Origin: a virus | Length of the DNA: 58,832 nucleotides | Reading direction: 5' to 3' (one strand) | Virus record (IMG/VR): IMGVR_UViG_3300037606_000073 | Span: 1 to 58,832 of that record | In this document: piece by piece, positions 1 to 58,832 of the stretch | How the letters are laid out: each line of letters begins with the position of its first letter | Numbering within the stretch: the first letter of the stretch is position 1 | Made by a program: the position numbers and the translations under genes | Notes under the pieces: model-generated | Databases searched by the model: none | Told to the model about the DNA's origin: nothing | The model's input: the letters and a program-made list of their open reading frames with translations, nothing else

Positions 1-166
1 GAGCAACACCGACCCAGCGGTCGCCAACAGAATAGTGCATGAGGTTGTCCTCACCCGCAACCACTGCGCCCTTGTACGCCAAAGGGTCCAGCTCGATAGG
101 CGTGGTGTAGACCAAGGACCGGCCGACAGCGCGCTCGCGCCCTGATGCAAACTTTACGCTGCTCAT
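1..166 (-). CDS. Small virion-associated protein, 3'-truncated copy
   Basis: The first 55 codons of a gene whose intact 84-residue version lies at 57210-57464; the window edge removes the 3' end. The ATG at 166 overlaps the TGA of the upstream 137-residue gene by four bases (ATGA), so translation is probably coupled. The residues read from both copies agree over the shared part. The context (tailspike, fibres) suggests a tail or fibre accessory role. I do not recognise the family, and the function is unknown. Confidence 0.7.
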   Translation of the reverse strand, partial: MSSVKFASGRERAVGRSLVYTTPIELDPLAYKGAVVAGEDNLMHYSVGDRWVGVA

Positions 167-576
167 GTGATCACCGTAAATTCTTCACGTTGATTGAGGA
201 CGTAGGACAGATTGGCAATGGCGCCTTGAAAGTTTTCTGTCTTCAACTGCAGGCTCTCCCCGCTGCGCAGGTTCTGCCTGCCGAGCTCGATGATGGCAAA
301 GTCGTTCGGTGGGATGTCCATCTGGTTCAGGATCAAAAAGCTGACGCCGTTCGTGTCTACGATCCGAGCTGATAACTGCAACGTCTCTGTCGCGTTGTTG
401 GTGACCATCAGCGATGTTAGCAGCGCTACAGCCTCGACGGTGCGCTCTGGGTTCGGCCCGATGGCTGGGATGAAATAGTCCGGCGTCTCCAAAACCGTCG
501 TGTAGAACGACGGGATAACGACGCGTTCTACGTTAAACAGGTTGAGTGGGGGGCGGGGCGTAGTGATCGTAGGCAT
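163..576 (-). CDS. Conserved phage structural protein, 137 aa (copy A)
   Basis: A 137-residue beta-rich protein with no signal peptide or membrane segment. It has a proline-rich start (MPTITTPRPP) and alternating hydrophobic strands to the C-terminus, and is probably a small virion or tail-fibre accessory. It lies one base downstream of the tailspike gene in the leftward late operon and overlaps the next gene by ATGA. A second copy at 57461-57874 differs at 13 of 137 residues by my count. No catalytic motif is visible and the exact role is unknown. Confidence 0.75.
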   Translation of the reverse strand: MPTITTPRPPLNLFNVERVVIPSFYTTVLETPDYFIPAIGPNPERTVEAVALLTSLMVTNNATETLQLSARIVDTNGVSFLILNQMDIPPNDFAIIELGRQNLRSGESLQLKTENFQGAIANLSYVLNQREEFTVIT

Positions 577-577
577 G

Positions 578-3052
578 TCAGCCTCCTAATGCTTGGATAA
601 GAGGTAGCGCGATATTCTGCACACCACGGGAGAAAGCCTGCCCCTCGACAGTACCGCGCTCGAAGTCCACGCGCAAGTCGTCCCCGAGGTAGGTGTCCCC
701 GAGTTCGGTTGAGAACGTGGCATAGACCCGCCCGCCATCCAGCTTCAGGTTCGCAAACGCTGGGTTCACGGCTTCGCCGGTACCACGCTGAGAGAACGGC
801 AGCGAGTTGTAGTTCACCCCCGAGCCGACGTAGCTGAACTGTTGCCCAGTTGCTTCGACTACAGATGGGAACCCTATCGTAGGGGGCGTCTCGACGTTGG
901 TCTTGATGAGCGTAATTAACGAGCCCAGCATGGCCTCAGCTGGAGCCGTCAGCGCACACCGCGCGAGGATTCGGGCTTGGATGATTTCCCAGCTGCGCAG
1001 GAAGATTGGTAGTAGCCCAGCGCTGAAGTGGTACTCAGCGTTCCAGTTGAACAGTCCCTTCACAAAGAACTGCGCCCCGCGGTCTTGGCCCGACCGGAAG
1101 TCACCCGACAGCTGGCGCAGCAAGGTTCCAGCGTCGCGGCGCGTCAGGGCCTCGTTCTCAACACTGAAGTTCTGCACTTCCACAAACTCGTCAGCGAGTT
1201 GTATGTACATCTCCTCGATGATGGTGGCCTGCTGCTCAATGATCGCATCGGCTGTGGCCACGTACACTCCGCGGGGCTGCCCAACAGGGTCTTCGATCCG
1301 GATTGTGTTCCGGAAGCCCGTCGCTACAAGCGCGTAGTCACCAAAGGTATTGTTGGAGTTGGCAACCGTAACCTGTCCGCCGTCGAGGCACCACAAGCCG
1401 TAGCGGCTCCAGTTCGTGAACACCGACACAAGCTGCACAAACGCGTTGCGTTTGATCAGGTAGCCGTAACCGTTCGGGTTGATCGCTGTAAAGCTGTCGA
1501 CCACCACGGACCGTAGCGGTGAGGAAGGCGCAAGTACAGAGCCGTCGGCCAGCAGGTTACCGCCACCGCGCGGCATGAGCGGATTACCCGCTGCACGGTC
1601 GATAGGCAGCGTCAGCTGGTCCTGTGTGAAGTTGTGCAGCATAGAGCAGTCAGAGATATACGGCGAGCGTATGATGACCGCACCGGGCTTAAACACGAAC
1701 ACAAAGCCCTTCTCAGGTGGATAATCATACTCGGGTTCTATGGCGACCCCAGCTATCTTGCGATACAGCTCCGAGCCAACAGTAAAGTAGCCCCGCTCAG
1801 CAACCGCCGCGAGGCCAGTGCCCTCGTTCACATAGTTTGGCGCTGCCTCATGCTGCAATCCGGTGAACGTAAAACCGCGGACTTTGGTGCCGCTGTTCAG
1901 CATGAACATATTGTTCTGCGCCAAACCACTGGGTAGCGACAGCTTCGTTGTACGTAAGTCGTACCCGTACAGCAGACAGTTTACAGGGACTTCTGTGTCC
2001 GGCTGTACTGTATACTCACCGGGGTAAACAATCACACCACATGGGACTGCAAGCACCGCGGCTTTTGCAAGCGCCGTGCCAATAGTCGCTAACGAGGCCC
2101 CGAGACTGGTGCCCGTGTTTGCGTCGTTGCCACCCATCGTCACGTAGAAAGTGCGCTCTACAGTGTACGAGTCAGCAACGCCAGCTCCAGCAGGGATCGT
2201 GCCTGCGGGCCACTGGAAATCGGACGGGATGACGAGGTTGTCGGCCGACACGACGAGCGGCGTTGGCAGCGCGGTTTGCGTTAGGGTCAGCGTGTCAAGG
2301 TCAGTCTCATGTCCGACGCCATAGGTACGGTACCATGCGATGCCGTAGCGGGCTGAACTGGGGACATATACGTCGTAGGCTTCACCGCCCGCGAAGCCGA
2401 CCGAGTAGGAGAACTCCCGGCGAAGCGAGCTTACGAGCAGTGTGTTGTCGGAGTGGACGACGATCTCACCGATCTTGTTGCCGAACCCGTTGTACCAGTC
2501 GATACCCGCAGTAATCCCGTCGTTGGCAGGATCGCCACTGTCCTTGAACCGCTGGTACCCGCCGCGGAAAGTGTATGTTTGGCCCGCTTCGAGCGGCACT
2601 GAGTACCTCATGGCTGCCATGCCAAGCCCCGTGAAGCGGTATACTTTACCGTTCAGGCCAACAGCGTTCGCGCCACCAGATAGATTGAAGTAATCGGGTG
2701 CGTCGCCGGGGCGGTGTTCACGGAAAAGCTCCGAAGCCTTCTGCACCTGAGCTGTCGTACTCGTGAGGTTCCCCACGGTGACGCGGAGCTCGACAAGACT
2801 GCCGGGGTTGAAGGCTTGCGGGATTGTCTCCTCAGCACCACGCTCAACGGTCAGTACGTCGCCCGCGCGAGCGGTGACGTTTACGATCTCAAGGGCGTTG
2901 TCTGTAGACACAATGGTCGCGAAGAAATTCTCACCGGCGCTCAGCGTCGGAAACGCCGCGCCCGTTCCCGCAGTCAGCGTGACCTGCGTACCCGTGTCGG
3001 TAATAGCGGCAGCAAGAAACCCGCGCGCGTTGTTCTTCAGTTTAACTGACAT
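578..3052 (-). CDS. Tailspike / tail fibre with beta-helix-like core
   Basis: An 824-residue protein. Residues 1-110 form a beta-rich N-terminal part of the kind that attaches to the virion. Around residues 300-390 the pattern FYVTMGGNDANTGTS followed by an IGTALAKA helix and a V-x-PGEY strand resembles the entry of right-handed beta-helix tailspikes and pectate-lyase-like domains. The C-terminal 300 residues reappear in the partial copy at 57876-58832. It probably binds, and may cleave, a surface glycan; no catalytic residues can be assigned. It sits in the leftward late operon, 15 bases after the 254-residue structural gene. Confidence 0.75.
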   Translation of the reverse strand: MSVKLKNNARGFLAAAITDTGTQVTLTAGTGAAFPTLSAGENFFATIVSTDNALEIVNVTARAGDVLTVERGAEETIPQAFNPGSLVELRVTVGNLTSTTAQVQKASELFREHRPGDAPDYFNLSGGANAVGLNGKVYRFTGLGMAAMRYSVPLEAGQTYTFRGGYQRFKDSGDPANDGITAGIDWYNGFGNKIGEIVVHSDNTLLVSSLRREFSYSVGFAGGEAYDVYVPSSARYGIAWYRTYGVGHETDLDTLTLTQTALPTPLVVSADNLVIPSDFQWPAGTIPAGAGVADSYTVERTFYVTMGGNDANTGTSLGASLATIGTALAKAAVLAVPCGVIVYPGEYTVQPDTEVPVNCLLYGYDLRTTKLSLPSGLAQNNMFMLNSGTKVRGFTFTGLQHEAAPNYVNEGTGLAAVAERGYFTVGSELYRKIAGVAIEPEYDYPPEKGFVFVFKPGAVIIRSPYISDCSMLHNFTQDQLTLPIDRAAGNPLMPRGGGNLLADGSVLAPSSPLRSVVVDSFTAINPNGYGYLIKRNAFVQLVSVFTNWSRYGLWCLDGGQVTVANSNNTFGDYALVATGFRNTIRIEDPVGQPRGVYVATADAIIEQQATIIEEMYIQLADEFVEVQNFSVENEALTRRDAGTLLRQLSGDFRSGQDRGAQFFVKGLFNWNAEYHFSAGLLPIFLRSWEIIQARILARCALTAPAEAMLGSLITLIKTNVETPPTIGFPSVVEATGQQFSYVGSGVNYNSLPFSQRGTGEAVNPAFANLKLDGGRVYATFSTELGDTYLGDDLRVDFERGTVEGQAFSRGVQNIALPLIQALGG

Positions 3053-3067
3053 TAACAGACTCCGTTA

Positions 3068-3832
3068 TCATACGAAGGGCCGCATTTGTACCGCCATAGT
3101 CCCGCGCATGTTGCCCAAATTAGCACGCGCCCTACGCTCTGTCACGTGTGAAAGGTACTGCTTGGCGTGGTAGGTCGCCAGCTCTCGGTCGCCCCACGCT
3201 TCGTTTGGTAATACCAGAAGTTCTTGCAGAGCGCCATGGAACAATACGTCCTCGATCTCGTCGAACAAATACTGTGGCATACCCTCGGCAGTTCGCTTCG
3301 GCTTCAGCGCATATATCAGCCGCAGCCGGTACGTATCGGCGCCGTCCGGAAGGGGCAGCAGTATGTATTGGTCCGGGGTTAGCTGCGTCATCGAGCGCGG
3401 CTCTGACGCCCCTTCCAGCGCGTCCTCGGGCATCTGGAAATCTGCCCCACTATTGAGCCCCTGCTCGTTGAGTGCCGCCCCGTTGAACGCCCCAGAGCCC
3501 GCCCATAGGTCTTCGTACGCCACGCCTGCGTAGAGGTCCGCCCACTGCGGATACCTGTGCGTGGCCTGCTCCAGCGTCAGGCGATCCAGCGGACTGTCAT
3601 TGATGGTTGCTGCGAATACAACATGGACGTCGGTGTTCTGGGGCTTGCGGTAATAGTACTGGTGCACCCCCGGGCTCACCGTCATAACGGGCTCCGCGTG
3701 CCGCCAGAATAGCGTGCGCTCGCAAGACCGTATCGCGGTGTTGCGAATCGCCTGCTCCATAAGCGGCTGCGGGCACCCCGGCACACTGGAGTTAATCCGC
3801 GGGATGAGTGAGCTGAACTCGCGATCTGCCAT
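3068..3832 (-). CDS. Head-tail or tail structural protein, 254 aa
   Basis: A 254-residue protein that starts MADREFSSLIPRINSSVPGC. The helical N-terminal part (PLMEQAIRNTAIRSCERT) and following beta region match the style of proteins placed next to the adaptor in marine podovirus-like genomes. Its ATG overlaps the TAA of the upstream adaptor (TAATG), which implies coupled translation. A neck or tail-tube role is inferred from position only. No enzymatic motif is seen. Confidence 0.6.
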   Translation of the reverse strand: MADREFSSLIPRINSSVPGCPQPLMEQAIRNTAIRSCERTLFWRHAEPVMTVSPGVHQYYYRKPQNTDVHVVFAATINDSPLDRLTLEQATHRYPQWADLYAGVAYEDLWAGSGAFNGAALNEQGLNSGADFQMPEDALEGASEPRSMTQLTPDQYILLPLPDGADTYRLRLIYALKPKRTAEGMPQYLFDEIEDVLFHGALQELLVLPNEAWGDRELATYHAKQYLSHVTERRARANLGNMRGTMAVQMRPFV

Positions 3833-4476
3833 TACACCACCTGTCTCGGGTCTAGGCTGCCCGCGTCTGTGTCGGTCAGCTGCTGCGTCTTCATGTCAGC
3901 AATGAGGTCTTGGACGAACGCATCGTTGAAAAGTTTTGCTCGGCCAGAGTTTACGTGCTCGTCGTCAATCGACTGGGCCAAGTACACGATACCGTTTATG
4001 AGTGCCGGGTGGTACGCGTCGCCGGGTACAGTTATCGTATCTCCCAACGCATACGGCGCAGGCGTCTCAGAATACTCGGCGATCAGAACGGTGCCGCTCT
4101 GTGGCGCTGGGTACAGGAAGAACATCCCGGGGTTCCGCACGTGGCGGACATAGTTTACAGGGACCCCAGCGGGCGATGAACGCCACATCGGAGCTGTTTG
4201 ATCTAGCGCGTCCTTGTTTACCTCGGTGATTACCCTGCCGCCCTGCACGTTGTAGATTTCTACGAGGCGGATGCCAGTGGTGGGTATGCGCTGTACTACA
4301 GTACCAGCAACGGTTTGGATTTCGCCGACCACAGTAAACAAGTCCGGCCGAATCGTGGTCATCCGTCGTATGGTCTGGTTTAGGAATCGCAGCAGCACCG
4401 CATCGGAATACCGATACGGCGCGCGAGTATCCTGCACCAAAGCGCGGACTTCGACTATGACCTCAGCAGCTGTCAT
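3832..4476 (-). CDS. Head-tail adaptor-like protein
   Basis: A 214-residue protein. The N-terminal helices (MTAAEVIVEVRALVQDT, then RYSDAVLLRFLNQTIRRMTTIRPDL) are typical of the phage adaptor family (DUF6682-like), which sits under the portal ring and joins head to tail. A beta domain follows (residues about 60-160) and then a C-terminal helical segment. It overlaps the genes on both sides by stop/start (ATGA upstream, TAATG downstream), consistent with equimolar production of neck components. Confidence 0.7.
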   Translation of the reverse strand: MTAAEVIVEVRALVQDTRAPYRYSDAVLLRFLNQTIRRMTTIRPDLFTVVGEIQTVAGTVVQRIPTTGIRLVEIYNVQGGRVITEVNKDALDQTAPMWRSSPAGVPVNYVRHVRNPGMFFLYPAPQSGTVLIAEYSETPAPYALGDTITVPGDAYHPALINGIVYLAQSIDDEHVNSGRAKLFNDAFVQDLIADMKTQQLTDTDAGSLDPRQVV

Positions 4477-4730
4477 TCAGGCAGGTCCCTTGACGCATCG
4501 GCTTCTATCTCGGGTGAAGTATACTTCGGTTCTTCTGGGATGTCATCTGTAGAAACGTTAAGCGGTTTCTTCCTGTTTGTCGTGGCTTTGGTGACCAGTT
4601 TCTTAGGGACAAACTTTTCTGGGAACGCTTCTTCTTCGGTGACCTCAAAGAGCTTGTGGTTCTTTGACATGTCTGAGGTCCACCCAAAGATGTACCCGTC
4701 GTCTACGTGCTTGAGCCAACGCTGTGTCAT
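4473..4730 (-). CDS. Small hydrophilic phage protein, 85 aa
   Basis: An 85-residue charged protein with a well-ordered N-terminal part (KHVDDGYIFGW), an acidic EVTEEEAFPE stretch and a low-complexity tail. Small proteins with this EVTEEEAFPE-type segment are common between coat and adaptor genes in aquatic podovirus-like phages (from memory). It overlaps both neighbours by four bases. Function unknown. Confidence 0.65.
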   Translation of the reverse strand: MTQRWLKHVDDGYIFGWTSDMSKNHKLFEVTEEEAFPEKFVPKKLVTKATTNRKKPLNVSTDDIPEEPKYTSPEIEADASRDLPE

Positions 4731-4963
4731 TTTTTTGTCCTTTTCCCCGAGGGTTTTACTGGCCAGCTCTTTCGCTCTGGTCCGGTCTTCTTAGTAGACA
4801 TACTACGTTTCTCCGCAGCAGTCATCTTGCTTGCTGCTTTCTGCGGTCTGCAGGCTGGGTACGAGCGACTGGACTTCTCAGACCCGGAACGGCCGCAGGG
4901 CTTGCCGGTCTTCACGTCGACCCACTTCTCCCCGAACCATTTGCCGAGGCCGCCCTTGCTCAT
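4727..4963 (-). CDS. Small basic protein, DUF5872-like
   Basis: 78 residues when started at the ATG at 4963, which overlaps the TGA of the 55-residue gene by ATGA; the longer upstream extension looks like shadow sequence. The N-terminal block GKWFGEKWVDVKTGKPCGRS followed by YPACRP is a recognisable small-protein motif found in phages and giant viruses (DUF5872-type). The tail is very lysine-rich, which suggests nucleic-acid contact or packaging with DNA. Role unknown. Confidence 0.7.
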   Translation of the reverse strand: MSKGGLGKWFGEKWVDVKTGKPCGRSGSEKSSRSYPACRPQKAASKMTAAEKRSMSTKKTGPERKSWPVKPSGKRTKK

Positions 4964-5127
4964 TTCTTCACCCGGTTGTCTGGGCCTTTCCAACCGCCGC
5001 CGCGCTTCTTGTACTCCTTGGAGGCCCACGCATTAGCGTACGCGCTCGGGTACACATCGAACTTCTTCTTGGCCTCGGACTTTACCTTGGACCAGAGTGA
5101 CGGGTTCGTAGGTTTGGGACTAGCCAT
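4960..5127 (-). CDS. Small basic protein, 55 aa
   Basis: A short gene (55 residues, ATG at 5127, TGA at 4960). It starts MASPKPTNPSLWSKVKSEAK and contains the block FDVYPSAYANAWASKEYKKR and a GGGW segment. This YPSAYAN-type block is common in small basic phage proteins encoded beside DUF5872-like genes. Stop and start overlap with the next gene (ATGA) supports it as real. Function unknown; DNA-associated by charge only. Confidence 0.7.
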   Translation of the reverse strand: MASPKPTNPSLWSKVKSEAKKKFDVYPSAYANAWASKEYKKRGGGWKGPDNRVKK

Positions 5128-5128
5128 G

Positions 5129-5197
5129 TCAGCACTTCCACGCTCTTAAGGATTTATTGATTCGGCTGTTCGGGTCGTTGGCCGTCTTCTTCGAGGT
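5129..5197 (-). pseudogene. Out-of-frame C-terminal tail matching the neighbouring DUF6321-like protein
   Basis: In the frame one base back from the end of the 91-residue gene there is an open tail of 22 codons plus stop (TSKKTANDP ... SLRAWKC). It matches the last 22 residues of the 84-residue gene at 5489-5743 at 21 of 22 positions, although about 16 of 69 bases differ. Conserved protein with diverged DNA implies selection on the reading frame. One extra base in the G run at the end of the 91-residue frame would join the two. Confidence 0.65.
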
Positions 5198-5472
5198 CAC
5201 TTGCCCCCTCTAGGTTTGCCTACACGCTTCTTAGCCTCTTTACTGCCCTTCGCCATTTCTGATAAGCGACTAACACCGGACTTCATAAACGCCGCAGCGT
5301 TTGCCCGCCCCGTCATTTGTGCGGCCTTTTTCCGGTCCTTGTCGTCTTTCACAGTGGAGAGAGGCTTTGAGTTCCCAACCCCGTCCTTCTTCATGCGAAA
5401 CGCCTCACTCTCATACTGTTGAGAGCCGTCGTTGTTTTTGCGTGTGGCAACTTTTTTGACGGGTTCTTTCAT
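5197..5472 (-). CDS. Small basic protein, 91 aa, probably frameshifted at its 3' end
   Basis: A 91-residue lysine-rich hydrophilic protein (MKEPVKKVATRKNNDG start) with a clear Shine-Dalgarno (GGAGGAG) nine bases or so upstream of the ATG. It ends at a TGA just after a run of five G. Directly after, in another frame, lies the tail shared with the next gene (see 5129-5197), so the intact product may be about 114 residues. A base error, a recent mutation or programmed slippage could each explain it. Function unknown. Confidence 0.6.
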   Translation of the reverse strand: MKEPVKKVATRKNNDGSQQYESEAFRMKKDGVGNSKPLSTVKDDKDRKKAAQMTGRANAAAFMKSGVSRLSEMAKGSKEAKKRVGKPRGGK

Positions 5473-5488
5473 TTCGTCGCTCCTCCAT

Positions 5489-5743
5489 CTAACATTTCCA
5501 AGCCCGCAGGCTTTTGTTTATGCGACTGTTCGGGTCGCTGGCCGTCTTCTTCGAGGTCAACTTCTTCTTCATGCCTGTCATTCTGGCACAAAAACTCGCT
5601 TTGCGGGAGCCCCCTTCTGGCTGGGGGGCCTTGAGTCCCGGCTTACCCGGGTTGGCCTTGTTGTAGGACGCGCGCCCCTTGGCGTTCAGGCCCCCCTTCG
5701 GGTCCTTGCCTTCCTTGCGGGTCCAAGCAGGGCTCTTAGCCAT
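5489..5743 (-). CDS. DUF6321-like small phage protein
   Basis: An 84-residue basic protein that starts MAKSPAWTRKEGKDPKGGLN, followed by KGRASYNKANPG, KASFCARM and a C-terminal SLRAWKC. This order matches the DUF6321 family of small phage proteins of unknown role. Its ATG overlaps the TAA of the upstream fibre gene (TAATG). The last 22 residues are duplicated at 5129-5197. Abundant lysine and arginine suggest DNA or virion association, but this is inference. Confidence 0.7.
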   Translation of the reverse strand: MAKSPAWTRKEGKDPKGGLNAKGRASYNKANPGKPGLKAPQPEGGSRKASFCARMTGMKKKLTSKKTASDPNSRINKSLRAWKC

Positions 5744-6663
5744 TACGCAATCCTATTCACTACGAGGATAACCGCAGGTATCACTGGGCGGTTGTAGGGC
5801 ACAGTCTGTGCATCTACATGGTGCAAAGTCACCCCGGCGTTTTCCACAGCAACGACGACTTCAAGGTACTGCCCCGCTGTGACTTGTAGGAGTCCGGTAA
5901 CAGCCTGACAAGTAACGCCGCCGTCAGAAGACTTGGGTATAACCAGCTCAGACGCTGAGTTCGGGATGTCCGTACCGTTCAGTCGGAACCACACCTCCGC
6001 GTCGTGGTCATTGTTATCGGTGTTCTGAAACTGAAGGCGGGATGCAATCTCGTACACCCCTGCAGCCGCAAACGTGATCCGCGTACTGCTCGTGACCGAC
6101 ACCCCAGCTGCAAGCCCAGTTGTGTCGAACTCTACAACTGTAGCTGTATCTGCAGTAAATGTCTGGTCGCTGAGGTCGTAGAAGATTCCGTGCGCCCGCC
6201 CGGTCACGTCGCCAAAGGCCACGCTGATTGGGTCTCCGGGCTGCAGCGCGCTATCAGCCAGCGCACCCTGCGCGGCTGTGGCGAAGTCTCCGGGCTGCAG
6301 CGCGCTATCAGCCAGCGCACCCTGCGCGGCTGTGGCGAAGTCGCCTGTGTCATTTAGCGCGGCAGTCCCGAGACCAAGCTCAGCCCGCGCCTGCGCCTGA
6401 TCGCCGTATGTAACCTTAGTGATAACCACCGAGCCAGTCCCATTGGGGCTCAAGGTGATGTCACCGTTCTCGTCAATGCTGCTGATCGTGTTGCCCGCGA
6501 TGCGTACGTTGCCAGCCGAGGCGGACACTGTACCGACCTTCAGGGCTGTGGCAACGCCCGTGCCGCTGTAGACGACCTTCTCGGTAGCCGCCGGCCCGCC
6601 GTCGACGTGCAGCAGCTGGCTGTACGTGTCTTTGATTTTGTTCGCTGTCAGGTTGGTAGTCAT
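5743..6663 (-). CDS. Fibre-like structural protein with C-terminal jelly-roll-like domain
   Basis: 306 residues from the ATG at 6663. Residues 1-100 carry a beta-rich region of the type seen in phage fibres (YSQLLHVDGGP, GNTISSIDENGDI). Residues about 105-145 contain an 18-residue unit repeated twice exactly (DFATAAQGALADSALQPG), a trimeric-stalk style repeat. The C-terminal 160 residues look like a C1q/TNF-like jelly roll (YDLSDQTFTADTATVVEFDT, FAAAGVYEIASRLQF). It is probably a head or tail fibre. It lies just downstream of the decoration-like gene. Confidence 0.65.
   Translation of the reverse strand: MTTNLTANKIKDTYSQLLHVDGGPAATEKVVYSGTGVATALKVGTVSASAGNVRIAGNTISSIDENGDITLSPNGTGSVVITKVTYGDQAQARAELGLGTAALNDTGDFATAAQGALADSALQPGDFATAAQGALADSALQPGDPISVAFGDVTGRAHGIFYDLSDQTFTADTATVVEFDTTGLAAGVSVTSSTRITFAAAGVYEIASRLQFQNTDNNDHDAEVWFRLNGTDIPNSASELVIPKSSDGGVTCQAVTGLLQVTAGQYLEVVVAVENAGVTLHHVDAQTVPYNRPVIPAVILVVNRIA
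6232..6339. repeat. Perfect 54-bp tandem duplication inside a fibre gene
   Basis: Bases 6232-6285 are repeated exactly at 6286-6339. The unit is 18 codons, so the frame is kept. Exact identity at third positions points to a recent duplication. Confidence 0.95.
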
Positions 6664-6686
6664 TGCACGCACCCCAAATGGTAGGT

Positions 6687-6704
6687 GGGGCCCCGAAGGG
6701 CCCC
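6687..6704 (-). promoter_or_regulatory. GC-rich hairpin with UUCG loop
   Basis: On the minus strand the sequence reads GGGGCCC-TTCG-GGGCCCC, a 7-bp GC stem closed by an extra-stable UUCG tetraloop, just after the stop codon of the 157-residue gene. No T run follows, so a simple terminator is unlikely. It may protect the upstream coat/decoration message from 3' decay or reduce read-through into the fibre gene. Confidence 0.6.
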
Positions 6705-6709
6705 GACCG

Positions 6710-7183
6710 TTATGTTACGTTTGGAATCGTGCCGAGATCGGCACCCATGTTGACCACAGCCAGCGAGACTTTGATGCGTGCTGCGTCAGTGGCCGCGGTG
6801 TTGACGGTCAACACAACGTCGGTATCCGCAGCTGCGTAGTACGCGCCCGCGGTCACGCCCGCGGTAGTGCCAACTGCCGCGTTCAGGTCCACGTTGTTGC
6901 CCCAGAGCGCGTGTGTAACCGCGACGCCAATGTCGACAGTGGCTGCTGCGCCTTCAGCACGTACAACAGTGACGGCAGTCGCCACCACGTACGCACCTGC
7001 GGGCAGCGTGCCAATGACCAGCGTGTCCGCGGCTCCCAGAGCAGCGGCGCTTGCAGCAGAACGAGCTGCTGCAATCTTGGCGAAGTCGAGATCAATCTCG
7101 ATGACGCTCACGCGGTCGGTGTAGTTGGCTGTAAAGCCTGCAGAGTTCTTATAGAACCCCAGCGAGTCGGTGTAAGCAACCAT
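6710..7183 (-). CDS. Probable capsid decoration or minor head protein
   Basis: A 157-residue protein, very rich in alanine, threonine and valine, with repeated beta-strand patterns and no charged surface blocks. It lies 13 bases after the major coat gene in transcription order, a position often used by head decoration proteins. The N-terminal part has a short ordered segment (MVAYTDSLGFYKN) and a helix (DFAKIAAARSAASAAAL). Function is inferred from position and composition; I do not recognise a named family. Confidence 0.55.
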   Translation of the reverse strand: MVAYTDSLGFYKNSAGFTANYTDRVSVIEIDLDFAKIAAARSAASAAALGAADTLVIGTLPAGAYVVATAVTVVRAEGAAATVDIGVAVTHALWGNNVDLNAAVGTTAGVTAGAYYAAADTDVVLTVNTAATDAARIKVSLAVVNMGADLGTIPNVT

Positions 7184-7196
7184 TGGTCAGCCCTCC

Positions 7197-8123
7197 TTAC
7201 GCGAAGTTGACGACTGCAGTGGACAGTGCCTCAGGCTTTACAACCTGATAACCATACACCTGCATACCGCGAATGATATTGCCAAACGTAGACTGAGCAC
7301 GGAGAGTTTCCATCTCGGTCATCTGTGTGGCAAAGGTGAAGCCCATCTTGTGCCCCGCGATCACCGACGTATTACCGGCGGTGACATTCAGGTTGTGCGA
7401 CACGTAGATGGTGAAGCGGTCGATCATGCCAAGGCGGCCGTTGCGCAGCGGAGTAGTGCTGTCACCGGTCAGCGAGGCATCCTTCAGCTCGGACTTCTTA
7501 ATGAGGCCCGCAGCACGTGCTGGGATCACAAGGAAGCGGTCGCTCTCGGGGCAGTTCGCCTCGTCCAGCACAGTACCCATATCGACGATCAGGTCGACGA
7601 TGGACACAGTCGAAGACGCGCCGTCCTTGGTGATGGTCAGCGGAGCGCCAGCCGTACCAAGGTTAAACGCGCTAGACTTAGCACCGGCAGTGACGCCGCG
7701 GTTGGATGTGCCTACGCCGGGCAGCAGATCGGTCAGCACGCGCTGGTCAATCCTGATCTTCATCTGCTCGGACGCGTCTTTCGACCACATATCCATCAGT
7801 TTCACATCGGTCTGTACCTTATCCACATCGTCTTCGATGCAGGAGAAGTACTCGCCTTTGTCAATGACCAGCTGAAGTTTCGGCTTGTCAGGGGTTTCTA
7901 CGACAAGGTTCTGACCCTTGATGTACTCACGAATCGTGATGTTGGGCTGGGTACGGATATTGACCGTATCACCCATGCTCTTGATCTCGCCTTCGTAGTC
8001 GGTATTCGAGATCGCTGCGAGCACAGTGGCGTCGTAGAAGTTCTCGATCAGTTTACCGGACCAAATCTCAGGGATGAAATTCCCGGAGTAGTTGGGTCGG
8101 CCGGGGGAAACGGGGTACGCCAT
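7197..8123 (-). CDS. Major capsid protein
   Basis: 308 residues, about the usual size for a HK97-fold coat without a large insertion. It starts MAYPVSPGRPNYSGNFIPEI followed by WSGKLIENFYDATVLAAISN, then a beta-rich region with DTVNIRTQPNITIREY. This N-terminal pattern is typical of P22-like and related podovirus coat proteins. It lies directly downstream of scaffold and portal, as expected for a head assembly cassette. It forms the capsid shell; no protease cleavage site is evident. Confidence 0.8.
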   Translation of the reverse strand: MAYPVSPGRPNYSGNFIPEIWSGKLIENFYDATVLAAISNTDYEGEIKSMGDTVNIRTQPNITIREYIKGQNLVVETPDKPKLQLVIDKGEYFSCIEDDVDKVQTDVKLMDMWSKDASEQMKIRIDQRVLTDLLPGVGTSNRGVTAGAKSSAFNLGTAGAPLTITKDGASSTVSIVDLIVDMGTVLDEANCPESDRFLVIPARAAGLIKKSELKDASLTGDSTTPLRNGRLGMIDRFTIYVSHNLNVTAGNTSVIAGHKMGFTFATQMTEMETLRAQSTFGNIIRGMQVYGYQVVKPEALSTAVVNFA

Positions 8124-8137
8124 GTTTTGGCTCCTAT

Positions 8138-9124
8138 CTAACCGTTGGTGATGCGACCTTCGCGCTGTGCGGCGAAGATGTCACGTTCAATGCGAGCACG
8201 CTCCTCGTCCTTGCCCTTGAAGCGACCTTGTCGGACATCTGCGTAAAACTTCGCGATGGCCTCGGGGTTGTAAGTCTTACTGGGTGAGCTGCTCGGGGTG
8301 CTACCCGACCGCCCTTTACCCGGGGAGACTTGCTTCTCAAGCTGACTTGCGGCGGCGTGCCGAGTGGTCTGAGCAACAGATTGGCCTGCTTGCCCCTGCC
8401 AAGACTCGAAGAACTGAGCAACGCGACGCACGTCTTGGCTGCGCTGTGCGTTGTCGAGGAAGGTCTGGCGGGTCAATCCCGACAGAGGGTCTACCTCCAA
8501 TAACCAACTATGGAACCCTTGGTCGGCATTGATATCACGCCAATCTGGCGTGAGCCGTCCTAGTTCCGCCCAAAAACTCTGCTCAGCAGAATGTGCTTGG
8601 TTCTGCACAACCTGCTCTACGCGGGGTAGTACGCTTGTCTGGAGCTGGCGGAGTGTACCACGCAGTTCCGCGATCTCTTTTGCCTGTGTCAGAGTTTCCT
8701 CACGGGTAACTCGCCGCATCAGATCAACAGAATCGCCGTAATCCTCCACATCCTGCTCCGTTACGAACTTCTGACCAGAGTCAATCTGGGTCGTTGGTTG
8801 CGCAGATAGCGTGGACATGAGCTGTTCTATTTGGGTCAGTCGGGTGCTCAACTGCTGGTTCTCGGCCCGTAACCGGGCTGTATCAGCGTTATACATACCT
8901 TGAAGGGTGCGGTAACGCTGCTCAGCAGTCTCTTGGGTCTGGTTGTACTTTTGCCCGTGCTCGGTAGGCTGGGACTCGGGTGCCTCCTCCGTCTCACTGT
9001 AGGCCTCTACATGCTGTACGACCCCCTCACCCCCCGCTACCTCAGTAACGGAATCGGTGTTGAGTTCTTCATACAGCTTGGCGACGGCCTCAGACTGTTT
9101 ACGGACTTGTGCTGGCATAGCCAT
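8138..9124 (-). CDS. Capsid scaffolding protein
   Basis: A 328-residue, highly charged and glutamine-rich protein. Residues about 75-110 and 140-180 are strong coiled-coil candidates (RAENQQLSTRLTQIEQL, REETLTQAKEIAELRGTL). The C-terminus is basic and ordered (YNPEAIAKFYADVRQGRFKG then RARIERDIF), like the coat-binding helix-turn-helix of scaffolding proteins. Its position between portal and coat supports this. It should act in procapsid assembly and leave before DNA packaging. Confidence 0.75.
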   Translation of the reverse strand: MAMPAQVRKQSEAVAKLYEELNTDSVTEVAGGEGVVQHVEAYSETEEAPESQPTEHGQKYNQTQETAEQRYRTLQGMYNADTARLRAENQQLSTRLTQIEQLMSTLSAQPTTQIDSGQKFVTEQDVEDYGDSVDLMRRVTREETLTQAKEIAELRGTLRQLQTSVLPRVEQVVQNQAHSAEQSFWAELGRLTPDWRDINADQGFHSWLLEVDPLSGLTRQTFLDNAQRSQDVRRVAQFFESWQGQAGQSVAQTTRHAAASQLEKQVSPGKGRSGSTPSSSPSKTYNPEAIAKFYADVRQGRFKGKDEERARIERDIFAAQREGRITNG

Positions 9125-9159
9125 GTTGAACGCTCCTCTCGGTGTGCGCGGTTAAACGG

Positions 9160-9387
9160 TCAGCTACCCCTCGTGGGCTCTGCTGCCAAATCAGGGGCTT
9201 GTTTTGCGAGCTTGTATATCTCGCCTAGAACCTGACATCGCCCCTGCGCAAATGCCACGTTCTGCGTTACGTTGGGGAGCCTATCCAATTCGTGACGCTG
9301 CCATTCTCCCAGCCAGTTCATAACTTCTGGGTATTGGCGCATCGTGATTGCAATAGCCTTCACAACGTCAGGGGCTGGTCGGATCAT
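9160..9387 (-). CDS. Small helical protein between portal and scaffold, 75 aa
   Basis: A 75-residue mostly helical protein (MIRPAPDVVKAIAITMRQYP, EWQRHELDRL, RCQVLGEIYKLAK). It overlaps the portal stop by four bases (ATGA). Small proteins in this slot are common in podovirus-like genomes and may assist portal or scaffold function, but no family is recognised and the role is unknown. Confidence 0.6.
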   Translation of the reverse strand: MIRPAPDVVKAIAITMRQYPEVMNWLGEWQRHELDRLPNVTQNVAFAQGRCQVLGEIYKLAKQAPDLAAEPTRGS

Positions 9388-11432
9388 CCTGCACCCCCTG
9401 TATCTCGGTTGCTCACGGTGTTTCCTTCGGTACCGCCAGCTTGGGCTCCACCGGGCTGTAGCGTCTCTGGCGAAGGCTGCCCCTGCGGTGGGGCCGCGGC
9501 AGCCGCAGTACTCGCGGTAAACTTCAGCTTGTCCCGTGAGGGAATGATCTCATCGGTTGGCATCTGCAGCCCCTTGGCAACTTCCCGCAGGATAGCCGCA
9601 CGGCCTTCGATACCAATGATCTGCATGTCGATCTCGTTAGCAGTGGCGTTAAGGAACTCAAGCCGCCGCACGTTCACAGTCTCTTTGACCGCGAGGTTGA
9701 CAGCGCCACGCGCGATAACTTCTGCGTCACCCTTGATGCTCTCGTCCTCGTCGTACCGCATGTTGTACACGAACTGGCGGTGCACGATGGCGTAGATCAC
9801 ATCGTTGTCGATGTGCATCACGACCTGCCGAATACCCTTACCCGCGGAGCCCATCAGCATGGACAGGCCCGAGGCTGTACGCCCCGCACCCTGCACGTTG
9901 GTGTCGCCGTAAATGTAGGATGGGATGCCACTGTGGTCGTCGGCCATCTTGGAGAACCGCTCGTACACTCCGAGCAACTCGTTGGCACGAGAGTCTGGCT
10001 GGTTGAACCGCACCGCCGGTGCGCTCGACCCCAGCGGGTCGTTCATAACCTGCCAGATTTTCCATGGGTGGATTTGGGTGATGTCTTCGTTCGGTGGGAT
10101 GCGCTCAAGGTTGACCTCGACCTGCGGGCCGGAGGCAATCGCCATGTTGTTGACCAGCGCGCGGACAGCGGCGTTACACACGCCCTGAATGTCTTCGATG
10201 ATGTCGGGGATACCGCGGCCCCAGAACGCCCCGGGCGTCTTGATGAACGACGTCTTAGCGTAGGGCTTCTCACCCAACGGGTCGTAGTTGAGGATCGCCT
10301 TTATGACGTACCGCCCCACAACCCACACATTGGCGTCGTACTCGCTGGCTTCGTCTGGGACTTCTTCTTCGCTAAGCCCCCACTCGCGCAGCATTTTACC
10401 GCTTACCTTGCCCCAAAACTCTAAGGCGTCGTACATATCGGTCGGGCGCATCTCGGTGTAGAACTTGCGTTCCTCCTCCTCGCGCTGCATCTCGACGTGC
10501 TCTTGAATCCATGACTGTGACGGGCCGTGCTCCAGCGTCGCCCGGATCGCCCCGTCGTCGTACCCCGGCACGCCTATTAGGTCCGCCAGCTGCGTCCTGC
10601 TCAGCTTGTGCAGCTCGAACAGGTATCCGTCGTCGATGTGTGTGACGCCCGGCTCAGGGAAGATGTTGAACGGGCTGACCCGCTCGTACTCCGGTGCCAG
10701 CCGCTCGCTGGCCTCGACCCGCGTGGTGCCGTCCTGACCTTTGCTCCAGCCCAGATGGCGCTGGCGGCGTACAATCGGGCCTTTTATGAAGGCACACGGA
10801 AATGTTACTAGGTCAGTGATGAACTCGTTGAAGGCTTCAGACCAGCCGCCCTGCGCAAACTGGTCGTCGATCTTGATCTTCATGCGGTCAACGGCGTTCT
10901 GCGCGGCCTGCATGATTTTGAAGCGGTACTCTTGGGCCACCAGCTCTTTGAGCTCAGACATCTGCGTTTCGTCCGGGGCCATGCCAGTGGACTGCACCAT
11001 AGCCACCACCTTCTGCGCAAAGCTGGACTCCAGCTCCGCGGTCTGGTCCGGCGACAGGTCAGGGATTGGCGTCGTCATCATGTCCCATGGGGGCGTACCG
11101 TTGTCCAGCAGGATGTCGCGCAGCCAGCTCTCGGCCGCCCGGCACTTCACCTCGGTAATCATCATGTAGACTTCAGAGCCGCCCTGCGTTTTGATATGCG
11201 ACAGCTTGTCTGCTTCGTACTCGCCATTGCGCTGGCGCATGGCGCGCAGCATTATGTACTCGATAGGCTTCTTGGCGAGCCGTGCGGCGTCCCAACAGGT
11301 GCGCACGTAGGCACCCAGACCGAGAATGAACGGGTCATTTTGCCGTGTCCGCACCTCACGGTCGATGCGCTCCTGCTCGTCACGAGCAAGATCGTCGTTG
11401 TTTAGGACGCGTAGTAGGGACAGCCCAGCCAT
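9384..11432 (-). CDS. Portal protein (head-tail connector)
   Basis: A 682-residue protein, in the range of P22-like and T7-like portals. The N-terminal part is helical, the middle shows ordered motifs (VSPFNIFPEPG, TPGAFWGRGIPDIIEDIQGV, NNMAIASGPQVEVNL) typical of phage portals, and the long helical C-terminal part ends in a proline/glycine-rich low-complexity tail. It would form the dodecameric DNA entry ring. It is followed by scaffold and coat. The start at 11432 has a GGAG Shine-Dalgarno (ACGGAGTACC) and its own candidate promoter just upstream. Confidence 0.85.
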   Translation of the reverse strand: MAGLSLLRVLNNDDLARDEQERIDREVRTRQNDPFILGLGAYVRTCWDAARLAKKPIEYIMLRAMRQRNGEYEADKLSHIKTQGGSEVYMMITEVKCRAAESWLRDILLDNGTPPWDMMTTPIPDLSPDQTAELESSFAQKVVAMVQSTGMAPDETQMSELKELVAQEYRFKIMQAAQNAVDRMKIKIDDQFAQGGWSEAFNEFITDLVTFPCAFIKGPIVRRQRHLGWSKGQDGTTRVEASERLAPEYERVSPFNIFPEPGVTHIDDGYLFELHKLSRTQLADLIGVPGYDDGAIRATLEHGPSQSWIQEHVEMQREEEERKFYTEMRPTDMYDALEFWGKVSGKMLREWGLSEEEVPDEASEYDANVWVVGRYVIKAILNYDPLGEKPYAKTSFIKTPGAFWGRGIPDIIEDIQGVCNAAVRALVNNMAIASGPQVEVNLERIPPNEDITQIHPWKIWQVMNDPLGSSAPAVRFNQPDSRANELLGVYERFSKMADDHSGIPSYIYGDTNVQGAGRTASGLSMLMGSAGKGIRQVVMHIDNDVIYAIVHRQFVYNMRYDEDESIKGDAEVIARGAVNLAVKETVNVRRLEFLNATANEIDMQIIGIEGRAAILREVAKGLQMPTDEIIPSRDKLKFTASTAAAAAPPQGQPSPETLQPGGAQAGGTEGNTVSNRDTGGAG

Positions 11433-11465
11433 GGTACTCCGTCAATCACTTACCGATTTGTTGGC

Positions 11466-11494
11466 ACTATACACACGCTTTGTTTTTTCAGCAA
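11466..11494 (-). promoter_or_regulatory. Candidate promoter for the head gene block
   Basis: On the minus strand, TTGCTG (11489-11494) and TATAGT (11466-11471) are 17 bases apart, giving 3/6 and 5/6 matches to the sigma-70 boxes. The -10 lies in GTGTATAGT, which resembles the GTATAC-type sites of the control region. It sits between the terminase terminator and the portal start, so it would restart transcription for the head genes. Confidence 0.45.
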
Positions 11495-11500
11495 GGTAAG

Positions 11501-11534
11501 AAAAAAACCCCCACTGGGGGAGAACCAGCGGGGG
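11501..11534 (-). terminator. Rho-independent terminator after terminase
   Basis: On the minus strand a 10-bp stem (CCCCCGCTGG with CCAGTGGGGG, one G-T pair) closes a 7-base loop and is followed by seven T. It lies in the 164-bp gap between terminase large subunit and portal. This is the strongest terminator in the window and would insulate terminase from the rest of the late operon. Confidence 0.85.
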
Positions 11535-11596
11535 AGTAGTTCAGGCAAGCAGTGTCCAACAGGGAGGAATTGGACAGTAGTGACTTCACCTATATA

Positions 11597-12982
11597 CTAC
11601 GTCCATCCGCTCGATGCAACCCGCTTTACATCACGGCGCTCTATCATGTGCTGTCCCTCCCCTGCGGACGCTATATGTAGCATTAGGTACTGCAGCGCTT
11701 CGGCCACGTGGCTGTGTTTGTTCTTGTCGATCCCACCGTTCTTATCGAACCGGTAGCCGCCCATCATGGCCGCCTTGAGGCGCATACACCTTGGGTCGAG
11801 CAGGAACCCCGGGTCGCCGTCGACCTGCCGCATGAGAAACTCATCCACGGAGTTGATCCGCGCGCTGACCTTGTTGGTCTTGGCCGGTATGACCCGCAGC
11901 CCTTCTGCCTTGATGATGTCGACCGCGGTCCGCTCGTCTGTCTGCGCCCGCTGCGTACCCGCTGGGTCGACGACGATCAGGATGGGCGCGCCCGGGAACC
12001 GCTCGTAGATCAGTGGCTTGAGCATCGTCCGCACGAAGCGCTGAATCCCCATGTCGAAGCTGACCAGTTCGTCGAATACCAGTGCCCGCCCCCGCGGGTC
12101 CTGCTGCCCAATCACAGCCGCCGGTGTCAGCCCGAGGTCCATCCCCACCACGATGGGTCGAGTCCCGTTACTGATAGGCCGTAGGGTCTGGCCTGCCATG
12201 TGGTAGTCCGGCCGAAAGTACTGGTAGACCGGCTTACCGTTGCTGCTCAGCCCGTACTCACCGTCGATGAACACCCGGACGTAGTCCTCGCTACGGCCTT
12301 GGATGTCGTAGTACCCCTCTGGCAGGTTCTCGACGTTCTCGGCGTAGGGGCTGCGCCCCGACGGCTGCTTGAACACATCCCAGCCGTTGTCGTTCTTACC
12401 GACCCCGTCCTTGGGGTCAATTTTCTCCATCTGGTAGTACCACCACGTGTCCATGGTTGGCGGGTTGGTGTCCCCCCACATCCCGTGCCACGTCGGCCCG
12501 CCGTCCTTGTTGGATGGGAACCGCCCGACGCGTTTGGACATGGCGTCCACGATCTCCGGCGCGATGTCCCTGCACTCGTTGAACCACGCGAAGGTAAGTT
12601 CCAGCGAGTTGAGGTTAGCCACGTCGTCCGCGTCGTCCAGCGCACGGAACATAATCTCACACTCAATATCACCGACCTCGAAGAAGTAGGTCTTGGTGGT
12701 GCGCATGTACCGCCCGCACACCCCCGGCGGGAACCAGTCGAGGAACGTCTTGATCGTGGTGTCCTGCAGCTGCCGTGCTGTCTCGCGGACCACAGCCGCC
12801 CGTGTCCTGCGCTTGCCCGTATTGGAGTCCGGTAGCTGTGCCGCCGCCCGGCGGATAACCTCAAAGCTGCAGGTCACAGACTTACCCGAGCCCACCGGGC
12901 CCATCAGCGTACGCATCTTGGCGTCGGACTTCATAAACCGCTCACCTGTCGGCGGCGGGGTGTAGTCTATGGACAAACCCAT
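11597..12982 (-). CDS. terL: Terminase large subunit
   Basis: A 461-residue protein that pumps DNA into the head. Walker A GPVGSGKS is at residues 28-35; a Walker B-like segment (ELTFAWFNEC) follows at about 130-140. The C-terminal nuclease half shows the acidic strand GMDLGLT, then ILIVVDPAG, and the final HVAEALQYLM, all typical of TerL RNase H-like nucleases. Length fits the family. The gene lies after the small subunit and before a strong terminator. Confidence 0.9.
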   Translation of the reverse strand: MGLSIDYTPPPTGERFMKSDAKMRTLMGPVGSGKSVTCSFEVIRRAAAQLPDSNTGKRRTRAAVVRETARQLQDTTIKTFLDWFPPGVCGRYMRTTKTYFFEVGDIECEIMFRALDDADDVANLNSLELTFAWFNECRDIAPEIVDAMSKRVGRFPSNKDGGPTWHGMWGDTNPPTMDTWWYYQMEKIDPKDGVGKNDNGWDVFKQPSGRSPYAENVENLPEGYYDIQGRSEDYVRVFIDGEYGLSSNGKPVYQYFRPDYHMAGQTLRPISNGTRPIVVGMDLGLTPAAVIGQQDPRGRALVFDELVSFDMGIQRFVRTMLKPLIYERFPGAPILIVVDPAGTQRAQTDERTAVDIIKAEGLRVIPAKTNKVSARINSVDEFLMRQVDGDPGFLLDPRCMRLKAAMMGGYRFDKNGGIDKNKHSHVAEALQYLMLHIASAGEGQHMIERRDVKRVASSGWT

Positions 12983-13199
12983 TGTGCCCGTGCTCCTGTG
13001 CCAATATCACCACGATTTCCCTCGGGCGCCCTTTTGGGCGGCGATGCGTTCTGCCGCGTGGGGGGACGATCTTCGTCCGGTACGAGTAGCCTCCACGCTC
13101 AAGCGTGAGGCGTAGGTCTTCATGTTCTTTGAGCGTTTGCAAACGTACGGCAGGAGCGCCTTCATAGGTACTACTGAAAATCGTCTGTATCGAGTTCAT
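12942..13199 (-). CDS. Hypothetical protein between terminase subunits, 85 aa
   Basis: 85 residues from the ATG at 13199 (MNSIQTIFSSTYEG); it fills the gap between the small and large terminase genes and overlaps both (29 and 41 bases). The middle is basic (TKIVPPRGRTHRRPKGRPRE), which could contact DNA. The alternative is that the gap is partly untranslated. No family is recognised. Confidence 0.45.
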   Translation of the reverse strand: MNSIQTIFSSTYEGAPAVRLQTLKEHEDLRLTLERGGYSYRTKIVPPRGRTHRRPKGRPREIVVILAQEHGHNGFVHRLHPAADR

Positions 13200-13650
13200 A
13201 GGCTTCCCCTTCCACATCGGCTGTCAGGGTCATGGGGGGCGTGTTGTTACCGAAGTTGATGTTGATCTTCACACCACCGCCGCTGGCTGCGGCCTCATCG
13301 GTCTTGACCTCCAGTCCCGCCCACTTGATCGTGGACTTTATGAGGTCGGCCTTGACTGCTGGAGATACATCCGGGCTGTGGATCAACCCCCAAGATGTTG
13401 TGAGTAGCTCCTCTGCCTGCGCTCGGGCCTTGAGCTTGAAGGTCATGCCCTTGTCGCGGATATCGTCTCGATAGGTTTCCACGCGCTTGAGAAACACCGG
13501 GTCCTTGTTGAACACCAGCAACTCGGATGCGGTTATGCCATGCCGGTCCTTGATCTCATCCAACGCCTCCCCGCTGCCCTCAAGGGCAAGGGCGATGTCG
13601 AACGTGAGCCGGTCTGACCATTTGGTATGATGTAGCGGAAATTTATCCAT
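13171..13650 (-). CDS. terS: Terminase small subunit
   Basis: 159 residues from the ATG at 13650 (MDKFPLHHTKW); an upstream TTG would add 16 poorly ordered residues. The N-terminal helix-turn-helix region (ALEGSGEALDEIKDRHGITASELL) and the central helices fit a small terminase that recognises the packaging site. It is directly upstream of terL and first in the leftward operon. Assignment rests on this position and the helical pattern. Confidence 0.65.
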   Translation of the reverse strand: MDKFPLHHTKWSDRLTFDIALALEGSGEALDEIKDRHGITASELLVFNKDPVFLKRVETYRDDIRDKGMTFKLKARAQAEELLTTSWGLIHSPDVSPAVKADLIKSTIKWAGLEVKTDEAAASGGGVKININFGNNTPPMTLTADVEGEAYELDTDDFQ

Positions 13651-14071
13651 GACGCCAAGATAGCGTGCAGTGAGGGGGTCTGGCAAGGGGGTATGCAAAG
13701 TATACAGTTTGGTTTCTGGAGGGCTTAAAAGTATACACGTTCCTTTTTCTGGCCTGTGCTTTGTGAGGTTTACTACACTATGGGGGGGCCAAAAAATCCG
13801 CTGTCCGACTGCCCCCCCGGCCCCCCGGCCCCTACGCTGCGGCGCCGCGCGGCGTGCTTAAAACTATACAAGGCAAGCCCGCAAACCCCTATAAAAACAG
13901 GCCTATTTGACAAGGCGCGAATCTTTAGTCATACATAACTTATCGAAACGGCAAACAAGACGCCGGGTCGACAGGGTGAAAGCCCGCGCTCTTTGAAACT
14001 GTTAGACTTTACCTAGGGATGTTGTCCCGATTATGGGACACCGCCCTTTTAATCCTCGAAAGGGAATCACT
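13651..14071. other. Intergenic region left of the early genes
   Basis: About 420 bp without a convincing gene between the leftward terS and the first rightward gene. It holds two GTATAC sites (13700-13705, 13731-13736), both in TGTATACTTT context on the minus strand, and a block of G and C runs at 13782-13830 (seven G, seven C, six C) that can pair with itself. Near 14023-14040 there is a short TGTCCC/GGGACA hairpin. It probably contains the leftward late promoter and possibly the packaging site. Confidence 0.55.
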
Positions 14072-14359
14072 ATGACTAAGCGTATCGCATCCGAATTGAA
14101 CTGGATCGAAGTATCTTTGGAAGGTAATGCAGCACTTGCCAAGCGTCTCGACGCCGTGCGCCTTGCCGAAAAAGAGTATAAGGATGCTAAGTCGTCGTTT
14201 GAGGCACAATTCGTGACCGCCGCCCGCAAGAAAGGCGCACTCGACGAGGGCTTCACTCTGGCCTTCGGTTACCGCTTCGGCAAGCTCTCGGTTGCCAAGG
14301 TCACAGAGCAGGAGCAGCGCGTTACCAAGGCGAGCACCAAGCCGGTGTTCAAGCTGTAA
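14072..14359 (+). CDS. Small early protein, 95 aa
   Basis: 95 residues from the ATG at 14072 (MTKRIASELNWIEVS) with AGGGAA upstream. The first half is helical and charged (ALAKRLDAVRLAEKEYKDAKSS); the second half has strands (FTLAFGYRFGKLSVAKV). No known family. It is the first rightward gene next to the control region and is followed at once by a strong hairpin, so it may be transcribed highly and early, as many host-takeover proteins are. Confidence 0.65.
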   Translation: MTKRIASELNWIEVSLEGNAALAKRLDAVRLAEKEYKDAKSSFEAQFVTAARKKGALDEGFTLAFGYRFGKLSVAKVTEQEQRVTKASTKPVFKL

Positions 14360-14366
14360 ACACAAC

Positions 14367-14388
14367 GGCCAGCCCGCAAGGGCTGGCC
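14367..14388 (+). terminator. GNRA-loop hairpin after the first early gene
   Basis: A perfect 9-bp stem GGCCAGCCC / GGGCTGGCC closes a GCAA tetraloop eight bases after the stop. The following ACCCTTTAAT has only a weak T run, so it may be a partial terminator or an RNA-stabilising element. Confidence 0.6.
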
Positions 14389-14411
14389 ACCCTTTAATAT
14401 GGAGAAATACT

Positions 14412-14600
14412 ATGACACCACACGTTGATACTAAACTGAAGCAACTGCACTACGACGCCTATGTCAGCCGCATTGGCCAGCTGGCAGCGAGGCGGTACCT
14501 CGCCACCCGTGAAGAGCCACCTACACGCGGCAACATCCGCGCTACCATTGCCTTTATACTTTTGGCCGCGGCCGTGATCTTCATCGGCATGGTACTCTAA
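14412..14600 (+). CDS. Small membrane protein, 62 aa
   Basis: 62 residues from the ATG at 14412 with GGAG nine bases upstream. The N-terminal half is hydrophilic and basic (MTPHVDTKLKQLHYDAYVSR); the C-terminal segment (about 44-62, ATIAFILLAAAVIFIGMVL) is one clear transmembrane helix with the C-terminus at the outer face. It is probably an early inner-membrane protein. No family recognised. A strong terminator follows. Confidence 0.65.
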   Translation: MTPHVDTKLKQLHYDAYVSRIGQLAARRYLATREEPPTRGNIRATIAFILLAAAVIFIGMVL

Positions 14601-14606
14601 CCACCG

Positions 14607-14640
14607 ACCCGTCTAGCGAAAGCTAGGCGGGTTTTCTTTT
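14607..14640 (+). terminator. Rho-independent terminator
   Basis: An 11-bp stem (ACCCGTCTAGC with GCTAGGCGGGT, one T-G pair) closes a GAAA loop and is followed by TTTCTTTT. It ends the short two-gene early unit and separates it from the control region. Confidence 0.85.
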
Positions 14641-14664
14641 GTCCTGCTGTCCTGCTGTCCTGCG
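14641..14664. repeat. Short 8-bp tandem repeat
   Basis: Three copies of GTCCTGCT (the third ends in G) directly after the terminator. No function is evident. Confidence 0.8.
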
Positions 14665-14747
14665 GTCTCTTAGCGCTTTCGTCCCTCGATTCTCTCGGCA
14701 TACGTCGGGGGTCTTTAGCTCGAAACTGTACACACGCGCGCCCCGTA

Positions 14748-15224
14748 GTATACATGTAAACTTTGGAGTCATTAGTATACGTGTATAGTTAAAGTATACG
14801 TGTATACTCTCAACTAAGTATACACTTTACGCTTGTAACCTACTGAAAACAAACAACTATCTATTTTGCCCAAAAACTATCTACGTTTTTACGCTCTGTA
14901 AGTATACGTTTCAAGGGTCCGTGTATACCGGGTTTTGTGTAAGGTTTGCGGTATACAGGGAGAAAAAGCGTGTGAAACCAAGGGGATAGAGCGTGTTTAG
15001 TGTATATATACATTAGAGCAACTATCTAACTATCTATCTATCTACACATATATTAGCCCTTTCATGCGCGAATATATTCACAAGTATACACGCACCTGCA
15101 CTAAAAGATAGAGCCTCTACTGAAATAATCGTAGATAGTTAGATAGTTGTTTGTTTTCAGTAGGTTACAGCCGATTTTCGTAGATAGTTGCGTAGATAGT
15201 TTATCTAACCCACTTGGTGTATAC
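14748..15224. promoter_or_regulatory. Cluster of GTATAC palindromes (operator or promoter elements)
   Basis: Ten GTATAC hexamers lie at 14748, 14775, 14794, 14802, 14818, 14902, 14923, 14951, 15084 and 15219; chance expects about one per 4 kb. Two are part of a longer unit AGTATACGTGTATA(G/C)T at 14774-14789 and 14793-14808, itself a near palindrome and spaced 19 bases apart. More copies lie at 13700, 13731 and in the promoter-like site at 26621. This pattern fits binding sites of one phage regulator or the core of a phage-specific promoter. Confidence 0.6.
14834..15200. repeat. Iteron array with 30-bp inverted repeat, candidate replication origin
   Basis: Four ACTATCTA sites on the plus strand (14856, 14877, 15021, 15029) are followed by four inverted TAGATAGT sites (15132, 15140, 15181, 15193). 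A perfect 30-bp inverted repeat spans 14834-14863 and 15140-15169. The DNA between is AT-rich (TATATATACATTAG, CACATATATTAG). Iterons, dyad symmetry and an AT-rich centre in a non-coding region at the divergence point are what a replication origin needs. Confidence 0.6.
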
Positions 15225-15275
15225 TTGGGCCGCAAGCCGGAAAAACCTAGCAAAATCAAGGGCTTAACCCGAAAC

Positions 15276-15304
15276 TTGACACGGCTCGGCCGACGTGCTA
15301 GTTT
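15276..15304 (+). promoter_or_regulatory. Candidate rightward early promoter
   Basis: TTGACA at 15276-15281, a 17-base spacer, then TAGTTT at 15299-15304, followed by an untranslated leader to the ATG at 15368. The -35 is perfect and the -10 weak (3/6), so help from a regulator is possible. It is the best match upstream of the long rightward operon. Confidence 0.45.
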
Positions 15305-15367
15305 CAAAATCGCCAAGCCCAACCCGGCACGGTAGTATAAAATCTCTCCGAAAAGGAACTAACTATT

Positions 15368-15694
15368 ATGTTTGATAATATCTTCATGGACGTAACCGAC
15401 AACGAAGTTGACACTGTACCAGTGACTTGGGTCAATATCGCCGACCTAAGTGAACACACAACCCATCGTATACTTACCATACGTCCTCGTCGTCGGACCT
15501 ATCTACACCAGTCTGAGGCTGGTTATGACTGGGCTGCTGGTCGTGAGTTCGTGGTTACTTCCGTATCAAGCCCCTACTGTGGGCAGGTAGTGGCAGTAGA
15601 CGAACGCCGTAACCTCGTTGGGTATGGTTACACTCATGTACAAATTCACTACAACAACGTGTCAGCACCGCTGATGCTTTCCCTCGTAAAGTAA
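15368..15694 (+). CDS. Hypothetical early protein, 108 aa
   Basis: A 108-residue beta-rich protein with an acidic start (MFDNIFMDVTDNEVD) and a basic centre (ILTIRPRRRTY). It is the first gene of the long rightward operon, with AAGGAAC upstream of the ATG. No motif is recognised. The fold pattern of alternating strands could be a small barrel, but this is a guess; function unknown. Confidence 0.65.
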   Translation: MFDNIFMDVTDNEVDTVPVTWVNIADLSEHTTHRILTIRPRRRTYLHQSEAGYDWAAGREFVVTSVSSPYCGQVVAVDERRNLVGYGYTHVQIHYNNVSAPLMLSLVK

Positions 15695-15707
15695 GGATGA
15701 CTACGCT

Positions 15708-15980
15708 ATGAACTATACAATCGAGATCGACGAGTACAGCCTTGAGGCAACCGCCGACGTGCTGCGTATTATCAACCCCGGTAAGTCCAGTGCTGCCCAT
15801 ATCAGGGCCAGGGTCAACGCTAATATGCGGGATGGTTCCACGTCCCTTAGTACTGCTGGCTGGGAAGCTGCTGGTTTCTTCCCTGACCATAAGCCCGGTG
15901 TAATGGTAGTCCGCTTTGCTGTCGCTGCCTACACAGTACAGTGCTGGCTTGATAACAACCCCACCAAGGAGATCAACTAA
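15708..15980 (+). CDS. Hypothetical early protein, 90 aa
   Basis: A 90-residue protein (MNYTIEIDEYSLEAT) with a mixed alpha/beta pattern and no signal peptide or membrane segment. AAGGATG lies before its start. It overlaps the following gene by TAATG, so the two are probably made together. No family recognised. Confidence 0.65.
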   Translation: MNYTIEIDEYSLEATADVLRIINPGKSSAAHIRARVNANMRDGSTSLSTAGWEAAGFFPDHKPGVMVVRFAVAAYTVQCWLDNNPTKEIN

Positions 15981-16777
15981 TGTACGGAAGTAACGTCCAA
16001 TTACCCAGCAACCGTATGCTGTCCTACAACACAGCACTGCTCAAGTACAACTCCATCAAGCCTATCCGTGGTCGGTCAGACCAGAACACAAGGCCACTGG
16101 CCCATCGTGGCAACGACAACCTGACCATCCGGATGGAGCCAACGACCAGTGACATACTGGTCCGGCTCTACTCCACGGATATTGTCCGCTATGTCCACCA
16201 GCAGGGTGGTGACCCCGACCTAAGTCCCATCATCTTGGACCCTTATGCTTCTGTCCTGACCAACAGTGTCATGCGGTCCATCCTTGGGCCACATGTTAAT
16301 ACCTACTGGTCGAATAGTGGCCTCATCACCGAAGTGGGTGGTCGGTACTATAACACCCCGTCCTTCGTCACGGTCCAGCCAGCAGAGACCGGTTGGACGC
16401 TTGTCGATGGTTCCAAGCCCATCGAGGTGCCGGCTTTCAACCGTAAAGAGGGCAAGCAGGCCCTCAAGGACAGCAACTACTACATGTTCAAGCTATGGTT
16501 GGATACACGTATTCGTCTCAACTTGAGTCCACTTGGCCCCCGTTGGTACACTCGCAGTCCGTTTTGGACACCTAGTGAGGCTATGGCCTACCTCCGCCAA
16601 GGTGAGACTGGTTGGGCTGAGATCGCTGGTCGTACGAGAAACCGTGAACCACTGGAGGCTGAGCTGCGGTTACTGCGTGAGGCTGTCTACAAGCACGGTA
16701 TGTGCTACGACACTGAGTCGTATGAGTACTTTGGCAGCCACACCAAGCTACAAGCCGCCATGCGTAGGGTCAGATAG
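15980..16777 (+). CDS. Hypothetical early protein, 265 aa
   Basis: A 265-residue soluble protein with many arginines and tyrosines (MYGSNVQLPSNRMLSYNTAL). A central region holds mixed strands (ADIVRYVHQQGGDP-like and VGGRYYNTPSFVTV), the C-terminal part is helical (EPLEAELRLLREAVYKHGM). I recognise no family. It precedes the MoxR-VWA cassette and may belong with it, but two stable hairpins separate them. Confidence 0.6.
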   Translation: MYGSNVQLPSNRMLSYNTALLKYNSIKPIRGRSDQNTRPLAHRGNDNLTIRMEPTTSDILVRLYSTDIVRYVHQQGGDPDLSPIILDPYASVLTNSVMRSILGPHVNTYWSNSGLITEVGGRYYNTPSFVTVQPAETGWTLVDGSKPIEVPAFNRKEGKQALKDSNYYMFKLWLDTRIRLNLSPLGPRWYTRSPFWTPSEAMAYLRQGETGWAEIAGRTRNREPLEAELRLLREAVYKHGMCYDTESYEYFGSHTKLQAAMRRVR

Positions 16778-16793
16778 TTTGGGTGATGTCGAA

Positions 16794-16833
16794 ACGCCCT
16801 ACGGGGCGTCTGACATGGGTGGCTCCCATGTCA
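16794..16833 (+). promoter_or_regulatory. Two consecutive hairpins upstream of the MoxR gene
   Basis: ACGCCC-TACG-GGGCGT (16794-16809) has a UNCG-type loop, and TGACATGGG-TGGCT-CCCATGTCA (16811-16833) is a perfect 9-bp stem. Neither is followed by a T run. They may set the relative expression of the genes on either side or act as a processing site. Confidence 0.6.
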
Positions 16834-16866
16834 CTGATGAGACAAGCCATATAATAGGAAAAAGAT

Positions 16867-17856
16867 ATGCGTGCTACATTACTGAAAGAAACACTCAAGT
16901 CGCTGGTCACGATTGGCCGGTCCACAGCTATCGAGGGGCCCCCGGGCGGGGGTAAGACCACCATCGTCCACGAGGTGGCCGAGGCTATGGGGCTGCCTGT
17001 CATGGAGCGGCACATGCCCACCATGCTGGTCGAGGACTTTGGGATACCGTATCCCACTGACGCTGGGTTCGAGTACAAGCTGCCCGATTGGTTCCCCCTC
17101 AAGGGCAAGGCTGGCACTGAGCGTGGTGGTATCCTGCTGTTTGACGACCGGAACCAAGCCAACGCTGATCTACAAAAGGTACTGGCCAACATCCAGCAAG
17201 CTCGGACCCTACATGGCAAGCCCTTGGCCGATGGGTGGACGGTGGTGTCAACTGGTAACAGGCAGTCCGACAGGGCTGGTGCCAACAGGGTTCTGTCACA
17301 CCTTCGTAACCGTGAGACCGTGCTGGAGTTCGAGACACACCTCGACGATAGCACCCAGTGGATGATCGACCACGACGTACACCCCATGGTCATTGCCTTC
17401 ACGCGGTTCCGACCCCACTTGCTGCATGACTTCGACCCACAGCGTGACGTCAACCCAACACCACGGTCATGGGTCGAGGGTGTCAGTGCAGTACTGGGCA
17501 ACGTGCCATCCGAGGCAGAGTACGAGTGCTTCAAGGGTGCCATTGGTGAGGGTGCCGCAGCTGAGTTTGTTGGGTTTGTGCGTATCTACCGTAAGCTGCC
17601 CAACCCCGATGCTATTCTCATCAACCCCGATACGGCAGAGGTACCGACTGACCCGGCCACACTCTACGCCTTGTCCGGTGCCTTGGCTGACCGTGCCACC
17701 GAGGCCAACTTGGAACGTGTTGTGACGTACACCAGCCGTATGCCAGCCGAGTTCTCGGTCCTCAGCATCTCCCATGCTGTCCGTAAGACACCCGATCTGG
17801 CCAACACGGCAGCCTTTACCAAGTGGGCAGTGAGCCACCAAGATGTCCTCTTTTAA
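16867..17856 (+). CDS. MoxR-type AAA+ ATPase
   Basis: A 329-residue AAA+ protein. Walker A GPPGGGKT at residues 24-31, Walker B-like GGILLFDDRNQA near 88-99, then a sensor-like VVSTGNRQ and the arginine-rich LRNRE segment. The FDDRNQA form matches MoxR/CbbQ ATPases, which partner VWA proteins to remodel targets. It heads a tight cassette: 84-residue protein, DUF3150-like protein, 52-residue protein and VWA protein. Target in the phage cycle is unknown. Confidence 0.8.
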   Translation: MRATLLKETLKSLVTIGRSTAIEGPPGGGKTTIVHEVAEAMGLPVMERHMPTMLVEDFGIPYPTDAGFEYKLPDWFPLKGKAGTERGGILLFDDRNQANADLQKVLANIQQARTLHGKPLADGWTVVSTGNRQSDRAGANRVLSHLRNRETVLEFETHLDDSTQWMIDHDVHPMVIAFTRFRPHLLHDFDPQRDVNPTPRSWVEGVSAVLGNVPSEAEYECFKGAIGEGAAAEFVGFVRIYRKLPNPDAILINPDTAEVPTDPATLYALSGALADRATEANLERVVTYTSRMPAEFSVLSISHAVRKTPDLANTAAFTKWAVSHQDVLF

Positions 17857-18097
17857 GCCCAAGAGGCCGACGTTTGTCCACTGGTTGCGTACCAGTGGAC
17901 AGATCGCTGACGCGGAACTCGACGGCCTCGCCGAGGAGTGGGTCAAGTACCGCAAAGAAGCCCCAAAGAATATAAACTTCACCACTGGCCCCACCACGTG
18001 GGACCAGTTCGTTGCCAGCAAATACCCGCGTAAAGTGCTGACCTACCAAGCGTATCTCCGACTGATCGGGGCTGCGCCAACCTTCAACAAGGACTGA
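17843..18097 (+). CDS. Small soluble protein in the MoxR cassette, 84 aa
   Basis: An 84-residue protein (MSSFKPKRPTFVHWLRTSGQ) that overlaps the MoxR stop by 14 bases. Aromatic helices (FVHWLRTS, TWDQFVASKYP, YQAYLRLIG) resemble small YozE/SAM-like helical folds, only by eye. The overlap argues for co-translation with the ATPase, perhaps as an adaptor. Function unknown. Confidence 0.6.
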   Translation: MSSFKPKRPTFVHWLRTSGQIADAELDGLAEEWVKYRKEAPKNINFTTGPTTWDQFVASKYPRKVLTYQAYLRLIGAAPTFNKD

Positions 18098-18101
18098 CAA
18101 C

Positions 18102-18965
18102 ATGAAACTCAACGACCGAGCAATCCTCGTACAACTCAGCATCTCCACATGGTCAGCCAACAAGCTGGACAAGGAGATCAGCACCGAGACAACCCGTGCC
18201 AAGGGCGCGATGTCCGGTTCGATCCGTAGTCACAAGAGCCTGCTGCCCATGTGTGACCTGCTGAACGACATCAAGTCCAAGGCCAGCCTTATCCGCAGCA
18301 AGTTCTACGAGAACACCCTACCTTGGGGTGTGAAGGGTATCCAAATCCTGCCGACTGCCAACTACCTCACCTTTATGACCGAGTTCCGCAAGGAACGCAG
18401 CGAGTATGAGTACCTTGTGCAGCAGTTTGCACCTGCCTACCCTCAGATGGTGCTCGACGCCAAGTACCTACTTGGGTCCAGCTACAAGGCCGAGGACTAC
18501 CCCGACGTCAGCGAGATCGCCGACAAGTTCAAGATGGATATGCAGATCATGCCTGTCCCCAACGACGACTTCCGGGTCAACATCGCCGACGAGGAACTGG
18601 GCCGCATACAGCAAGAGGTCCAAGCCCGTGTCAAACAGGCCGGGCAGCAGGCTATGCGAGACATATGGCAGCGGCTTTATGACAAGGTTACTCACATGGC
18701 AGACCGACTGTCCAAGCTGGACGACCCCAAGGCCCGCTTCCATGAGAGCACTCTGGAGCATGTGACTGACCTGTGTGAGTTACTGCCACGGCTCAACGTA
18801 ATGGACGACCCCAACCTTGAGGCCATGCGCCAAGAGGTCGAGGGCAAGCTGGCTGGACTGAGCAAGGACAGCGTGGTGTTAAGCACCACGTTCCGGCAGA
18901 CCAAGATCAACGAGGCCAACGATATCGCTGCCAAGATGGCCGCCTTCATGGGGGGACTGAAGTGA
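18102..18965 (+). CDS. DUF3150-like protein of the MoxR-VWA cassette
   Basis: A 287-residue, strongly helical protein. The opening LVQLSISTWSANKLDKEIS and the later Y-rich LPWGVKGIQILPTANYLTFM agree with the DUF3150 family as I know it, which occurs in phages next to AAA+ and VWA genes. Long helices in the C-terminal half (residues about 160-280) suggest a rod or coiled bundle. It probably links the ATPase and the VWA protein or is their substrate. Confidence 0.65.
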   Translation: MKLNDRAILVQLSISTWSANKLDKEISTETTRAKGAMSGSIRSHKSLLPMCDLLNDIKSKASLIRSKFYENTLPWGVKGIQILPTANYLTFMTEFRKERSEYEYLVQQFAPAYPQMVLDAKYLLGSSYKAEDYPDVSEIADKFKMDMQIMPVPNDDFRVNIADEELGRIQQEVQARVKQAGQQAMRDIWQRLYDKVTHMADRLSKLDDPKARFHESTLEHVTDLCELLPRLNVMDDPNLEAMRQEVEGKLAGLSKDSVVLSTTFRQTKINEANDIAAKMAAFMGGLK

Positions 18966-19120
18966 CCAAATTCGACACAGAGTACGTCAAGGCCAGACTG
19001 AGGCAGGCAGTGGCCGCTGCCGGGCAGCCACACTACGGCTGCAATGTCACCGAGATCGACAACTTACACGAGGCCATAGACGTAGTGCGTGGACTCATTG
19101 AAGAACTGGAGAAAAACTGA
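18962..19120 (+). CDS. Small helical protein, 52 aa
   Basis: A short gene with a GTG start that overlaps the DUF3150-like stop (GTGA) and a TGA that overlaps the VWA start (TGATG). The product has 52 residues, MTKFDTEYVKARLRQAVAAA at the N-terminus and an acidic helix at the C-terminus. The tight coupling on both sides supports it as a true member of the cassette. Function unknown. Confidence 0.6.
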   Translation: MTKFDTEYVKARLRQAVAAAGQPHYGCNVTEIDNLHEAIDVVRGLIEELEKN

Positions 19121-20238
19121 TGGACCTGATGAAACGACTGAGCAAGGCCAAGACCAGCCTGATCTTGGAACACCCCTTCATTGGAAGCGTGGCACTCAAC
19201 ATGCCCATGACGCTGAGCACCGATGTGCCCACCGCTGCGACCAACGGTAAACGTGTGCTGTACAACCCCGACTTCATCGAGCCACTGACTGACGATGAGC
19301 TCAAGTTCCTTGTGGCCCATGAGTGTCTTCACCCCATGCTGGAGCACAACTTCCGCCGTGGTTCTCGTGACCCCAAGAAGTGGAACAAGGCCGCCGACTA
19401 TGTCATCAACCAGCTACTTGTCGATGAGGGCATTGGCAGATTCATCGAGGGAGGCTGCCTAGACAAGAACATCTACACCAACGGCGGCGGTACAAGCGAC
19501 GGTATATACAACCTGTTACCAGACAGTGACGGTGATGGCGATGATGGCGACGACGATGGCCCCGGTGGACCCGGTAACGATCTGGAGGATGGGGGCGGTA
19601 GCCCAGCGGAGCAGGCTCAAGAGGCTGCCGAGTGGAAGATCAAGGTGGCCCAAGCGGCGCAGGCTGCCAAGATGATAGATAAACTGAGCGCCAACATGGC
19701 ACGGCTTGTTGACGAGGTACTCAGGCCCAAGGTTGACTGGCGCGACAGACTGCGGCAGTTCGTGCAGAAGGCCAAGACAGACCAGCGTACCTTTTCCAGA
19801 CCCAACCGTAGGTTCCTGTCCCAAGGGCTGTACATGCCGAGCATCACAGGCGAGGCGCTGGGTGAGATGGTGTTCGCCGTGGATATGTCAGGGTCTATTG
19901 GCCAAGACGAGGCCAACCAGTACGGCGCCGAGTGCCGCGTGGTGTACGAGGATGGCCGACCGCTCAAGCTGCATCTTGTGTTCTTCAGTCACGAGGTATG
20001 TGCTCACGATGCTATCGGTCGTGACGACGAGTTCGTGTTCAATCCCCGCGGTGGTGGTGGTACAGCGTTCAGCCCTGTGTTCAAGTACATCGAGGAGCAA
20101 GGCATCGAGCCTGCTGGCATCGTGTTCCTCACTGACCTGTACTGCCATGACTTTGGCGACGCACCTGCCTGCCCTGTGCTTTGGGTGACGACAGGCGCGA
20201 CAAGCGCGCCGTTCGGCGAAGTAGTGGGGATGGTATGA
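19120..20238 (+). CDS. Metallopeptidase-like VWA domain protein (DUF2201-type)
   Basis: A 372-residue protein. The N-terminal part holds HECLH (67-71) followed by a further His at 76, a zincin-like HExxH. Residues about 125-155 are an acidic glycine/aspartate linker. A VWA domain follows with MIDAS residues DMSGS (about 255), the GGGGTAF threonine loop and the LTDLYC aspartate. This is the classic partner of MoxR ATPases. In phages the role is undefined. Confidence 0.8.
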   Translation: MDLMKRLSKAKTSLILEHPFIGSVALNMPMTLSTDVPTAATNGKRVLYNPDFIEPLTDDELKFLVAHECLHPMLEHNFRRGSRDPKKWNKAADYVINQLLVDEGIGRFIEGGCLDKNIYTNGGGTSDGIYNLLPDSDGDGDDGDDDGPGGPGNDLEDGGGSPAEQAQEAAEWKIKVAQAAQAAKMIDKLSANMARLVDEVLRPKVDWRDRLRQFVQKAKTDQRTFSRPNRRFLSQGLYMPSITGEALGEMVFAVDMSGSIGQDEANQYGAECRVVYEDGRPLKLHLVFFSHEVCAHDAIGRDDEFVFNPRGGGGTAFSPVFKYIEEQGIEPAGIVFLTDLYCHDFGDAPACPVLWVTTGATSAPFGEVVGMV

Positions 20239-20471
20239 CAACACTTACCCAGATCGGCAAGGCAAAACCAGACGAGCAACTGATTGAAATCTGCGAAAAA
20301 CTGCTGGAACGTGCGAAATCTGGCGAGCTTCGGTCCCTAGTCTACGGGGGCTCGCTCGCCAATGGTTCGTTCACCACGGGGTTTGATACCGCCGATACCT
20401 TGGAGGCCGTGGGCCTTATGACAATCGCAATCCATAACATTGCAGCCCTCAACCGCGATATTTCAGACTAA
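20235..20471 (+). CDS. Hypothetical protein, 78 aa
   Basis: 78 residues from the ATG at 20235, which overlaps the VWA stop (ATGA). Helical first half (EQLIEICEKLLERAKSGE), then a small glycine-rich turn and a helix (TLEAVGLMTIAIHNIAAL). Soluble and unrecognised. Overlap with the VWA gene may tie it to that cassette. Confidence 0.6.
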   Translation: MTTLTQIGKAKPDEQLIEICEKLLERAKSGELRSLVYGGSLANGSFTTGFDTADTLEAVGLMTIAIHNIAALNRDISD

Positions 20472-20484
20472 GAAGGAGATGATG

Positions 20485-20817
20485 ATGACAACGAAATCTG
20501 ACATCTATGACAGCTTCGACCGCATGATCGTACTGTGCAACGAAAAGGTTAGGCTAATGATTGAGCTCAAGAAAGGACTGCGAATGGCAGACCTCTTGGG
20601 CATGAAACCAAAAGACATCAAGGGTAAGATGCGCGCCCGTGTGATCGCAGCAAGTAACTCTGGATATGAACCTAGACCTTGGCGTGGTGCACAGTACACG
20701 TTGCAGATAGACGATGGACCGGTACACAAATTCCCGTTGATCGACGTGCACAAAGACTTGTGGCCAGCCGACATGCTTGCAGCCCACGCACGGTGGGAGA
20801 AAAGAGGTAACAAATGA
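20485..20817 (+). CDS. Hypothetical protein, 110 aa
   Basis: Started at the third of three consecutive ATG codons (20485), because AAGGAG ends six bases before it. The product begins MTTKSDIYDSFDRM, has a basic central region (KPKDIKGKMRARVIAAS) and a C-terminal part with PLIDVHKDLWPADM. It overlaps the following small gene by ATGA. No family recognised. Confidence 0.6.
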   Translation: MTTKSDIYDSFDRMIVLCNEKVRLMIELKKGLRMADLLGMKPKDIKGKMRARVIAASNSGYEPRPWRGAQYTLQIDDGPVHKFPLIDVHKDLWPADMLAAHARWEKRGNK

Positions 20818-20954
20818 GATATGAAAACAGAGAAAAACTAATAGAAAAGTACAGATACACTAACGTCGAGGACTACCAGTGGTGGGACTGTGTATACGCC
20901 GACTTCGCGGAGGACATGCGGGGCTGTCGTCCACCCTACAGAGGAGCAGACTGA
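20814..20954 (+). CDS. Truncated paralogue of the 201-aa protein, 46 aa
   Basis: A 46-residue reading frame whose residues about 5-36 (NREKLIEKYRYTNVE, then WWDCVYADFAEDMR) match residues 11-42 of the 201-residue protein at 21415-22020. After the shared block it continues with an unrelated ten-residue end. It keeps a coupled start (ATGA) with the gene before it, so it may still be translated. It is either a remnant of a duplication or a short regulator of the full-length relative. Confidence 0.6.
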   Translation: MRYENREKLIEKYRYTNVEDYQWWDCVYADFAEDMRGCRPPYRGAD

Positions 20955-20958
20955 CCGA

Positions 20959-21192
20959 ATGACCAACAGACCAACAAACCTTGAGCCAGCGGTCGGGAGG
21001 CTGCTGGTCACAGCCGAAGGCTACACATGGGTAATTACGGTGGTCCACCCCGACGGGGCGCTTGATCTGCATGATCCGTCCCCCACAGCCTACGAGGAGC
21101 GCAACGCAGCCGTCCACACGGGGGACTGGATCGCCGCTGATATGGACACGCTGCGGGCCTATGCCCGCCTAACAGGGCTGGAATTACGATGA
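20959..21192 (+). CDS. Hypothetical protein, 77 aa
   Basis: 77 residues from the ATG at 20959 (MTNRPTNLEPAVGRLLVTAE). Beta strands come first (GYTWVITVVHPDGALDLHD) and a helix last (DMDTLRAYARLTGLEL). Soluble and unrecognised. It overlaps the following membrane protein gene by four bases. Confidence 0.6.
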   Translation: MTNRPTNLEPAVGRLLVTAEGYTWVITVVHPDGALDLHDPSPTAYEERNAAVHTGDWIAADMDTLRAYARLTGLELR

Positions 21193-21482
21193 TGAACACA
21201 CTCATACTGATGGCGGCCATACTGATCGCCACTTTCTGGGTTGGCTTCCAGCAACGGACGCTGACTACAACACTCAAGCGGTTGGAGAAAGTGGAGAGGC
21301 GGCTGCACTCAGCCAAGTTGACACTGACCAGCACTAAGCAAACCAACGAGGAACTCATGGCTGAGTCCATGTCCCTCAAAGCAGTACTATCGGACGTAGC
21401 AAAGGGAGAAGCACATGTCTGGATTGAAGATGGTGAAGTCAGAGCACAGAAACGCGCTACTGGAGAAATACAGATGCATTAA
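21189..21482 (+). CDS. Membrane-anchored coiled-coil protein, 97 aa
   Basis: A 97-residue protein with one N-terminal transmembrane helix (residues 3-19, NTLILMAAILIATFWVG) followed by a coiled coil (about 28-70, heptads of L, V and charged residues) and a short polar tail. Topology resembles small phage inner-membrane proteins and i-spanins, but it lies in the early region, away from the lysis genes. Its end overlaps the next gene by 68 bases. Role unknown. Confidence 0.6.
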   Translation: MMNTLILMAAILIATFWVGFQQRTLTTTLKRLEKVERRLHSAKLTLTSTKQTNEELMAESMSLKAVLSDVAKGEAHVWIEDGEVRAQKRATGEIQMH

Positions 21483-22020
21483 CGTCGAGTACGACAAGTG
21501 GTGGGACTGCGTGTACGCAGACTTCAAGGAGGACATGCGAGAGGTTGGTATCTGTGTAGATCGTATGCACTTCAGCGGGTTCGGGTCACAGGGCGACGGG
21601 GCCGGTTTCGAGGGATCATTCGACAACCTGCGGACCTACCTCGACCATCACCACAAGGATCAGTACCCCATGATCCGCAAGCTGCTGGCGTCAGACGGTT
21701 ACGTCTACGTCACGAGCCGTGGGATGTACTGTCACGCGAACAGTATGGTGTTCAGCATCGAGCACGACACGTTCTACCGGCTGATCGAATGTCCGACGGA
21801 GTTCCAAGAGAAGATCGTGGACGCATGGGACAGGCAGCTGGAGGACGAGGCTAGTGACTTCGAGAAGGACGTGATCGAGCAGTGGCGATCCTACATGCAA
21901 GACCTCTACCGCAAGCTGAAGGAGGAGTATTACTACCTGACCAGTGACGAGGCGGTGTGGGAGGCCATTGTGGCCAATGAGTTAGACATGGATGGGGAGG
22001 ACTTAGATGACGCTGCCTAA
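21415..22020 (+). CDS. Hypothetical acidic protein, 201 aa
   Basis: A 201-residue protein with GGGAG before its ATG. The N-terminal WWDCVYADF block also occurs in the 46-residue gene upstream. Two segments (IRKLLASDGYVYVTSRG, MVFSIEHDTFYRLIE) suggest an alpha/beta core; the C-terminal third is helical and acidic (WEAIVANELDMDGEDL). I recognise no family. The short partner upstream hints at a duplicated locus. Confidence 0.65.
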   Translation: MSGLKMVKSEHRNALLEKYRCINVEYDKWWDCVYADFKEDMREVGICVDRMHFSGFGSQGDGAGFEGSFDNLRTYLDHHHKDQYPMIRKLLASDGYVYVTSRGMYCHANSMVFSIEHDTFYRLIECPTEFQEKIVDAWDRQLEDEASDFEKDVIEQWRSYMQDLYRKLKEEYYYLTSDEAVWEAIVANELDMDGEDLDDAA

Positions 22021-22264
22021 GATATTGGCGAGGTGTGACTGGTGCCAAGAGAACGCACCTGAGGTTGCCGGACACCGACCTGAGGAGGTGGCATGGGGTG
22101 AGAGCAGCCAACAGTGGCTGTGTAACGACTGCTGGGCGGAGCGGGAGAACGTGCATGATGAGGACATAACCCCCATGGTGTGGGCCAGTGACGTACTGCT
22201 GGACGATGCCGCGCAGGCGGACCGGCTTGTCGTTGCCGCTGCCCGACGGCGCATTTTAACTTGA
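22007..22264 (+). CDS. Small zinc-ribbon-like protein, 85 aa
   Basis: An 85-residue protein with two cysteine pairs, CDWC at 10-13 and CNDC at 39-42, the spacing of a zinc ribbon. The region between is hydrophilic, the C-terminal half helical (WASDVLLDDAAQADRLVVAA). It overlaps the previous gene by 14 bases. Zinc ribbons in small phage proteins often bind DNA or host RNA polymerase; the target here is not known. Confidence 0.65.
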   Translation: MTLPKILARCDWCQENAPEVAGHRPEEVAWGESSQQWLCNDCWAERENVHDEDITPMVWASDVLLDDAAQADRLVVAAARRRILT

Positions 22265-22290
22265 CATACTATACAAACTAAACCACTTAT
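22261..22290 (+). promoter_or_regulatory. Candidate internal promoter
   Basis: TTGACA at 22261-22266 and ACTTAT at 22285-22290 (18-base spacer, -10 only 3/6) precede the DUF3310 gene. The first 14 bases, TTGACATACTATAC, match the site at 26621 at all but one position, which supports a shared regulated element. Confidence 0.4.
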
Positions 22291-22314
22291 GTAACCTCAA
22301 TACGGGAGACTATC

Positions 22315-22764
22315 ATGCCAAAACCAAAGATTACCTTCGCCCCCACCCCATGGGATGGGGAAGAAGAACGCACATGGGGGTACCTTGTGAAGAACAAGTT
22401 TGCCACAGCGAAACAGGTGGCCCTCAACTGCGATGTACCCGAGCCGTTCGCACAAGGCCTGATCGACAAGATCGGCACACCCAAAGAAGTATTTGTAAAA
22501 GAAGCAGAGGAACAGACTATGGTTAAGTTCAAGTCGAAGCGCATCCCCACACTGGACACACAGGTCGGCGGTAGCCACTACGAGAACATGAAGGTCCAGC
22601 CTTGGGCGGCCATGGAAGCATGGATGACACCTGAGGAGTACCGTGGGTACCACAAGGGCGTGGCCATTGCGTACCTCGCGCGTGCGAATGGCGAGGGCGG
22701 CATAGGGGATATCAAGAAGGCGGCCCACCACCTACAGCACCTGATATCAGTGTTCCAAGAGTAA
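22315..22764 (+). CDS. DUF3310 protein
   Basis: A 149-residue protein. Its C-terminal 70 residues contain VGGSHYENMKVQPW, then GVAIAYLARANGEGG and DIKKAAHHLQHLI, the standard DUF3310 pattern of a phage protein often labelled nucleotide kinase-like, without firm biochemical proof. The N-terminal 75 residues form a separate helical domain (WGYLVKNKFATAKQVALNCD) that resembles a small winged-helix fold. It lies at the head of a possible new transcription unit. Confidence 0.75.
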   Translation: MPKPKITFAPTPWDGEEERTWGYLVKNKFATAKQVALNCDVPEPFAQGLIDKIGTPKEVFVKEAEEQTMVKFKSKRIPTLDTQVGGSHYENMKVQPWAAMEAWMTPEEYRGYHKGVAIAYLARANGEGGIGDIKKAAHHLQHLISVFQE

Positions 22765-22801
22765 GCCCCAAGTCCATACCAACTAAATAAGGAGAAAGCA
22801 A

Positions 22802-23272
22802 ATGCCTACAGCAAGCGTGTTCTGCGTACATATTCTTAATACGGGTTCCGCGTTCGGGGCCCGCACGGACAACGGCGAGCAGGTGTTTATCCCCCCGACC
22901 GTGGCGCGATCTGCCAAACTCGCCGTCGGTGAGACCGTGGAGACTGACCTAATACCAAACGTGCACCATACCGACCAAGGGGTTTTATCGGTTAAAACCC
23001 CTTGGTTCGCCACGCACGTCGTCCGCACTATGGGCACCGATCTGGATAGCAAAGCGTACAGTATCATCGTCGATACACCAACCTACCTGACGACGGCGGA
23101 GCTCGCAGCGGAGCTCAACGTGAGTGCCAGTGAGGCAAACGCTACACTCAACAGGTTGTTCAAAGCAGGGCGTATATCCAAGGCAGATGTGATTGGTAAG
23201 TACGGCCAGCCACGGCCATCGTTCTGCCTATGGGCGGCAGCCACCAGCTGTTTCATAGCAACCGAGGAGTAA
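22802..23272 (+). CDS. Small protein with predicted winged-helix C-terminus, 156 aa
   Basis: A 156-residue protein. The first 80 residues look like a cold-shock/OB-type barrel (FIPPTVARSAKLAVGETVETDL). Residues about 95-130 read as a winged helix (YLTTAELAAELNVSASEANA, TLNRLFKAGRISKADV). It could bind nucleic acid as a regulator. AAGGAG precedes the start. It is one of two helix-turn-helix candidates in the genome to bind GTATAC sites. Confidence 0.6.
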   Translation: MPTASVFCVHILNTGSAFGARTDNGEQVFIPPTVARSAKLAVGETVETDLIPNVHHTDQGVLSVKTPWFATHVVRTMGTDLDSKAYSIIVDTPTYLTTAELAAELNVSASEANATLNRLFKAGRISKADVIGKYGQPRPSFCLWAAATSCFIATEE

Positions 23273-23275
23273 AAC

Positions 23276-23569
23276 ATGGAGAATCCCGACTACGTAGGGC
23301 TGGGCCGCGTCTTGGGCGCAGCCTACAACCAAGCGGCCGCAGGCAAAGGCAAGGAGCGCCACGCCAACGGCCAACCCTTTGGCCGCCAACCCATCATGGA
23401 GATCAGCCGTATGGTGGGGCCCGGGTACGCCCTCGGCCAAGCCATGAAGAAAGCACAGGAAGCCTCGGGCATGCTGGGCCGTAAGGAACCCGCCCGCGCA
23501 CAGGCCGAGCTGCTCGGGGCGATCACCTACCTCGCAGCGTGCTACCTGCTTATTGAGGAGACAAACTGA
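23276..23569 (+). CDS. Hypothetical protein, 97 aa
   Basis: A 97-residue helical protein (MENPDYVGLGRVLGAAYNQA) with a glycine-rich basic middle and C-terminal helices (AQAELLGAITYLAACYLLIE). No motif is recognised. Its TGA overlaps the exonuclease ATG (TGATG). Confidence 0.6.
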   Translation: MENPDYVGLGRVLGAAYNQAAAGKGKERHANGQPFGRQPIMEISRMVGPGYALGQAMKKAQEASGMLGRKEPARAQAELLGAITYLAACYLLIEETN

Positions 23570-24102
23570 TGCATATCATGCTTGACCTAGAGACCATGGG
23601 CACCCGCCCGGATGCCCCAATCGTGGCTATTGGTGCCGTGGCGTTTAACGCCATGGGCGTGACTGACGAGACGTTCTACCGCGTTGTGTCCCTTCACAGC
23701 GCCGTGCGCTTCGGCGCTGTCATTGACCCCAGCACTGTCATGTGGTGGCTGCAGCAAGGAGACAGTGCGCGCAACGCACTGACCGAAGCCCAAGACGAAG
23801 CCATTGGACTTGACGTGGCTTTGCGCGACTTCATGCAGTTTGTATGCGCCTACGGCGACAGCCTAAAAGGCGTATGGGGTAACGGGGCGCCTTTCGACAA
23901 CGTATTGATGCACGAGTCGGGGAAGCGATGCGACGTGCCGATGTGGGAGATCTGGAAAGACAAGTGCTACCGCACTACTAAAGGCATGTATCCTGACGTG
24001 AAGATGGAGCGTAGCGGCACCCACCACAACGCGCTGGACGATGCCCGCTCGCAGGCAGAGCACTTGATCGCGATCAGTGCCAAGCATGGCGAGTTCCTGT
24101 GA
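23569..24102 (+). CDS. DEDD-family 3'-5' exonuclease
   Basis: A 177-residue exonuclease of the DnaQ/RNase T superfamily, Rv2179c-like. Exo I motif LDLETMG with D6 and E8; the middle motif WGNGAPFDN around 102; exo III as HHNALDDARSQA near 150. It removes nucleotides from single-stranded 3' ends. Its stop overlaps the polymerase start (GTGA), so it may act beside the polymerase as an extra proofreading or end-processing enzyme. Confidence 0.8.
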   Translation: MHIMLDLETMGTRPDAPIVAIGAVAFNAMGVTDETFYRVVSLHSAVRFGAVIDPSTVMWWLQQGDSARNALTEAQDEAIGLDVALRDFMQFVCAYGDSLKGVWGNGAPFDNVLMHESGKRCDVPMWEIWKDKCYRTTKGMYPDVKMERSGTHHNALDDARSQAEHLIAISAKHGEFL

Positions 24103-25958
24103 TAGACATCATCACCATCGACTTCGAGACCTACTACGCCAATGACTACGGCCTCTCCAAGATGACGACCGAGGCGTACATCCGTGACCCCCGCTTCGAG
24201 ATCATCGGTGTAGGGATCAAGGTCAACGACGACGAGACTGACTGGTACTCCGGCGCTGACGCGCCGGGGTTCCTCAACGCTATCGACTACACGAACGCGG
24301 CGATCCTGTGCCACAACACCGCCTTCGACGGGGCGATCCTGTCTTGGCACTGTGGTATCAAGCCCAAGCTGTGGCTCGACACGCTGAGCATGGCGCGACC
24401 CCTGCACTCCATGACTGTGGGCGGCAGTCTCAAGGCGTTGGCTACTTACTACGAGCTGGGTACAAAGGGTGACGAGGTGGTGCGTGCTATAGGTATGCAG
24501 CGGCGGGACTTCACACCCGAGCAGATGCGGGCCTACGCTGACTACTGCGTGCAAGACGTTGACCTTACGTACAAGCTGTTCAAAAAGCTGATGCGACAGT
24601 TCCCCAAGGAGGAGTTGCTGGTCATCGACCAGACCATCCGGATGTACACCGAGCCCCAGTTTGAGCTGGACACGGATGCGCTGGAACACCACCTCTACGT
24701 TGTCCACGAGCGCAAGGCCAAGCTGCTGGAGAAGCTGGGTGGCGAGGAGCGGGCCAAGAAGTTCCTCATGTCCAACCAGAAGTTTGCTGGCCTGCTGCAA
24801 GCTATGGGTGTACATGCTCCCATGAAGGTCAGCCTCACCACGGGCAAGCCGACCTACGCCTTTTCTAAGACCGACACGGTGTTCACGGAGTTGCTTGAAC
24901 ACCCTAAGGCGGCGGTACGCGCCGTCGTCGAGGCACGACTGGGTACTAGGAGTACCCTAGAGGAGACCCGCACCCAACGGTTCCTTGATATAGCGGGGCG
25001 GGGGCGCCTCCCCATCATGCTCAACTACTACGGTGCCCACACTGGGCGGTTCAGCGGCGGCGACAAGGTAAACCTGCAGAACCTACCGCGAGGCGGTGCG
25101 CTGCGCCGTGCACTGGTGGCCCCTACAGGTAAGTGCGTGGTGGCATGTGACTCCAGCCAGATCGAAGCACGACTGGTGGCATACCTTGCTGGGCAGAACG
25201 ATCTCGTGCAGTCCTTCCGCGAGGGGCGCGACGTGTACTCTGAGTTTGCCACCGATGTGTACGGTCGGCCCGTCAGCAAGGGTGAAAAGGTGGAGCGGCA
25301 CGTGGGGAAGACGGGTATCCTTGGGCTTGGCTACGGCATGGGCCCACTGAAGTTTATGCACTCGCTGGCCACGAGTTTCATCCCGGTGCAGATGGAGGAG
25401 AACGAGGCGCAGAAGATTGTCGCGTTATACCGAAACAAATACCACCGCATCCAATCCTTCTGGAACCGGTGCAACCAAGAGCTCACCGGTATGGTGGCAG
25501 GCGCGAGCGGTGAGCTCTGCGATATTATATCCTACGATAGCGAGGGTATCGTTCTACCCAATGGGTTGCGCCTTAGATACCCCGCCCTGCGCCGTGTTGC
25601 CCATGGGTTCGAGTACATTAACGACGCAAGGGCGTATCGAAAGTTTCTCGAAGCCCGCGTCATGGGTCACGATACCCCCCCACTAACGTGGAAGCGCATA
25701 TACGGAGCGTCCTGCGTGGAGAATATCACCCAAGCTGTTGCACGCATCGTTGTGTCCGAGCAGATGGTTAAGGTCGGACGGCGCTACCCCGTCGCCCTGC
25801 AAGTACACGACGAGATCGTCTGCGTAGTGGACGAGAAAGACGCAGATGACTGCAAAGCGTTTATGATGAGCGTCATGTCCACCCCGCCCGAGTGGGCACC
25901 GGACTTACCTGTCGCCTGCGAAGCAGACATCGGCCCCAACTACGGAGATGCCAAATGA
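24099..25958 (+). CDS. polA: Family A DNA polymerase with 3'-5' exonuclease domain
   Basis: 619 residues with a GTG start overlapping the exonuclease stop. Residues 1-170 are the proofreading domain (ITIDFETYY, CHNTAFDG, YCVQDVDLTYKLF). The polymerase domain shows motif A VACDSSQIEARL (about 347-358), motif B with the RHVGKTGILGLGYG helix (about 396-411) and motif C VHDEIV (about 569). It has no 5'-3' nuclease, as usual for phage replicases. This is the phage replicative polymerase. Confidence 0.9.
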   Translation: MIDIITIDFETYYANDYGLSKMTTEAYIRDPRFEIIGVGIKVNDDETDWYSGADAPGFLNAIDYTNAAILCHNTAFDGAILSWHCGIKPKLWLDTLSMARPLHSMTVGGSLKALATYYELGTKGDEVVRAIGMQRRDFTPEQMRAYADYCVQDVDLTYKLFKKLMRQFPKEELLVIDQTIRMYTEPQFELDTDALEHHLYVVHERKAKLLEKLGGEERAKKFLMSNQKFAGLLQAMGVHAPMKVSLTTGKPTYAFSKTDTVFTELLEHPKAAVRAVVEARLGTRSTLEETRTQRFLDIAGRGRLPIMLNYYGAHTGRFSGGDKVNLQNLPRGGALRRALVAPTGKCVVACDSSQIEARLVAYLAGQNDLVQSFREGRDVYSEFATDVYGRPVSKGEKVERHVGKTGILGLGYGMGPLKFMHSLATSFIPVQMEENEAQKIVALYRNKYHRIQSFWNRCNQELTGMVAGASGELCDIISYDSEGIVLPNGLRLRYPALRRVAHGFEYINDARAYRKFLEARVMGHDTPPLTWKRIYGASCVENITQAVARIVVSEQMVKVGRRYPVALQVHDEIVCVVDEKDADDCKAFMMSVMSTPPEWAPDLPVACEADIGPNYGDAK

Positions 25959-26617
25959 CCAAGCTAAGTCACTCGTACTCAGCGCTCAAGATGTACGATA
26001 ACTGTCCGAAGAACTACTTCCACCAGCGGATCGAGAAGTCTGTGAGGGATAGTGGCAACGCCGTCACCGCTTACGGCGAGCGTGTGCACAAGTCGTTGGA
26101 GCTAAGGTTGGGCGAGGGCGCGGCTGGGCTCAACCAAGAGACGTCGCGGTACGAGGCTCTGTGCGCCAGCATCCAGAAGCTGGCGGCAGCCGGTGTGCTT
26201 ACCGTCGAGGAGGAGATGACCCTTAACGACAGCCTAGAGCCCACAGGCTGGTGGGACCCCGACGCGTGGCTGCGCTCCAAGATCGACGTGCTCGTGCGCA
26301 ATGGGCCGGAAGCTATCATGTTTGACTGGAAGACAGGCAAGCGACGCCCCGACTTCGACCAGCTGGAGCTGTTCGCGGTGCAGGTGTTCAAGCATTACCC
26401 TGAGGTCCAGCGCGTCAAGACCACGTTCGTGTGGCTTAAAGAGATGAAGCTGGACCACGAGACTTACACCCGTGAGGACATGCCCAACATCTGGCAACGC
26501 ATCCTGTCCAAGATCAAACGGATCGAGGGTTCGGCCGAGCATGACAACTGGCCAGCCAAGCCAAGCGGGCTGTGCGGCTGGTGCCCGTGCAAAAGTTTCT
26601 GCGAGTTTGCGAAATAG
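25955..26617 (+). CDS. PD-(D/E)XK nuclease, Cas4/RecB-like
   Basis: 220 residues from the ATG at 25955, overlapping the polymerase stop (ATGA). The active site shows IMFDWKTGKR (D-x-K); the N-terminal YDNCPKNYF carries one cysteine and the C-terminal CGWCPCKSFCEF several, the arrangement that holds an Fe-S cluster in Cas4/AddB nucleases. Nucleases of this type sit beside DNA polymerase in many phages (DUF2800-like slot). Probably processes DNA ends in recombination. Confidence 0.75.
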   Translation: MTKLSHSYSALKMYDNCPKNYFHQRIEKSVRDSGNAVTAYGERVHKSLELRLGEGAAGLNQETSRYEALCASIQKLAAAGVLTVEEEMTLNDSLEPTGWWDPDAWLRSKIDVLVRNGPEAIMFDWKTGKRRPDFDQLELFAVQVFKHYPEVQRVKTTFVWLKEMKLDHETYTREDMPNIWQRILSKIKRIEGSAEHDNWPAKPSGLCGWCPCKSFCEFAK

Positions 26618-26620
26618 AAG

Positions 26621-26647
26621 TTGACATAGTATACACGGGGGTATAGG
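26621..26647 (+). promoter_or_regulatory. Promoter-like site with embedded GTATAC
   Basis: TTGACATAGTATACAC at 26621-26636 lies directly before the VRR-NUC gene. It shares 13 of 14 bases with the site at 22261. GTATAC at 26629-26634 lies just after the -35-like box, so a GTATAC-binding regulator could act here. A good -10 at normal spacing is not seen before the ATG at 26649. Confidence 0.4.
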
Positions 26648-26648
26648 C

Positions 26649-27041
26649 ATGGCCACAACACCTGAGGGCCGAATAAAGAGCAAGCTAGACAAAGTACTCA
26701 AGGCCGAGGGGGTCTGGTTCTACAGCCCACAAGCCGGGCCGTTCGGTGTGTCGGGCATACCCGACAGGGTCGCTTGTGTGAACGGACACTTCGTAGGTAT
26801 CGAGTGCAAGGCCGACAAAACCAAGAAGCCCACAGCGCTGCAGATGAAGTGCATGAGGGACATAGAAGCAGCGGGCGGCAAATGCTTTGTCGCGTACGAC
26901 GACAAAACCATTGAGACGGTAAGGGAGTATATCCGTGCTCGTAATCCCCAAGGCAAAAGCGCTGGCGCTAAAGCTAAAGAATCCGGCCCAAGTGCTGGCG
27001 ACGGTGACGTCCGCCAAGTCGATGACGGTGCGTGGGAATAA
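26649..27041 (+). CDS. VRR-NUC domain nuclease
   Basis: A 130-residue protein with the VRR-NUC pattern: E at GRIKSKLDKVLKAEG, GVSGIPDRVAC and the catalytic GIECKADK, then helical KPTALQMKCMRDIEAAGG and a closing strand GKCFVAYDD. VRR-NUC enzymes cut branched DNA such as Holliday junctions, which fits resolution of replicative or packaging intermediates. The C-terminal 30 residues overlap the helicase gene by 107 bases. Confidence 0.8.
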   Translation: MATTPEGRIKSKLDKVLKAEGVWFYSPQAGPFGVSGIPDRVACVNGHFVGIECKADKTKKPTALQMKCMRDIEAAGGKCFVAYDDKTIETVREYIRARNPQGKSAGAKAKESGPSAGDGDVRQVDDGAWE

Positions 27042-28488
27042 CATCGTCGTCGTCCCGCACAAGCTGGCTGCTGTAAAGCAGCTGCGTGCACTGGGTATCG
27101 CAGCGCCTTCTCCGATCCTGCACTACTACGACTGGCCCGGCCAGTTCACACCATACGAGCACCAGCAGATGACGGCGTCGTTCCTCACTATGCAGGACCG
27201 CTGCCTTGTGCTCAACGAGATCGGTACAGGTAAGACCCAGAGCGCTCTGTGGGCAGCCGACTACCTCATCAACATCGGCGCTGTGAAGAAGGTGTTGGTC
27301 CTATCCCCGCTGTCTACACTGGAGCGGGTGTGGGGTGATGCTATCTTCAAGGGTTTCTACCACCGCAAGCACGTGGTACTGCACGGTACTGCGGCGCGCC
27401 GCAAGAAACTGCTTGGCACCGAGGCTGACTTCTACATCATCAACCACGACGGGTTCAGTATTATCTCGGAGGATACCGTTGGTAAGTTTGATCTTGTCAT
27501 CGTCGACGAGGCAGCAGTCATGCGCAACCCATCGACCACTCGATACAAGCACTTCAAGAAGTGGATGAACAAGAACCCAGACATGCGGCTGTGGCTGATG
27601 ACGGGCACGCCGACACCGAATGACCCCACTGACGCATGGACCCTGTCCCAGCTGGTGGAGAGCCCGTATGCACCTCGCACCTTCACGGCGTTCCGTGAGC
27701 AGGTTATGATGAAGATTGGTCAGTGGAAGTTTGTACCACGGCCAGAGAGCATGGAGATTGTGAAGAACATATTGCAGCCAGCAATACGTTACACACGGGA
27801 CGAGTGCTTCGATCTACCTGACACGGTGATCCAGACCCGCAGGGTAGAGCTGACACCCGAGCAGAAGAAACACTACACGACCATGATGCGCCGCCTTGTC
27901 ATTGAGATGGAGTCCGGCGACGGCACCATCAGCGCGGTGAACGAGGCTGTTAAGGTGCAGAAGCTGGTACAAATTGCCTGCGGTGTAGCGTACACCGACG
28001 ACGGGCAGGACTTTGAGATTGATTGTTCCCCCCGGGTGAACGCAGTGAAGGAGGTGATCGAAGAAGCAGGTGAAAAGATAATCGTGTTCGTGCCCCTGAC
28101 AGGGACGCTGAACATGCTGTCGCGGGAGCTGTCTAAGCGCTGGACCACAGCCGTTGTCAACGGCGCGGTGTCATCCAACAAGCGCAACCAGATATTCCAC
28201 GACTTTCAGAACAGTAAGGACCCGCGTGTACTGATCGCTCACCCTGCAACTATGGCTCACGGCCTGACCCTTACCTCGGCTTCGACCGTGGTGTGGTATG
28301 GCCCCATAACCAGCAATGAGCAATACGTTCAGGCCAACGGGCGGGTAGAGCGCATCGGGAAGCGGCACGTCAGTAACGTGGTCCACATAGAGGCCACCGA
28401 CCTTGAGTACAAAATGTATCAGAGGTTGTTGAGCAAACAGAAACTACAGGGCCTGCTTCTTGACCTGATCCAACAAGCAACGGAGTGA
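26935..28488 (+). CDS. SNF2-type DNA helicase
   Basis: A 517-residue superfamily 2 helicase with a GTG start inside the VRR-NUC gene. Walker A NEIGTGKTQ at about 95-103, motif Ia VLVLSPLSTL, DEAA box (VIVDEAAVM, about 188-196), motif III LMTGTPTPN and C-terminal motifs HGLTLTSAS and QANGRVERIGK. The pairing with VRR-NUC is common in phages. It likely remodels forks or junctions for the nuclease. Confidence 0.85.
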   Translation: MLVIPKAKALALKLKNPAQVLATVTSAKSMTVRGNNIVVVPHKLAAVKQLRALGIAAPSPILHYYDWPGQFTPYEHQQMTASFLTMQDRCLVLNEIGTGKTQSALWAADYLINIGAVKKVLVLSPLSTLERVWGDAIFKGFYHRKHVVLHGTAARRKKLLGTEADFYIINHDGFSIISEDTVGKFDLVIVDEAAVMRNPSTTRYKHFKKWMNKNPDMRLWLMTGTPTPNDPTDAWTLSQLVESPYAPRTFTAFREQVMMKIGQWKFVPRPESMEIVKNILQPAIRYTRDECFDLPDTVIQTRRVELTPEQKKHYTTMMRRLVIEMESGDGTISAVNEAVKVQKLVQIACGVAYTDDGQDFEIDCSPRVNAVKEVIEEAGEKIIVFVPLTGTLNMLSRELSKRWTTAVVNGAVSSNKRNQIFHDFQNSKDPRVLIAHPATMAHGLTLTSASTVVWYGPITSNEQYVQANGRVERIGKRHVSNVVHIEATDLEYKMYQRLLSKQKLQGLLLDLIQQATE

Positions 28489-28492
28489 CAAC

Positions 28493-28888
28493 ATGACCGT
28501 GACAGTCGATAGCGTCATCAAGACGTACATGAAATTACGTATCAAGAAGGAAGAGATCGAAGCGGAAGCCAAGGATAAGGTGGACGCTGTCAAGGGTAAC
28601 ATGCTCAAGCTAGAGGCATGGCTCAAGGCCAAGGCTGACGCTGACGGCGTCACGTCCTTCAAGACCGATCATGGCACAGCGTTCCTGACCACCACCGACT
28701 ACGCCAACGTCGCCGACTGGAAAGCAGTACTGGACTTCATCCGTAGGGAAGAAGCCTTCGACATGCTGGAGAAGCGCATCAGCAAGACCGCTGTCCGCGC
28801 CTACCTCGACGCTACCAATGAAGTCCCGCCGGGTGTGACCTATGGCACCAAGCTGGACATCAACATCCGCAAACCTACAGCTCGCTAA
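28493..28888 (+). CDS. Small coiled-coil protein, 131 aa
   Basis: A 131-residue protein with a charged N-terminal coiled coil (residues 15-50, KKEEIEAEAKDKVDAVKGN) and a C-terminal alpha/beta part (GTAFLTTTDYANVADW, FDMLEKRISKTAVRAYLD). Similar proteins of unknown role sit next to ssDNA-binding proteins in phage replication loci, perhaps as Gam-like or accessory factors. A GGAG-type site and a four-base gap link it to the helicase. Confidence 0.6.
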   Translation: MTVTVDSVIKTYMKLRIKKEEIEAEAKDKVDAVKGNMLKLEAWLKAKADADGVTSFKTDHGTAFLTTTDYANVADWKAVLDFIRREEAFDMLEKRISKTAVRAYLDATNEVPPGVTYGTKLDINIRKPTAR

Positions 28889-28898
28889 GGAGGACCCT

Positions 28899-29885
28899 AT
28901 GAGCAACATTATCCCCGCAAACTTCAAAATCCCCGCACACCTTGCCGCCAAGGTGGGCCAACCCTCTACCCTGTCGCATAGCATTGCCGCTGGTATCTCC
29001 AGTGGCCAGTCGTTCCCGCGCATCTCCCTCAAGGGAAGCCGGTTCCGCATCGTCGAGGATGGTACTGAGACAGTGCTGGACACCACCTCGCTGGACATCG
29101 TGATCGTCGGTGCAAACCCGAAGCTGTCCAAGACTTTCTACGACAAGTCATGGGACAAGGATGCTGAGGCGACTGCACCTGACTGCTATTCTCTGGACGG
29201 CGTTAAACCCCACCCCGAGAGCGAGGCACCGCAGAACGACGTGTGTGCATCGTGCCCCCACAGTGCGTGGGGCTCCAAGACAGGACCACAAGGGCAGCAG
29301 CTCAAGGCATGTACTGACCAGAAGCGGTTGGCCATTGTCGCGGCTGACGATCCGGAAGGTCCTGTGTATCTGCTGCAGGTCACACCCGCCGCACTCAAGG
29401 GCCTTAACTCTTATCACAAGGAGTTGTCAGTACGTGGTATCCCCGCCGAGGTAGTCAAGACCAAGATTAGTTTCGACACCGACGCGTCGTTCCCCAAGCT
29501 GAAGTTCGGCTTCGGCGGGTTCCTCGACGAAGATACCTACGCCGCAGTCGAGCCTCTGTTCGGCGCTGACAACGTGATGGACATCACTGGCGAGAAGCAA
29601 CCCGATGCAGTCTCTGCGCCGTCGACGCCGCGTAAGGTGGCGGTCAAGGTGGCGAAGCCCGCGCCCGAGCCGGAGCCGGAGCCTGAGGAAGAAGTCGCGC
29701 CACCCGCCGCTGCGGGGGCACCCAAGCGTGGTTTTGGTGTAGCCAAGGCAGCCCCTGCTGAGCAGCCCAAGGTAGCAGCCAAGCCCAAGCCCAAGCCTGA
29801 GCCCAAGGCGGCTGTCGTGGTGGATGACGAAGTGTCCAGCTTGGCCGACGAGATCGCAGCGCTGATTGGAGATGACGATGACTAA
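28899..29885 (+). CDS. ssDNA-binding-like protein with acidic tail
   Basis: 328 residues from the ATG at 28899, preceded by AAGGAGGA. The N-terminal 220 residues are ordered beta with a cysteine cluster (CASCPHSAW ... LKACTDQ) that may hold zinc. Residues about 245-310 are a proline/lysine/alanine low-complexity linker, and the end is DDEVSSLADEIAALIGDDDD, an SSB-like acidic tail. Position with polymerase, nuclease and helicase supports a single-strand binding role, equivalent to DUF2815 proteins. Confidence 0.6.
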   Translation: MSNIIPANFKIPAHLAAKVGQPSTLSHSIAAGISSGQSFPRISLKGSRFRIVEDGTETVLDTTSLDIVIVGANPKLSKTFYDKSWDKDAEATAPDCYSLDGVKPHPESEAPQNDVCASCPHSAWGSKTGPQGQQLKACTDQKRLAIVAADDPEGPVYLLQVTPAALKGLNSYHKELSVRGIPAEVVKTKISFDTDASFPKLKFGFGGFLDEDTYAAVEPLFGADNVMDITGEKQPDAVSAPSTPRKVAVKVAKPAPEPEPEPEEEVAPPAAAGAPKRGFGVAKAAPAEQPKVAAKPKPKPEPKAAVVVDDEVSSLADEIAALIGDDDD

Positions 29886-30162
29886 TACACCCCTCGACTT
29901 CGAGAAGGTGGAGCTGGTCCGCGAGCGCATGGGCCTTACGATCAAGGATATGTGCCAGCTGCTCGACGTAACCCGCGTCACCTACTACAAGTGGGTGGAC
30001 GGCGGGGCACTCCGGGATCGCAACGACAGGCGCGTCAGGTACCTGCTCCGCCAGCTCCTACCTCTATTGAAAGACGGCTCTTGGCCCCCCGAAGGGGCCA
30101 AGTTCCAGACCAGCCCCGCCCGACTGCGCTCCTTACTTGAGATTTTAGAGGTAGTCGAGTAG
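29878..30162 (+). CDS. Helix-turn-helix regulator, 94 aa
   Basis: 94 residues from the ATG at 29878, six bases after GGAG. The segment ERMGLTIKDMCQLLDVTRVT followed by YYKWVDGG is a typical XRE-like helix-turn-helix. The rest is helical (RYLLRQLLPLL, RLRSLLEILEVVE) and may dimerise. It overlaps the SSB-like stop. It could be the regulator of the GTATAC sites. A terminator-like hairpin follows. Confidence 0.7.
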   Translation: MTNTPLDFEKVELVRERMGLTIKDMCQLLDVTRVTYYKWVDGGALRDRNDRRVRYLLRQLLPLLKDGSWPPEGAKFQTSPARLRSLLEILEVVE

Positions 30163-30174
30163 GGTACCAAAACT

Positions 30175-30195
30175 GGGGAGGGATAAACCCTCCCC
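30175..30195 (+). terminator. Terminator-like hairpin before the primase-helicase gene
   Basis: An 8-bp GC-rich stem GGGGAGGG / CCCTCCCC closes an ATAAA loop and is followed by TTCTTAC. The T tract is imperfect, so it may only reduce transcription into the primase-helicase gene. Confidence 0.6.
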
Positions 30196-30222
30196 TTCTT
30201 ACACCAGAGCAAGGCGTGACAC

Positions 30223-33063
30223 ATGGATACGTTGGACTTTCTCCAGCGTGTTCTGCCAACAGAGGGGAAGTACTGCTCATGGGGGCGCGCACAGCGGTTC
30301 TATGATTCAACCAGCGATTTGGCTGAAACAGTACTAGACAGAGACCAGCGTGGGCAGGACACTTACTTTGCTATTTCTAGTTTTAAGGATGACAGCAGCC
30401 GTAAGCAGGTGAACGTACACGCGATACGCGTGCTCACCATAGACGTAGACTGTGGTCCAGATAAGCCGTTCCCTACATGGAAGGAGGGGCTGCAAGCCCT
30501 TGGCAAGTTCGTAGCAGACGCGGGCCTGCCCAAGCCATTGGTTGTGCGCTCAGGCTACGGGCTCCACACCTACTGGGTACTTGATCGCGACCTCGACCGT
30601 GACGAGTGGACACCGCTCGCGCGTGCGCTGAAGGACGCGGCCAAGACCCGTGGCTTTGACATAGACACGACCAAGACGGCAGACGCAGCGCTGGTGCTGC
30701 GCCCTGTCGGAACCCATAACTACAAGAACCCGACTGCACCCAAGCTGGTGCGTGTAATCCTCGACGGTGGCGACACCACAGTGGATGCGATGCGCAAGGC
30801 GCTGGCGTACTACTACAACGCTTCGAACACCCCCGTTAAGCCCAAGAACAACAGCCTGTTGGACAGCCTCGCGGTCAAGACCGACATGCCCCCAGCTGTG
30901 GGCAGCCTCATCGTCGCCAAGTGCGAGCAGATCAAGTGGGCCTCAGAGAACCAAGCCAAGGTGGCTGAGCCACTGTGGTACGCCCTGATCGGTGTGGCTG
31001 CGTTCTGCGAGGACCCCGAGGGTACAGCCAAGATGTGGAGCGAGGACCACCCGGGCTACTCTGAGTCAGAGACGCTGCGCAAGCTGCAGCACTGGCGGGA
31101 GCAGGCCACTGGGCCGTCTACCTGCGCCAAGTTTGAGGCAGAGCGCCCCGTGGGGTGCAAGGGCTGTCCGTTCGCTGGTAAGATCGGTAGCCCAGCGCGA
31201 CTGGGTGTGCGGTATCAAGAGGTGGACACCAGCGCAACTGCACCGGACGAAGTCGTTACCGACATACCTGTACCCAAACCGTTCAAGCGTACAGCCACAG
31301 GGATAATGGCGACCATTGACGACACGGACGTGCCCGTCTGTAACTTCGATCTCTACCCACTGAGCTACGGGTACGACGAAGCGCTGGGCTACGAGGTGGC
31401 GCAGTTCATGTGGGAGCGCCCGCATGTGGGCTGGCTGGTACTGACGCTGCGACTTGCCTATCTGGCCGACGGTTCATACCGCGAGTTCGTCGGCGCTGTT
31501 GCTGACCAAGGCATCATGCTGGAGACCAAGCGGCAAACGGAGTACTTTCAGATCATGCTACGTGCTTACATCAACGAACTGCGCAAGGTACGGACAGTCA
31601 CCAACCTGTACTCGACCATGGGTTGGAAGGAAGACAACGAGGTGTTCGTCCTTGGCGACGACCTGTTCCGCCGCAGCGCCAACGGCGTCGTGACCACAGA
31701 GACGATCCGCCTGTCCGCCCGCAGCACGCGCGCGGGTAGCGATATGTATACCACGAAGGGCAGCTTCGAGACGTGGAAGTCCGGAACAGGTCTACTGCGC
31801 AAGGGCAAGCTCAACGCGCACCAGTTCTCCATAGGTATCGGGTTCGCCTCGATCCTCATGCAGTTCACAGGCCTCAAGGGTACGACCGTGTCGTTCTATG
31901 GCCCATCCGGTAGCGGTAAGTCACTGGCGCAGCTGATGCAGCAATCAGTATGGGGCGACCCAGAGAAGCTGCACTTCCAGTCCAAGTTCACCGCGAACTC
32001 TCTGTTCAACAGGTTTGGTACATACGCCCACCTGCCCATGACGGTGGACGAAGCCACGCAGATGTCCGACAAAGATGTCGGCGACTACCTGTACTGGGTG
32101 AGCCAAGGCCGGGACAAGGCACGCCTGTCCCGCACCGCAGAGGAGAAGGCACCACGGGAGTGGGCTCTGTTCTCGACGCTATCCACCAACAGACCAATTA
32201 CCAGTAAGCTGATATCCACAGGGCATGAGACGGACGCGCAGCTTGCGCGCCTGCTGGAACTCCGGGTCAACAAGTCCCCGCTGTTCGGCGACGGTACAGA
32301 CTTCGGCCGTAAGATACACCGCCTGTTCACTGAGAACTACGGGTGGGCAGGGCGCATGTTCCTGCACCGGATAATGGAGATCGGCGAGCAGGGCCTGCGG
32401 GCTATGATCGCGAGCGCACTGGATGAGTTCGAGGCACGGTACGGTGTGAAGTTCGACGGCGTCGAGCGGTACTGGGAGATCGCTGTTGTGCTGACAGAGC
32501 TGTGCCTGCGGCTGGCCCACGAGTGGGGCATCATCGACTTCGGACCCGTCGAGTGCACCAACTGGGTAATCATGCAGCTGGACTCCATGCGCGAAGCTGT
32601 GCAGGACAACGCGCTGGATCACTTCGATCTGCTGGCTGAGTATATCAACGAGCACCTGCGTGAGACAATCGTCGTGTACCACGAGGCAGGCAAGGCACCG
32701 CAGCCGGTGTACGAGCTGATGCCCAAGGGTTCGGTTCGGGTGCGCATCGACGGCCAGCGGACGCACGGTTCGACAGACCTCGTCGGGGGTGTGATGCTGC
32801 TGGAGCGTTCGAACTTTCGCAAATGGTTTGCAGAGAAGGGCGGGAACCCACGAGAGTTTGCTGAACAGCTGGCTACAGATGGGGCCGACGCTACACCGAG
32901 ATCGAAGAAGGCGTCGCTCGCCAAGAACACGACGCTCTCCATGCCGCAGTGCTACGTCATCGGGGTAAACCTGAACCACCCGCGCATGAACTCAATCCTC
33001 GAAGGGTTGCATCACGCACAGGAAGACGCTGTGTTCTCGAAGCTCATGCAGAGTGACTTATAG
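30223..33063 (+). CDS. Primase-helicase (AEP-type primase fused to a P-loop helicase)
   Basis: A 946-residue replication protein. The N-terminal 250 residues show primase motifs: LTIDVDCG (about 73), SGYGLHTYW (about 110-118) and LRPVGTHNYK (about 163). A cysteine-containing segment (CAKFEAERPVGCKGCPFAG, about 305-325) may bind zinc. The helicase half has Walker A GPSGSGKS (about 560-567) and MTVDEATQM as Walker B, of the DUF927 type. It would prime and unwind DNA for the polymerase. It ends at the convergent palindrome. Confidence 0.8.
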   Translation: MDTLDFLQRVLPTEGKYCSWGRAQRFYDSTSDLAETVLDRDQRGQDTYFAISSFKDDSSRKQVNVHAIRVLTIDVDCGPDKPFPTWKEGLQALGKFVADAGLPKPLVVRSGYGLHTYWVLDRDLDRDEWTPLARALKDAAKTRGFDIDTTKTADAALVLRPVGTHNYKNPTAPKLVRVILDGGDTTVDAMRKALAYYYNASNTPVKPKNNSLLDSLAVKTDMPPAVGSLIVAKCEQIKWASENQAKVAEPLWYALIGVAAFCEDPEGTAKMWSEDHPGYSESETLRKLQHWREQATGPSTCAKFEAERPVGCKGCPFAGKIGSPARLGVRYQEVDTSATAPDEVVTDIPVPKPFKRTATGIMATIDDTDVPVCNFDLYPLSYGYDEALGYEVAQFMWERPHVGWLVLTLRLAYLADGSYREFVGAVADQGIMLETKRQTEYFQIMLRAYINELRKVRTVTNLYSTMGWKEDNEVFVLGDDLFRRSANGVVTTETIRLSARSTRAGSDMYTTKGSFETWKSGTGLLRKGKLNAHQFSIGIGFASILMQFTGLKGTTVSFYGPSGSGKSLAQLMQQSVWGDPEKLHFQSKFTANSLFNRFGTYAHLPMTVDEATQMSDKDVGDYLYWVSQGRDKARLSRTAEEKAPREWALFSTLSTNRPITSKLISTGHETDAQLARLLELRVNKSPLFGDGTDFGRKIHRLFTENYGWAGRMFLHRIMEIGEQGLRAMIASALDEFEARYGVKFDGVERYWEIAVVLTELCLRLAHEWGIIDFGPVECTNWVIMQLDSMREAVQDNALDHFDLLAEYINEHLRETIVVYHEAGKAPQPVYELMPKGSVRVRIDGQRTHGSTDLVGGVMLLERSNFRKWFAEKGGNPREFAEQLATDGADATPRSKKASLAKNTTLSMPQCYVIGVNLNHPRMNSILEGLHHAQEDAVFSKLMQSDL

Positions 33064-33073
33064 TCACTCTGCA
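33047..33073. terminator. Bidirectional terminator-like palindrome at the convergent junction
   Basis: A perfect 12-bp stem TGCAGAGTGACT / AGTCACTCTGCA with a TAT loop covers the stop codons of the rightward primase-helicase gene (TAG, 33061-33063) and the leftward giant gene (TGA, 33064-33066). No T tract follows in either direction. It is well placed to stop both convergent operons. Confidence 0.65.
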
Positions 33074-36000
33074 ATGTAGGCATCCACGATCTTCTGCGCC
33101 GCACTCCTTGAGGATAGCGGCGTGGTCTTCAGGAACCGCTCACTGGCACCTAGACGCTGCGATCTCAAGGCGCTGCGGACGCGGGACCTAAGGTTGACAA
33201 CCTCCAGCCCTGTCCCCTCGGCGGACTCATTCCACTCTCGGGCCTCTGCATATAGCGCCTGCACCTTGGCGTTATCGCCAGCCACTGTGGCGGCTACGAT
33301 GCGGTCGCGGTAGTACACAGACATAGACTTCTGGTACTCGGTGATGAGCTTGGCCTCACGGACAGCTCCGTACATTGCAGATGTTGCGCTCGGCTGGAGA
33401 CCAAGTATCCGCCCCAGACCTATGGCTGCATTGTAGTCTTCAGATACTACATACCCGCGTTTGTCCACGATGGCTCCGTGCTTCTCGAAGGCGAACGCGT
33501 CCGATACGGCACGCACGAACGCGACCGGCGACTCCCGCAGTGTTGACTCAAGGGAGAAGGCTTTCCCCCCGGGCAGGATGTTGGCCACATTACCTATGGT
33601 CCCTATCATCTGTTGTATCCACGACGCCATCGGTCCGCCAATCGAGATAAGCTCGCGTGACACATCTGCTCCAGCGAGGCCAATACCCGTACCCGGTAGG
33701 ATATTACCATTGGAGAAACGCACGCCAGCGTCGTACGGAATGAGCCGGTTGAGCCCACCGCTCACAATTATCTCCCCCAAGCCGGGGAGCAGCTCGTCCC
33801 CTGTACGGCGGATAGAGTCACGGATGCTGGGCATGGGTATACCAAACTTCTGCGCGAGGGTGTTGACGAGGTCCTCGATGTCTTCGGCGTAGGGCACACC
33901 ACGCAAACCGCTGAGCAGTAGCAGTGACCCTAGCAGCAGCACCTGCCCAGAGCGCGGCAGATTGGCGATGAGTGCCGCAGTGTTTACCGTAAACATCTGG
34001 AACATAAACGCAAACTGTAGCGGGCCGCCGCGGAACAGCGCTGGCCTGTCTATGGCGGTGTACCCCCCAAGCGTAGTCAGAACCATCTGAGTGGAGAACG
34101 CGGAGGCAGCCTCAGCGGCTTCTGCTCGTGACTTACCGGCGGCTAGGTGCCGCTGGAACATAAGCTCGAAACTTGCCAGCGCCGTGGTTCTACGCCCAAC
34201 TTGTTCTGTCCAGTTGAACGGGGCCATGTACACCATCAGGAACTTCTGTGCGCCACCGGATGTGATACGCCCACGCGCCGAGCCCATAAGAGAGTTGGTC
34301 TGGGCAGCTTGGAGGATGCCACTGTCAATACCGAGGGCTACGAAGTCTCGCGCCTCAGCCGAGATACCCATCTCTTGCAGCTGCGCGGGGGTGAGGTCTT
34401 GCCAATACTTAGCTGTGTCCTTCTGCCCACCCAGTCCAGCGGCCACCTTCGTCGCCCGAACCATTGCAGCATACGCGGCGTACACCCCAAAGCCCCCGCC
34501 AAACCCCGTCTCGTGGTTCATTGTGGCCAGTGCTGCGGGCGAGTTGACAAATCCACTCACGACGTTGAGCGCACCCGACGCCATCATAAAGCCGAGGTAG
34601 CTCACAGAGGTCAGCATCTGCACCATCGCGATGTGCTTGTTGTTTGCTAGGTCTGTCTCTAGCACACCCTTCTGCTGGTCGCGGAACGCCACCATCGACC
34701 GGGCCTCTGCGTAGAACTTGTTCCCGTTCGCGGGCGCATTTTCAGTGACATACCACCGGTGGTACTGCTCGAACTTCTGGCGGGCCACGCTGATCGCGTC
34801 GTCGTTCGGGTTAGGCGCAGCTTTGAGTCGTTCGTACTCAGCCTTGAGCGTGTCGTACCTTTTCTTGCTGCCCGTCCACAGCTCCGCGGATTCACCCCTG
34901 ATATCGAGCAGGGTCTCAAGTTCCACACTTGTATTGTTCCGGGCGATGGTGGCTGCGCGCGACTCGATGTGTGCTGAGATCGCACTGGTCAAGTCGTTGG
35001 GTGCACCGGGTGTGAAGCCAGTCTTCAGCTGCCGCAGGATCGCACGGTTACCACTAGTGGTCGAGGCTTTAACAATGTCCTCCAGTTTCTGTGGCGTCAG
35101 AGGGATGTTAAAGCGCCGGATGAACCGCAGCGCGGCGTCGTGGCTGATCTCCGGGTCTGTAGTGGGTGCGTCAAGGGTGACCGAGCTTACCCCTGACAGA
35201 TTGCCCTTCTTCATCACGAGCTTGCCACGACCGTTAGCAGCCTCTGGGTCCCACACTTCTACAGTAAACTCTTTATCACCAAACAAGGTTGTGAGTTCCT
35301 TGGCCGCGCGATCAGCATCCGTCCGGCTTTCGTACTGCATGTACGGGGCCTGCTCGCGATAGCTCTCGCCGAGCACGTACCCTTTTCCGTCTGCCCCGGT
35401 GAACACCATGTTTGCTTGGAACTTACCCTCGCGCACGATAGGGACGTAGCCTGTCTGGATCGTGCGGACAGCAGCCTTCTCAGCGTCGTGGCTTGTAGTG
35501 AGCTGCCCAGCGATGAGTCCTACTTCGCGTTGGACCACGCGCCGTTTTTCTAGGCTTTCGACAGCGTTAGGGTCTGCCGCTGGTGGATTGTAGCGGGTGA
35601 GGAACCCGTCGATCATGTCGGTAAGTTCTTTCCGCTCGCTCTCGGGTAACGCTACGATGTCGTTGTTGTCCGCGTTTGGAGCAAACAACCCGTAGATACG
35701 GTCACGGCCAGTGCCCAGCAGGGCGGCGTTAAACTGAACGAGGAACTTTTCAGCCGCGGCTGTGTCGCGGGTCGAGGGGTCGATTTGCCCGCCCTCAAAG
35801 AGGGTCAGGTTTGCGTCTTGTATCTCCACGTACCGGCGGACAACACGGTCCAGCAGCGCGCGGTCACCATCTGTCATGGCGGCGTCCAGCGCCTTCGCCA
35901 CTCGGCGGTAAGAGTTTAATCTCTCTTGGTCGTGTTTGGTGAGGATACTCTCCAGCAGCTCGACTGCGGTTGTGCCCATCGAGTCCAGCTCTTGGTTGAA

Positions 36001-39000
36001 CGCGCCCCACTCAAGGTCCGTGAACTCCTGCTTCACATCGAGGTATGCCACCCCTGTGTATGTGTTGTTCTCGATACGTGCCTTGTAGTTCCGTGTGATG
36101 CGGTTCTTTGCACGGTCCGTCGTGGCTGCTGCAACAGCAGCGTCGCGCTCAGCCGCAAGCTCGGCGCGCTTCGCGTCAGTCATCTCGATATCTGTGTCGT
36201 AAGGCACACGCACACCTGCGGCCCACTGCCCGCGCGACAGTCTGTTCCCTTCGAGGAGTTTCGTGAGCGTACCATCCTGAAGCTGCAGCTCGCCCGTCGC
36301 AGGGTTGCGCAAGAACAGCTTGGGTAGGTTGCGCATGGATGGCATCTTGTAGGCATGCGAGTGGTACATGCGGTTGGCTTTGAGTACGTACCCTGCCTTG
36401 GCGCGTCCGCCCACGCTGATCCCGCTACCGCCCATACCAACCGTGGCGAGCCTTTCTGCCCGTGGGTTAAGGGCGATGTCACGCATTGTCTGCATACGTG
36501 TGACCAGAGAGCGCGCAATGTTGGTTGTGCGCGTCATATTATCGAATACTTTTTGGAACCCTTCGTTGCGCATACCACGGAAGACAGCCGGAGTAACTGT
36601 GTTACGCTTGAGTGAGTCCCACTTATCGGCGAGGTCCTTGGGCGAGAAACCCAGTACCTCTACGGCGCGCGTGACCTTGTCCAGTGCATCTTGGATAGAG
36701 GACGGCATGACCCGCCCCGGGTCGTCCACCGTGTGGCCTATTGAGCGGATAGTAACGTGCTCGGCTGCAGTGCTGAAGCGGCCCACCCCAGTGGGGTCCG
36801 TGCCTGCGTCGAGCTGGTGCATAGTATTAGCGATTAGGTCAGTGTTGAACACAGAGCCTTTCTCCCCAGTGCGCAGGTACCTGCCGCTCTGGTTCATAAG
36901 GTAGCGCGCGGCATCGTCGTCGAACTTGAAGCCGATATTGTTCAGCGCGTCTTTGGCTTTGGCCCACCACCGACGCAGGATACTCATCTCCACGCGCGCG
37001 GCGAAGTCCGAGAGGTATTCTTCAACAGCTTCTGCGCGGGGGATACCACGTGCCGCGACCATATCGTCGACGGCGATCTTCATGTAGGGCACGCTGTCGG
37101 TGTAGAAGGACTCCATGAGCGTGTTGAACTCGGATGTACCGAGCACGGACCGCATACCAAAGTGGCCCAGCACCTCGTGGGCGACGACGAACTCCAGCTG
37201 CTGGCGCGTAGCGACACGGTCGCTGAAGATGATGACTTGGTTGTCGAAGAAGTACCCCACCGCCGGTGCGGTATCGAAGTCGCCTTGGCCACGGGCCGCA
37301 GCCGCGCGCTTGTAGAGCGCAGGGTTCCGCTGCTTCAGGTCAGCCTGACTTGCGAACACAGACAGCTCGGGCTTTACCTTAAACTTGTTGAGTATATTTC
37401 GGGCGATCATACGCTGCTTGCCGATGGCCAGCGGAACTGCACGACTGCCATTACCAAGAACAACGTCGGCCAGCGACGCGAGCGAGAACGCACCGCCGGG
37501 GTTTGTGTTGGGCGTGGTGTGGGCGATCTGCCCCATCTTTTTGTTTGGCGAATTGTTTACCGTAGCGTACCCGAGGACGTCTGCCTTAGGGTCGCTGTTA
37601 CGCACACGCGTGGCCAGTGCCCTAAACCGCGCTTCGAACGCCGACACGCTGTTGTCGGGCACAGAACCGGAGTTGAACATGGTTACCATGGCCTGTATTT
37701 CTTTGGTCGCGAAGTCCACGCCAGCCGGGTCACCCCCGAGGCTCCTATGGTTGTTCGCACGCGCGACATACGCGGCGAGTTCTTTGTACTGAGTGCTGGA
37801 CAGATTAAGCTCAAGCGCATCCAACGCGGCCGCTGCCACCGATGGGTCAGAGTTCTGGCTAAGCACGGTCAGCTCTGCGCCTGCGTCAAGCTCCGCCTGC
37901 GTGAGCAGGGTACGCTTCTTGCGCGCGTCGTTGAGGATTACATCCTCGGCGAGCTCCACAGCTTCCATCGCTACCGACTGGTCGAACTCTGCGTCTGTCG
38001 GCTCCGCGGGGAGCTTGACTTTCTCTGGCTTCGCGGGCTTCGCCGGGGGCGGCGCTACTTCAGATTCCCGAACAGGCGATTGTTCTTGGGGGGTGTTTTC
38101 TTGGGCGGTTTCTTGGGTAGCCTCTCCGGCAGTGGTTTGCCCTTGGGTGTCTCCGCTTCGAACTTCTCCGCCAGCTGTGGGTTTTTTGCGTAGAGGGTCC
38201 GTCTTTGGCTTTGGCTTTTGAACGGCATCAGGTTTTCCTCTCTTTAGGGTGGGCTTAGGAACCGGTGGCGTAGGTGGGGTTTTCACGCGCAGCGCCCAGC
38301 CCCCCGCGACTTCCATAGGTTCGAGGTCCTTCGGGGTTACAGCTTGGTCAGTCTCTTGGGTGATCTGCTCTGCCACGCGCTTGCGGTTGGCCGGTGCGTT
38401 GGCCTGCGCCTTGTTTTGGAAAGGTGCGCCCTCTGCTGTACCATAGGTGTTGGCAGGTAGCGGCGGGCGCACGCGCTCCATCCGTTGCCCCAGCGCACGC
38501 AGGGCCGCGGCCTGCCCTTGCAGGTCCCGCTGCGCAGCCTCAGTCGCACGGGCCGTAGTCACTTGCTGCTGCATGGCGTTGAGGTCGGCTTCGCGCGTGG
38601 CGGTTACACCGGTGGCTACCAGTGGCTCTGCCTTGCGGACTGTACGTTTCACGAGCCGCGCGAACAGGGCGGCGTCTGCCTCACCCGCACGCTCCGCCAT
38701 GGCCCACTCACGCTGGGCCTTCTTGTTCAGACGTGGCAGCAACGGGAGTGTGTCCGGGTTGGACCGACCAGCGCGTATCTCCGCCCAGCTGCCGTAGGCT
38801 GCGTCGTATTCCCGAGGGGTAATCGCACCAGTGGGGGTGGGCTCCACTACGGTGTCGGTGGGTGCTTCGACCGGCGGTGCTACCACAGGGGCTGGCGTCT
38901 GCGCCGGCTGCGCCGGCTGCTGTCTTTGCTGCAGCTGCATAAGTTGCTGCTGCAACTGGTTTGGTGCAGTCACTAGGGGTGCTGCCGTTGTGACCGCCGG

Positions 39001-40656
39001 AGTCGGCGGGCCTTGTCGCGTAGCAGCAATATCGAAGCCCTCAGCTACAGTACCTTCAAGTCCTAGACTTTGCGAAGTTGCAGGCGCAGGTGCCACGGGC
39101 GCAACAGGCGCAGGTGCCACGGGCGCAGCAGGCGCAGGTGCCACGGGCGCAGCAGGCGCAGCAGGCGGCGCGGGGGGTGTAATAATATCTGGGGCGGCGG
39201 CTGCACTACGGTCAGGCGCAGGGAGTGCAGCAGGCGGAGCTGGTAGTCCAAGCGTAGGAGGAGGAGCAGCAGCGGCTTCAGGCGCCGGTAACCTAAGCGT
39301 GGCCTCAGGCGCCGGTAGCCCAAGCGGGGAAGGAGCAGCGTCCACTGGCGGCGGCTCTTGCCGCCCCTGTAATATATCAGTTGGTTTGCCTGCACGTAGG
39401 TTTACCACACCACCGATACCACCGCCGACGACTGCACCGGCTACACCGGCTTCGATAAGGCGCGACAGGTATTCGTCGGTGTAATCCCCACCGAACTGCT
39501 GGCCGCCAGCCATGACAAGCGCTTCTTGTCCGGCCTCGGTTACACCTTCCAACCCTGCGCCGATTGCGGCGCCAGTGCCTGCGCGGCGGAGCAAACCACC
39601 GGCAGCATTTGAAAAGCCGAACAGCCGGCCCGCAGCGATAGCTTCCGGGATCGTGGACAGCACAGCGTAGGGGACACCAATGGCAGCGGATATCGCGCGA
39701 GCGTCCATGTCCTCTGGCCCCGCGCCTTGCCGGCGGGTCTCACTGTATACGTCCGAGACGCCCATGGCGTAGTTGTTGACCGCCGTCGCAGCGGCTGCAC
39801 CGCCGATGCGGGCCAGCAGTTTCTTCTGCTCGGTCGAGGCTGCGCCCCGCGCGTAGGCTTCTGCGGCTTCTCTGGCTGCGCCTTTGATAGCGCTTTTTGA
39901 CAGCAGCGCACCGAAACTACCGACGGCTGCGCCGATAGGATTACCAGACGCAACACCACCAGCGGCTGCGCCGACGAGCGCGGTACCAATACTCTCGAGG
40001 ATGTTCGGGCCCTGCTGACCAAGCACAGACACAGCGTACTCAATCGCGCCTAGCTCGCCAGAGGCAACCTCTGCGGCCGATACTTGGAAGGGCGACAGGC
40101 GCTGGAGTTCTTCGCTGGCACGGTTGACGACGCCCGCACCTGTCTCCTCTGCCCCAAGGAACTGCAAGCCTGCGCCGCCGAGGGTCTTCAGGTTCTGCAC
40201 CCCGATGTCGAAGCTACGCCCGAAGCGTGTGCCCAACTTGGGGTTTTCGATACTCGCCAAGTACTGTTCAAACATACCGGTGCCTATCCGGGTCCACGTC
40301 CCCCCCGCGGGTGGCTGCGCAGGCTCTGCGTCCAAGCGCGCCCGGGACTGCACGGCAGAATTGTAATCCTCCGCGTCGAAAGCGTACCCGTTTACAGAGA
40401 ACAGGTTGCGAGCTTGGTCAAAGTAGACCGCGGGCCCGGTCGGCGCCTGCGGGGCGCGCATCGTAGTGTAGTCAGGCGCGGGCAGGTTTACTACCTGATC
40501 GAAAGCAACCTGTACATCTGCCATGGTCGCGCCCAGCGCGCCTAGCCCACTGGCTCGGGACGGGTCTCGTAGCGCGACACCGAAGGCATCTTGGGGGCCA
40601 AGCTCCATAGCCGCTGCGCGCGACTCTGGCACCATCAATCCAGCACGTTCTACCAT
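33064..40656 (-). CDS. Giant internal virion protein with metallopeptidase-like motif
   Basis: 2530 residues, last gene of the leftward late operon. Residues about 430-560 are proline/alanine-rich linkers; a zincin-type HEVLGH lies at 1160-1165, preceded by the strand QLEFVVA. The region of about 2000-2210 has hydrophobic segments (LGFMMASGALNVV, LIANLPRSGQVLLLGS) and the phrase FRGGPLQFAFMF, which recalls PLxRFG-type giant phage proteins. It is probably an ejected internal protein that helps DNA entry or acts inside the host. Confidence 0.7.
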   Translation of the reverse strand: MVERAGLMVPESRAAAMELGPQDAFGVALRDPSRASGLGALGATMADVQVAFDQVVNLPAPDYTTMRAPQAPTGPAVYFDQARNLFSVNGYAFDAEDYNSAVQSRARLDAEPAQPPAGGTWTRIGTGMFEQYLASIENPKLGTRFGRSFDIGVQNLKTLGGAGLQFLGAEETGAGVVNRASEELQRLSPFQVSAAEVASGELGAIEYAVSVLGQQGPNILESIGTALVGAAAGGVASGNPIGAAVGSFGALLSKSAIKGAAREAAEAYARGAASTEQKKLLARIGGAAAATAVNNYAMGVSDVYSETRRQGAGPEDMDARAISAAIGVPYAVLSTIPEAIAAGRLFGFSNAAGGLLRRAGTGAAIGAGLEGVTEAGQEALVMAGGQQFGGDYTDEYLSRLIEAGVAGAVVGGGIGGVVNLRAGKPTDILQGRQEPPPVDAAPSPLGLPAPEATLRLPAPEAAAAPPPTLGLPAPPAALPAPDRSAAAAPDIITPPAPPAAPAAPVAPAPAAPVAPAPVAPVAPAPATSQSLGLEGTVAEGFDIAATRQGPPTPAVTTAAPLVTAPNQLQQQLMQLQQRQQPAQPAQTPAPVVAPPVEAPTDTVVEPTPTGAITPREYDAAYGSWAEIRAGRSNPDTLPLLPRLNKKAQREWAMAERAGEADAALFARLVKRTVRKAEPLVATGVTATREADLNAMQQQVTTARATEAAQRDLQGQAAALRALGQRMERVRPPLPANTYGTAEGAPFQNKAQANAPANRKRVAEQITQETDQAVTPKDLEPMEVAGGWALRVKTPPTPPVPKPTLKRGKPDAVQKPKPKTDPLRKKPTAGGEVRSGDTQGQTTAGEATQETAQENTPQEQSPVRESEVAPPPAKPAKPEKVKLPAEPTDAEFDQSVAMEAVELAEDVILNDARKKRTLLTQAELDAGAELTVLSQNSDPSVAAAALDALELNLSSTQYKELAAYVARANNHRSLGGDPAGVDFATKEIQAMVTMFNSGSVPDNSVSAFEARFRALATRVRNSDPKADVLGYATVNNSPNKKMGQIAHTTPNTNPGGAFSLASLADVVLGNGSRAVPLAIGKQRMIARNILNKFKVKPELSVFASQADLKQRNPALYKRAAAARGQGDFDTAPAVGYFFDNQVIIFSDRVATRQQLEFVVAHEVLGHFGMRSVLGTSEFNTLMESFYTDSVPYMKIAVDDMVAARGIPRAEAVEEYLSDFAARVEMSILRRWWAKAKDALNNIGFKFDDDAARYLMNQSGRYLRTGEKGSVFNTDLIANTMHQLDAGTDPTGVGRFSTAAEHVTIRSIGHTVDDPGRVMPSSIQDALDKVTRAVEVLGFSPKDLADKWDSLKRNTVTPAVFRGMRNEGFQKVFDNMTRTTNIARSLVTRMQTMRDIALNPRAERLATVGMGGSGISVGGRAKAGYVLKANRMYHSHAYKMPSMRNLPKLFLRNPATGELQLQDGTLTKLLEGNRLSRGQWAAGVRVPYDTDIEMTDAKRAELAAERDAAVAAATTDRAKNRITRNYKARIENNTYTGVAYLDVKQEFTDLEWGAFNQELDSMGTTAVELLESILTKHDQERLNSYRRVAKALDAAMTDGDRALLDRVVRRYVEIQDANLTLFEGGQIDPSTRDTAAAEKFLVQFNAALLGTGRDRIYGLFAPNADNNDIVALPESERKELTDMIDGFLTRYNPPAADPNAVESLEKRRVVQREVGLIAGQLTTSHDAEKAAVRTIQTGYVPIVREGKFQANMVFTGADGKGYVLGESYREQAPYMQYESRTDADRAAKELTTLFGDKEFTVEVWDPEAANGRGKLVMKKGNLSGVSSVTLDAPTTDPEISHDAALRFIRRFNIPLTPQKLEDIVKASTTSGNRAILRQLKTGFTPGAPNDLTSAISAHIESRAATIARNNTSVELETLLDIRGESAELWTGSKKRYDTLKAEYERLKAAPNPNDDAISVARQKFEQYHRWYVTENAPANGNKFYAEARSMVAFRDQQKGVLETDLANNKHIAMVQMLTSVSYLGFMMASGALNVVSGFVNSPAALATMNHETGFGGGFGVYAAYAAMVRATKVAAGLGGQKDTAKYWQDLTPAQLQEMGISAEARDFVALGIDSGILQAAQTNSLMGSARGRITSGGAQKFLMVYMAPFNWTEQVGRRTTALASFELMFQRHLAAGKSRAEAAEAASAFSTQMVLTTLGGYTAIDRPALFRGGPLQFAFMFQMFTVNTAALIANLPRSGQVLLLGSLLLLSGLRGVPYAEDIEDLVNTLAQKFGIPMPSIRDSIRRTGDELLPGLGEIIVSGGLNRLIPYDAGVRFSNGNILPGTGIGLAGADVSRELISIGGPMASWIQQMIGTIGNVANILPGGKAFSLESTLRESPVAFVRAVSDAFAFEKHGAIVDKRGYVVSEDYNAAIGLGRILGLQPSATSAMYGAVREAKLITEYQKSMSVYYRDRIVAATVAGDNAKVQALYAEAREWNESAEGTGLEVVNLRSRVRSALRSQRLGASERFLKTTPLSSRSAAQKIVDAYIAE

Positions 40657-40665
40657 GGGGTCACC

Positions 40666-43059
40666 TTATTTTATATCTATGCGCGTAGAAGTCGGACCCG
40701 AGACCGTGTCACCATTGGCCTTCGTAATCCGTCCGTCAGGGTTTACTAGGTACATCTCGCTGCTGTCCTTCTTGTACAACACAATCCCTGCGTCTGTCGC
40801 CTCTACTGCGAACTCATTTTGCCTAAGTAGTTCTAGCGCTGCGGCGTTCTCTCCTGTTTGTACCAGCTTGGCAACTTCTAGCATCATTGTATTTATTGCG
40901 TCCGCGTCCTTGCCGCGCCGTTCAATCTCAGCCGCGACCACAAGTTCGTTGAGTGCCGCTTGCTGTTGGCGGTACTCGGCGTCCGTAACGCTTCGCACGT
41001 AGCCTTTTAGCTGGTCGAATGTGAGTCCTTCACCGAATACCTGCCCATTTGCCAGTAGGTTGAACGTATTGTTATCGAGCGGTTGGATTTGTATGGACGC
41101 ACCGGTTGCGGCGGACAACACACTGGCGGCCGGGGCGAAATTGTTGAAGTCCATAAACGTGACTGCCTGCGCCGCTTGCAACGCCTCATGTGACACGCGC
41201 AGCTCAAGACGCTTGAACCGCGTCGCCACCGCTTCTGCCCTATTACCGGTCGCTGCGTAATACTCCCCCAGCCGCGCGAGCAGGGCGTCTTGTTGCTCAA
41301 GCGCCTGCATCTCTTGGGTCATACGCGCAGGGCCAGCGGCAATAACTCCTCTGAGACTAGGTAGCTGTACCCCCGCTGGCTTGCTTAATATCTCGCCTGC
41401 GACATTACCACGGGTGGCTGGAAGGCCCGCAGCGGCGGGCGCATTGGCGGGCGCATTGGCAGGCGCAGCGACGGGAGCAGGAGCAGGAGCAGTGGCAGGC
41501 ACGGGGGCCCCAAGTAGTATATCCGCGGCGGGCACGGTGGGTCCAAGTGACAGGCCCACGCCGCCCACGCCCATGGTCTCAAGTTGCACGGCGGGAACGG
41601 CGGACCCAAATGACAAAGTCTCTCCGCCGGGTGTGCGCACTCGTATAGGAGCGGTGGGTGTTTCTGCTGCGGCCGCATCGGCTTCGGCCTGCGCGATAGC
41701 AGCGCGGAACTGTTCGGGCTCTGCGTCAAAATCTGCTGCAGACATACCTTGTGTCGCCGACAGACCTTGGAGCAAGTTGGTATATGCAATGTTGTACGCT
41801 TGGTCGGACGCCTTTTCAAAGCCCGCGGCTGCCTTTGGAAAGCCCAATACAGCGGCCCCGGTACCAAGGACATCCGCAGCAACTCCGAACAAACCTGATC
41901 CCGCAGCGCTGGCTGCGCCTGCAGCTTGGTCAAAGACGCCGCCAACTGCGCCCCGTACACCGCCTCCAAAATCTCGCGCTTCAAGGACCCGTGGGTCGAC
42001 CTCGGGGGCCCCCGGGGCCACGGCTGGAGGCGTCTCGGGTACGGTACCCGGGCGCGGTGGCACGTTCCGCCGTGAGTTAGACCCCCCGTTAAACTTATTG
42101 ATCCAGAGTGCGGCGAACTCGCCCGCAGTCGTAGTCGCCGGGTCGCCACCATTGAGTCGGATTGCAGCCTCGCCCACAACCGCGGACGCTAATTGATTGG
42201 GGTTACGAAGCAGATTGACTGCGCCACCGGCCCCCTGCTGGTGGGCCAGATACAACTCGGCGGGCGTGGGCTGCCGCCCTAAAGCCTGCGTAAGCACGCG
42301 CACGGAGTCCACGGTGTACCGCACCGCCCCTTGCGTAGCGTCCATCGGGTCGCTTGGGTTCTGTACGTTGTACTGTCGGGCAGTGCCACGCAGAAACTGA
42401 AACAGACCTTCAGCAGTACTGTTCGGGTTGCGGGCTGCAGGGTTCAGACTGCTCTCGACCTCGGCAAGTCGGCGCAGATAACCCTGTGGCAGGTTATTTT
42501 GCTGCTCCAGCTGCGACCAAATTGGGGCAAACTGTATGGCCAAGGAGGTATCCTGCATGGACGACGGAACAGCCGCTCGTGTGCCATCCGGTGCAGCTGG
42601 CTCAAGCGGTAGTGGTTGCCCACCCGGAGCTTCGGGTGCAGGTGCGGTAGGCCCGACTCCAAATTGCTCAAGTTGCACGGCGGGAACGGCGGGCCCAAAT
42701 GACAGGCCTGCGCTGGCTCCAAACTGCCCGGGTTGCACCCCGGCTCCAAACTGCCCGGGTTGCACCCCGGCTTTAAATGGTGGGGGTGCGGTGCCCTCAA
42801 AGAACTTTAGGAACTCGGCTTCCTCTTTATCTCGCGCGGTTTTAACTCTGTCCCGTTCGGCTGCAGCCACACCATCGGCTTCGTCTAGTCGGCGCATCTG
42901 CTGGTCGGCAACCACGCGATTTTGGCGTGCGTTAAGCGTTAGCTCCCGCTGAGTTTGCGCTGCTCGGCCAGCGGCCATACCTGCTTCCGCACCAGCCGCC
43001 GGTGAGATACCAGTGGGGCCGTACGTAGGTATCAAGTACCCTTCTCTCGTCGCTACCAC
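40666..43059 (-). CDS. Internal virion protein with lytic transglycosylase domain
   Basis: 797 residues. A soluble lytic transglycosylase domain spans about 175-300, with catalytic-type E202 in VESSLNP followed by STAEGLFQF and AELYLAHQQG. Around it are alanine/proline/glycine linkers and repeats (AGVQPGQFG twice in tandem near 98-115; SFGPAVPAVQLE-like units). This is the design of podovirus ejection proteins such as T7 gp16, which open peptidoglycan during DNA entry. Confidence 0.75.
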   Translation of the reverse strand: MVATREGYLIPTYGPTGISPAAGAEAGMAAGRAAQTQRELTLNARQNRVVADQQMRRLDEADGVAAAERDRVKTARDKEEAEFLKFFEGTAPPPFKAGVQPGQFGAGVQPGQFGASAGLSFGPAVPAVQLEQFGVGPTAPAPEAPGGQPLPLEPAAPDGTRAAVPSSMQDTSLAIQFAPIWSQLEQQNNLPQGYLRRLAEVESSLNPAARNPNSTAEGLFQFLRGTARQYNVQNPSDPMDATQGAVRYTVDSVRVLTQALGRQPTPAELYLAHQQGAGGAVNLLRNPNQLASAVVGEAAIRLNGGDPATTTAGEFAALWINKFNGGSNSRRNVPPRPGTVPETPPAVAPGAPEVDPRVLEARDFGGGVRGAVGGVFDQAAGAASAAGSGLFGVAADVLGTGAAVLGFPKAAAGFEKASDQAYNIAYTNLLQGLSATQGMSAADFDAEPEQFRAAIAQAEADAAAAETPTAPIRVRTPGGETLSFGSAVPAVQLETMGVGGVGLSLGPTVPAADILLGAPVPATAPAPAPVAAPANAPANAPAAAGLPATRGNVAGEILSKPAGVQLPSLRGVIAAGPARMTQEMQALEQQDALLARLGEYYAATGNRAEAVATRFKRLELRVSHEALQAAQAVTFMDFNNFAPAASVLSAATGASIQIQPLDNNTFNLLANGQVFGEGLTFDQLKGYVRSVTDAEYRQQQAALNELVVAAEIERRGKDADAINTMMLEVAKLVQTGENAAALELLRQNEFAVEATDAGIVLYKKDSSEMYLVNPDGRITKANGDTVSGPTSTRIDIK

Positions 43060-43071
43060 AGCATGGTCTCC

Positions 43072-44106
43072 TTAACTTGTGCCAGCCGCAGGCGTGGCGG
43101 GCGTACCGAATAAGTCTCTCAACGAGTCCGCGGCGGACGTGAACGCGGCTCCGCTCTGCCCCATACGGTTCAGACGTTCGGCTTCTTCCTCCGCGCGGCG
43201 CTTGCGGTCGGCGTCTGCCTGCATCATGAGCCCTGCAGCAGCACCCTGCGGCGCTGTCCCTAACCCGCTAAGGGCAGTAATGCCTGATGACAGCGCACCG
43301 TCAGCGCGCGTCTGTTCCTGCACAGCAGCACCGCCGCCGGAGCGCGCAGCCTCAATAGCCGTGCGTCGTTGTAGTTCAGAGGCCATACCCGGTGCCTGCC
43401 CGCGGCTCAGGTCGAGCCCTGCACGCTGCGTCGCAGCAGAGGCTTGGCCGTAAGCCAGTTCGGGGTTAGCCGTACCACGGGCGATGAGGTCGCGGCCCTG
43501 TGAGACGAGTTGATCATACTGTGCCCGGTTGGTCGATGACAGTTCTTCGAGTTCCCCTTGGAACCGCGTGCGCAGTGCGATCTCCTCGGGGGTTAGGCCC
43601 TGAGTTGACCCATCAGCGAGCGAGGCTGCGAGGCGCGCCTGCTGCACAGAAGACAGTGCAGATAATACAGTTGACCCAGTAGAAGCCAGCTTACCTACTG
43701 TGCCGAGGAAAGTGCTGGGTGCCGCTGCCGCTGCCGTTACGCCGGGTGCCACCGCTAGGCCGGGTGCTGCTGCTGCTAGGCCGGGTGATGCTGCTGCTGC
43801 TACGCCGGGTGCTGCTGACGCCCCGAACCCAGTCCCGAGGAACCCGCCGGAAGTGCCAGCGCCTAACATGGGGCCAGCGAAGCCAAGGGTACCACCGATG
43901 AGAGCACCGTCTATGAATGACCCGCCAGTGGCAGCGGACGTAACCCCCCCAACCGCGGCACCAACAAGTGGTGCGCCAAACGCACTGGTCATAATCGGCG
44001 CGAGAGCTGGGACCGCCGTGGCAATACTCGCGGCTATGGCGGGCGCGAATACGAATACAGCGACAACTGCGGCGATGCGTAGTAGCTTCTTAAAGAACTT
44101 TTTCAT
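43072..44106 (-). CDS. Probable internal (ejection) protein, 344 aa
   Basis: A 344-residue alanine/glycine-rich protein. The start MKKFFKKLLRIAAVVAVFVF is a basic segment followed by hydrophobic helices up to residue 80, and the centre has glycine/alanine repeats (PGVAAAASPGLAAAAPGLAV). The last third is helical and polar. Such small membrane-active proteins occur beside transglycosylase ejection proteins in podoviruses. It overlaps the 279-residue gene by ATGA. A role in the cell-envelope channel is inferred. Confidence 0.6.
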   Translation of the reverse strand: MKKFFKKLLRIAAVVAVFVFAPAIAASIATAVPALAPIMTSAFGAPLVGAAVGGVTSAATGGSFIDGALIGGTLGFAGPMLGAGTSGGFLGTGFGASAAPGVAAAASPGLAAAAPGLAVAPGVTAAAAAPSTFLGTVGKLASTGSTVLSALSSVQQARLAASLADGSTQGLTPEEIALRTRFQGELEELSSTNRAQYDQLVSQGRDLIARGTANPELAYGQASAATQRAGLDLSRGQAPGMASELQRRTAIEAARSGGGAAVQEQTRADGALSSGITALSGLGTAPQGAAAGLMMQADADRKRRAEEEAERLNRMGQSGAAFTSAADSLRDLFGTPATPAAGTS

Positions 44107-44942
44107 TTTGCCGCCCCTTCTTGCTTGTACTGCTGGAGCAGCTTGTCGAAGAACTCAGTACCCTTCGCGCGCACCACATCCGCTGGGATAACGTACTCCC
44201 CCTCGTGGGCGTTAATTGGGATGGACCCATCAGCCTTGGGGCTGTTAGTTGGCAGCGGGCCGCCTTCCTTCATGGACATCATTGGCTGGCCGCCACCCGA
44301 GATGACTTGCTCGCCGACCTTACCAATCAGGTACAGCAGAAGCATTACGCCTTGGTTGTAATCAAGCGGCAGGTCTTCCTCGTCCAAGAACCCATTTTGC
44401 AGCAGTGCCTGCCTGATCTGTGGGTACATCTGAGGGTTCTGCAGCCCGACGACTGCGAGCTGGCCAATCATCCGGATACTTTCCGGGGTCACTTCGCCAG
44501 ACTGCAGCCCCTGTTGAATCTCCGCTTGGATCGACTGCACCTGCTGTGGGTCACGGCGAATGAGGTCTTGAACTTGTGCCTCTAAAACCTGTGGGTCCTC
44601 TGTGGCGCTCATGCTACCGGGCTGTTGTAGACCGGGCCGCTGCCCGGGCATACCGGGCATACTGGGCATACCGGGCTGAGGCATACCGGGCATACCTGCA
44701 CCGGGGGGCATTGCTGTCTGGGGACGGATGGGCATACCACCGGGGCCAACCATACCGCCCAGCTGGTAGCTAGGCATAGGCGCGGGGGCCATGTTATTCA
44801 TTGGTATTTGCTGAGGAGCCTGCTGTGGCATGGGCACTGCCTGCAACATTGGCGCCGCAAGTAGTCGCGCCAGCATAGGCGGTAGGTCCAGCGAAGTTGT
44901 GGACTGCGGGGCGGGCGCCGTTGGGCGGTTTATATTCTGCAT
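44103..44942 (-). CDS. Virion-associated protein with Met/Pro/Gly-rich N-terminus, 279 aa
   Basis: 279 residues. Residues 20-110 are rich in Met, Pro, Gly and Gln (GMPGMPQPGMPSMPGMPGQ). Helices occupy about 110-200. The C-terminal end HEGEYVIPADVVRAKGTEFF then DKLLQQYK is a motif I have seen in phage internal or injection-associated proteins. It sits between the nozzle-like and ejection genes. Function inferred from position. Confidence 0.6.
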   Translation of the reverse strand: MQNINRPTAPAPQSTTSLDLPPMLARLLAAPMLQAVPMPQQAPQQIPMNNMAPAPMPSYQLGGMVGPGGMPIRPQTAMPPGAGMPGMPQPGMPSMPGMPGQRPGLQQPGSMSATEDPQVLEAQVQDLIRRDPQQVQSIQAEIQQGLQSGEVTPESIRMIGQLAVVGLQNPQMYPQIRQALLQNGFLDEEDLPLDYNQGVMLLLYLIGKVGEQVISGGGQPMMSMKEGGPLPTNSPKADGSIPINAHEGEYVIPADVVRAKGTEFFDKLLQQYKQEGAAK

Positions 44943-44944
44943 CG

Positions 44945-45289
44945 TTATCTCCGGAGTTGCTGTAGCAGCGCGTTAAGCGCGGTTCGCAAGGTGTTTACAT
45001 CCGCGGCCAAGTTCTGCACGTCACGCAACAAGTTCTGGTAGTCGGAAAGGCTCACTAACTGTACACCATTTATAGTATATCCGCTACCCCGTGCTGACAA
45101 GCTAGTAAACTGGGCGGCTACCGCGGGTACCGACACTGCGTCGCGCGTGATAGCCCGGCTGACTCCGTCGAGTTCGCCGCGCGTACCGGTTAGAAGCTCG
45201 ACGTTTTCTTTCATGGTTGCCAGCAACCGGTACTGAGCCGGATCGAGCCCAGCCGGGGGTAGCGCTGGTATTGCTGTGAACCGGGGCAT
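44945..45289 (-). CDS. Hypothetical virion-region protein, 114 aa
   Basis: A 114-residue protein that starts MPRFTAIPALPPAGLDPAQY and has an ordered helix (YRLLATMKENVELLTG), a short beta part and a leucine-rich coiled tail (LRDVQNLAADVNTLRTALNA). Its ATG overlaps the upstream stop (TGATG). A small oligomeric virion component is likely; no family recognised. Confidence 0.6.
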   Translation of the reverse strand: MPRFTAIPALPPAGLDPAQYRLLATMKENVELLTGTRGELDGVSRAITRDAVSVPAVAAQFTSLSARGSGYTINGVQLVSLSDYQNLLRDVQNLAADVNTLRTALNALLQQLRR

Positions 45290-47703
45290 CAGACACGCAC
45301 CAGCGCTGAAGGTGTCTCACCCACGTGGATCGACCGCACGCGGATCGTGCCCGACACGCTAAACTCAAACGTATCAGACTTATAACCAGTGGGGAGGCGG
45401 AATATATCACTGCTGTTCAATGGCGTTGTGAACTCCAACTTCTTGTCGACGTATAGGCTAAACGTCAGTGGGTCGTCTTGGTCCCAGTTCTCCCCTGCTG
45501 CTTCCCAGTTGATATCCGCAGTGTCCCAAACAGACGAGGAGGCCACACTGGCGTAGTCGGCTACAACGCGCGCCGCGCCTACGTTGGTGTACAGCGGAGT
45601 GATGAACACCTTGGACTTCCACTCCAATGTAGCTGTGGGCTGCGCCGGATCATCCCAGCGGTACACGTCGCCGTTCTCACCACTGGTGTAGTAGAGGATA
45701 TTTGTCAGTGAGTCGTACCACGTAGCAGAGAACGTGTAGCCGCTGTTTACAAAAGACGCGCCACGCTCCAGCACTTCGTAAACGAAAGAGCCCGTGCTGT
45801 GCGCTGCGAAGTACACCCCTTTGTAGTTGGCACCCACCACGGTTTCTGGGTCGAGTGCCGCGTTCCATGTATCGCTGCTGTGTACTTTTGCAGAGAAGAC
45901 TTGCGGGCCGGTCATAGGCCCCATGGTAATCAGTCCGTCGTGAGATGAGAACACCGCCCCGCCGGTGGTCAACACAACGCTGCGCCGACTTATGCAGGGG
46001 TATCGTGCGTCCACCTTGTCAATCGACAACGTCCGCGGGTCGCTACCAGCTACGTAATAGGGGTAGCTGTCTGTCAGTACGAGTAGGTCCCCGGCGATTG
46101 GAACAACCTTGACGATGTTGTGCTCCAGCGAGCGCTTGTATTCCACCGGCCATGCGTGAAACTTGCCGGGCTCGGAGAAGTACAAGTCATTACCCGCAAA
46201 CCCCACAAGGATATTGTTCTTGAGGACAGCCAGACCCTGCAGGTCTTTGGGCGGCGCGTTGTAGTTGTCCGAGGACAGGACGCTAAGCAGGCTGCGAAAG
46301 CTAAAATTGTCGACAAAGGTGTACACGCCACCGTCACCCCAGTACCGAGCCGGGTCTGTCGCGCGCTCCGCGCTGTCGTAATAGAGCGTACCAGTGGCTG
46401 CACCATCTGCGACATCAGCTGCTGTCTGTGCGTACTCGAACGTGTACTGGTCGACGAGTGCCGTGACGACACCGTCAGTTATGTCAAAGCTCGCTGGGGC
46501 CGCGCCACTGATCTTTACCCGGTCACCGCTCAACAAGTTGTGTGGAGACTCCAGTCGAACGCGGGACACATTTGCTGCGCGCGACGCGCGTGCCAGCGGG
46601 TTGGGGAACCACAGGGTAGACAGCCGAAAGAACTCACTCGTACCGTTTGTTGCTGCGAGGGACCGGTACAGCCGAATACCGCGGACGAACGTGCCCACCG
46701 GGGGCGCGGTCGGCAGCCCCGCAACAGTGGTGATCTGGCCTTCTTTTATGAACAGCGGTTCGGACGGAATGGAGCCCACGGACTCCTCCTGCCATGGGGT
46801 GAACCACGTGTAGACGTAGTTGCGCGCAAACACCGCGCCACCGAGATCGACTTTGCCGTCTGTGCTGGCTGTCGTTGTGACAGCGGGGCCAGTCGTGCGG
46901 TATGTGATCGTTGTCGCGTCTACGACTGTGATGCTGGTCGTAATGTTAAGGTCTCGGATGTCCCACCGCGCATTGCCTGACCGGGTGGCGGCGTCGGGCG
47001 CAGCAGTGGTGAAGGTGTTCGGGTCAACAACCGTGACGGTGTACGCGCCGGTCAGCGCGCCGCCGCTGGTAAACTCCACAAACACTTGCGCGCCCGTTGT
47101 CAGGCCATGCGCGGCGATTGCCACTGTGACCGCACTACCTTCTTGGCTGTAGGTACCAGTGCGGAACGCAAACCCAGAGACCGTGGTGAACGCACCGGTC
47201 TTGAGACTGTGCGGTGCTGCTGTGACCAGCGTCACGTTGTTACTATCATCGCGTGCGAAGCTCGCCGATGTCGCTGGTGTAAACGGAGCCGAAGTCGCGG
47301 TGGGTGTCTCTGTTGGGAGCGGCAGCCCTAACTCGTAAAACCCCGTGGGGTACGGCGCTGCGCCCGTAGTGGCGAGGTCATAGGTGCTAACCTTCGGCAC
47401 GCCGTCACCTGCGTAGTAGAATCGCTGCTCGTTGATCTCGTCCGCCGCGGGCGTGACAATGTCCACGTCGTTGGGCCATGACAACCACACGGGTTCGTCT
47501 GTGTCTGTGCCGCGTAACGCGTAAAGCGTACGGGTTTCCCCCGTACGCCCTGTGTTCGCGGTGATGACCGGTAGCGGGTAGGGTATAAGATCACCAGAGT
47601 AGAGCTTGCAGTTCTCCGCTACTTGCGCAGCAGTGTCGGGCAATAACTCCGCGGAGTTCTTTGGTACGACGCCAAGAAAGTTGATGATCTTTAGCGCGGT
47701 CAC
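45289..47703 (-). CDS. Tail tubular / nozzle-like protein
   Basis: 804 residues from a GTG at 47703 that overlaps the stop of the 44-residue gene (GTGA); the product then begins MTALKIINFLGVVPKNS. The next part (LLPDTAAQVAENCKLYSGDL) and the propeller-like beta pattern with Ig-like inserts (PHNLLSGDRVKISGAAP) fit T7 gp12-type tail nozzle and related stabilisation proteins. It would close the short tail below the adaptor. The longer frame from 47730 is less likely. Confidence 0.65.
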   Translation of the reverse strand: MTALKIINFLGVVPKNSAELLPDTAAQVAENCKLYSGDLIPYPLPVITANTGRTGETRTLYALRGTDTDEPVWLSWPNDVDIVTPAADEINEQRFYYAGDGVPKVSTYDLATTGAAPYPTGFYELGLPLPTETPTATSAPFTPATSASFARDDSNNVTLVTAAPHSLKTGAFTTVSGFAFRTGTYSQEGSAVTVAIAAHGLTTGAQVFVEFTSGGALTGAYTVTVVDPNTFTTAAPDAATRSGNARWDIRDLNITTSITVVDATTITYRTTGPAVTTTASTDGKVDLGGAVFARNYVYTWFTPWQEESVGSIPSEPLFIKEGQITTVAGLPTAPPVGTFVRGIRLYRSLAATNGTSEFFRLSTLWFPNPLARASRAANVSRVRLESPHNLLSGDRVKISGAAPASFDITDGVVTALVDQYTFEYAQTAADVADGAATGTLYYDSAERATDPARYWGDGGVYTFVDNFSFRSLLSVLSSDNYNAPPKDLQGLAVLKNNILVGFAGNDLYFSEPGKFHAWPVEYKRSLEHNIVKVVPIAGDLLVLTDSYPYYVAGSDPRTLSIDKVDARYPCISRRSVVLTTGGAVFSSHDGLITMGPMTGPQVFSAKVHSSDTWNAALDPETVVGANYKGVYFAAHSTGSFVYEVLERGASFVNSGYTFSATWYDSLTNILYYTSGENGDVYRWDDPAQPTATLEWKSKVFITPLYTNVGAARVVADYASVASSSVWDTADINWEAAGENWDQDDPLTFSLYVDKKLEFTTPLNSSDIFRLPTGYKSDTFEFSVSGTIRVRSIHVGETPSALVRV

Positions 47704-47834
47704 TTCTTCGTACCCGCCTTCTTCATGCACTTACCCATGGCTTTGCAGCGCGTAGGGTTGGGGCACGTGGGGCAGGGCTTAAACACCATGCCCCCCTTTT
47801 TGTAGCTCATAGGCTTGTTCTTCTTATCCATCAT
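47700..47834 (-). CDS. Small cysteine-rich basic protein, 44 aa
   Basis: A short gene of 44 residues that starts MMDKKNKPMSYKKGGMVFK and continues with CPTCP and two more cysteines, each followed by KAMG or MKKAG. Four cysteines suggest a zinc knuckle, and 14 or so lysine/arginine residues suggest DNA contact. KKGGMV-type small proteins are common in tailed phages. It is coupled to the nozzle gene by GTGA. Confidence 0.65.
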   Translation of the reverse strand: MMDKKNKPMSYKKGGMVFKPCPTCPNPTRCKAMGKCMKKAGTKK

Positions 47835-47859
47835 TGGCGCGGCTCCTTGTGGGTTTGGA

Positions 47860-48312
47860 TCACATAATCTCGAAGTGTGGACCGTCTATGAACGGGCGCT
47901 TCCCTTGGCTGCGGCGCAAGTCCACATACGCGTTCATGGCCTGCTCCATTGTACCACTCCATTTCCGGATGTCGGAGATGTGCCACGCGGCGCCCCAGCG
48001 CAGGGCAGCGCCAGTCTCTACAGCGGCTTCTTTCATGGCGTCAGCGATGTCGTCATACAGGTTCAGCTCCCACGACCCCCGGCTGCCGATGTAGGCCATC
48101 AGGTCAACGGCCTTGCCTTCTAGGTGCTTGGAGCGCATGGTCTTGCTCGCGCCTTTGTCGACCAGTAACCGCTGTTCCGCCACCGTGCGAATACCGCAGA
48201 TCACACCGAAGTCGATTTTGGTAATGGCTATCGCCAGCTTCACAGTTGCCACTAGCTGTTCGTCAACGCCCTGCAATGTGCTCAAGCTGCGATCTGAAAG
48301 TTTGAAGTTCAT
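47860..48312 (-). CDS. M15-family endolysin (L-Ala-D-Glu endopeptidase-like)
   Basis: A 150-residue peptidase. The zinc motif SKHLEGKAVD gives H63 and D70, and the third ligand H146 is in GPHFEIM at the C-terminus; the core ICGIRTVAEQRLL and AWHISDIRKW are also typical. It cleaves peptide stems of peptidoglycan to lyse the host. Lack of a signal peptide means it needs a holin, which is the next gene upstream, overlapped by ATGA. Confidence 0.85.
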   Translation of the reverse strand: MNFKLSDRSLSTLQGVDEQLVATVKLAIAITKIDFGVICGIRTVAEQRLLVDKGASKTMRSKHLEGKAVDLMAYIGSRGSWELNLYDDIADAMKEAAVETGAALRWGAAWHISDIRKWSGTMEQAMNAYVDLRRSQGKRPFIDGPHFEIM

Positions 48313-48791
48313 GTGTCTTTCTCCGGGGTGTTGCTTGCGCCGAAATAGAAGGAGATAACAGCAGATGCGCTACCGCCCAGCCAGCCTACGGCGACGTTGA
48401 TGAGACCGAGGTCAGCAGCGTGGTCGATGAAAGTCACCGCCCCAACGTAACCAAAGAACGCAAGCAGCGTTCCAACGGCAAGGACGGTAGGTGTCATGTC
48501 CTTCACGACGGTGTGGCGGCGGCGCGCACTGTCACGATCTGACGCGGCGATCTTCGTCAAGTTCACGTCCAGCTGTTTCATGCTGACCTTGAAGTCTGCC
48601 TCGACCTTTTTTATCTCAGCCAGCTGGGCTGGGGTAGCGTTTGTCACCGCGGCGTCCACCGCTTCCAAGGTCGACTCAGGAAGTCCCAGCTTGTCGGCCA
48701 CCAGCTTGAGTGCCATGCCACCTAGAGGGCCACCTAGCGCGGTTGCAAGGGTCGGGGCTATCGCTCCGAGTATCGCTGTCAGATTTTTCAT
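48309..48791 (-). CDS. Holin (three-TM type)
   Basis: A 160-residue membrane protein. Hydrophobic segments are at about 6-32, 98-118 and 126-150, with a charged helical linker (about 50-95) between the first two. The last part, GWLGGSASAVISFYFGAS with a polar tail, fits the holin_of_3TMs family known from gene transfer agents and alphaproteobacterial phages. It would release the M15 enzyme encoded directly downstream. Confidence 0.75.
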   Translation of the reverse strand: MKNLTAILGAIAPTLATALGGPLGGMALKLVADKLGLPESTLEAVDAAVTNATPAQLAEIKKVEADFKVSMKQLDVNLTKIAASDRDSARRRHTVVKDMTPTVLAVGTLLAFFGYVGAVTFIDHAADLGLINVAVGWLGGSASAVISFYFGASNTPEKDT

Positions 48792-49273
48792 TGTTGTAGG
48801 CCCCTCAAAAACATTGCGAAAAAGTACAACAGGCCACCGCCTATACCCACAGTAGCAAAAAGCGTAGCACCAATAAACACTTTTACAAAGAACGCTCGTT
48901 GCGCTGCAATCGCCGCCTGTCGTTGTTTGCGCAGCTGGCCCTCAGTGCGTAGTATTTCTTCCCACGTCCTTATGCCATAAGTCATGTAAACCCAAACCTT
49001 TAGCTCGTATCGCTGCGCTTCGATCCGCTTGCGCGCCAGCACCGCTTGTGTGGCCATCGCTTCGATATTGTCGGACCCTGTCAGGAGCCGAGCGACGATA
49101 CCGGGGTTTTTCGTAGCCTTCTCAATCGCCGCGATCTGGGCAGACGCCCCCATCCACTTATGAATGTCCCCGTGCATAGACTCTATGTCGCGACCAACCT
49201 CGAACCCGTGCTTGAGCATAGCGAACGCTTTGCTGGCCGCGCTTATTGCAAGGGTGACAGAAGCGGGGTCCAC
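48788..49273 (-). CDS. Membrane protein of the lysis cassette, 161 aa
   Basis: A 161-residue protein. The N-terminal 120 residues are helical and charged (IAAIEKATKNPG, ARKRIEAQRYELK), then one long hydrophobic segment (127-157, FFVKVFIGATLFATVGIGGG) anchors the C-terminus. It overlaps the holin start (ATGA). It may be an antiholin, a pinholin-like partner or a spanin-like protein. No outer-membrane lipoprotein motif is seen. Confidence 0.65.
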   Translation of the reverse strand: MDPASVTLAISAASKAFAMLKHGFEVGRDIESMHGDIHKWMGASAQIAAIEKATKNPGIVARLLTGSDNIEAMATQAVLARKRIEAQRYELKVWVYMTYGIRTWEEILRTEGQLRKQRQAAIAAQRAFFVKVFIGATLFATVGIGGGLLYFFAMFLRGLQQ

Positions 49274-49274
49274 A

Positions 49275-49499
49275 TCACTTCCTCAAATGCTGCTCGATGT
49301 TGTCAAGTTTTTCCAAGACCATCTTGAAACTCTCCTTGACCTCTTTGAACTCGCGGTCAGACGCTTCTTTGCTCGCAGACGTTTGCGCCTTGATGACAGC
49401 AATGTCAGTCGTGTTGGCCTGCGTTTTGTTGTGCAGCATCCAGACGGCACCCGCTACGGGGGCCACAATCCACTGCATGATGGTGTTAAGCACGTCCAT
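49275..49499 (-). CDS. Small membrane coiled-coil protein of the lysis cassette, 74 aa
   Basis: 74 residues from the ATG at 49499. One N-terminal membrane helix (residues 5-22, NTIMQWIVAPVAGAVWML) is followed by a long coiled coil (about 30-74, DREFKEVKESFKMVLEKLDN). The topology is like small phage XhlA/Rz-type proteins, so an accessory lysis role is likely. It overlaps the heme-oxygenase-like gene by 14 bases. Confidence 0.65.
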   Translation of the reverse strand: MDVLNTIMQWIVAPVAGAVWMLHNKTQANTTDIAVIKAQTSASKEASDREFKEVKESFKMVLEKLDNIEQHLRK

Positions 49500-50007
49500 C
49501 GGTACGCTCCTCGATCTCGTCCATACAATCCAACAGGCACTGGAAGGCAGCGACCGCTGCGCCCGCCAGCGCATCCTTTTCTCTCAACCACTTTACCAGA
49601 GCTTCGGCTTCCGTGGCAGCAAAAAAGTGCACGTGCCTCGTAGGTAAATTACGTCCGGCGTCTTTGAACTTCTTCTCGGTTACACGTCCGCCGCGGCGGT
49701 GCGCACCGACCAGTACATACGCAGCACCCCCGATACGCTCGGGGGTGGTCAGTGTTCTGGTGAATGTCTGCGCGGCGGTCAGGGGCCGGGGCACCATCGG
49801 GAGCATGTCAACCATGTCGAGCGTCAGCTCCCCAGATACCTGCGCGTAAGGCGGCAAGTGTGGGTCGATCCGCTCGTGGATCAAACGCAACGCGCCAAGC
49901 CAGTCACACCACTGCTGCGATGTGATCGTGGCTTGTATCATCGCCTGCCCAAGCGGGTGCTCCTCGCAAGCGTGGTGCAGGTGGCGTGTTGCGTCAAAGA
50001 GGGTCAT
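49486..50007 (-). CDS. Heme-oxygenase-like protein
   Basis: 173 residues from the ATG at 50007, preceded by GGAGAAG. The N-terminal helix TRHLHHACEEHPLGQAM has the heme-ligand His position of heme oxygenases; WLGALRLIHERIDPHLPPY fits helix 2, and the kinked helix GAAYVLVGAHRRGG matches the GalYVLEGSxLGG hallmark; the end AFQCLLDCMDEIEER also fits. The family opens heme to biliverdin, iron and CO. It is slightly short. Host iron release or virion heme handling are open; activity is unproven. Confidence 0.6.
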   Translation of the reverse strand: MTLFDATRHLHHACEEHPLGQAMIQATITSQQWCDWLGALRLIHERIDPHLPPYAQVSGELTLDMVDMLPMVPRPLTAAQTFTRTLTTPERIGGAAYVLVGAHRRGGRVTEKKFKDAGRNLPTRHVHFFAATEAEALVKWLREKDALAGAAVAAFQCLLDCMDEIEERTDGRA

Positions 50008-50029
50008 CACTTCTTCTCCAGTTCCGCTG

Positions 50030-50365
50030 TTAGCCAGCGTTGGGGTAAGGGAACCTTGTGCGGATTTCCTCACGCTTTGCCAGCCACTCAACTTCTGTGG
50101 CCTCACCAGCCTGCCACTTGAAGAACAACGGGTCAGCTTCAGCGGTGTATGCTGACTGGCGTTTGGCTTCCTGTTCGGCTTGTGTGGGCGGGGGTGGGGG
50201 AGGTGGTGCAACGTAAACCCATTCAGAGCCATTCCACTGGTGGTCCCCAGAAGGAATCAGCGGCACTTCAACGGTTCCTGCGAGGTATGACGCAAATATC
50301 TCCGCACTTGGTGCGGTGTTAGTTTGCCAGTAACCTATCTTTGGATGAAAGAAACCTTTTTCCAT
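50030..50365 (-). CDS. Tail fibre accessory/assembly protein, 111 aa
   Basis: 111 residues from the ATG at 50365, which overlaps the fibre stop (TAATG). The order is GFFHPKIGYWQTN, a short beta part, GDHQWNGSEWVYV with seven prolines, then a helical end with EADPLFFKWQAGEATEVEW. Proteins of this plan follow fibre genes and help fold or cap them. No exact family assigned. Confidence 0.65.
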   Translation of the reverse strand: MEKGFFHPKIGYWQTNTAPSAEIFASYLAGTVEVPLIPSGDHQWNGSEWVYVAPPPPPPPTQAEQEAKRQSAYTAEADPLFFKWQAGEATEVEWLAKREEIRTRFPYPNAG

Positions 50366-52836
50366 TACCGTAACTCCACCACCGCTGTGATTGACATTCC
50401 ACCACCACTTGCTCGGTAGTAGTGATTGGGCGGGATAATTACACAAGCCGCGTCAGCGGTGCCGCTAGAAAGGTCACCCCAACTTTGGATATTGAAAACG
50501 GACGTGCTGGGGCCAACCGAAATAATTAAGTTACCATTCCCATTTCCCCGCATTTGAAAAACAATCGACCTGCCTGTGGTGTTTTGATACCAAACATTCG
50601 CGAAGCGAAAAGCTCCCTGCCACGTTTGACCGACTCCAATGCCAGCAGGAATGTCAGACTTAAAAGCGATCGCCCCTCGGTCAGAGGCATCAACTTGCGC
50701 CTTCAGTTCGCTACCGCTCCAGCCGATGTAAACTTTATTGTTAAACTGACCTGCACCACCACCTTGCTGCACTGGTGTAAAACCAAGGGCACCTGCGGGG
50801 CCGGTAGGGCCTGTAGTGCCTGTACCCGAAACACCCTGCGGACCCTGCGGACCAGTTGGGCCGGTCGAACCACCAGTGCCGTTAAGGCCAGATGGACCAG
50901 TTGGGCCTGCGGGGCCTGCGACTGTAGAGTTCGCGCCTTGGGGGCCTGTCGGGCCTGTAGTGCCTGTACCCTGCACACCTTGTGGGCCCCGCGGACCAGT
51001 TGGGCCAGTTGCGCCGGTAGGGCCACCGCCGGTAGGACCTGTCACACCTTGGACACCTCGCGGTCCAGTTGGACCAGTGTTTCCTGTACCAGTCGCACCT
51101 TGGATACCTGTCGGGCCAGTGGGCCCGGCGTTGCCAAACACACCCTGAATACCTTGCGGACCAGTGGGGCCCGCTGCGCCGAGCGCACCGGATGTACCTT
51201 GGATACCCTGTGGGCCAGTGGGACCAACCGCACCGAGTGTACCGTCTATGCCCTGCGGGCCGCTTGGGCCGGTCGGACCTGCGAGACCTTGGAGACCACG
51301 GGGGCCGGTTGGGCCTTGTGGGCCGACGATCTGGCCAGCATTATTCCAAGCCGAACCGTCCCAGATGTACAGATCACCGGATGCCTGCACGATGATGGCA
51401 TCGTTAAGTGTGTTGCCTGTAGGCGGCAGGTCACCAACAGTGGCGACCTCGCCAACAAAATTGATCGACGTACCTTGAGGACCCTCTGAACCAGTCGGTC
51501 CAGTGTTACCCTGCGGACCTGTCGGACCTGCTACACCAATCGAACCTGTCGGGCCGCTGAGGCCAGTACTACCCTGAGTACCTTGAATACCTTGAATACC
51601 CTGCACGCCTTGCGCACCAGTCGGACCAGTGGGGCCGACACTACCTGCACCGCCTGCGGCGCCGGAGGCGCCCGTGGGGCCTGTCGCACCAGTCGAACCC
51701 GTTGGGCCCTTGAGGCCGGGTGTACCTGTCGGACCTGTAGGACCAGCGACTGTCGACTCCGTGCCTTGCGGGCCTGTCGGGCCAGTGCTGCCTACTACGC
51801 CGGTGGCGCCAGCTAAACCTTCTGGACCAGTGGGGCCCTGCGGGCCAACGATTTGCCCGACGTTATCCCACGCCGCGCCATCCCATACGTAGAGGTCGCC
51901 GTCAGCCGCAACGATGTAAGCGTCGTTGATGACATTGTCGACAGCAGGTAGGTCACCGACAGTGGCGACCTCACCCTTAAATGTGATGGATGTACCCTGC
52001 GGGCCTTGCGACCCTGTTGGTCCAGTCGGACCTTGGGTTCCGGTTGGGCCTGTTACACCTTGCGGTCCAGTTGGACCGGCCTGTGTAGAAGCTGCGCCTG
52101 TTGGACCAGTAGTACCGATGTCGCCCGTTGGGCCAGTTGGGCCTGTTATGCCGTCGAGTCCAGCGCCGCCCTGCGCACCAGTTGGGCCTACCTCACCCTG
52201 AATACCCTGCGCGCCAGTGTCGCCTTGAATACCTTGTACACCCTGTGGACCAGTGGGGCCGAGTGGGCCCTGCACCGTTGAGTCTGCACCCGTAGGACCA
52301 GTCGGCCCTTGCGGGCCTAGGATCAGCCCGACGTTGGCCCACTCCGAACCGCTCCAGACATACAGGTTGCTATCAGCAACAACGACGTACGCATCGTTTA
52401 TTTCAGCATCGCCGGGCAAATCTCCGACAGTAGCGACTTCGCCCCTGAACGTGATTGAAATACCCTGCGCACCCTGCGCACCCTGCGGGCCGGTAGGGCC
52501 AGCGACAGTCGAGTCAGCGCCTGTGTCGCCTGTGAGGCCCTGCGGACCGGTCGGACCTTGGATACCCTGCACGCCTTGCACACCTTGGATACCTTGCGGA
52601 CCAGTCGCGCCCGTGTCGCCTGTGAGGCCAGTAAGGCCTGTGTCGCCAACGGGGCCAACGATCCCGCCATATGGCAGGCTGAGATACGCGTTCACCCCAT
52701 CCCCGATTTTAAACTGGTTCGTGTCTGTCTCAAGGACAATCTCCCGGTCCGCAAGAACCGGGTTAAACTCAGTCCAACGGCCGAGCGTGTCACCGCGCAG
52801 CGCGAAGCCAATCGTGGAGGATGGGGTGATGGTCAT
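50365..52836 (-). CDS. Collagen-like tail fibre with repeated N-terminal modules
   Basis: 823 residues. The first 55 residues match the Mtd N-terminal fold that attaches to the virion ([37 protein letters not shown]). Long GPTGPQG collagen-like stretches follow, broken by three copies of a 55-residue module (GTSITF[11 protein letters not shown] ... DLYVWDG). The C-terminal 120 residues are a distinct receptor-binding head ([20 protein letters not shown]). It is the likely adsorption fibre. Confidence 0.8.
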
Positions 52837-52838
52837 TC

Positions 52839-53903
52839 TCAGGCCGCCTTATCGAGGGAGTAGAACTCCAAGTTACGCTTCAGGCGATCATCGCCGGGTT
52901 CTAACTCGCAGGCAATCTGCCCGTGTTCTACCGCGTCGTCCCGCTTCCCGAGGTGGTACGCCGCCAACGCTACAAGATCGTGCGGCTTCGCCCCCCAGAC
53001 AGTCGGGTCCATGGTGTAGACCAGAGCTTTGTCCTTGATTGTCAATGCCTGTATAGCACAGTCATAGCTCAGCTGCCAATCCTCAGTTTTGCGCGCGAGG
53101 TCAGCCAGTTCGACCCATGGTTCACGGGTGCCCGGGGCTTCCTTGGTCGCCTTATCCAGCCAGACCTTGGCTTGCCCACGGTCGTTAAGAGCTTCATAGG
53201 CTTGGGCCATGACACGCATGGCGTAGCACCGCTCGTTCGCCCAGTTTGCGTTGGGGTTCTCAAGGTACTTATGCAGCGCCACAATGGCGTCGATCCACTG
53301 GCGGCTGAACGTCAGCTCGCGGGCGTAATAGAACGCATTGCGGGGGCAGCTCGGGTCCTCTTTGACCGACAGCTCCAGCAGGTCCATATACTGGCCACGG
53401 CTCTTGGTCGGGTCAGGGTGGTGCGTAACCAGCAGCTTGTCGGTGTGAGCGTAAACCTCTTTGATCCGGGCGTCCGGACGTGGGTACTCGTGGCACGGGT
53501 GATGCCAGTGATAGCCGTGGCGCGCATGGATTTTCTCATAGAAGAACTCGATGCCTGCGCCCCAGTCGAACTTGTAACGCAGCCGGGTGGTCTCATCCAT
53601 CTTCCATACGCGCTCGATCTCCTCACGCCAGCCGGGTTCCAGCCGCTCGTCAAGGTCAAGGCTGATACACACGTCGATGTCGCGTGGGATCAGCGCAAGC
53701 GCTGCGTCACGGGCTTTGTCGAACCGCCACGGGGTGATGCAGATTTCAGGCACGGTCGCGCCGCACGCGCGGGCGAGCTCGACGGTCTCGTCGGTGCTGC
53801 CGGTGTCGGCAATAAGGATCAGGTCCGCATCTTGTGCGGACTCACAGAACTGCTCGACGAACGAAGCCTCGTTCTTGCTGATGGCGTATACGCAGATTTT
53901 CAT
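52839..53903 (-). CDS. Family 2 glycosyltransferase with TPR-like C-terminus
   Basis: 354 residues. The GT-A part (1-200) has [12 protein letters not shown], the donor-site ADTGSTDET (33-41) and the metal-binding LDLDERL (about 82-88). Residues about 200-340 form TPR-like helical pairs ([38 protein letters not shown]). It transfers a sugar from a nucleotide donor. Placed between two fibre gene sets, it may modify the fibre or the host glycan; the acceptor is unknown. Confidence 0.8.
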
Positions 53904-53906
53904 ATG

Positions 53907-54368
53907 TCACTCTCCCGGTTTAGTTGGCCACTCGATGGTGTAGGGGAATCCCCCTTGGGAGGTTATGTCACGAAGTGCCTGCCGATAGGAAGCCCATTCG
54001 GTTGTGATGGTGTTGTCGCTCAGGGCCATCCAGTCACTGTCCGACAGCAGTTGGTTGCGTTTGGCTCTAACTCTTGCAGAGGATGCGTTGTAATAATTTT
54101 GTTTTTCCTCTGGTGTCTTTTCGACAACCGACCACTCAAGATGCCACTTGTCACCTGCATAGGTGGGCGTGTCTGCTCGAACGGCTCTGTAGGTCGTTTC
54201 GTCGATGGATGGGGCGGCACCAACGACCACCTCAAATACCTCATAAGAGGCAAGCATTTCATCAGGTATGCGGCGAGGGAAAGATGTCTGCGGATGGTCT
54301 TTGTGCAAGTCTCCAATAGTATAAGGAAACTTTGTGACTTGTCCGTCTTGTGTTTTTGTGTAGGTCAT
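53907..54368 (-). CDS. Tail assembly chaperone-like protein
   Basis: 153 residues. The C-terminal part RAKRNQLLSDSDWMALSDNT then EWASYRQALRDI and FPYTIEWPTKPGE is the standard pattern of phage fibre-assembly chaperones. The N-terminal half is beta-rich and variable. It probably folds or attaches the propeller-type fibre gene product directly upstream, 12 bases away. Confidence 0.75.
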   Translation of the reverse strand: MTYTKTQDGQVTKFPYTIGDLHKDHPQTSFPRRIPDEMLASYEVFEVVVGAAPSIDETTYRAVRADTPTYAGDKWHLEWSVVEKTPEEKQNYYNASSARVRAKRNQLLSDSDWMALSDNTITTEWASYRQALRDITSQGGFPYTIEWPTKPGE

Positions 54369-54380
54369 AGTTGTATCTCC

Positions 54381-55702
54381 TTATAACGTGATATCTATAA
54401 GTTCTTCCGTGAGGACGGCAGGTGCGTCTGTCAGTACAGCAACGACGTCTGTTAAAACGGCGGGCGCATCGGTGAGTACGTCCAGTGCGTCTGTTAAAAC
54501 GGCGGGTGCATCAGTAAGTACGGCAGCTTCATAAGTAAAAGAGCCGTATGTCCCTGTCCCAGAACCATCGGGCGGCAGTTTAGCGATGAGAAAGTCATTG
54601 CCGCCAGCGCCGTCTGAGGAGGTCTGGCCCGTCACAATGATGTTGTCAGCCGAGTCTATGGCTACGGCATTGCCTCGTTCAGCTCCTGTTCCGCCTAGAG
54701 TCCGGTCCCATTGCAGAGCTCCTGCAGAGTTGTACTTAGCGATGAGGAGGTCATCACCGCCAGCGCCGTCTGAGGTGGTATAACCCACCACAATGATGTT
54801 GTTGGCCGAGTCTATGGCTACGGCATTGCCGATGTCAGTTCCTGTTCCGCCTAGAGTCCGGTCCCATTGCAGAGCTCCTGCAGAGTTGTACTTAGCGATG
54901 AGAAAGTCATTGCCGCCAGCGCCGTCTGAGGAGGTCTGGCCCGTCACAATGATGTTGTTGGCCGAGTCTATGGCTACGGCACGGCCGAGGTCAGTTCCTG
55001 TTCCGCCTAGAGTCCGGTCCCATTGCAGAGCTCCTGCAGAGTTGTACTTAGCGATGAGAAAGTCAGTGCCGCCAGCGCCGTCTGAGGTGGTATAACCCAC
55101 CACAATGATGTTGTCAGCCGAGTCTATGGCTACGGCATTGCCGATGTCAGCTCCTGTTCCGCCTAGAGTCCGGTCCCATTGCAGAGCTCCTGCAGAGTTG
55201 TACTTAGCGATGAGGAGGTCAGTGCCGCCAGCGCCGTCTGAGGTGGTATAACCCACCACAATGATGTTGTTGGCCGAGTCTATGGCTACGGCATTGCCGA
55301 GGTCAGTTCCTGTTCCGCCTAGAGTCCGGTCCCATTGCAGAGCTCCTGCAGAGTTGTACTTAGCGATGAGAACGTCAGCGCCGCCAGCGCCGTCTGAGGC
55401 GGTATAACCCGTCACAATGATGTTGTTGGCCGAGTCTATGGCTACGGCACGGCCGATGTCAGTTCCTGTTCCGCCTAGAGTCCGGTCCCATTGCAGAGCT
55501 CCTGCAGAGTTGTACTTAGCGATGAGAAAGTCAGTGCCGCCAGCGCCGTCTGAGGAGGTCTGGCCCACCACAATGATGTTGTTGGCCGAGTCTATGGCTA
55601 CGGCATTGCCGATGTCAGCTCCTGTTCCGCCTAGAAGTGCGATCCAAGAACTAACAACCTCGCGGACAGCAGCAGCCTGTAACAGCTTTGTGCTAATACC
55701 GC

Positions 55703-55706
<4 letters not shown>
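54381..55706 (-). CDS. Seven-repeat beta-propeller tail protein
   Basis: 441 residues. After a short N-terminus ([18 protein letters not shown]) there are seven 52-residue repeats of the SBBP type ([20 protein letters not shown], then [29 protein letters not shown]). Seven repeats equal the blade number of a closed propeller. The end holds six heptads of the form VLTDAPA. It is probably a distal fibre head that binds a surface ligand. Its start overlaps the upstream fibre stop (ATGA). Confidence 0.75.
54590..55640. repeat. 156-bp tandem repeats
   Basis: About seven units of 156 bp, nearly identical at DNA level (for instance the same CCGCCTAGAG at 54691, 54847 and 55003). Differences are mainly at a few codons (T/A, N/D, Q/Y, I/L). 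This implies recent expansion or gene conversion and makes the region liable to copy-number change and assembly error. Confidence 0.9.
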
Positions 55707-57209
<1,503 letters not shown>

Positions 57210-57213
<4 letters not shown>

Positions 57214-57464
57214 GTCTGGGCGCTCCCGAGGTCAATCTTAGCCCCGCCGGTGTAATCCGTCTCAGCGTTGCCCGCGTCGATCAGCGTCGACAGCACAGGA
57301 GCAACACCGACCCAGCGGTCGCCAACAGAATAGTGCATGAGGTTGTCCTCACCCGCAACCACTGCGCCCTTGTACGCCAAAGGGTCCAGCTCGATAGGCG
57401 TGGTGTAGACCAAGGACCGGCCGACGGCGCGCTCGCGCCCGGATGCAAACTTTACGCTGCTCAT
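57210..57464 (-). CDS. Small virion-associated protein, 84 aa (complete copy)
   Basis: An 84-residue beta-rich protein (MSSVKFASGRERAVGRSLVY, then GEDNLMHYSVGDRWVGVAPV). It is the intact form of the gene cut at window position 1. It overlaps both neighbours by ATGA. Location between the fibre N-terminal gene and the 137-residue gene suggests a fibre-linked role. Function unknown. Confidence 0.7.
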
Positions 57465-57874
57465 GTAATCACCGTGTATTCTTCGCGTTGGTTGAGGACA
57501 TAGGACAGATTGGCGATTGCGCCTTGAAAGTTCTCGGTCTTGAGGTCCAAGCGCTCCCCACTGCGCAGGTTCTGCTTGCCAAGCTCAATGACGGCAAAAT
57601 CGTTCGGCGGGATGTCCATCCGGTTCAGGATCAAAAACTCAACGCCGTCTGCGTCCACGATCCGCGCCGACAGCTGCAGTGTCTCTGTTGCGTTGTTGGT
57701 AACCATCAGCGAGGTCAGCAGCGCTACGGCCTCGATAGTACGCTCAGGGTTGGGGCCAACCGCAGGGATTAGGTAGTCCGGCGTCTCCAAGACCGTCGTG
57801 TAGAACGACGGGATAACGACGCGGGCTACGTTAAATAGGTTGAGCGGTGGGCGGGGGGTTGTAATCGTAGGCAT
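57461..57874 (-). CDS. Conserved phage structural protein, 137 aa (copy B)
   Basis: The second allele of the gene at 163-576, same length, same overlaps, 124 of 137 residues equal by my count. Changes are mostly conservative (I/V, R/K, F/Y), which shows that both alleles are functional. If the genome is circular this gene and copy A are strain variants of one locus. Confidence 0.7.
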   Translation of the reverse strand: MPTITTPRPPLNLFNVARVVIPSFYTTVLETPDYLIPAVGPNPERTIEAVALLTSLMVTNNATETLQLSARIVDADGVEFLILNRMDIPPNDFAVIELGKQNLRSGERLDLKTENFQGAIANLSYVLNQREEYTVIT

Positions 57875-57875
57875 G

Positions 57876-58832
57876 TCAGGCTCCTAATGCTTGGATAAGC
57901 GGCAGAGTAATGTTCTGCACGCCACGTGAAAACGCCTGCCCATCGACAGTGCCGCGTTCGAAGTCTACCCGCAAGTCATCCCCGAGGTAGGTGTCCCCGA
58001 GCTCAGTCGAGAACGTGGCGTATATCCGGCCGCCTTCCAGTTTAAGGTTCGCAAAGGCTGGGTCGACAGCCTCACCCGTGCCACGCTGGGAGAACGGCAG
58101 CGAGTTGTAGTTCACCCCCGAGCCGACGTAGCTGAACTGTTGCCCAGTTGCTTCGACCACAGACGGGAACCCCAGTGTAGGTGGCGTCTCGACATTGGTC
58201 TTGATGAGCGTAATCAGCGAGTCCAGCATGTCCTCAGCCGGAGAGGTCAGAGCACAGCGTGCGAGGATTCGTGCTTGGATGATCTCCCAGCTGCGCAGGA
58301 ATATTGGGAGGAGCCCAGCGTCGAAGTGGTACTCAGCGTTCCAGTTGAACAGGCCCTTCACAAAGAACTGCGCCCCGCGGTCTTGCCCAGACCGGAAGTC
58401 GTCCGACAGCTGCTTGAGGAGCGTGGCTGCATCCCGGCGCGTTAAGTCCTCGTTCTCTTGGCTGAAGTTCTGGACCACAACAAACTCATCCGCGAGGAGC
58501 ACATACATCTCCTCGATGATCGTAGCCTGTTGCTCAAGGATTGCGTCTGCTGTTGCAACGTAGACGCCGCGCGGCTGCCCGACAGGGTCAGGGATGCGGA
58601 TCGTGTTGCGGAACCCAGTCGCCACAAGCGCGTAGTCCCCGAAGGTGTTGTTGGAGTTGGCGACCGTAACCTGCCCGCCATCGAGACACCACAGGCCGTA
58701 GCGGCTCCAGTTCGTGAACACCGACACAAGCTGCACAAACGCGTTGCGTTTAATCAGGTAGGCGTAGCCGTTCGGGTTGATCCCTGTAAAGCTGTCGACC
58801 ACCACGGACCGTAGCGGTGAGGAAGGCGCAAG
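57876..58832 (-). CDS. Tailspike C-terminal part, copy B (5' end outside window)
   Basis: 318 residues of the tailspike C-terminus; the frame is open to the window edge (LAPSSPLRS precedes VVVDSF), so the apparent start at 58805 is not real. It corresponds to the last 318 residues of the gene at 578-3052, with about 23 differences in 309 residues by my count. Changes cluster near the module around EEMY ... QNFSQENED. Confidence 0.8.
   Translation of the reverse strand, partial: LAPSSPLRSVVVDSFTGINPNGYAYLIKRNAFVQLVSVFTNWSRYGLWCLDGGQVTVANSNNTFGDYALVATGFRNTIRIPDPVGQPRGVYVATADAILEQQATIIEEMYVLLADEFVVVQNFSQENEDLTRRDAATLLKQLSDDFRSGQDRGAQFFVKGLFNWNAEYHFDAGLLPIFLRSWEIIQARILARCALTSPAEDMLDSLITLIKTNVETPPTLGFPSVVEATGQQFSYVGSGVNYNSLPFSQRGTGEAVDPAFANLKLEGGRIYATFSTELGDTYLGDDLRVDFERGTVDGQAFSRGVQNITLPLIQALGA

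Follow-up and report, generated by a model that had tools for sequence, protein, structure and literature searches.

The core of a five-gene cassette in a phage genome consists of three genes only, encoding an AAA+ ATPase, a DUF3150-family protein and a metallopeptidase-VWA protein. The cassette was studied in a stretch of 58,832 nucleotides (positions 1 to 58,832 of IMG/VR record IMGVR_UViG_3300037606_000073), here called the window. We put the chance at about 55% that the three proteins form a ternary AAA+/VWA remodelling machine which serves most likely in the intracellular replication/recombination phase, and not as a dedicated virion-assembly chaperone. The pair of ATPase and metallopeptidase-VWA protein is already known from phages; what this analysis adds is a DUF3150 gene in strict linkage with the pair.

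An ORF check of the window found five overlapping or abutting genes on the + strand between positions 16867 and 20238, as a previous, sequence-only reading had described. The genes and motifs are as follows.

16867..17856, + strand: AAA+ ATPase of AAA_5 type, phrog_1297, 329 aa, core subunit 1 (Pfam, PHROG, locus survey)
16936..16959, + strand: Walker A motif GPPGGGKT, residues 24-31 of the ATPase (motif check)
17843..18097, + strand: 84-aa ORF, lineage-specific, not core (profile matches confined to near relatives)
18102..18965, + strand: DUF3150-family protein, 287 aa, core subunit 2 (identity, hhalign, AF2, BFVD)
18552..18575, + strand: conserved loop PVPNDDFR, residues 151-158 of the DUF3150 protein, candidate contact site (conservation, pLDDT, entropy)
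18962..19120, + strand: 52-aa ORF, lineage-specific, not core (profile matches in near relatives only)
19120..20238, + strand: DUF2201_N metallopeptidase, acidic linker and DUF2201 VWA, 372 aa, core subunit 3 (Pfam, phrog_1314)
19318..19347, + strand: HExxHx4H motif HECLHPMLEH, residues 67-76 of the VWA protein (conserved in phage and plasmid groups)
19882..19896, + strand: MIDAS motif DMSGS, residues 255-259 of the VWA protein, with T315 and D339 (motif check)

The ATPase and 84-aa genes overlap by 14 bases, the DUF3150 and 52-aa genes by 4 (GTGA), and the 52-aa and VWA genes by 1 (TGATG); because of these overlaps the cassette was likened to a translationally coupled operon. It lies inside a + strand replication block that is flanked by - strand structural blocks, and the module is near replication genes in several other phages as well. 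The gene layout suggests that this is an early region. A promoter and terminator scan gave counts no higher than in shuffled sequences.

The HMM search proposed earlier for these proteins placed AAA_5, DUF2201_N and DUF2201 above their cut-offs and DUF3150 below. The ATPase matched AAA_5 at E 5.6e-6 and phrog_1297 at E 9.4e-68, and its Walker A motif was found at the residues originally assigned to it. The description of the protein as MoxR-type did not hold, since AAA_3 (PF07726), the MoxR-proper domain, scored only 11.9 bits against a cut-off of 27 (E 0.21); the protein is of AAA_5 type instead. It has the AAA_5 core of the CGN (CbbQ/NorQ/GvpN) ATPases, and Pfam found no CbbQ_C domain (PF08406) in it. 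The Walker B pair in this clade is DD rather than DE, so ATPase activity is only putative. A sequence search for solved relatives of the ATPase found none.

For the VWA protein, Pfam gave DUF2201_N at E 5.3e-49 and the DUF2201 VWA domain at E 1.4e-18, both well above cut-off, and the match to phrog_1314 had an E of 4e-97. Both motifs that had been read from the sequence were confirmed: HECLH occupies residues 67-71 and is followed by a conserved H76, and the MIDAS is a complete DxSxS-T-D set (D255, S257, S259, T315 and D339). The VWA adaptor looks peptidase-competent. The label "HNH endonuclease" carried by phrog_1314 was rejected, as Pfam gives DUF2201_N and DUF2201 only and no HNH domain; the family is widely mislabelled in this way. 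Solved relatives of the VWA protein were limited to weak matches (MJ1213, E 0.11).

The DUF3150 protein scored 18.5 bits against the Pfam model (PF11348; E 0.0013), below the cut-off of 24.9. Profile-profile comparison with bacterial DUF3150 (hhalign) gave E 7.9e-7 over 209 columns, a phage protein annotated as DUF3150 was matched at E 8.5e-16 in the fold comparison (BFVD), and the identity to an annotated cyanophage DUF3150 was 28%. The profile and fold comparisons support the assignment of the protein as a divergent member of the DUF3150 superfamily, though not as a member at the Pfam threshold. It is a coiled-coil partner, mostly helical and with long helices in the AF2 model (pLDDT 80). 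Within its conserved loop, P151, P153, D156, F157 and R158 are invariant among 35 phage members; the loop has low entropy, and pLDDT is low at residues 156-161. No fold match was found in the PDB, a sequence search for solved relatives returned only short, unconvincing matches, and a literature search found no account of DUF3150 as a third subunit.

Conservation of the gene neighbourhood is far above background. Among the IMG/VR DUF3150 loci with enough flanking sequence, the ATPase and VWA genes were on the same strand as DUF3150 in 48 of 48, in two different gene orders, which bears out DUF3150 as a genuine partner of the other two. In 37 dereplicated loci the VWA gene was present 37 times, DUF3150 36 times and the ATPase gene 34 times, and the next commonest neighbour 20 times. 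The Walker, HExxH and MIDAS residues are retained in phage relatives. The earlier idea of a self-contained AAA+/VWA remodelling module was thus upheld, and neither lack of neighbourhood conservation nor loss of Walker and MIDAS residues in relatives, either of which had been said to count against it, was found. The survey went only part of the way with the five-gene cassette, in that the trio was conserved and the two small ORFs were found in close relatives only. Elsewhere these ORFs are absent or other small ORFs stand in their place, with small ORFs shuffled between slots, and they were rejected as subunits. The 84-aa ORF had no family match in Pfam or PHROG, and the 52-aa ORF had 10 profile matches, all in close relatives. 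A 265-aa upstream gene was considered as a fourth subunit and, although it recurs in two clades, rejected, since it is missing from many loci; a related family also occurs downstream, and an AF2 model of its product (pLDDT 80) had no PDB match. A mirror-tree test was set aside as proof: the correlations were high, and those of the DNA polymerase control nearly as high. Trees of the ATPase and VWA proteins had long branches and gave no clear deep order of DUF3150-bearing and DUF3150-free groups, so that they fit one gain of DUF3150 as well as several.

The pair without DUF3150 is the more common form in phages. It has been described in group 2.2 jumbo phages (PMC7824862), and it is a very widely conserved core in the N4-like phages; gp24 and gp25 of N4 are middle transcripts (PMC4193335). 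As in those phages, the window has an AAA+ gene adjoining a VWA gene, with the VWA domain fused to an N-terminal HExxH metallopeptidase, and the two families, phrog_1297 and phrog_1314, are the same. The window clade differs from the jumbo-phage/N4 pair in its Walker B (DD in place of DE), and differs from N4, PA5oct and phage G in having a strictly linked DUF3150 gene. Sensitive and whole-record searches for DUF3150 in N4, PA5oct, phage G, phiFa, S-TIM61 and Vibrio phages found none. Because most phages with the pair lack DUF3150, it is not required by every version of the machine.

The ternary variant is common to the window phage, a cyanophage and Burkholderiales plasmids. Cyanophage MinM2 is among the carriers of the trio. 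In a bacterial survey with one plasmid protein as query and Pseudomonadota as its scope, all 10 Cupriavidus/Ralstonia contigs found by DUF3150 had the ATPase-DUF3150-VWA trio. Counted by itself, DUF3150 appears in at least 1168 plasmid records, of which 978 are conjugative. A diverged, CobS/CobT-like trio was found on conjugative plasmids of IncA/C type and on SXT/R391 ICEs, of which R997 was examined, adjoining ssb-bet-exo or recT-exo in varying gene order. Like the window, it has a homologous DUF3150, an AAA_5 ATPase and a protein with HExxH and a DxSGS VWA domain; unlike the window, its ATPase carries CbbQ_C, and CobT/VWA replaces DUF2201. The ICE recombination operon that holds the trio is SetCD-activated (PMC4344509). 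No match to a CobN-like PHROG (the large subunit of cobaltochelatase CobNST) was found among the larger window ORFs scanned.

The NorQ/NorD and CbbQ/CbbO systems likewise consist of a ring ATPase of AAA_5 type and a VWA protein that has a MIDAS, and for NorQD the ring-plus-VWA mechanism is established (PMC13036017). The window differs in lacking CbbQ_C and a Rubisco or NOR client, and in having an extra metallopeptidase domain and DUF3150. On the model of NorQD and CbbQO, the ATPase would form a hexameric ring on which the VWA protein docks, the MIDAS metal would hold an acidic residue of the client, and ATP turnover would twist or pull the VWA adaptor and so remodel the client. The metallopeptidase domain may afterwards cleave this client. 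DUF3150 could provide the complex with an additional arm, as a client-binding adaptor, or else be a dedicated client. The target of the machine would be a protein complex of the host or of the element, during the element's intracellular phase of DNA replication and recombination. Co-location of the trio genes does not prove a common client.

For group 2.2 jumbo phages it was proposed that the ATPase and the VWA-metallopeptidase act as a chaperone-protease that assembles and processes phage structural proteins (PMC7824862). Consistent with this are the analogy of the archaeal virus ATV, whose virion contains p618, a binding partner of the VWA protein p892 (PMC4124505), the annotation of the PA5oct ATPase as detected by ESI-MS/MS, the structural genes near gp24/25 in N4-like RPP1 (PMC4193335) and the virion genes near the pair in S-TIM61. 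The window genes, however, are in the replication block, apart from the structural genes. A dedicated virion-assembly role, which the sequence-only reading had allowed for, is disfavoured and in our judgement unlikely, because plasmids and ICEs without virions keep the trio and because the podophage CRP-2, which has a related portal, lacks the DUF2201 (metallopeptidase-VWA) gene. Plasmids and other mobile DNA that never form virus particles carry the trio as well, so that it probably works as a rule within the infected cell and not in virus building.

More doubtful is a counter-defence or host-takeover role, in which the machine would, early in infection or transfer, take apart or cleave a complex that the host uses for defence or regulation. 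The trio is shared by phages, conjugative plasmids and ICEs, all of them exposed to host defence, and SXT deletions in this region lower laboratory transfer by 10-fold at most (PMC2791158), a dispensability that fits a conditional function and counts against the replication/recombination reading. Nevertheless, there was no match to a known anti-defence family, the trio is co-located with recombination and replication genes and not with known anti-defence genes, and accessory anti-defence genes are not usually as widely conserved as the core is in N4-like phages. The same retention by phages, conjugative plasmids and ICEs could, more speculatively still, reflect a machine of general use to mobile elements, which would strip off, remodel or clear by proteolysis the proteins bound or cross-linked to element DNA during entry, replication or recombination, by analogy with p97 and SPRTN, with DUF3150 as client-recognition arm. 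It is very improbable that the trio is a defence system against competing elements with DUF3150 as sensor or effector. The MoxR-vWA ternary conflict systems (PMC7159879) do share its two-part logic and add a third protein, but that protein is a VMAP, iSTAND, FtsH or beta-propeller component, and Pfam, NCBIfam and PADLOC detected no VMAP, STAND, FtsH, beta-propeller or effector domain in DUF3150. In PADLOC the ATPase had only weak P-loop matches and the DUF3150 and VWA proteins had no match, and the ICE trio sits in the conserved backbone beside ssb-bet-exo, whereas restriction genes are in hotspots.

Although N4-like phages have the ATPase/VWA pair in their core and it is frequent on mobile DNA, it has no assigned function. 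The linked DUF3150 and the related trio of IncA/C-type plasmids and SXT/R391 ICEs turn attention away from virion assembly and towards an intracellular function that these elements would have in common, for which phage N4, without DUF3150, and laboratory conjugative elements, with DUF3150, offer tractable genetic systems.

The sequence-only reading had placed a MoxR-type ATPase, a DUF3150-like protein, a metallopeptidase-VWA protein and two small ORFs in a five-gene remodelling cassette. All five genes were found where it had put them, overlapping or abutting, and the motifs that it had described were present. The 58,832-base virus record is podophage-like in layout, and its closest cultured relatives are Rhizobium phages such as RHph_TM3_14A (37–39% identity for portal and DNA polymerase). 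The features of the window are as follows.

About 0.2–13.7 kb, − strand: head-tail adaptor/portal, major head protein and terminase
14606–14633: terminator-like stem-loop (12 bp, GC-rich) followed by a T-rich tail, in a low-GC gap where the + strand block begins
About 14 to 33 kb, + strand: exonucleases, DNA polymerase, helicase and primase
15980–16777: 265-aa gene upstream of the ATPase, recurring in two phage clades, of no known family
16867–20238, + strand: ATPase (16867–17856), 84-aa ORF, DUF3150-like protein (18102–18965), 52-aa ORF and VWA protein (19120–20238)
33064–40656: 2530-aa protein whose sole match, C-terminal, is to one PHROG of unknown function
Second structural block, − strand

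Terminator-like stem-loop sites were no more numerous than in shuffles. A family of remote paralogues of the 265-aa gene lies downstream of the trio of ATPase, DUF3150 and VWA genes (hhalign probability 95%); the AlphaFold2 (AF2) model of the 265-aa protein (pLDDT 80) had no PDB match.

The ATPase was assigned to AAA_5 in Pfam and phrog_1297 in PHROGs, and the last protein of the cassette to DUF2201_N plus DUF2201 and phrog_1314. The latter PHROG and many phage records matching the VWA protein (H5–H63) call this family "HNH endonuclease" or "homing endonuclease"; no HNH domain was found in the window protein, and the label looks like propagated annotation. The DUF3150 assignment of the window protein fell below the Pfam threshold. 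The protein matched the annotated DUF3150 protein of cyanophage MinM2 (28% identity, E 6e-28), whose gene is flanked by those for a MoxR ATPase and a VWA protein, and an alignment of 35 phage members matched six bacterial DUF3150 proteins (hhalign E 7.9e-7, probability 92%). Its AF2 model (pLDDT 80, pTM 0.49) matched a phage protein annotated as DUF3150 (E 8.5e-16) and nothing in the PDB. A marginal fold match to BFVD entry S5YZA3 (E 2.7e-3) makes this protein of mycobacteriophage Dylan a possible distant relative. Three islands are conserved: NTLPWG (71–76), PVPxxDFR (151–158) and LNxxDDPNLE (231–240). PVPxxDFR hardly varies among phages but is modelled as a low-confidence loop, which makes it a candidate contact site; it is not conserved in the Cupriavidus protein. 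No paper on DUF3150 was found in the open-access literature searched, a scope that takes in few subscription journals or preprints, so that "unreported" is provisional.

To define the core genes, 80 DUF3150 loci and 21 VWA loci from IMG/VR were scored with profiles built in this analysis. ATPase and VWA genes were both present in 48 of 48 DUF3150 loci whose flanks reached 3.6 kb or more upstream and 0.6 kb or more downstream; in the 10 incomplete loci the sequence breaks off near the match. The 183 ATPase and VWA matches were all on the same strand. After dereplication to 37 loci, VWA was found in 37, DUF3150 in 36, ATPase in 34 and the next neighbour family in 20; these loci were retrieved with the window DUF3150 or VWA protein and so measure linkage of DUF3150 to the pair, not the frequency of the DUF3150-free pair. 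Members of the window's clade have the order ATPase-DUF3150-VWA; DUF3150 comes last in a second clade (ATPase-VWA-DUF3150), where its identity is 31–36%. The 84- and 52-aa ORFs are limited to near relatives of the window. The small ORFs are shuffled around a fixed trio. In three loci (L002, L003, L009), a relative of the 125-aa protein encoded after the VWA gene (20440–20817) separates DUF3150 from the 52-aa ORF.

The ATPase/metallopeptidase-VWA pair is already known. It is widespread without DUF3150, in N4 (gp24/gp25), Vibrio phages, Thermus phage phiFa, Bacillus phage G, PA5oct and cyanophage S-TIM61, and also in Synechocystis pSYSA; whole-record searches of these found no DUF3150. Phage records matching the VWA protein, the ATPase and the DUF3150 protein numbered 560, 647 and 3, respectively. 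In RHph_TM3_14A, as in the window, the pair lies upstream of DNA polymerase, but small ORFs occupy the place of DUF3150. In CRP-2, no DUF2201 gene was found in the whole record and no convincing ATPase match in the 35 kb examined. Trees do not tell single from repeated gain of DUF3150.

Outside phages, the trio occurs in the window's order on one Cupriavidus plasmid and on all 10 Cupriavidus/Ralstonia contigs retrieved by DUF3150. Eight of 398 Pseudomonadota genomes passed the DUF3150 cut-off; all seven loci inspected had a VWA gene nearby and five a Walker-A AAA gene, the candidates in the other two not being AAA_5. The Pfam names at these loci are AAA_5 with CbbQ_C, and CobT/VWA. DUF3150 is on 1168 PLSDB plasmids, 978 of them conjugative. 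Gene orders include ATPase, then bet-exo, then DUF3150-VWA (E. coli IncA-replicon plasmid), recT-exo-x-ATPase-DUF3150-VWA (Proteus plasmid) and ssb-bet-x-exo-AAA-x-DUF3150-x-VWA-radC in R997, an SXT/R391 ICE (PMC5561048). In these ICEs, a SetCD-activated operon for RecA-independent recombination begins with s089 (PMC4344509). SXT transfer fell at most 10-fold in deletions of bet, exo, s067, s068 and s070 (PMC2791158). Judged by gene order, s067-s070 probably include the trio.

Walker A, the sensor-1 Asn, HExxHx4H and DxSxS...T...D are conserved across the phage and plasmid groups. Walker B reads DD in two groups, the window's clade and the Burkholderiales plasmids, and DE in the rest. HHxLH replaces HExxH in six of nine chromosomal Pseudomonadota VWA homologues (L130–L138, the replacements in L131–L136); a seemingly peptidase-competent site is therefore the usual state in the mobile-element versions but not universal among homologues. 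The replacement suggests that peptidase activity was lost in the chromosomal proteins and metal binding perhaps kept.

In the NorQ-NorD system of this class, the VWA finger of NorD reaches into the pore of the NorQ hexamer, NorD is proposed to twist as ATP turns over, and a ligand from the target completes the shell of the MIDAS metal (PMC13036017). In the phage module, the ATPase would form the ring, the VWA adaptor would bring in a metallopeptidase domain by way of an acidic linker that is probably flexible, and DUF3150 would be a third arm or a dedicated client. Evidence remains for a role in virion assembly, as proposed for jumbo phages (PMC7824862): there is a precedent in ATV (PMC4124505), the PA5oct ATPase is annotated ESI-MS/MS, and gp24/25 lie near structural genes in an N4-like phage (PMC4193335). 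The module recurrently lies among genes for replication or recombination, however, whether or not the element makes virions, and we therefore favour a function in the intracellular DNA phase over one in virion assembly.
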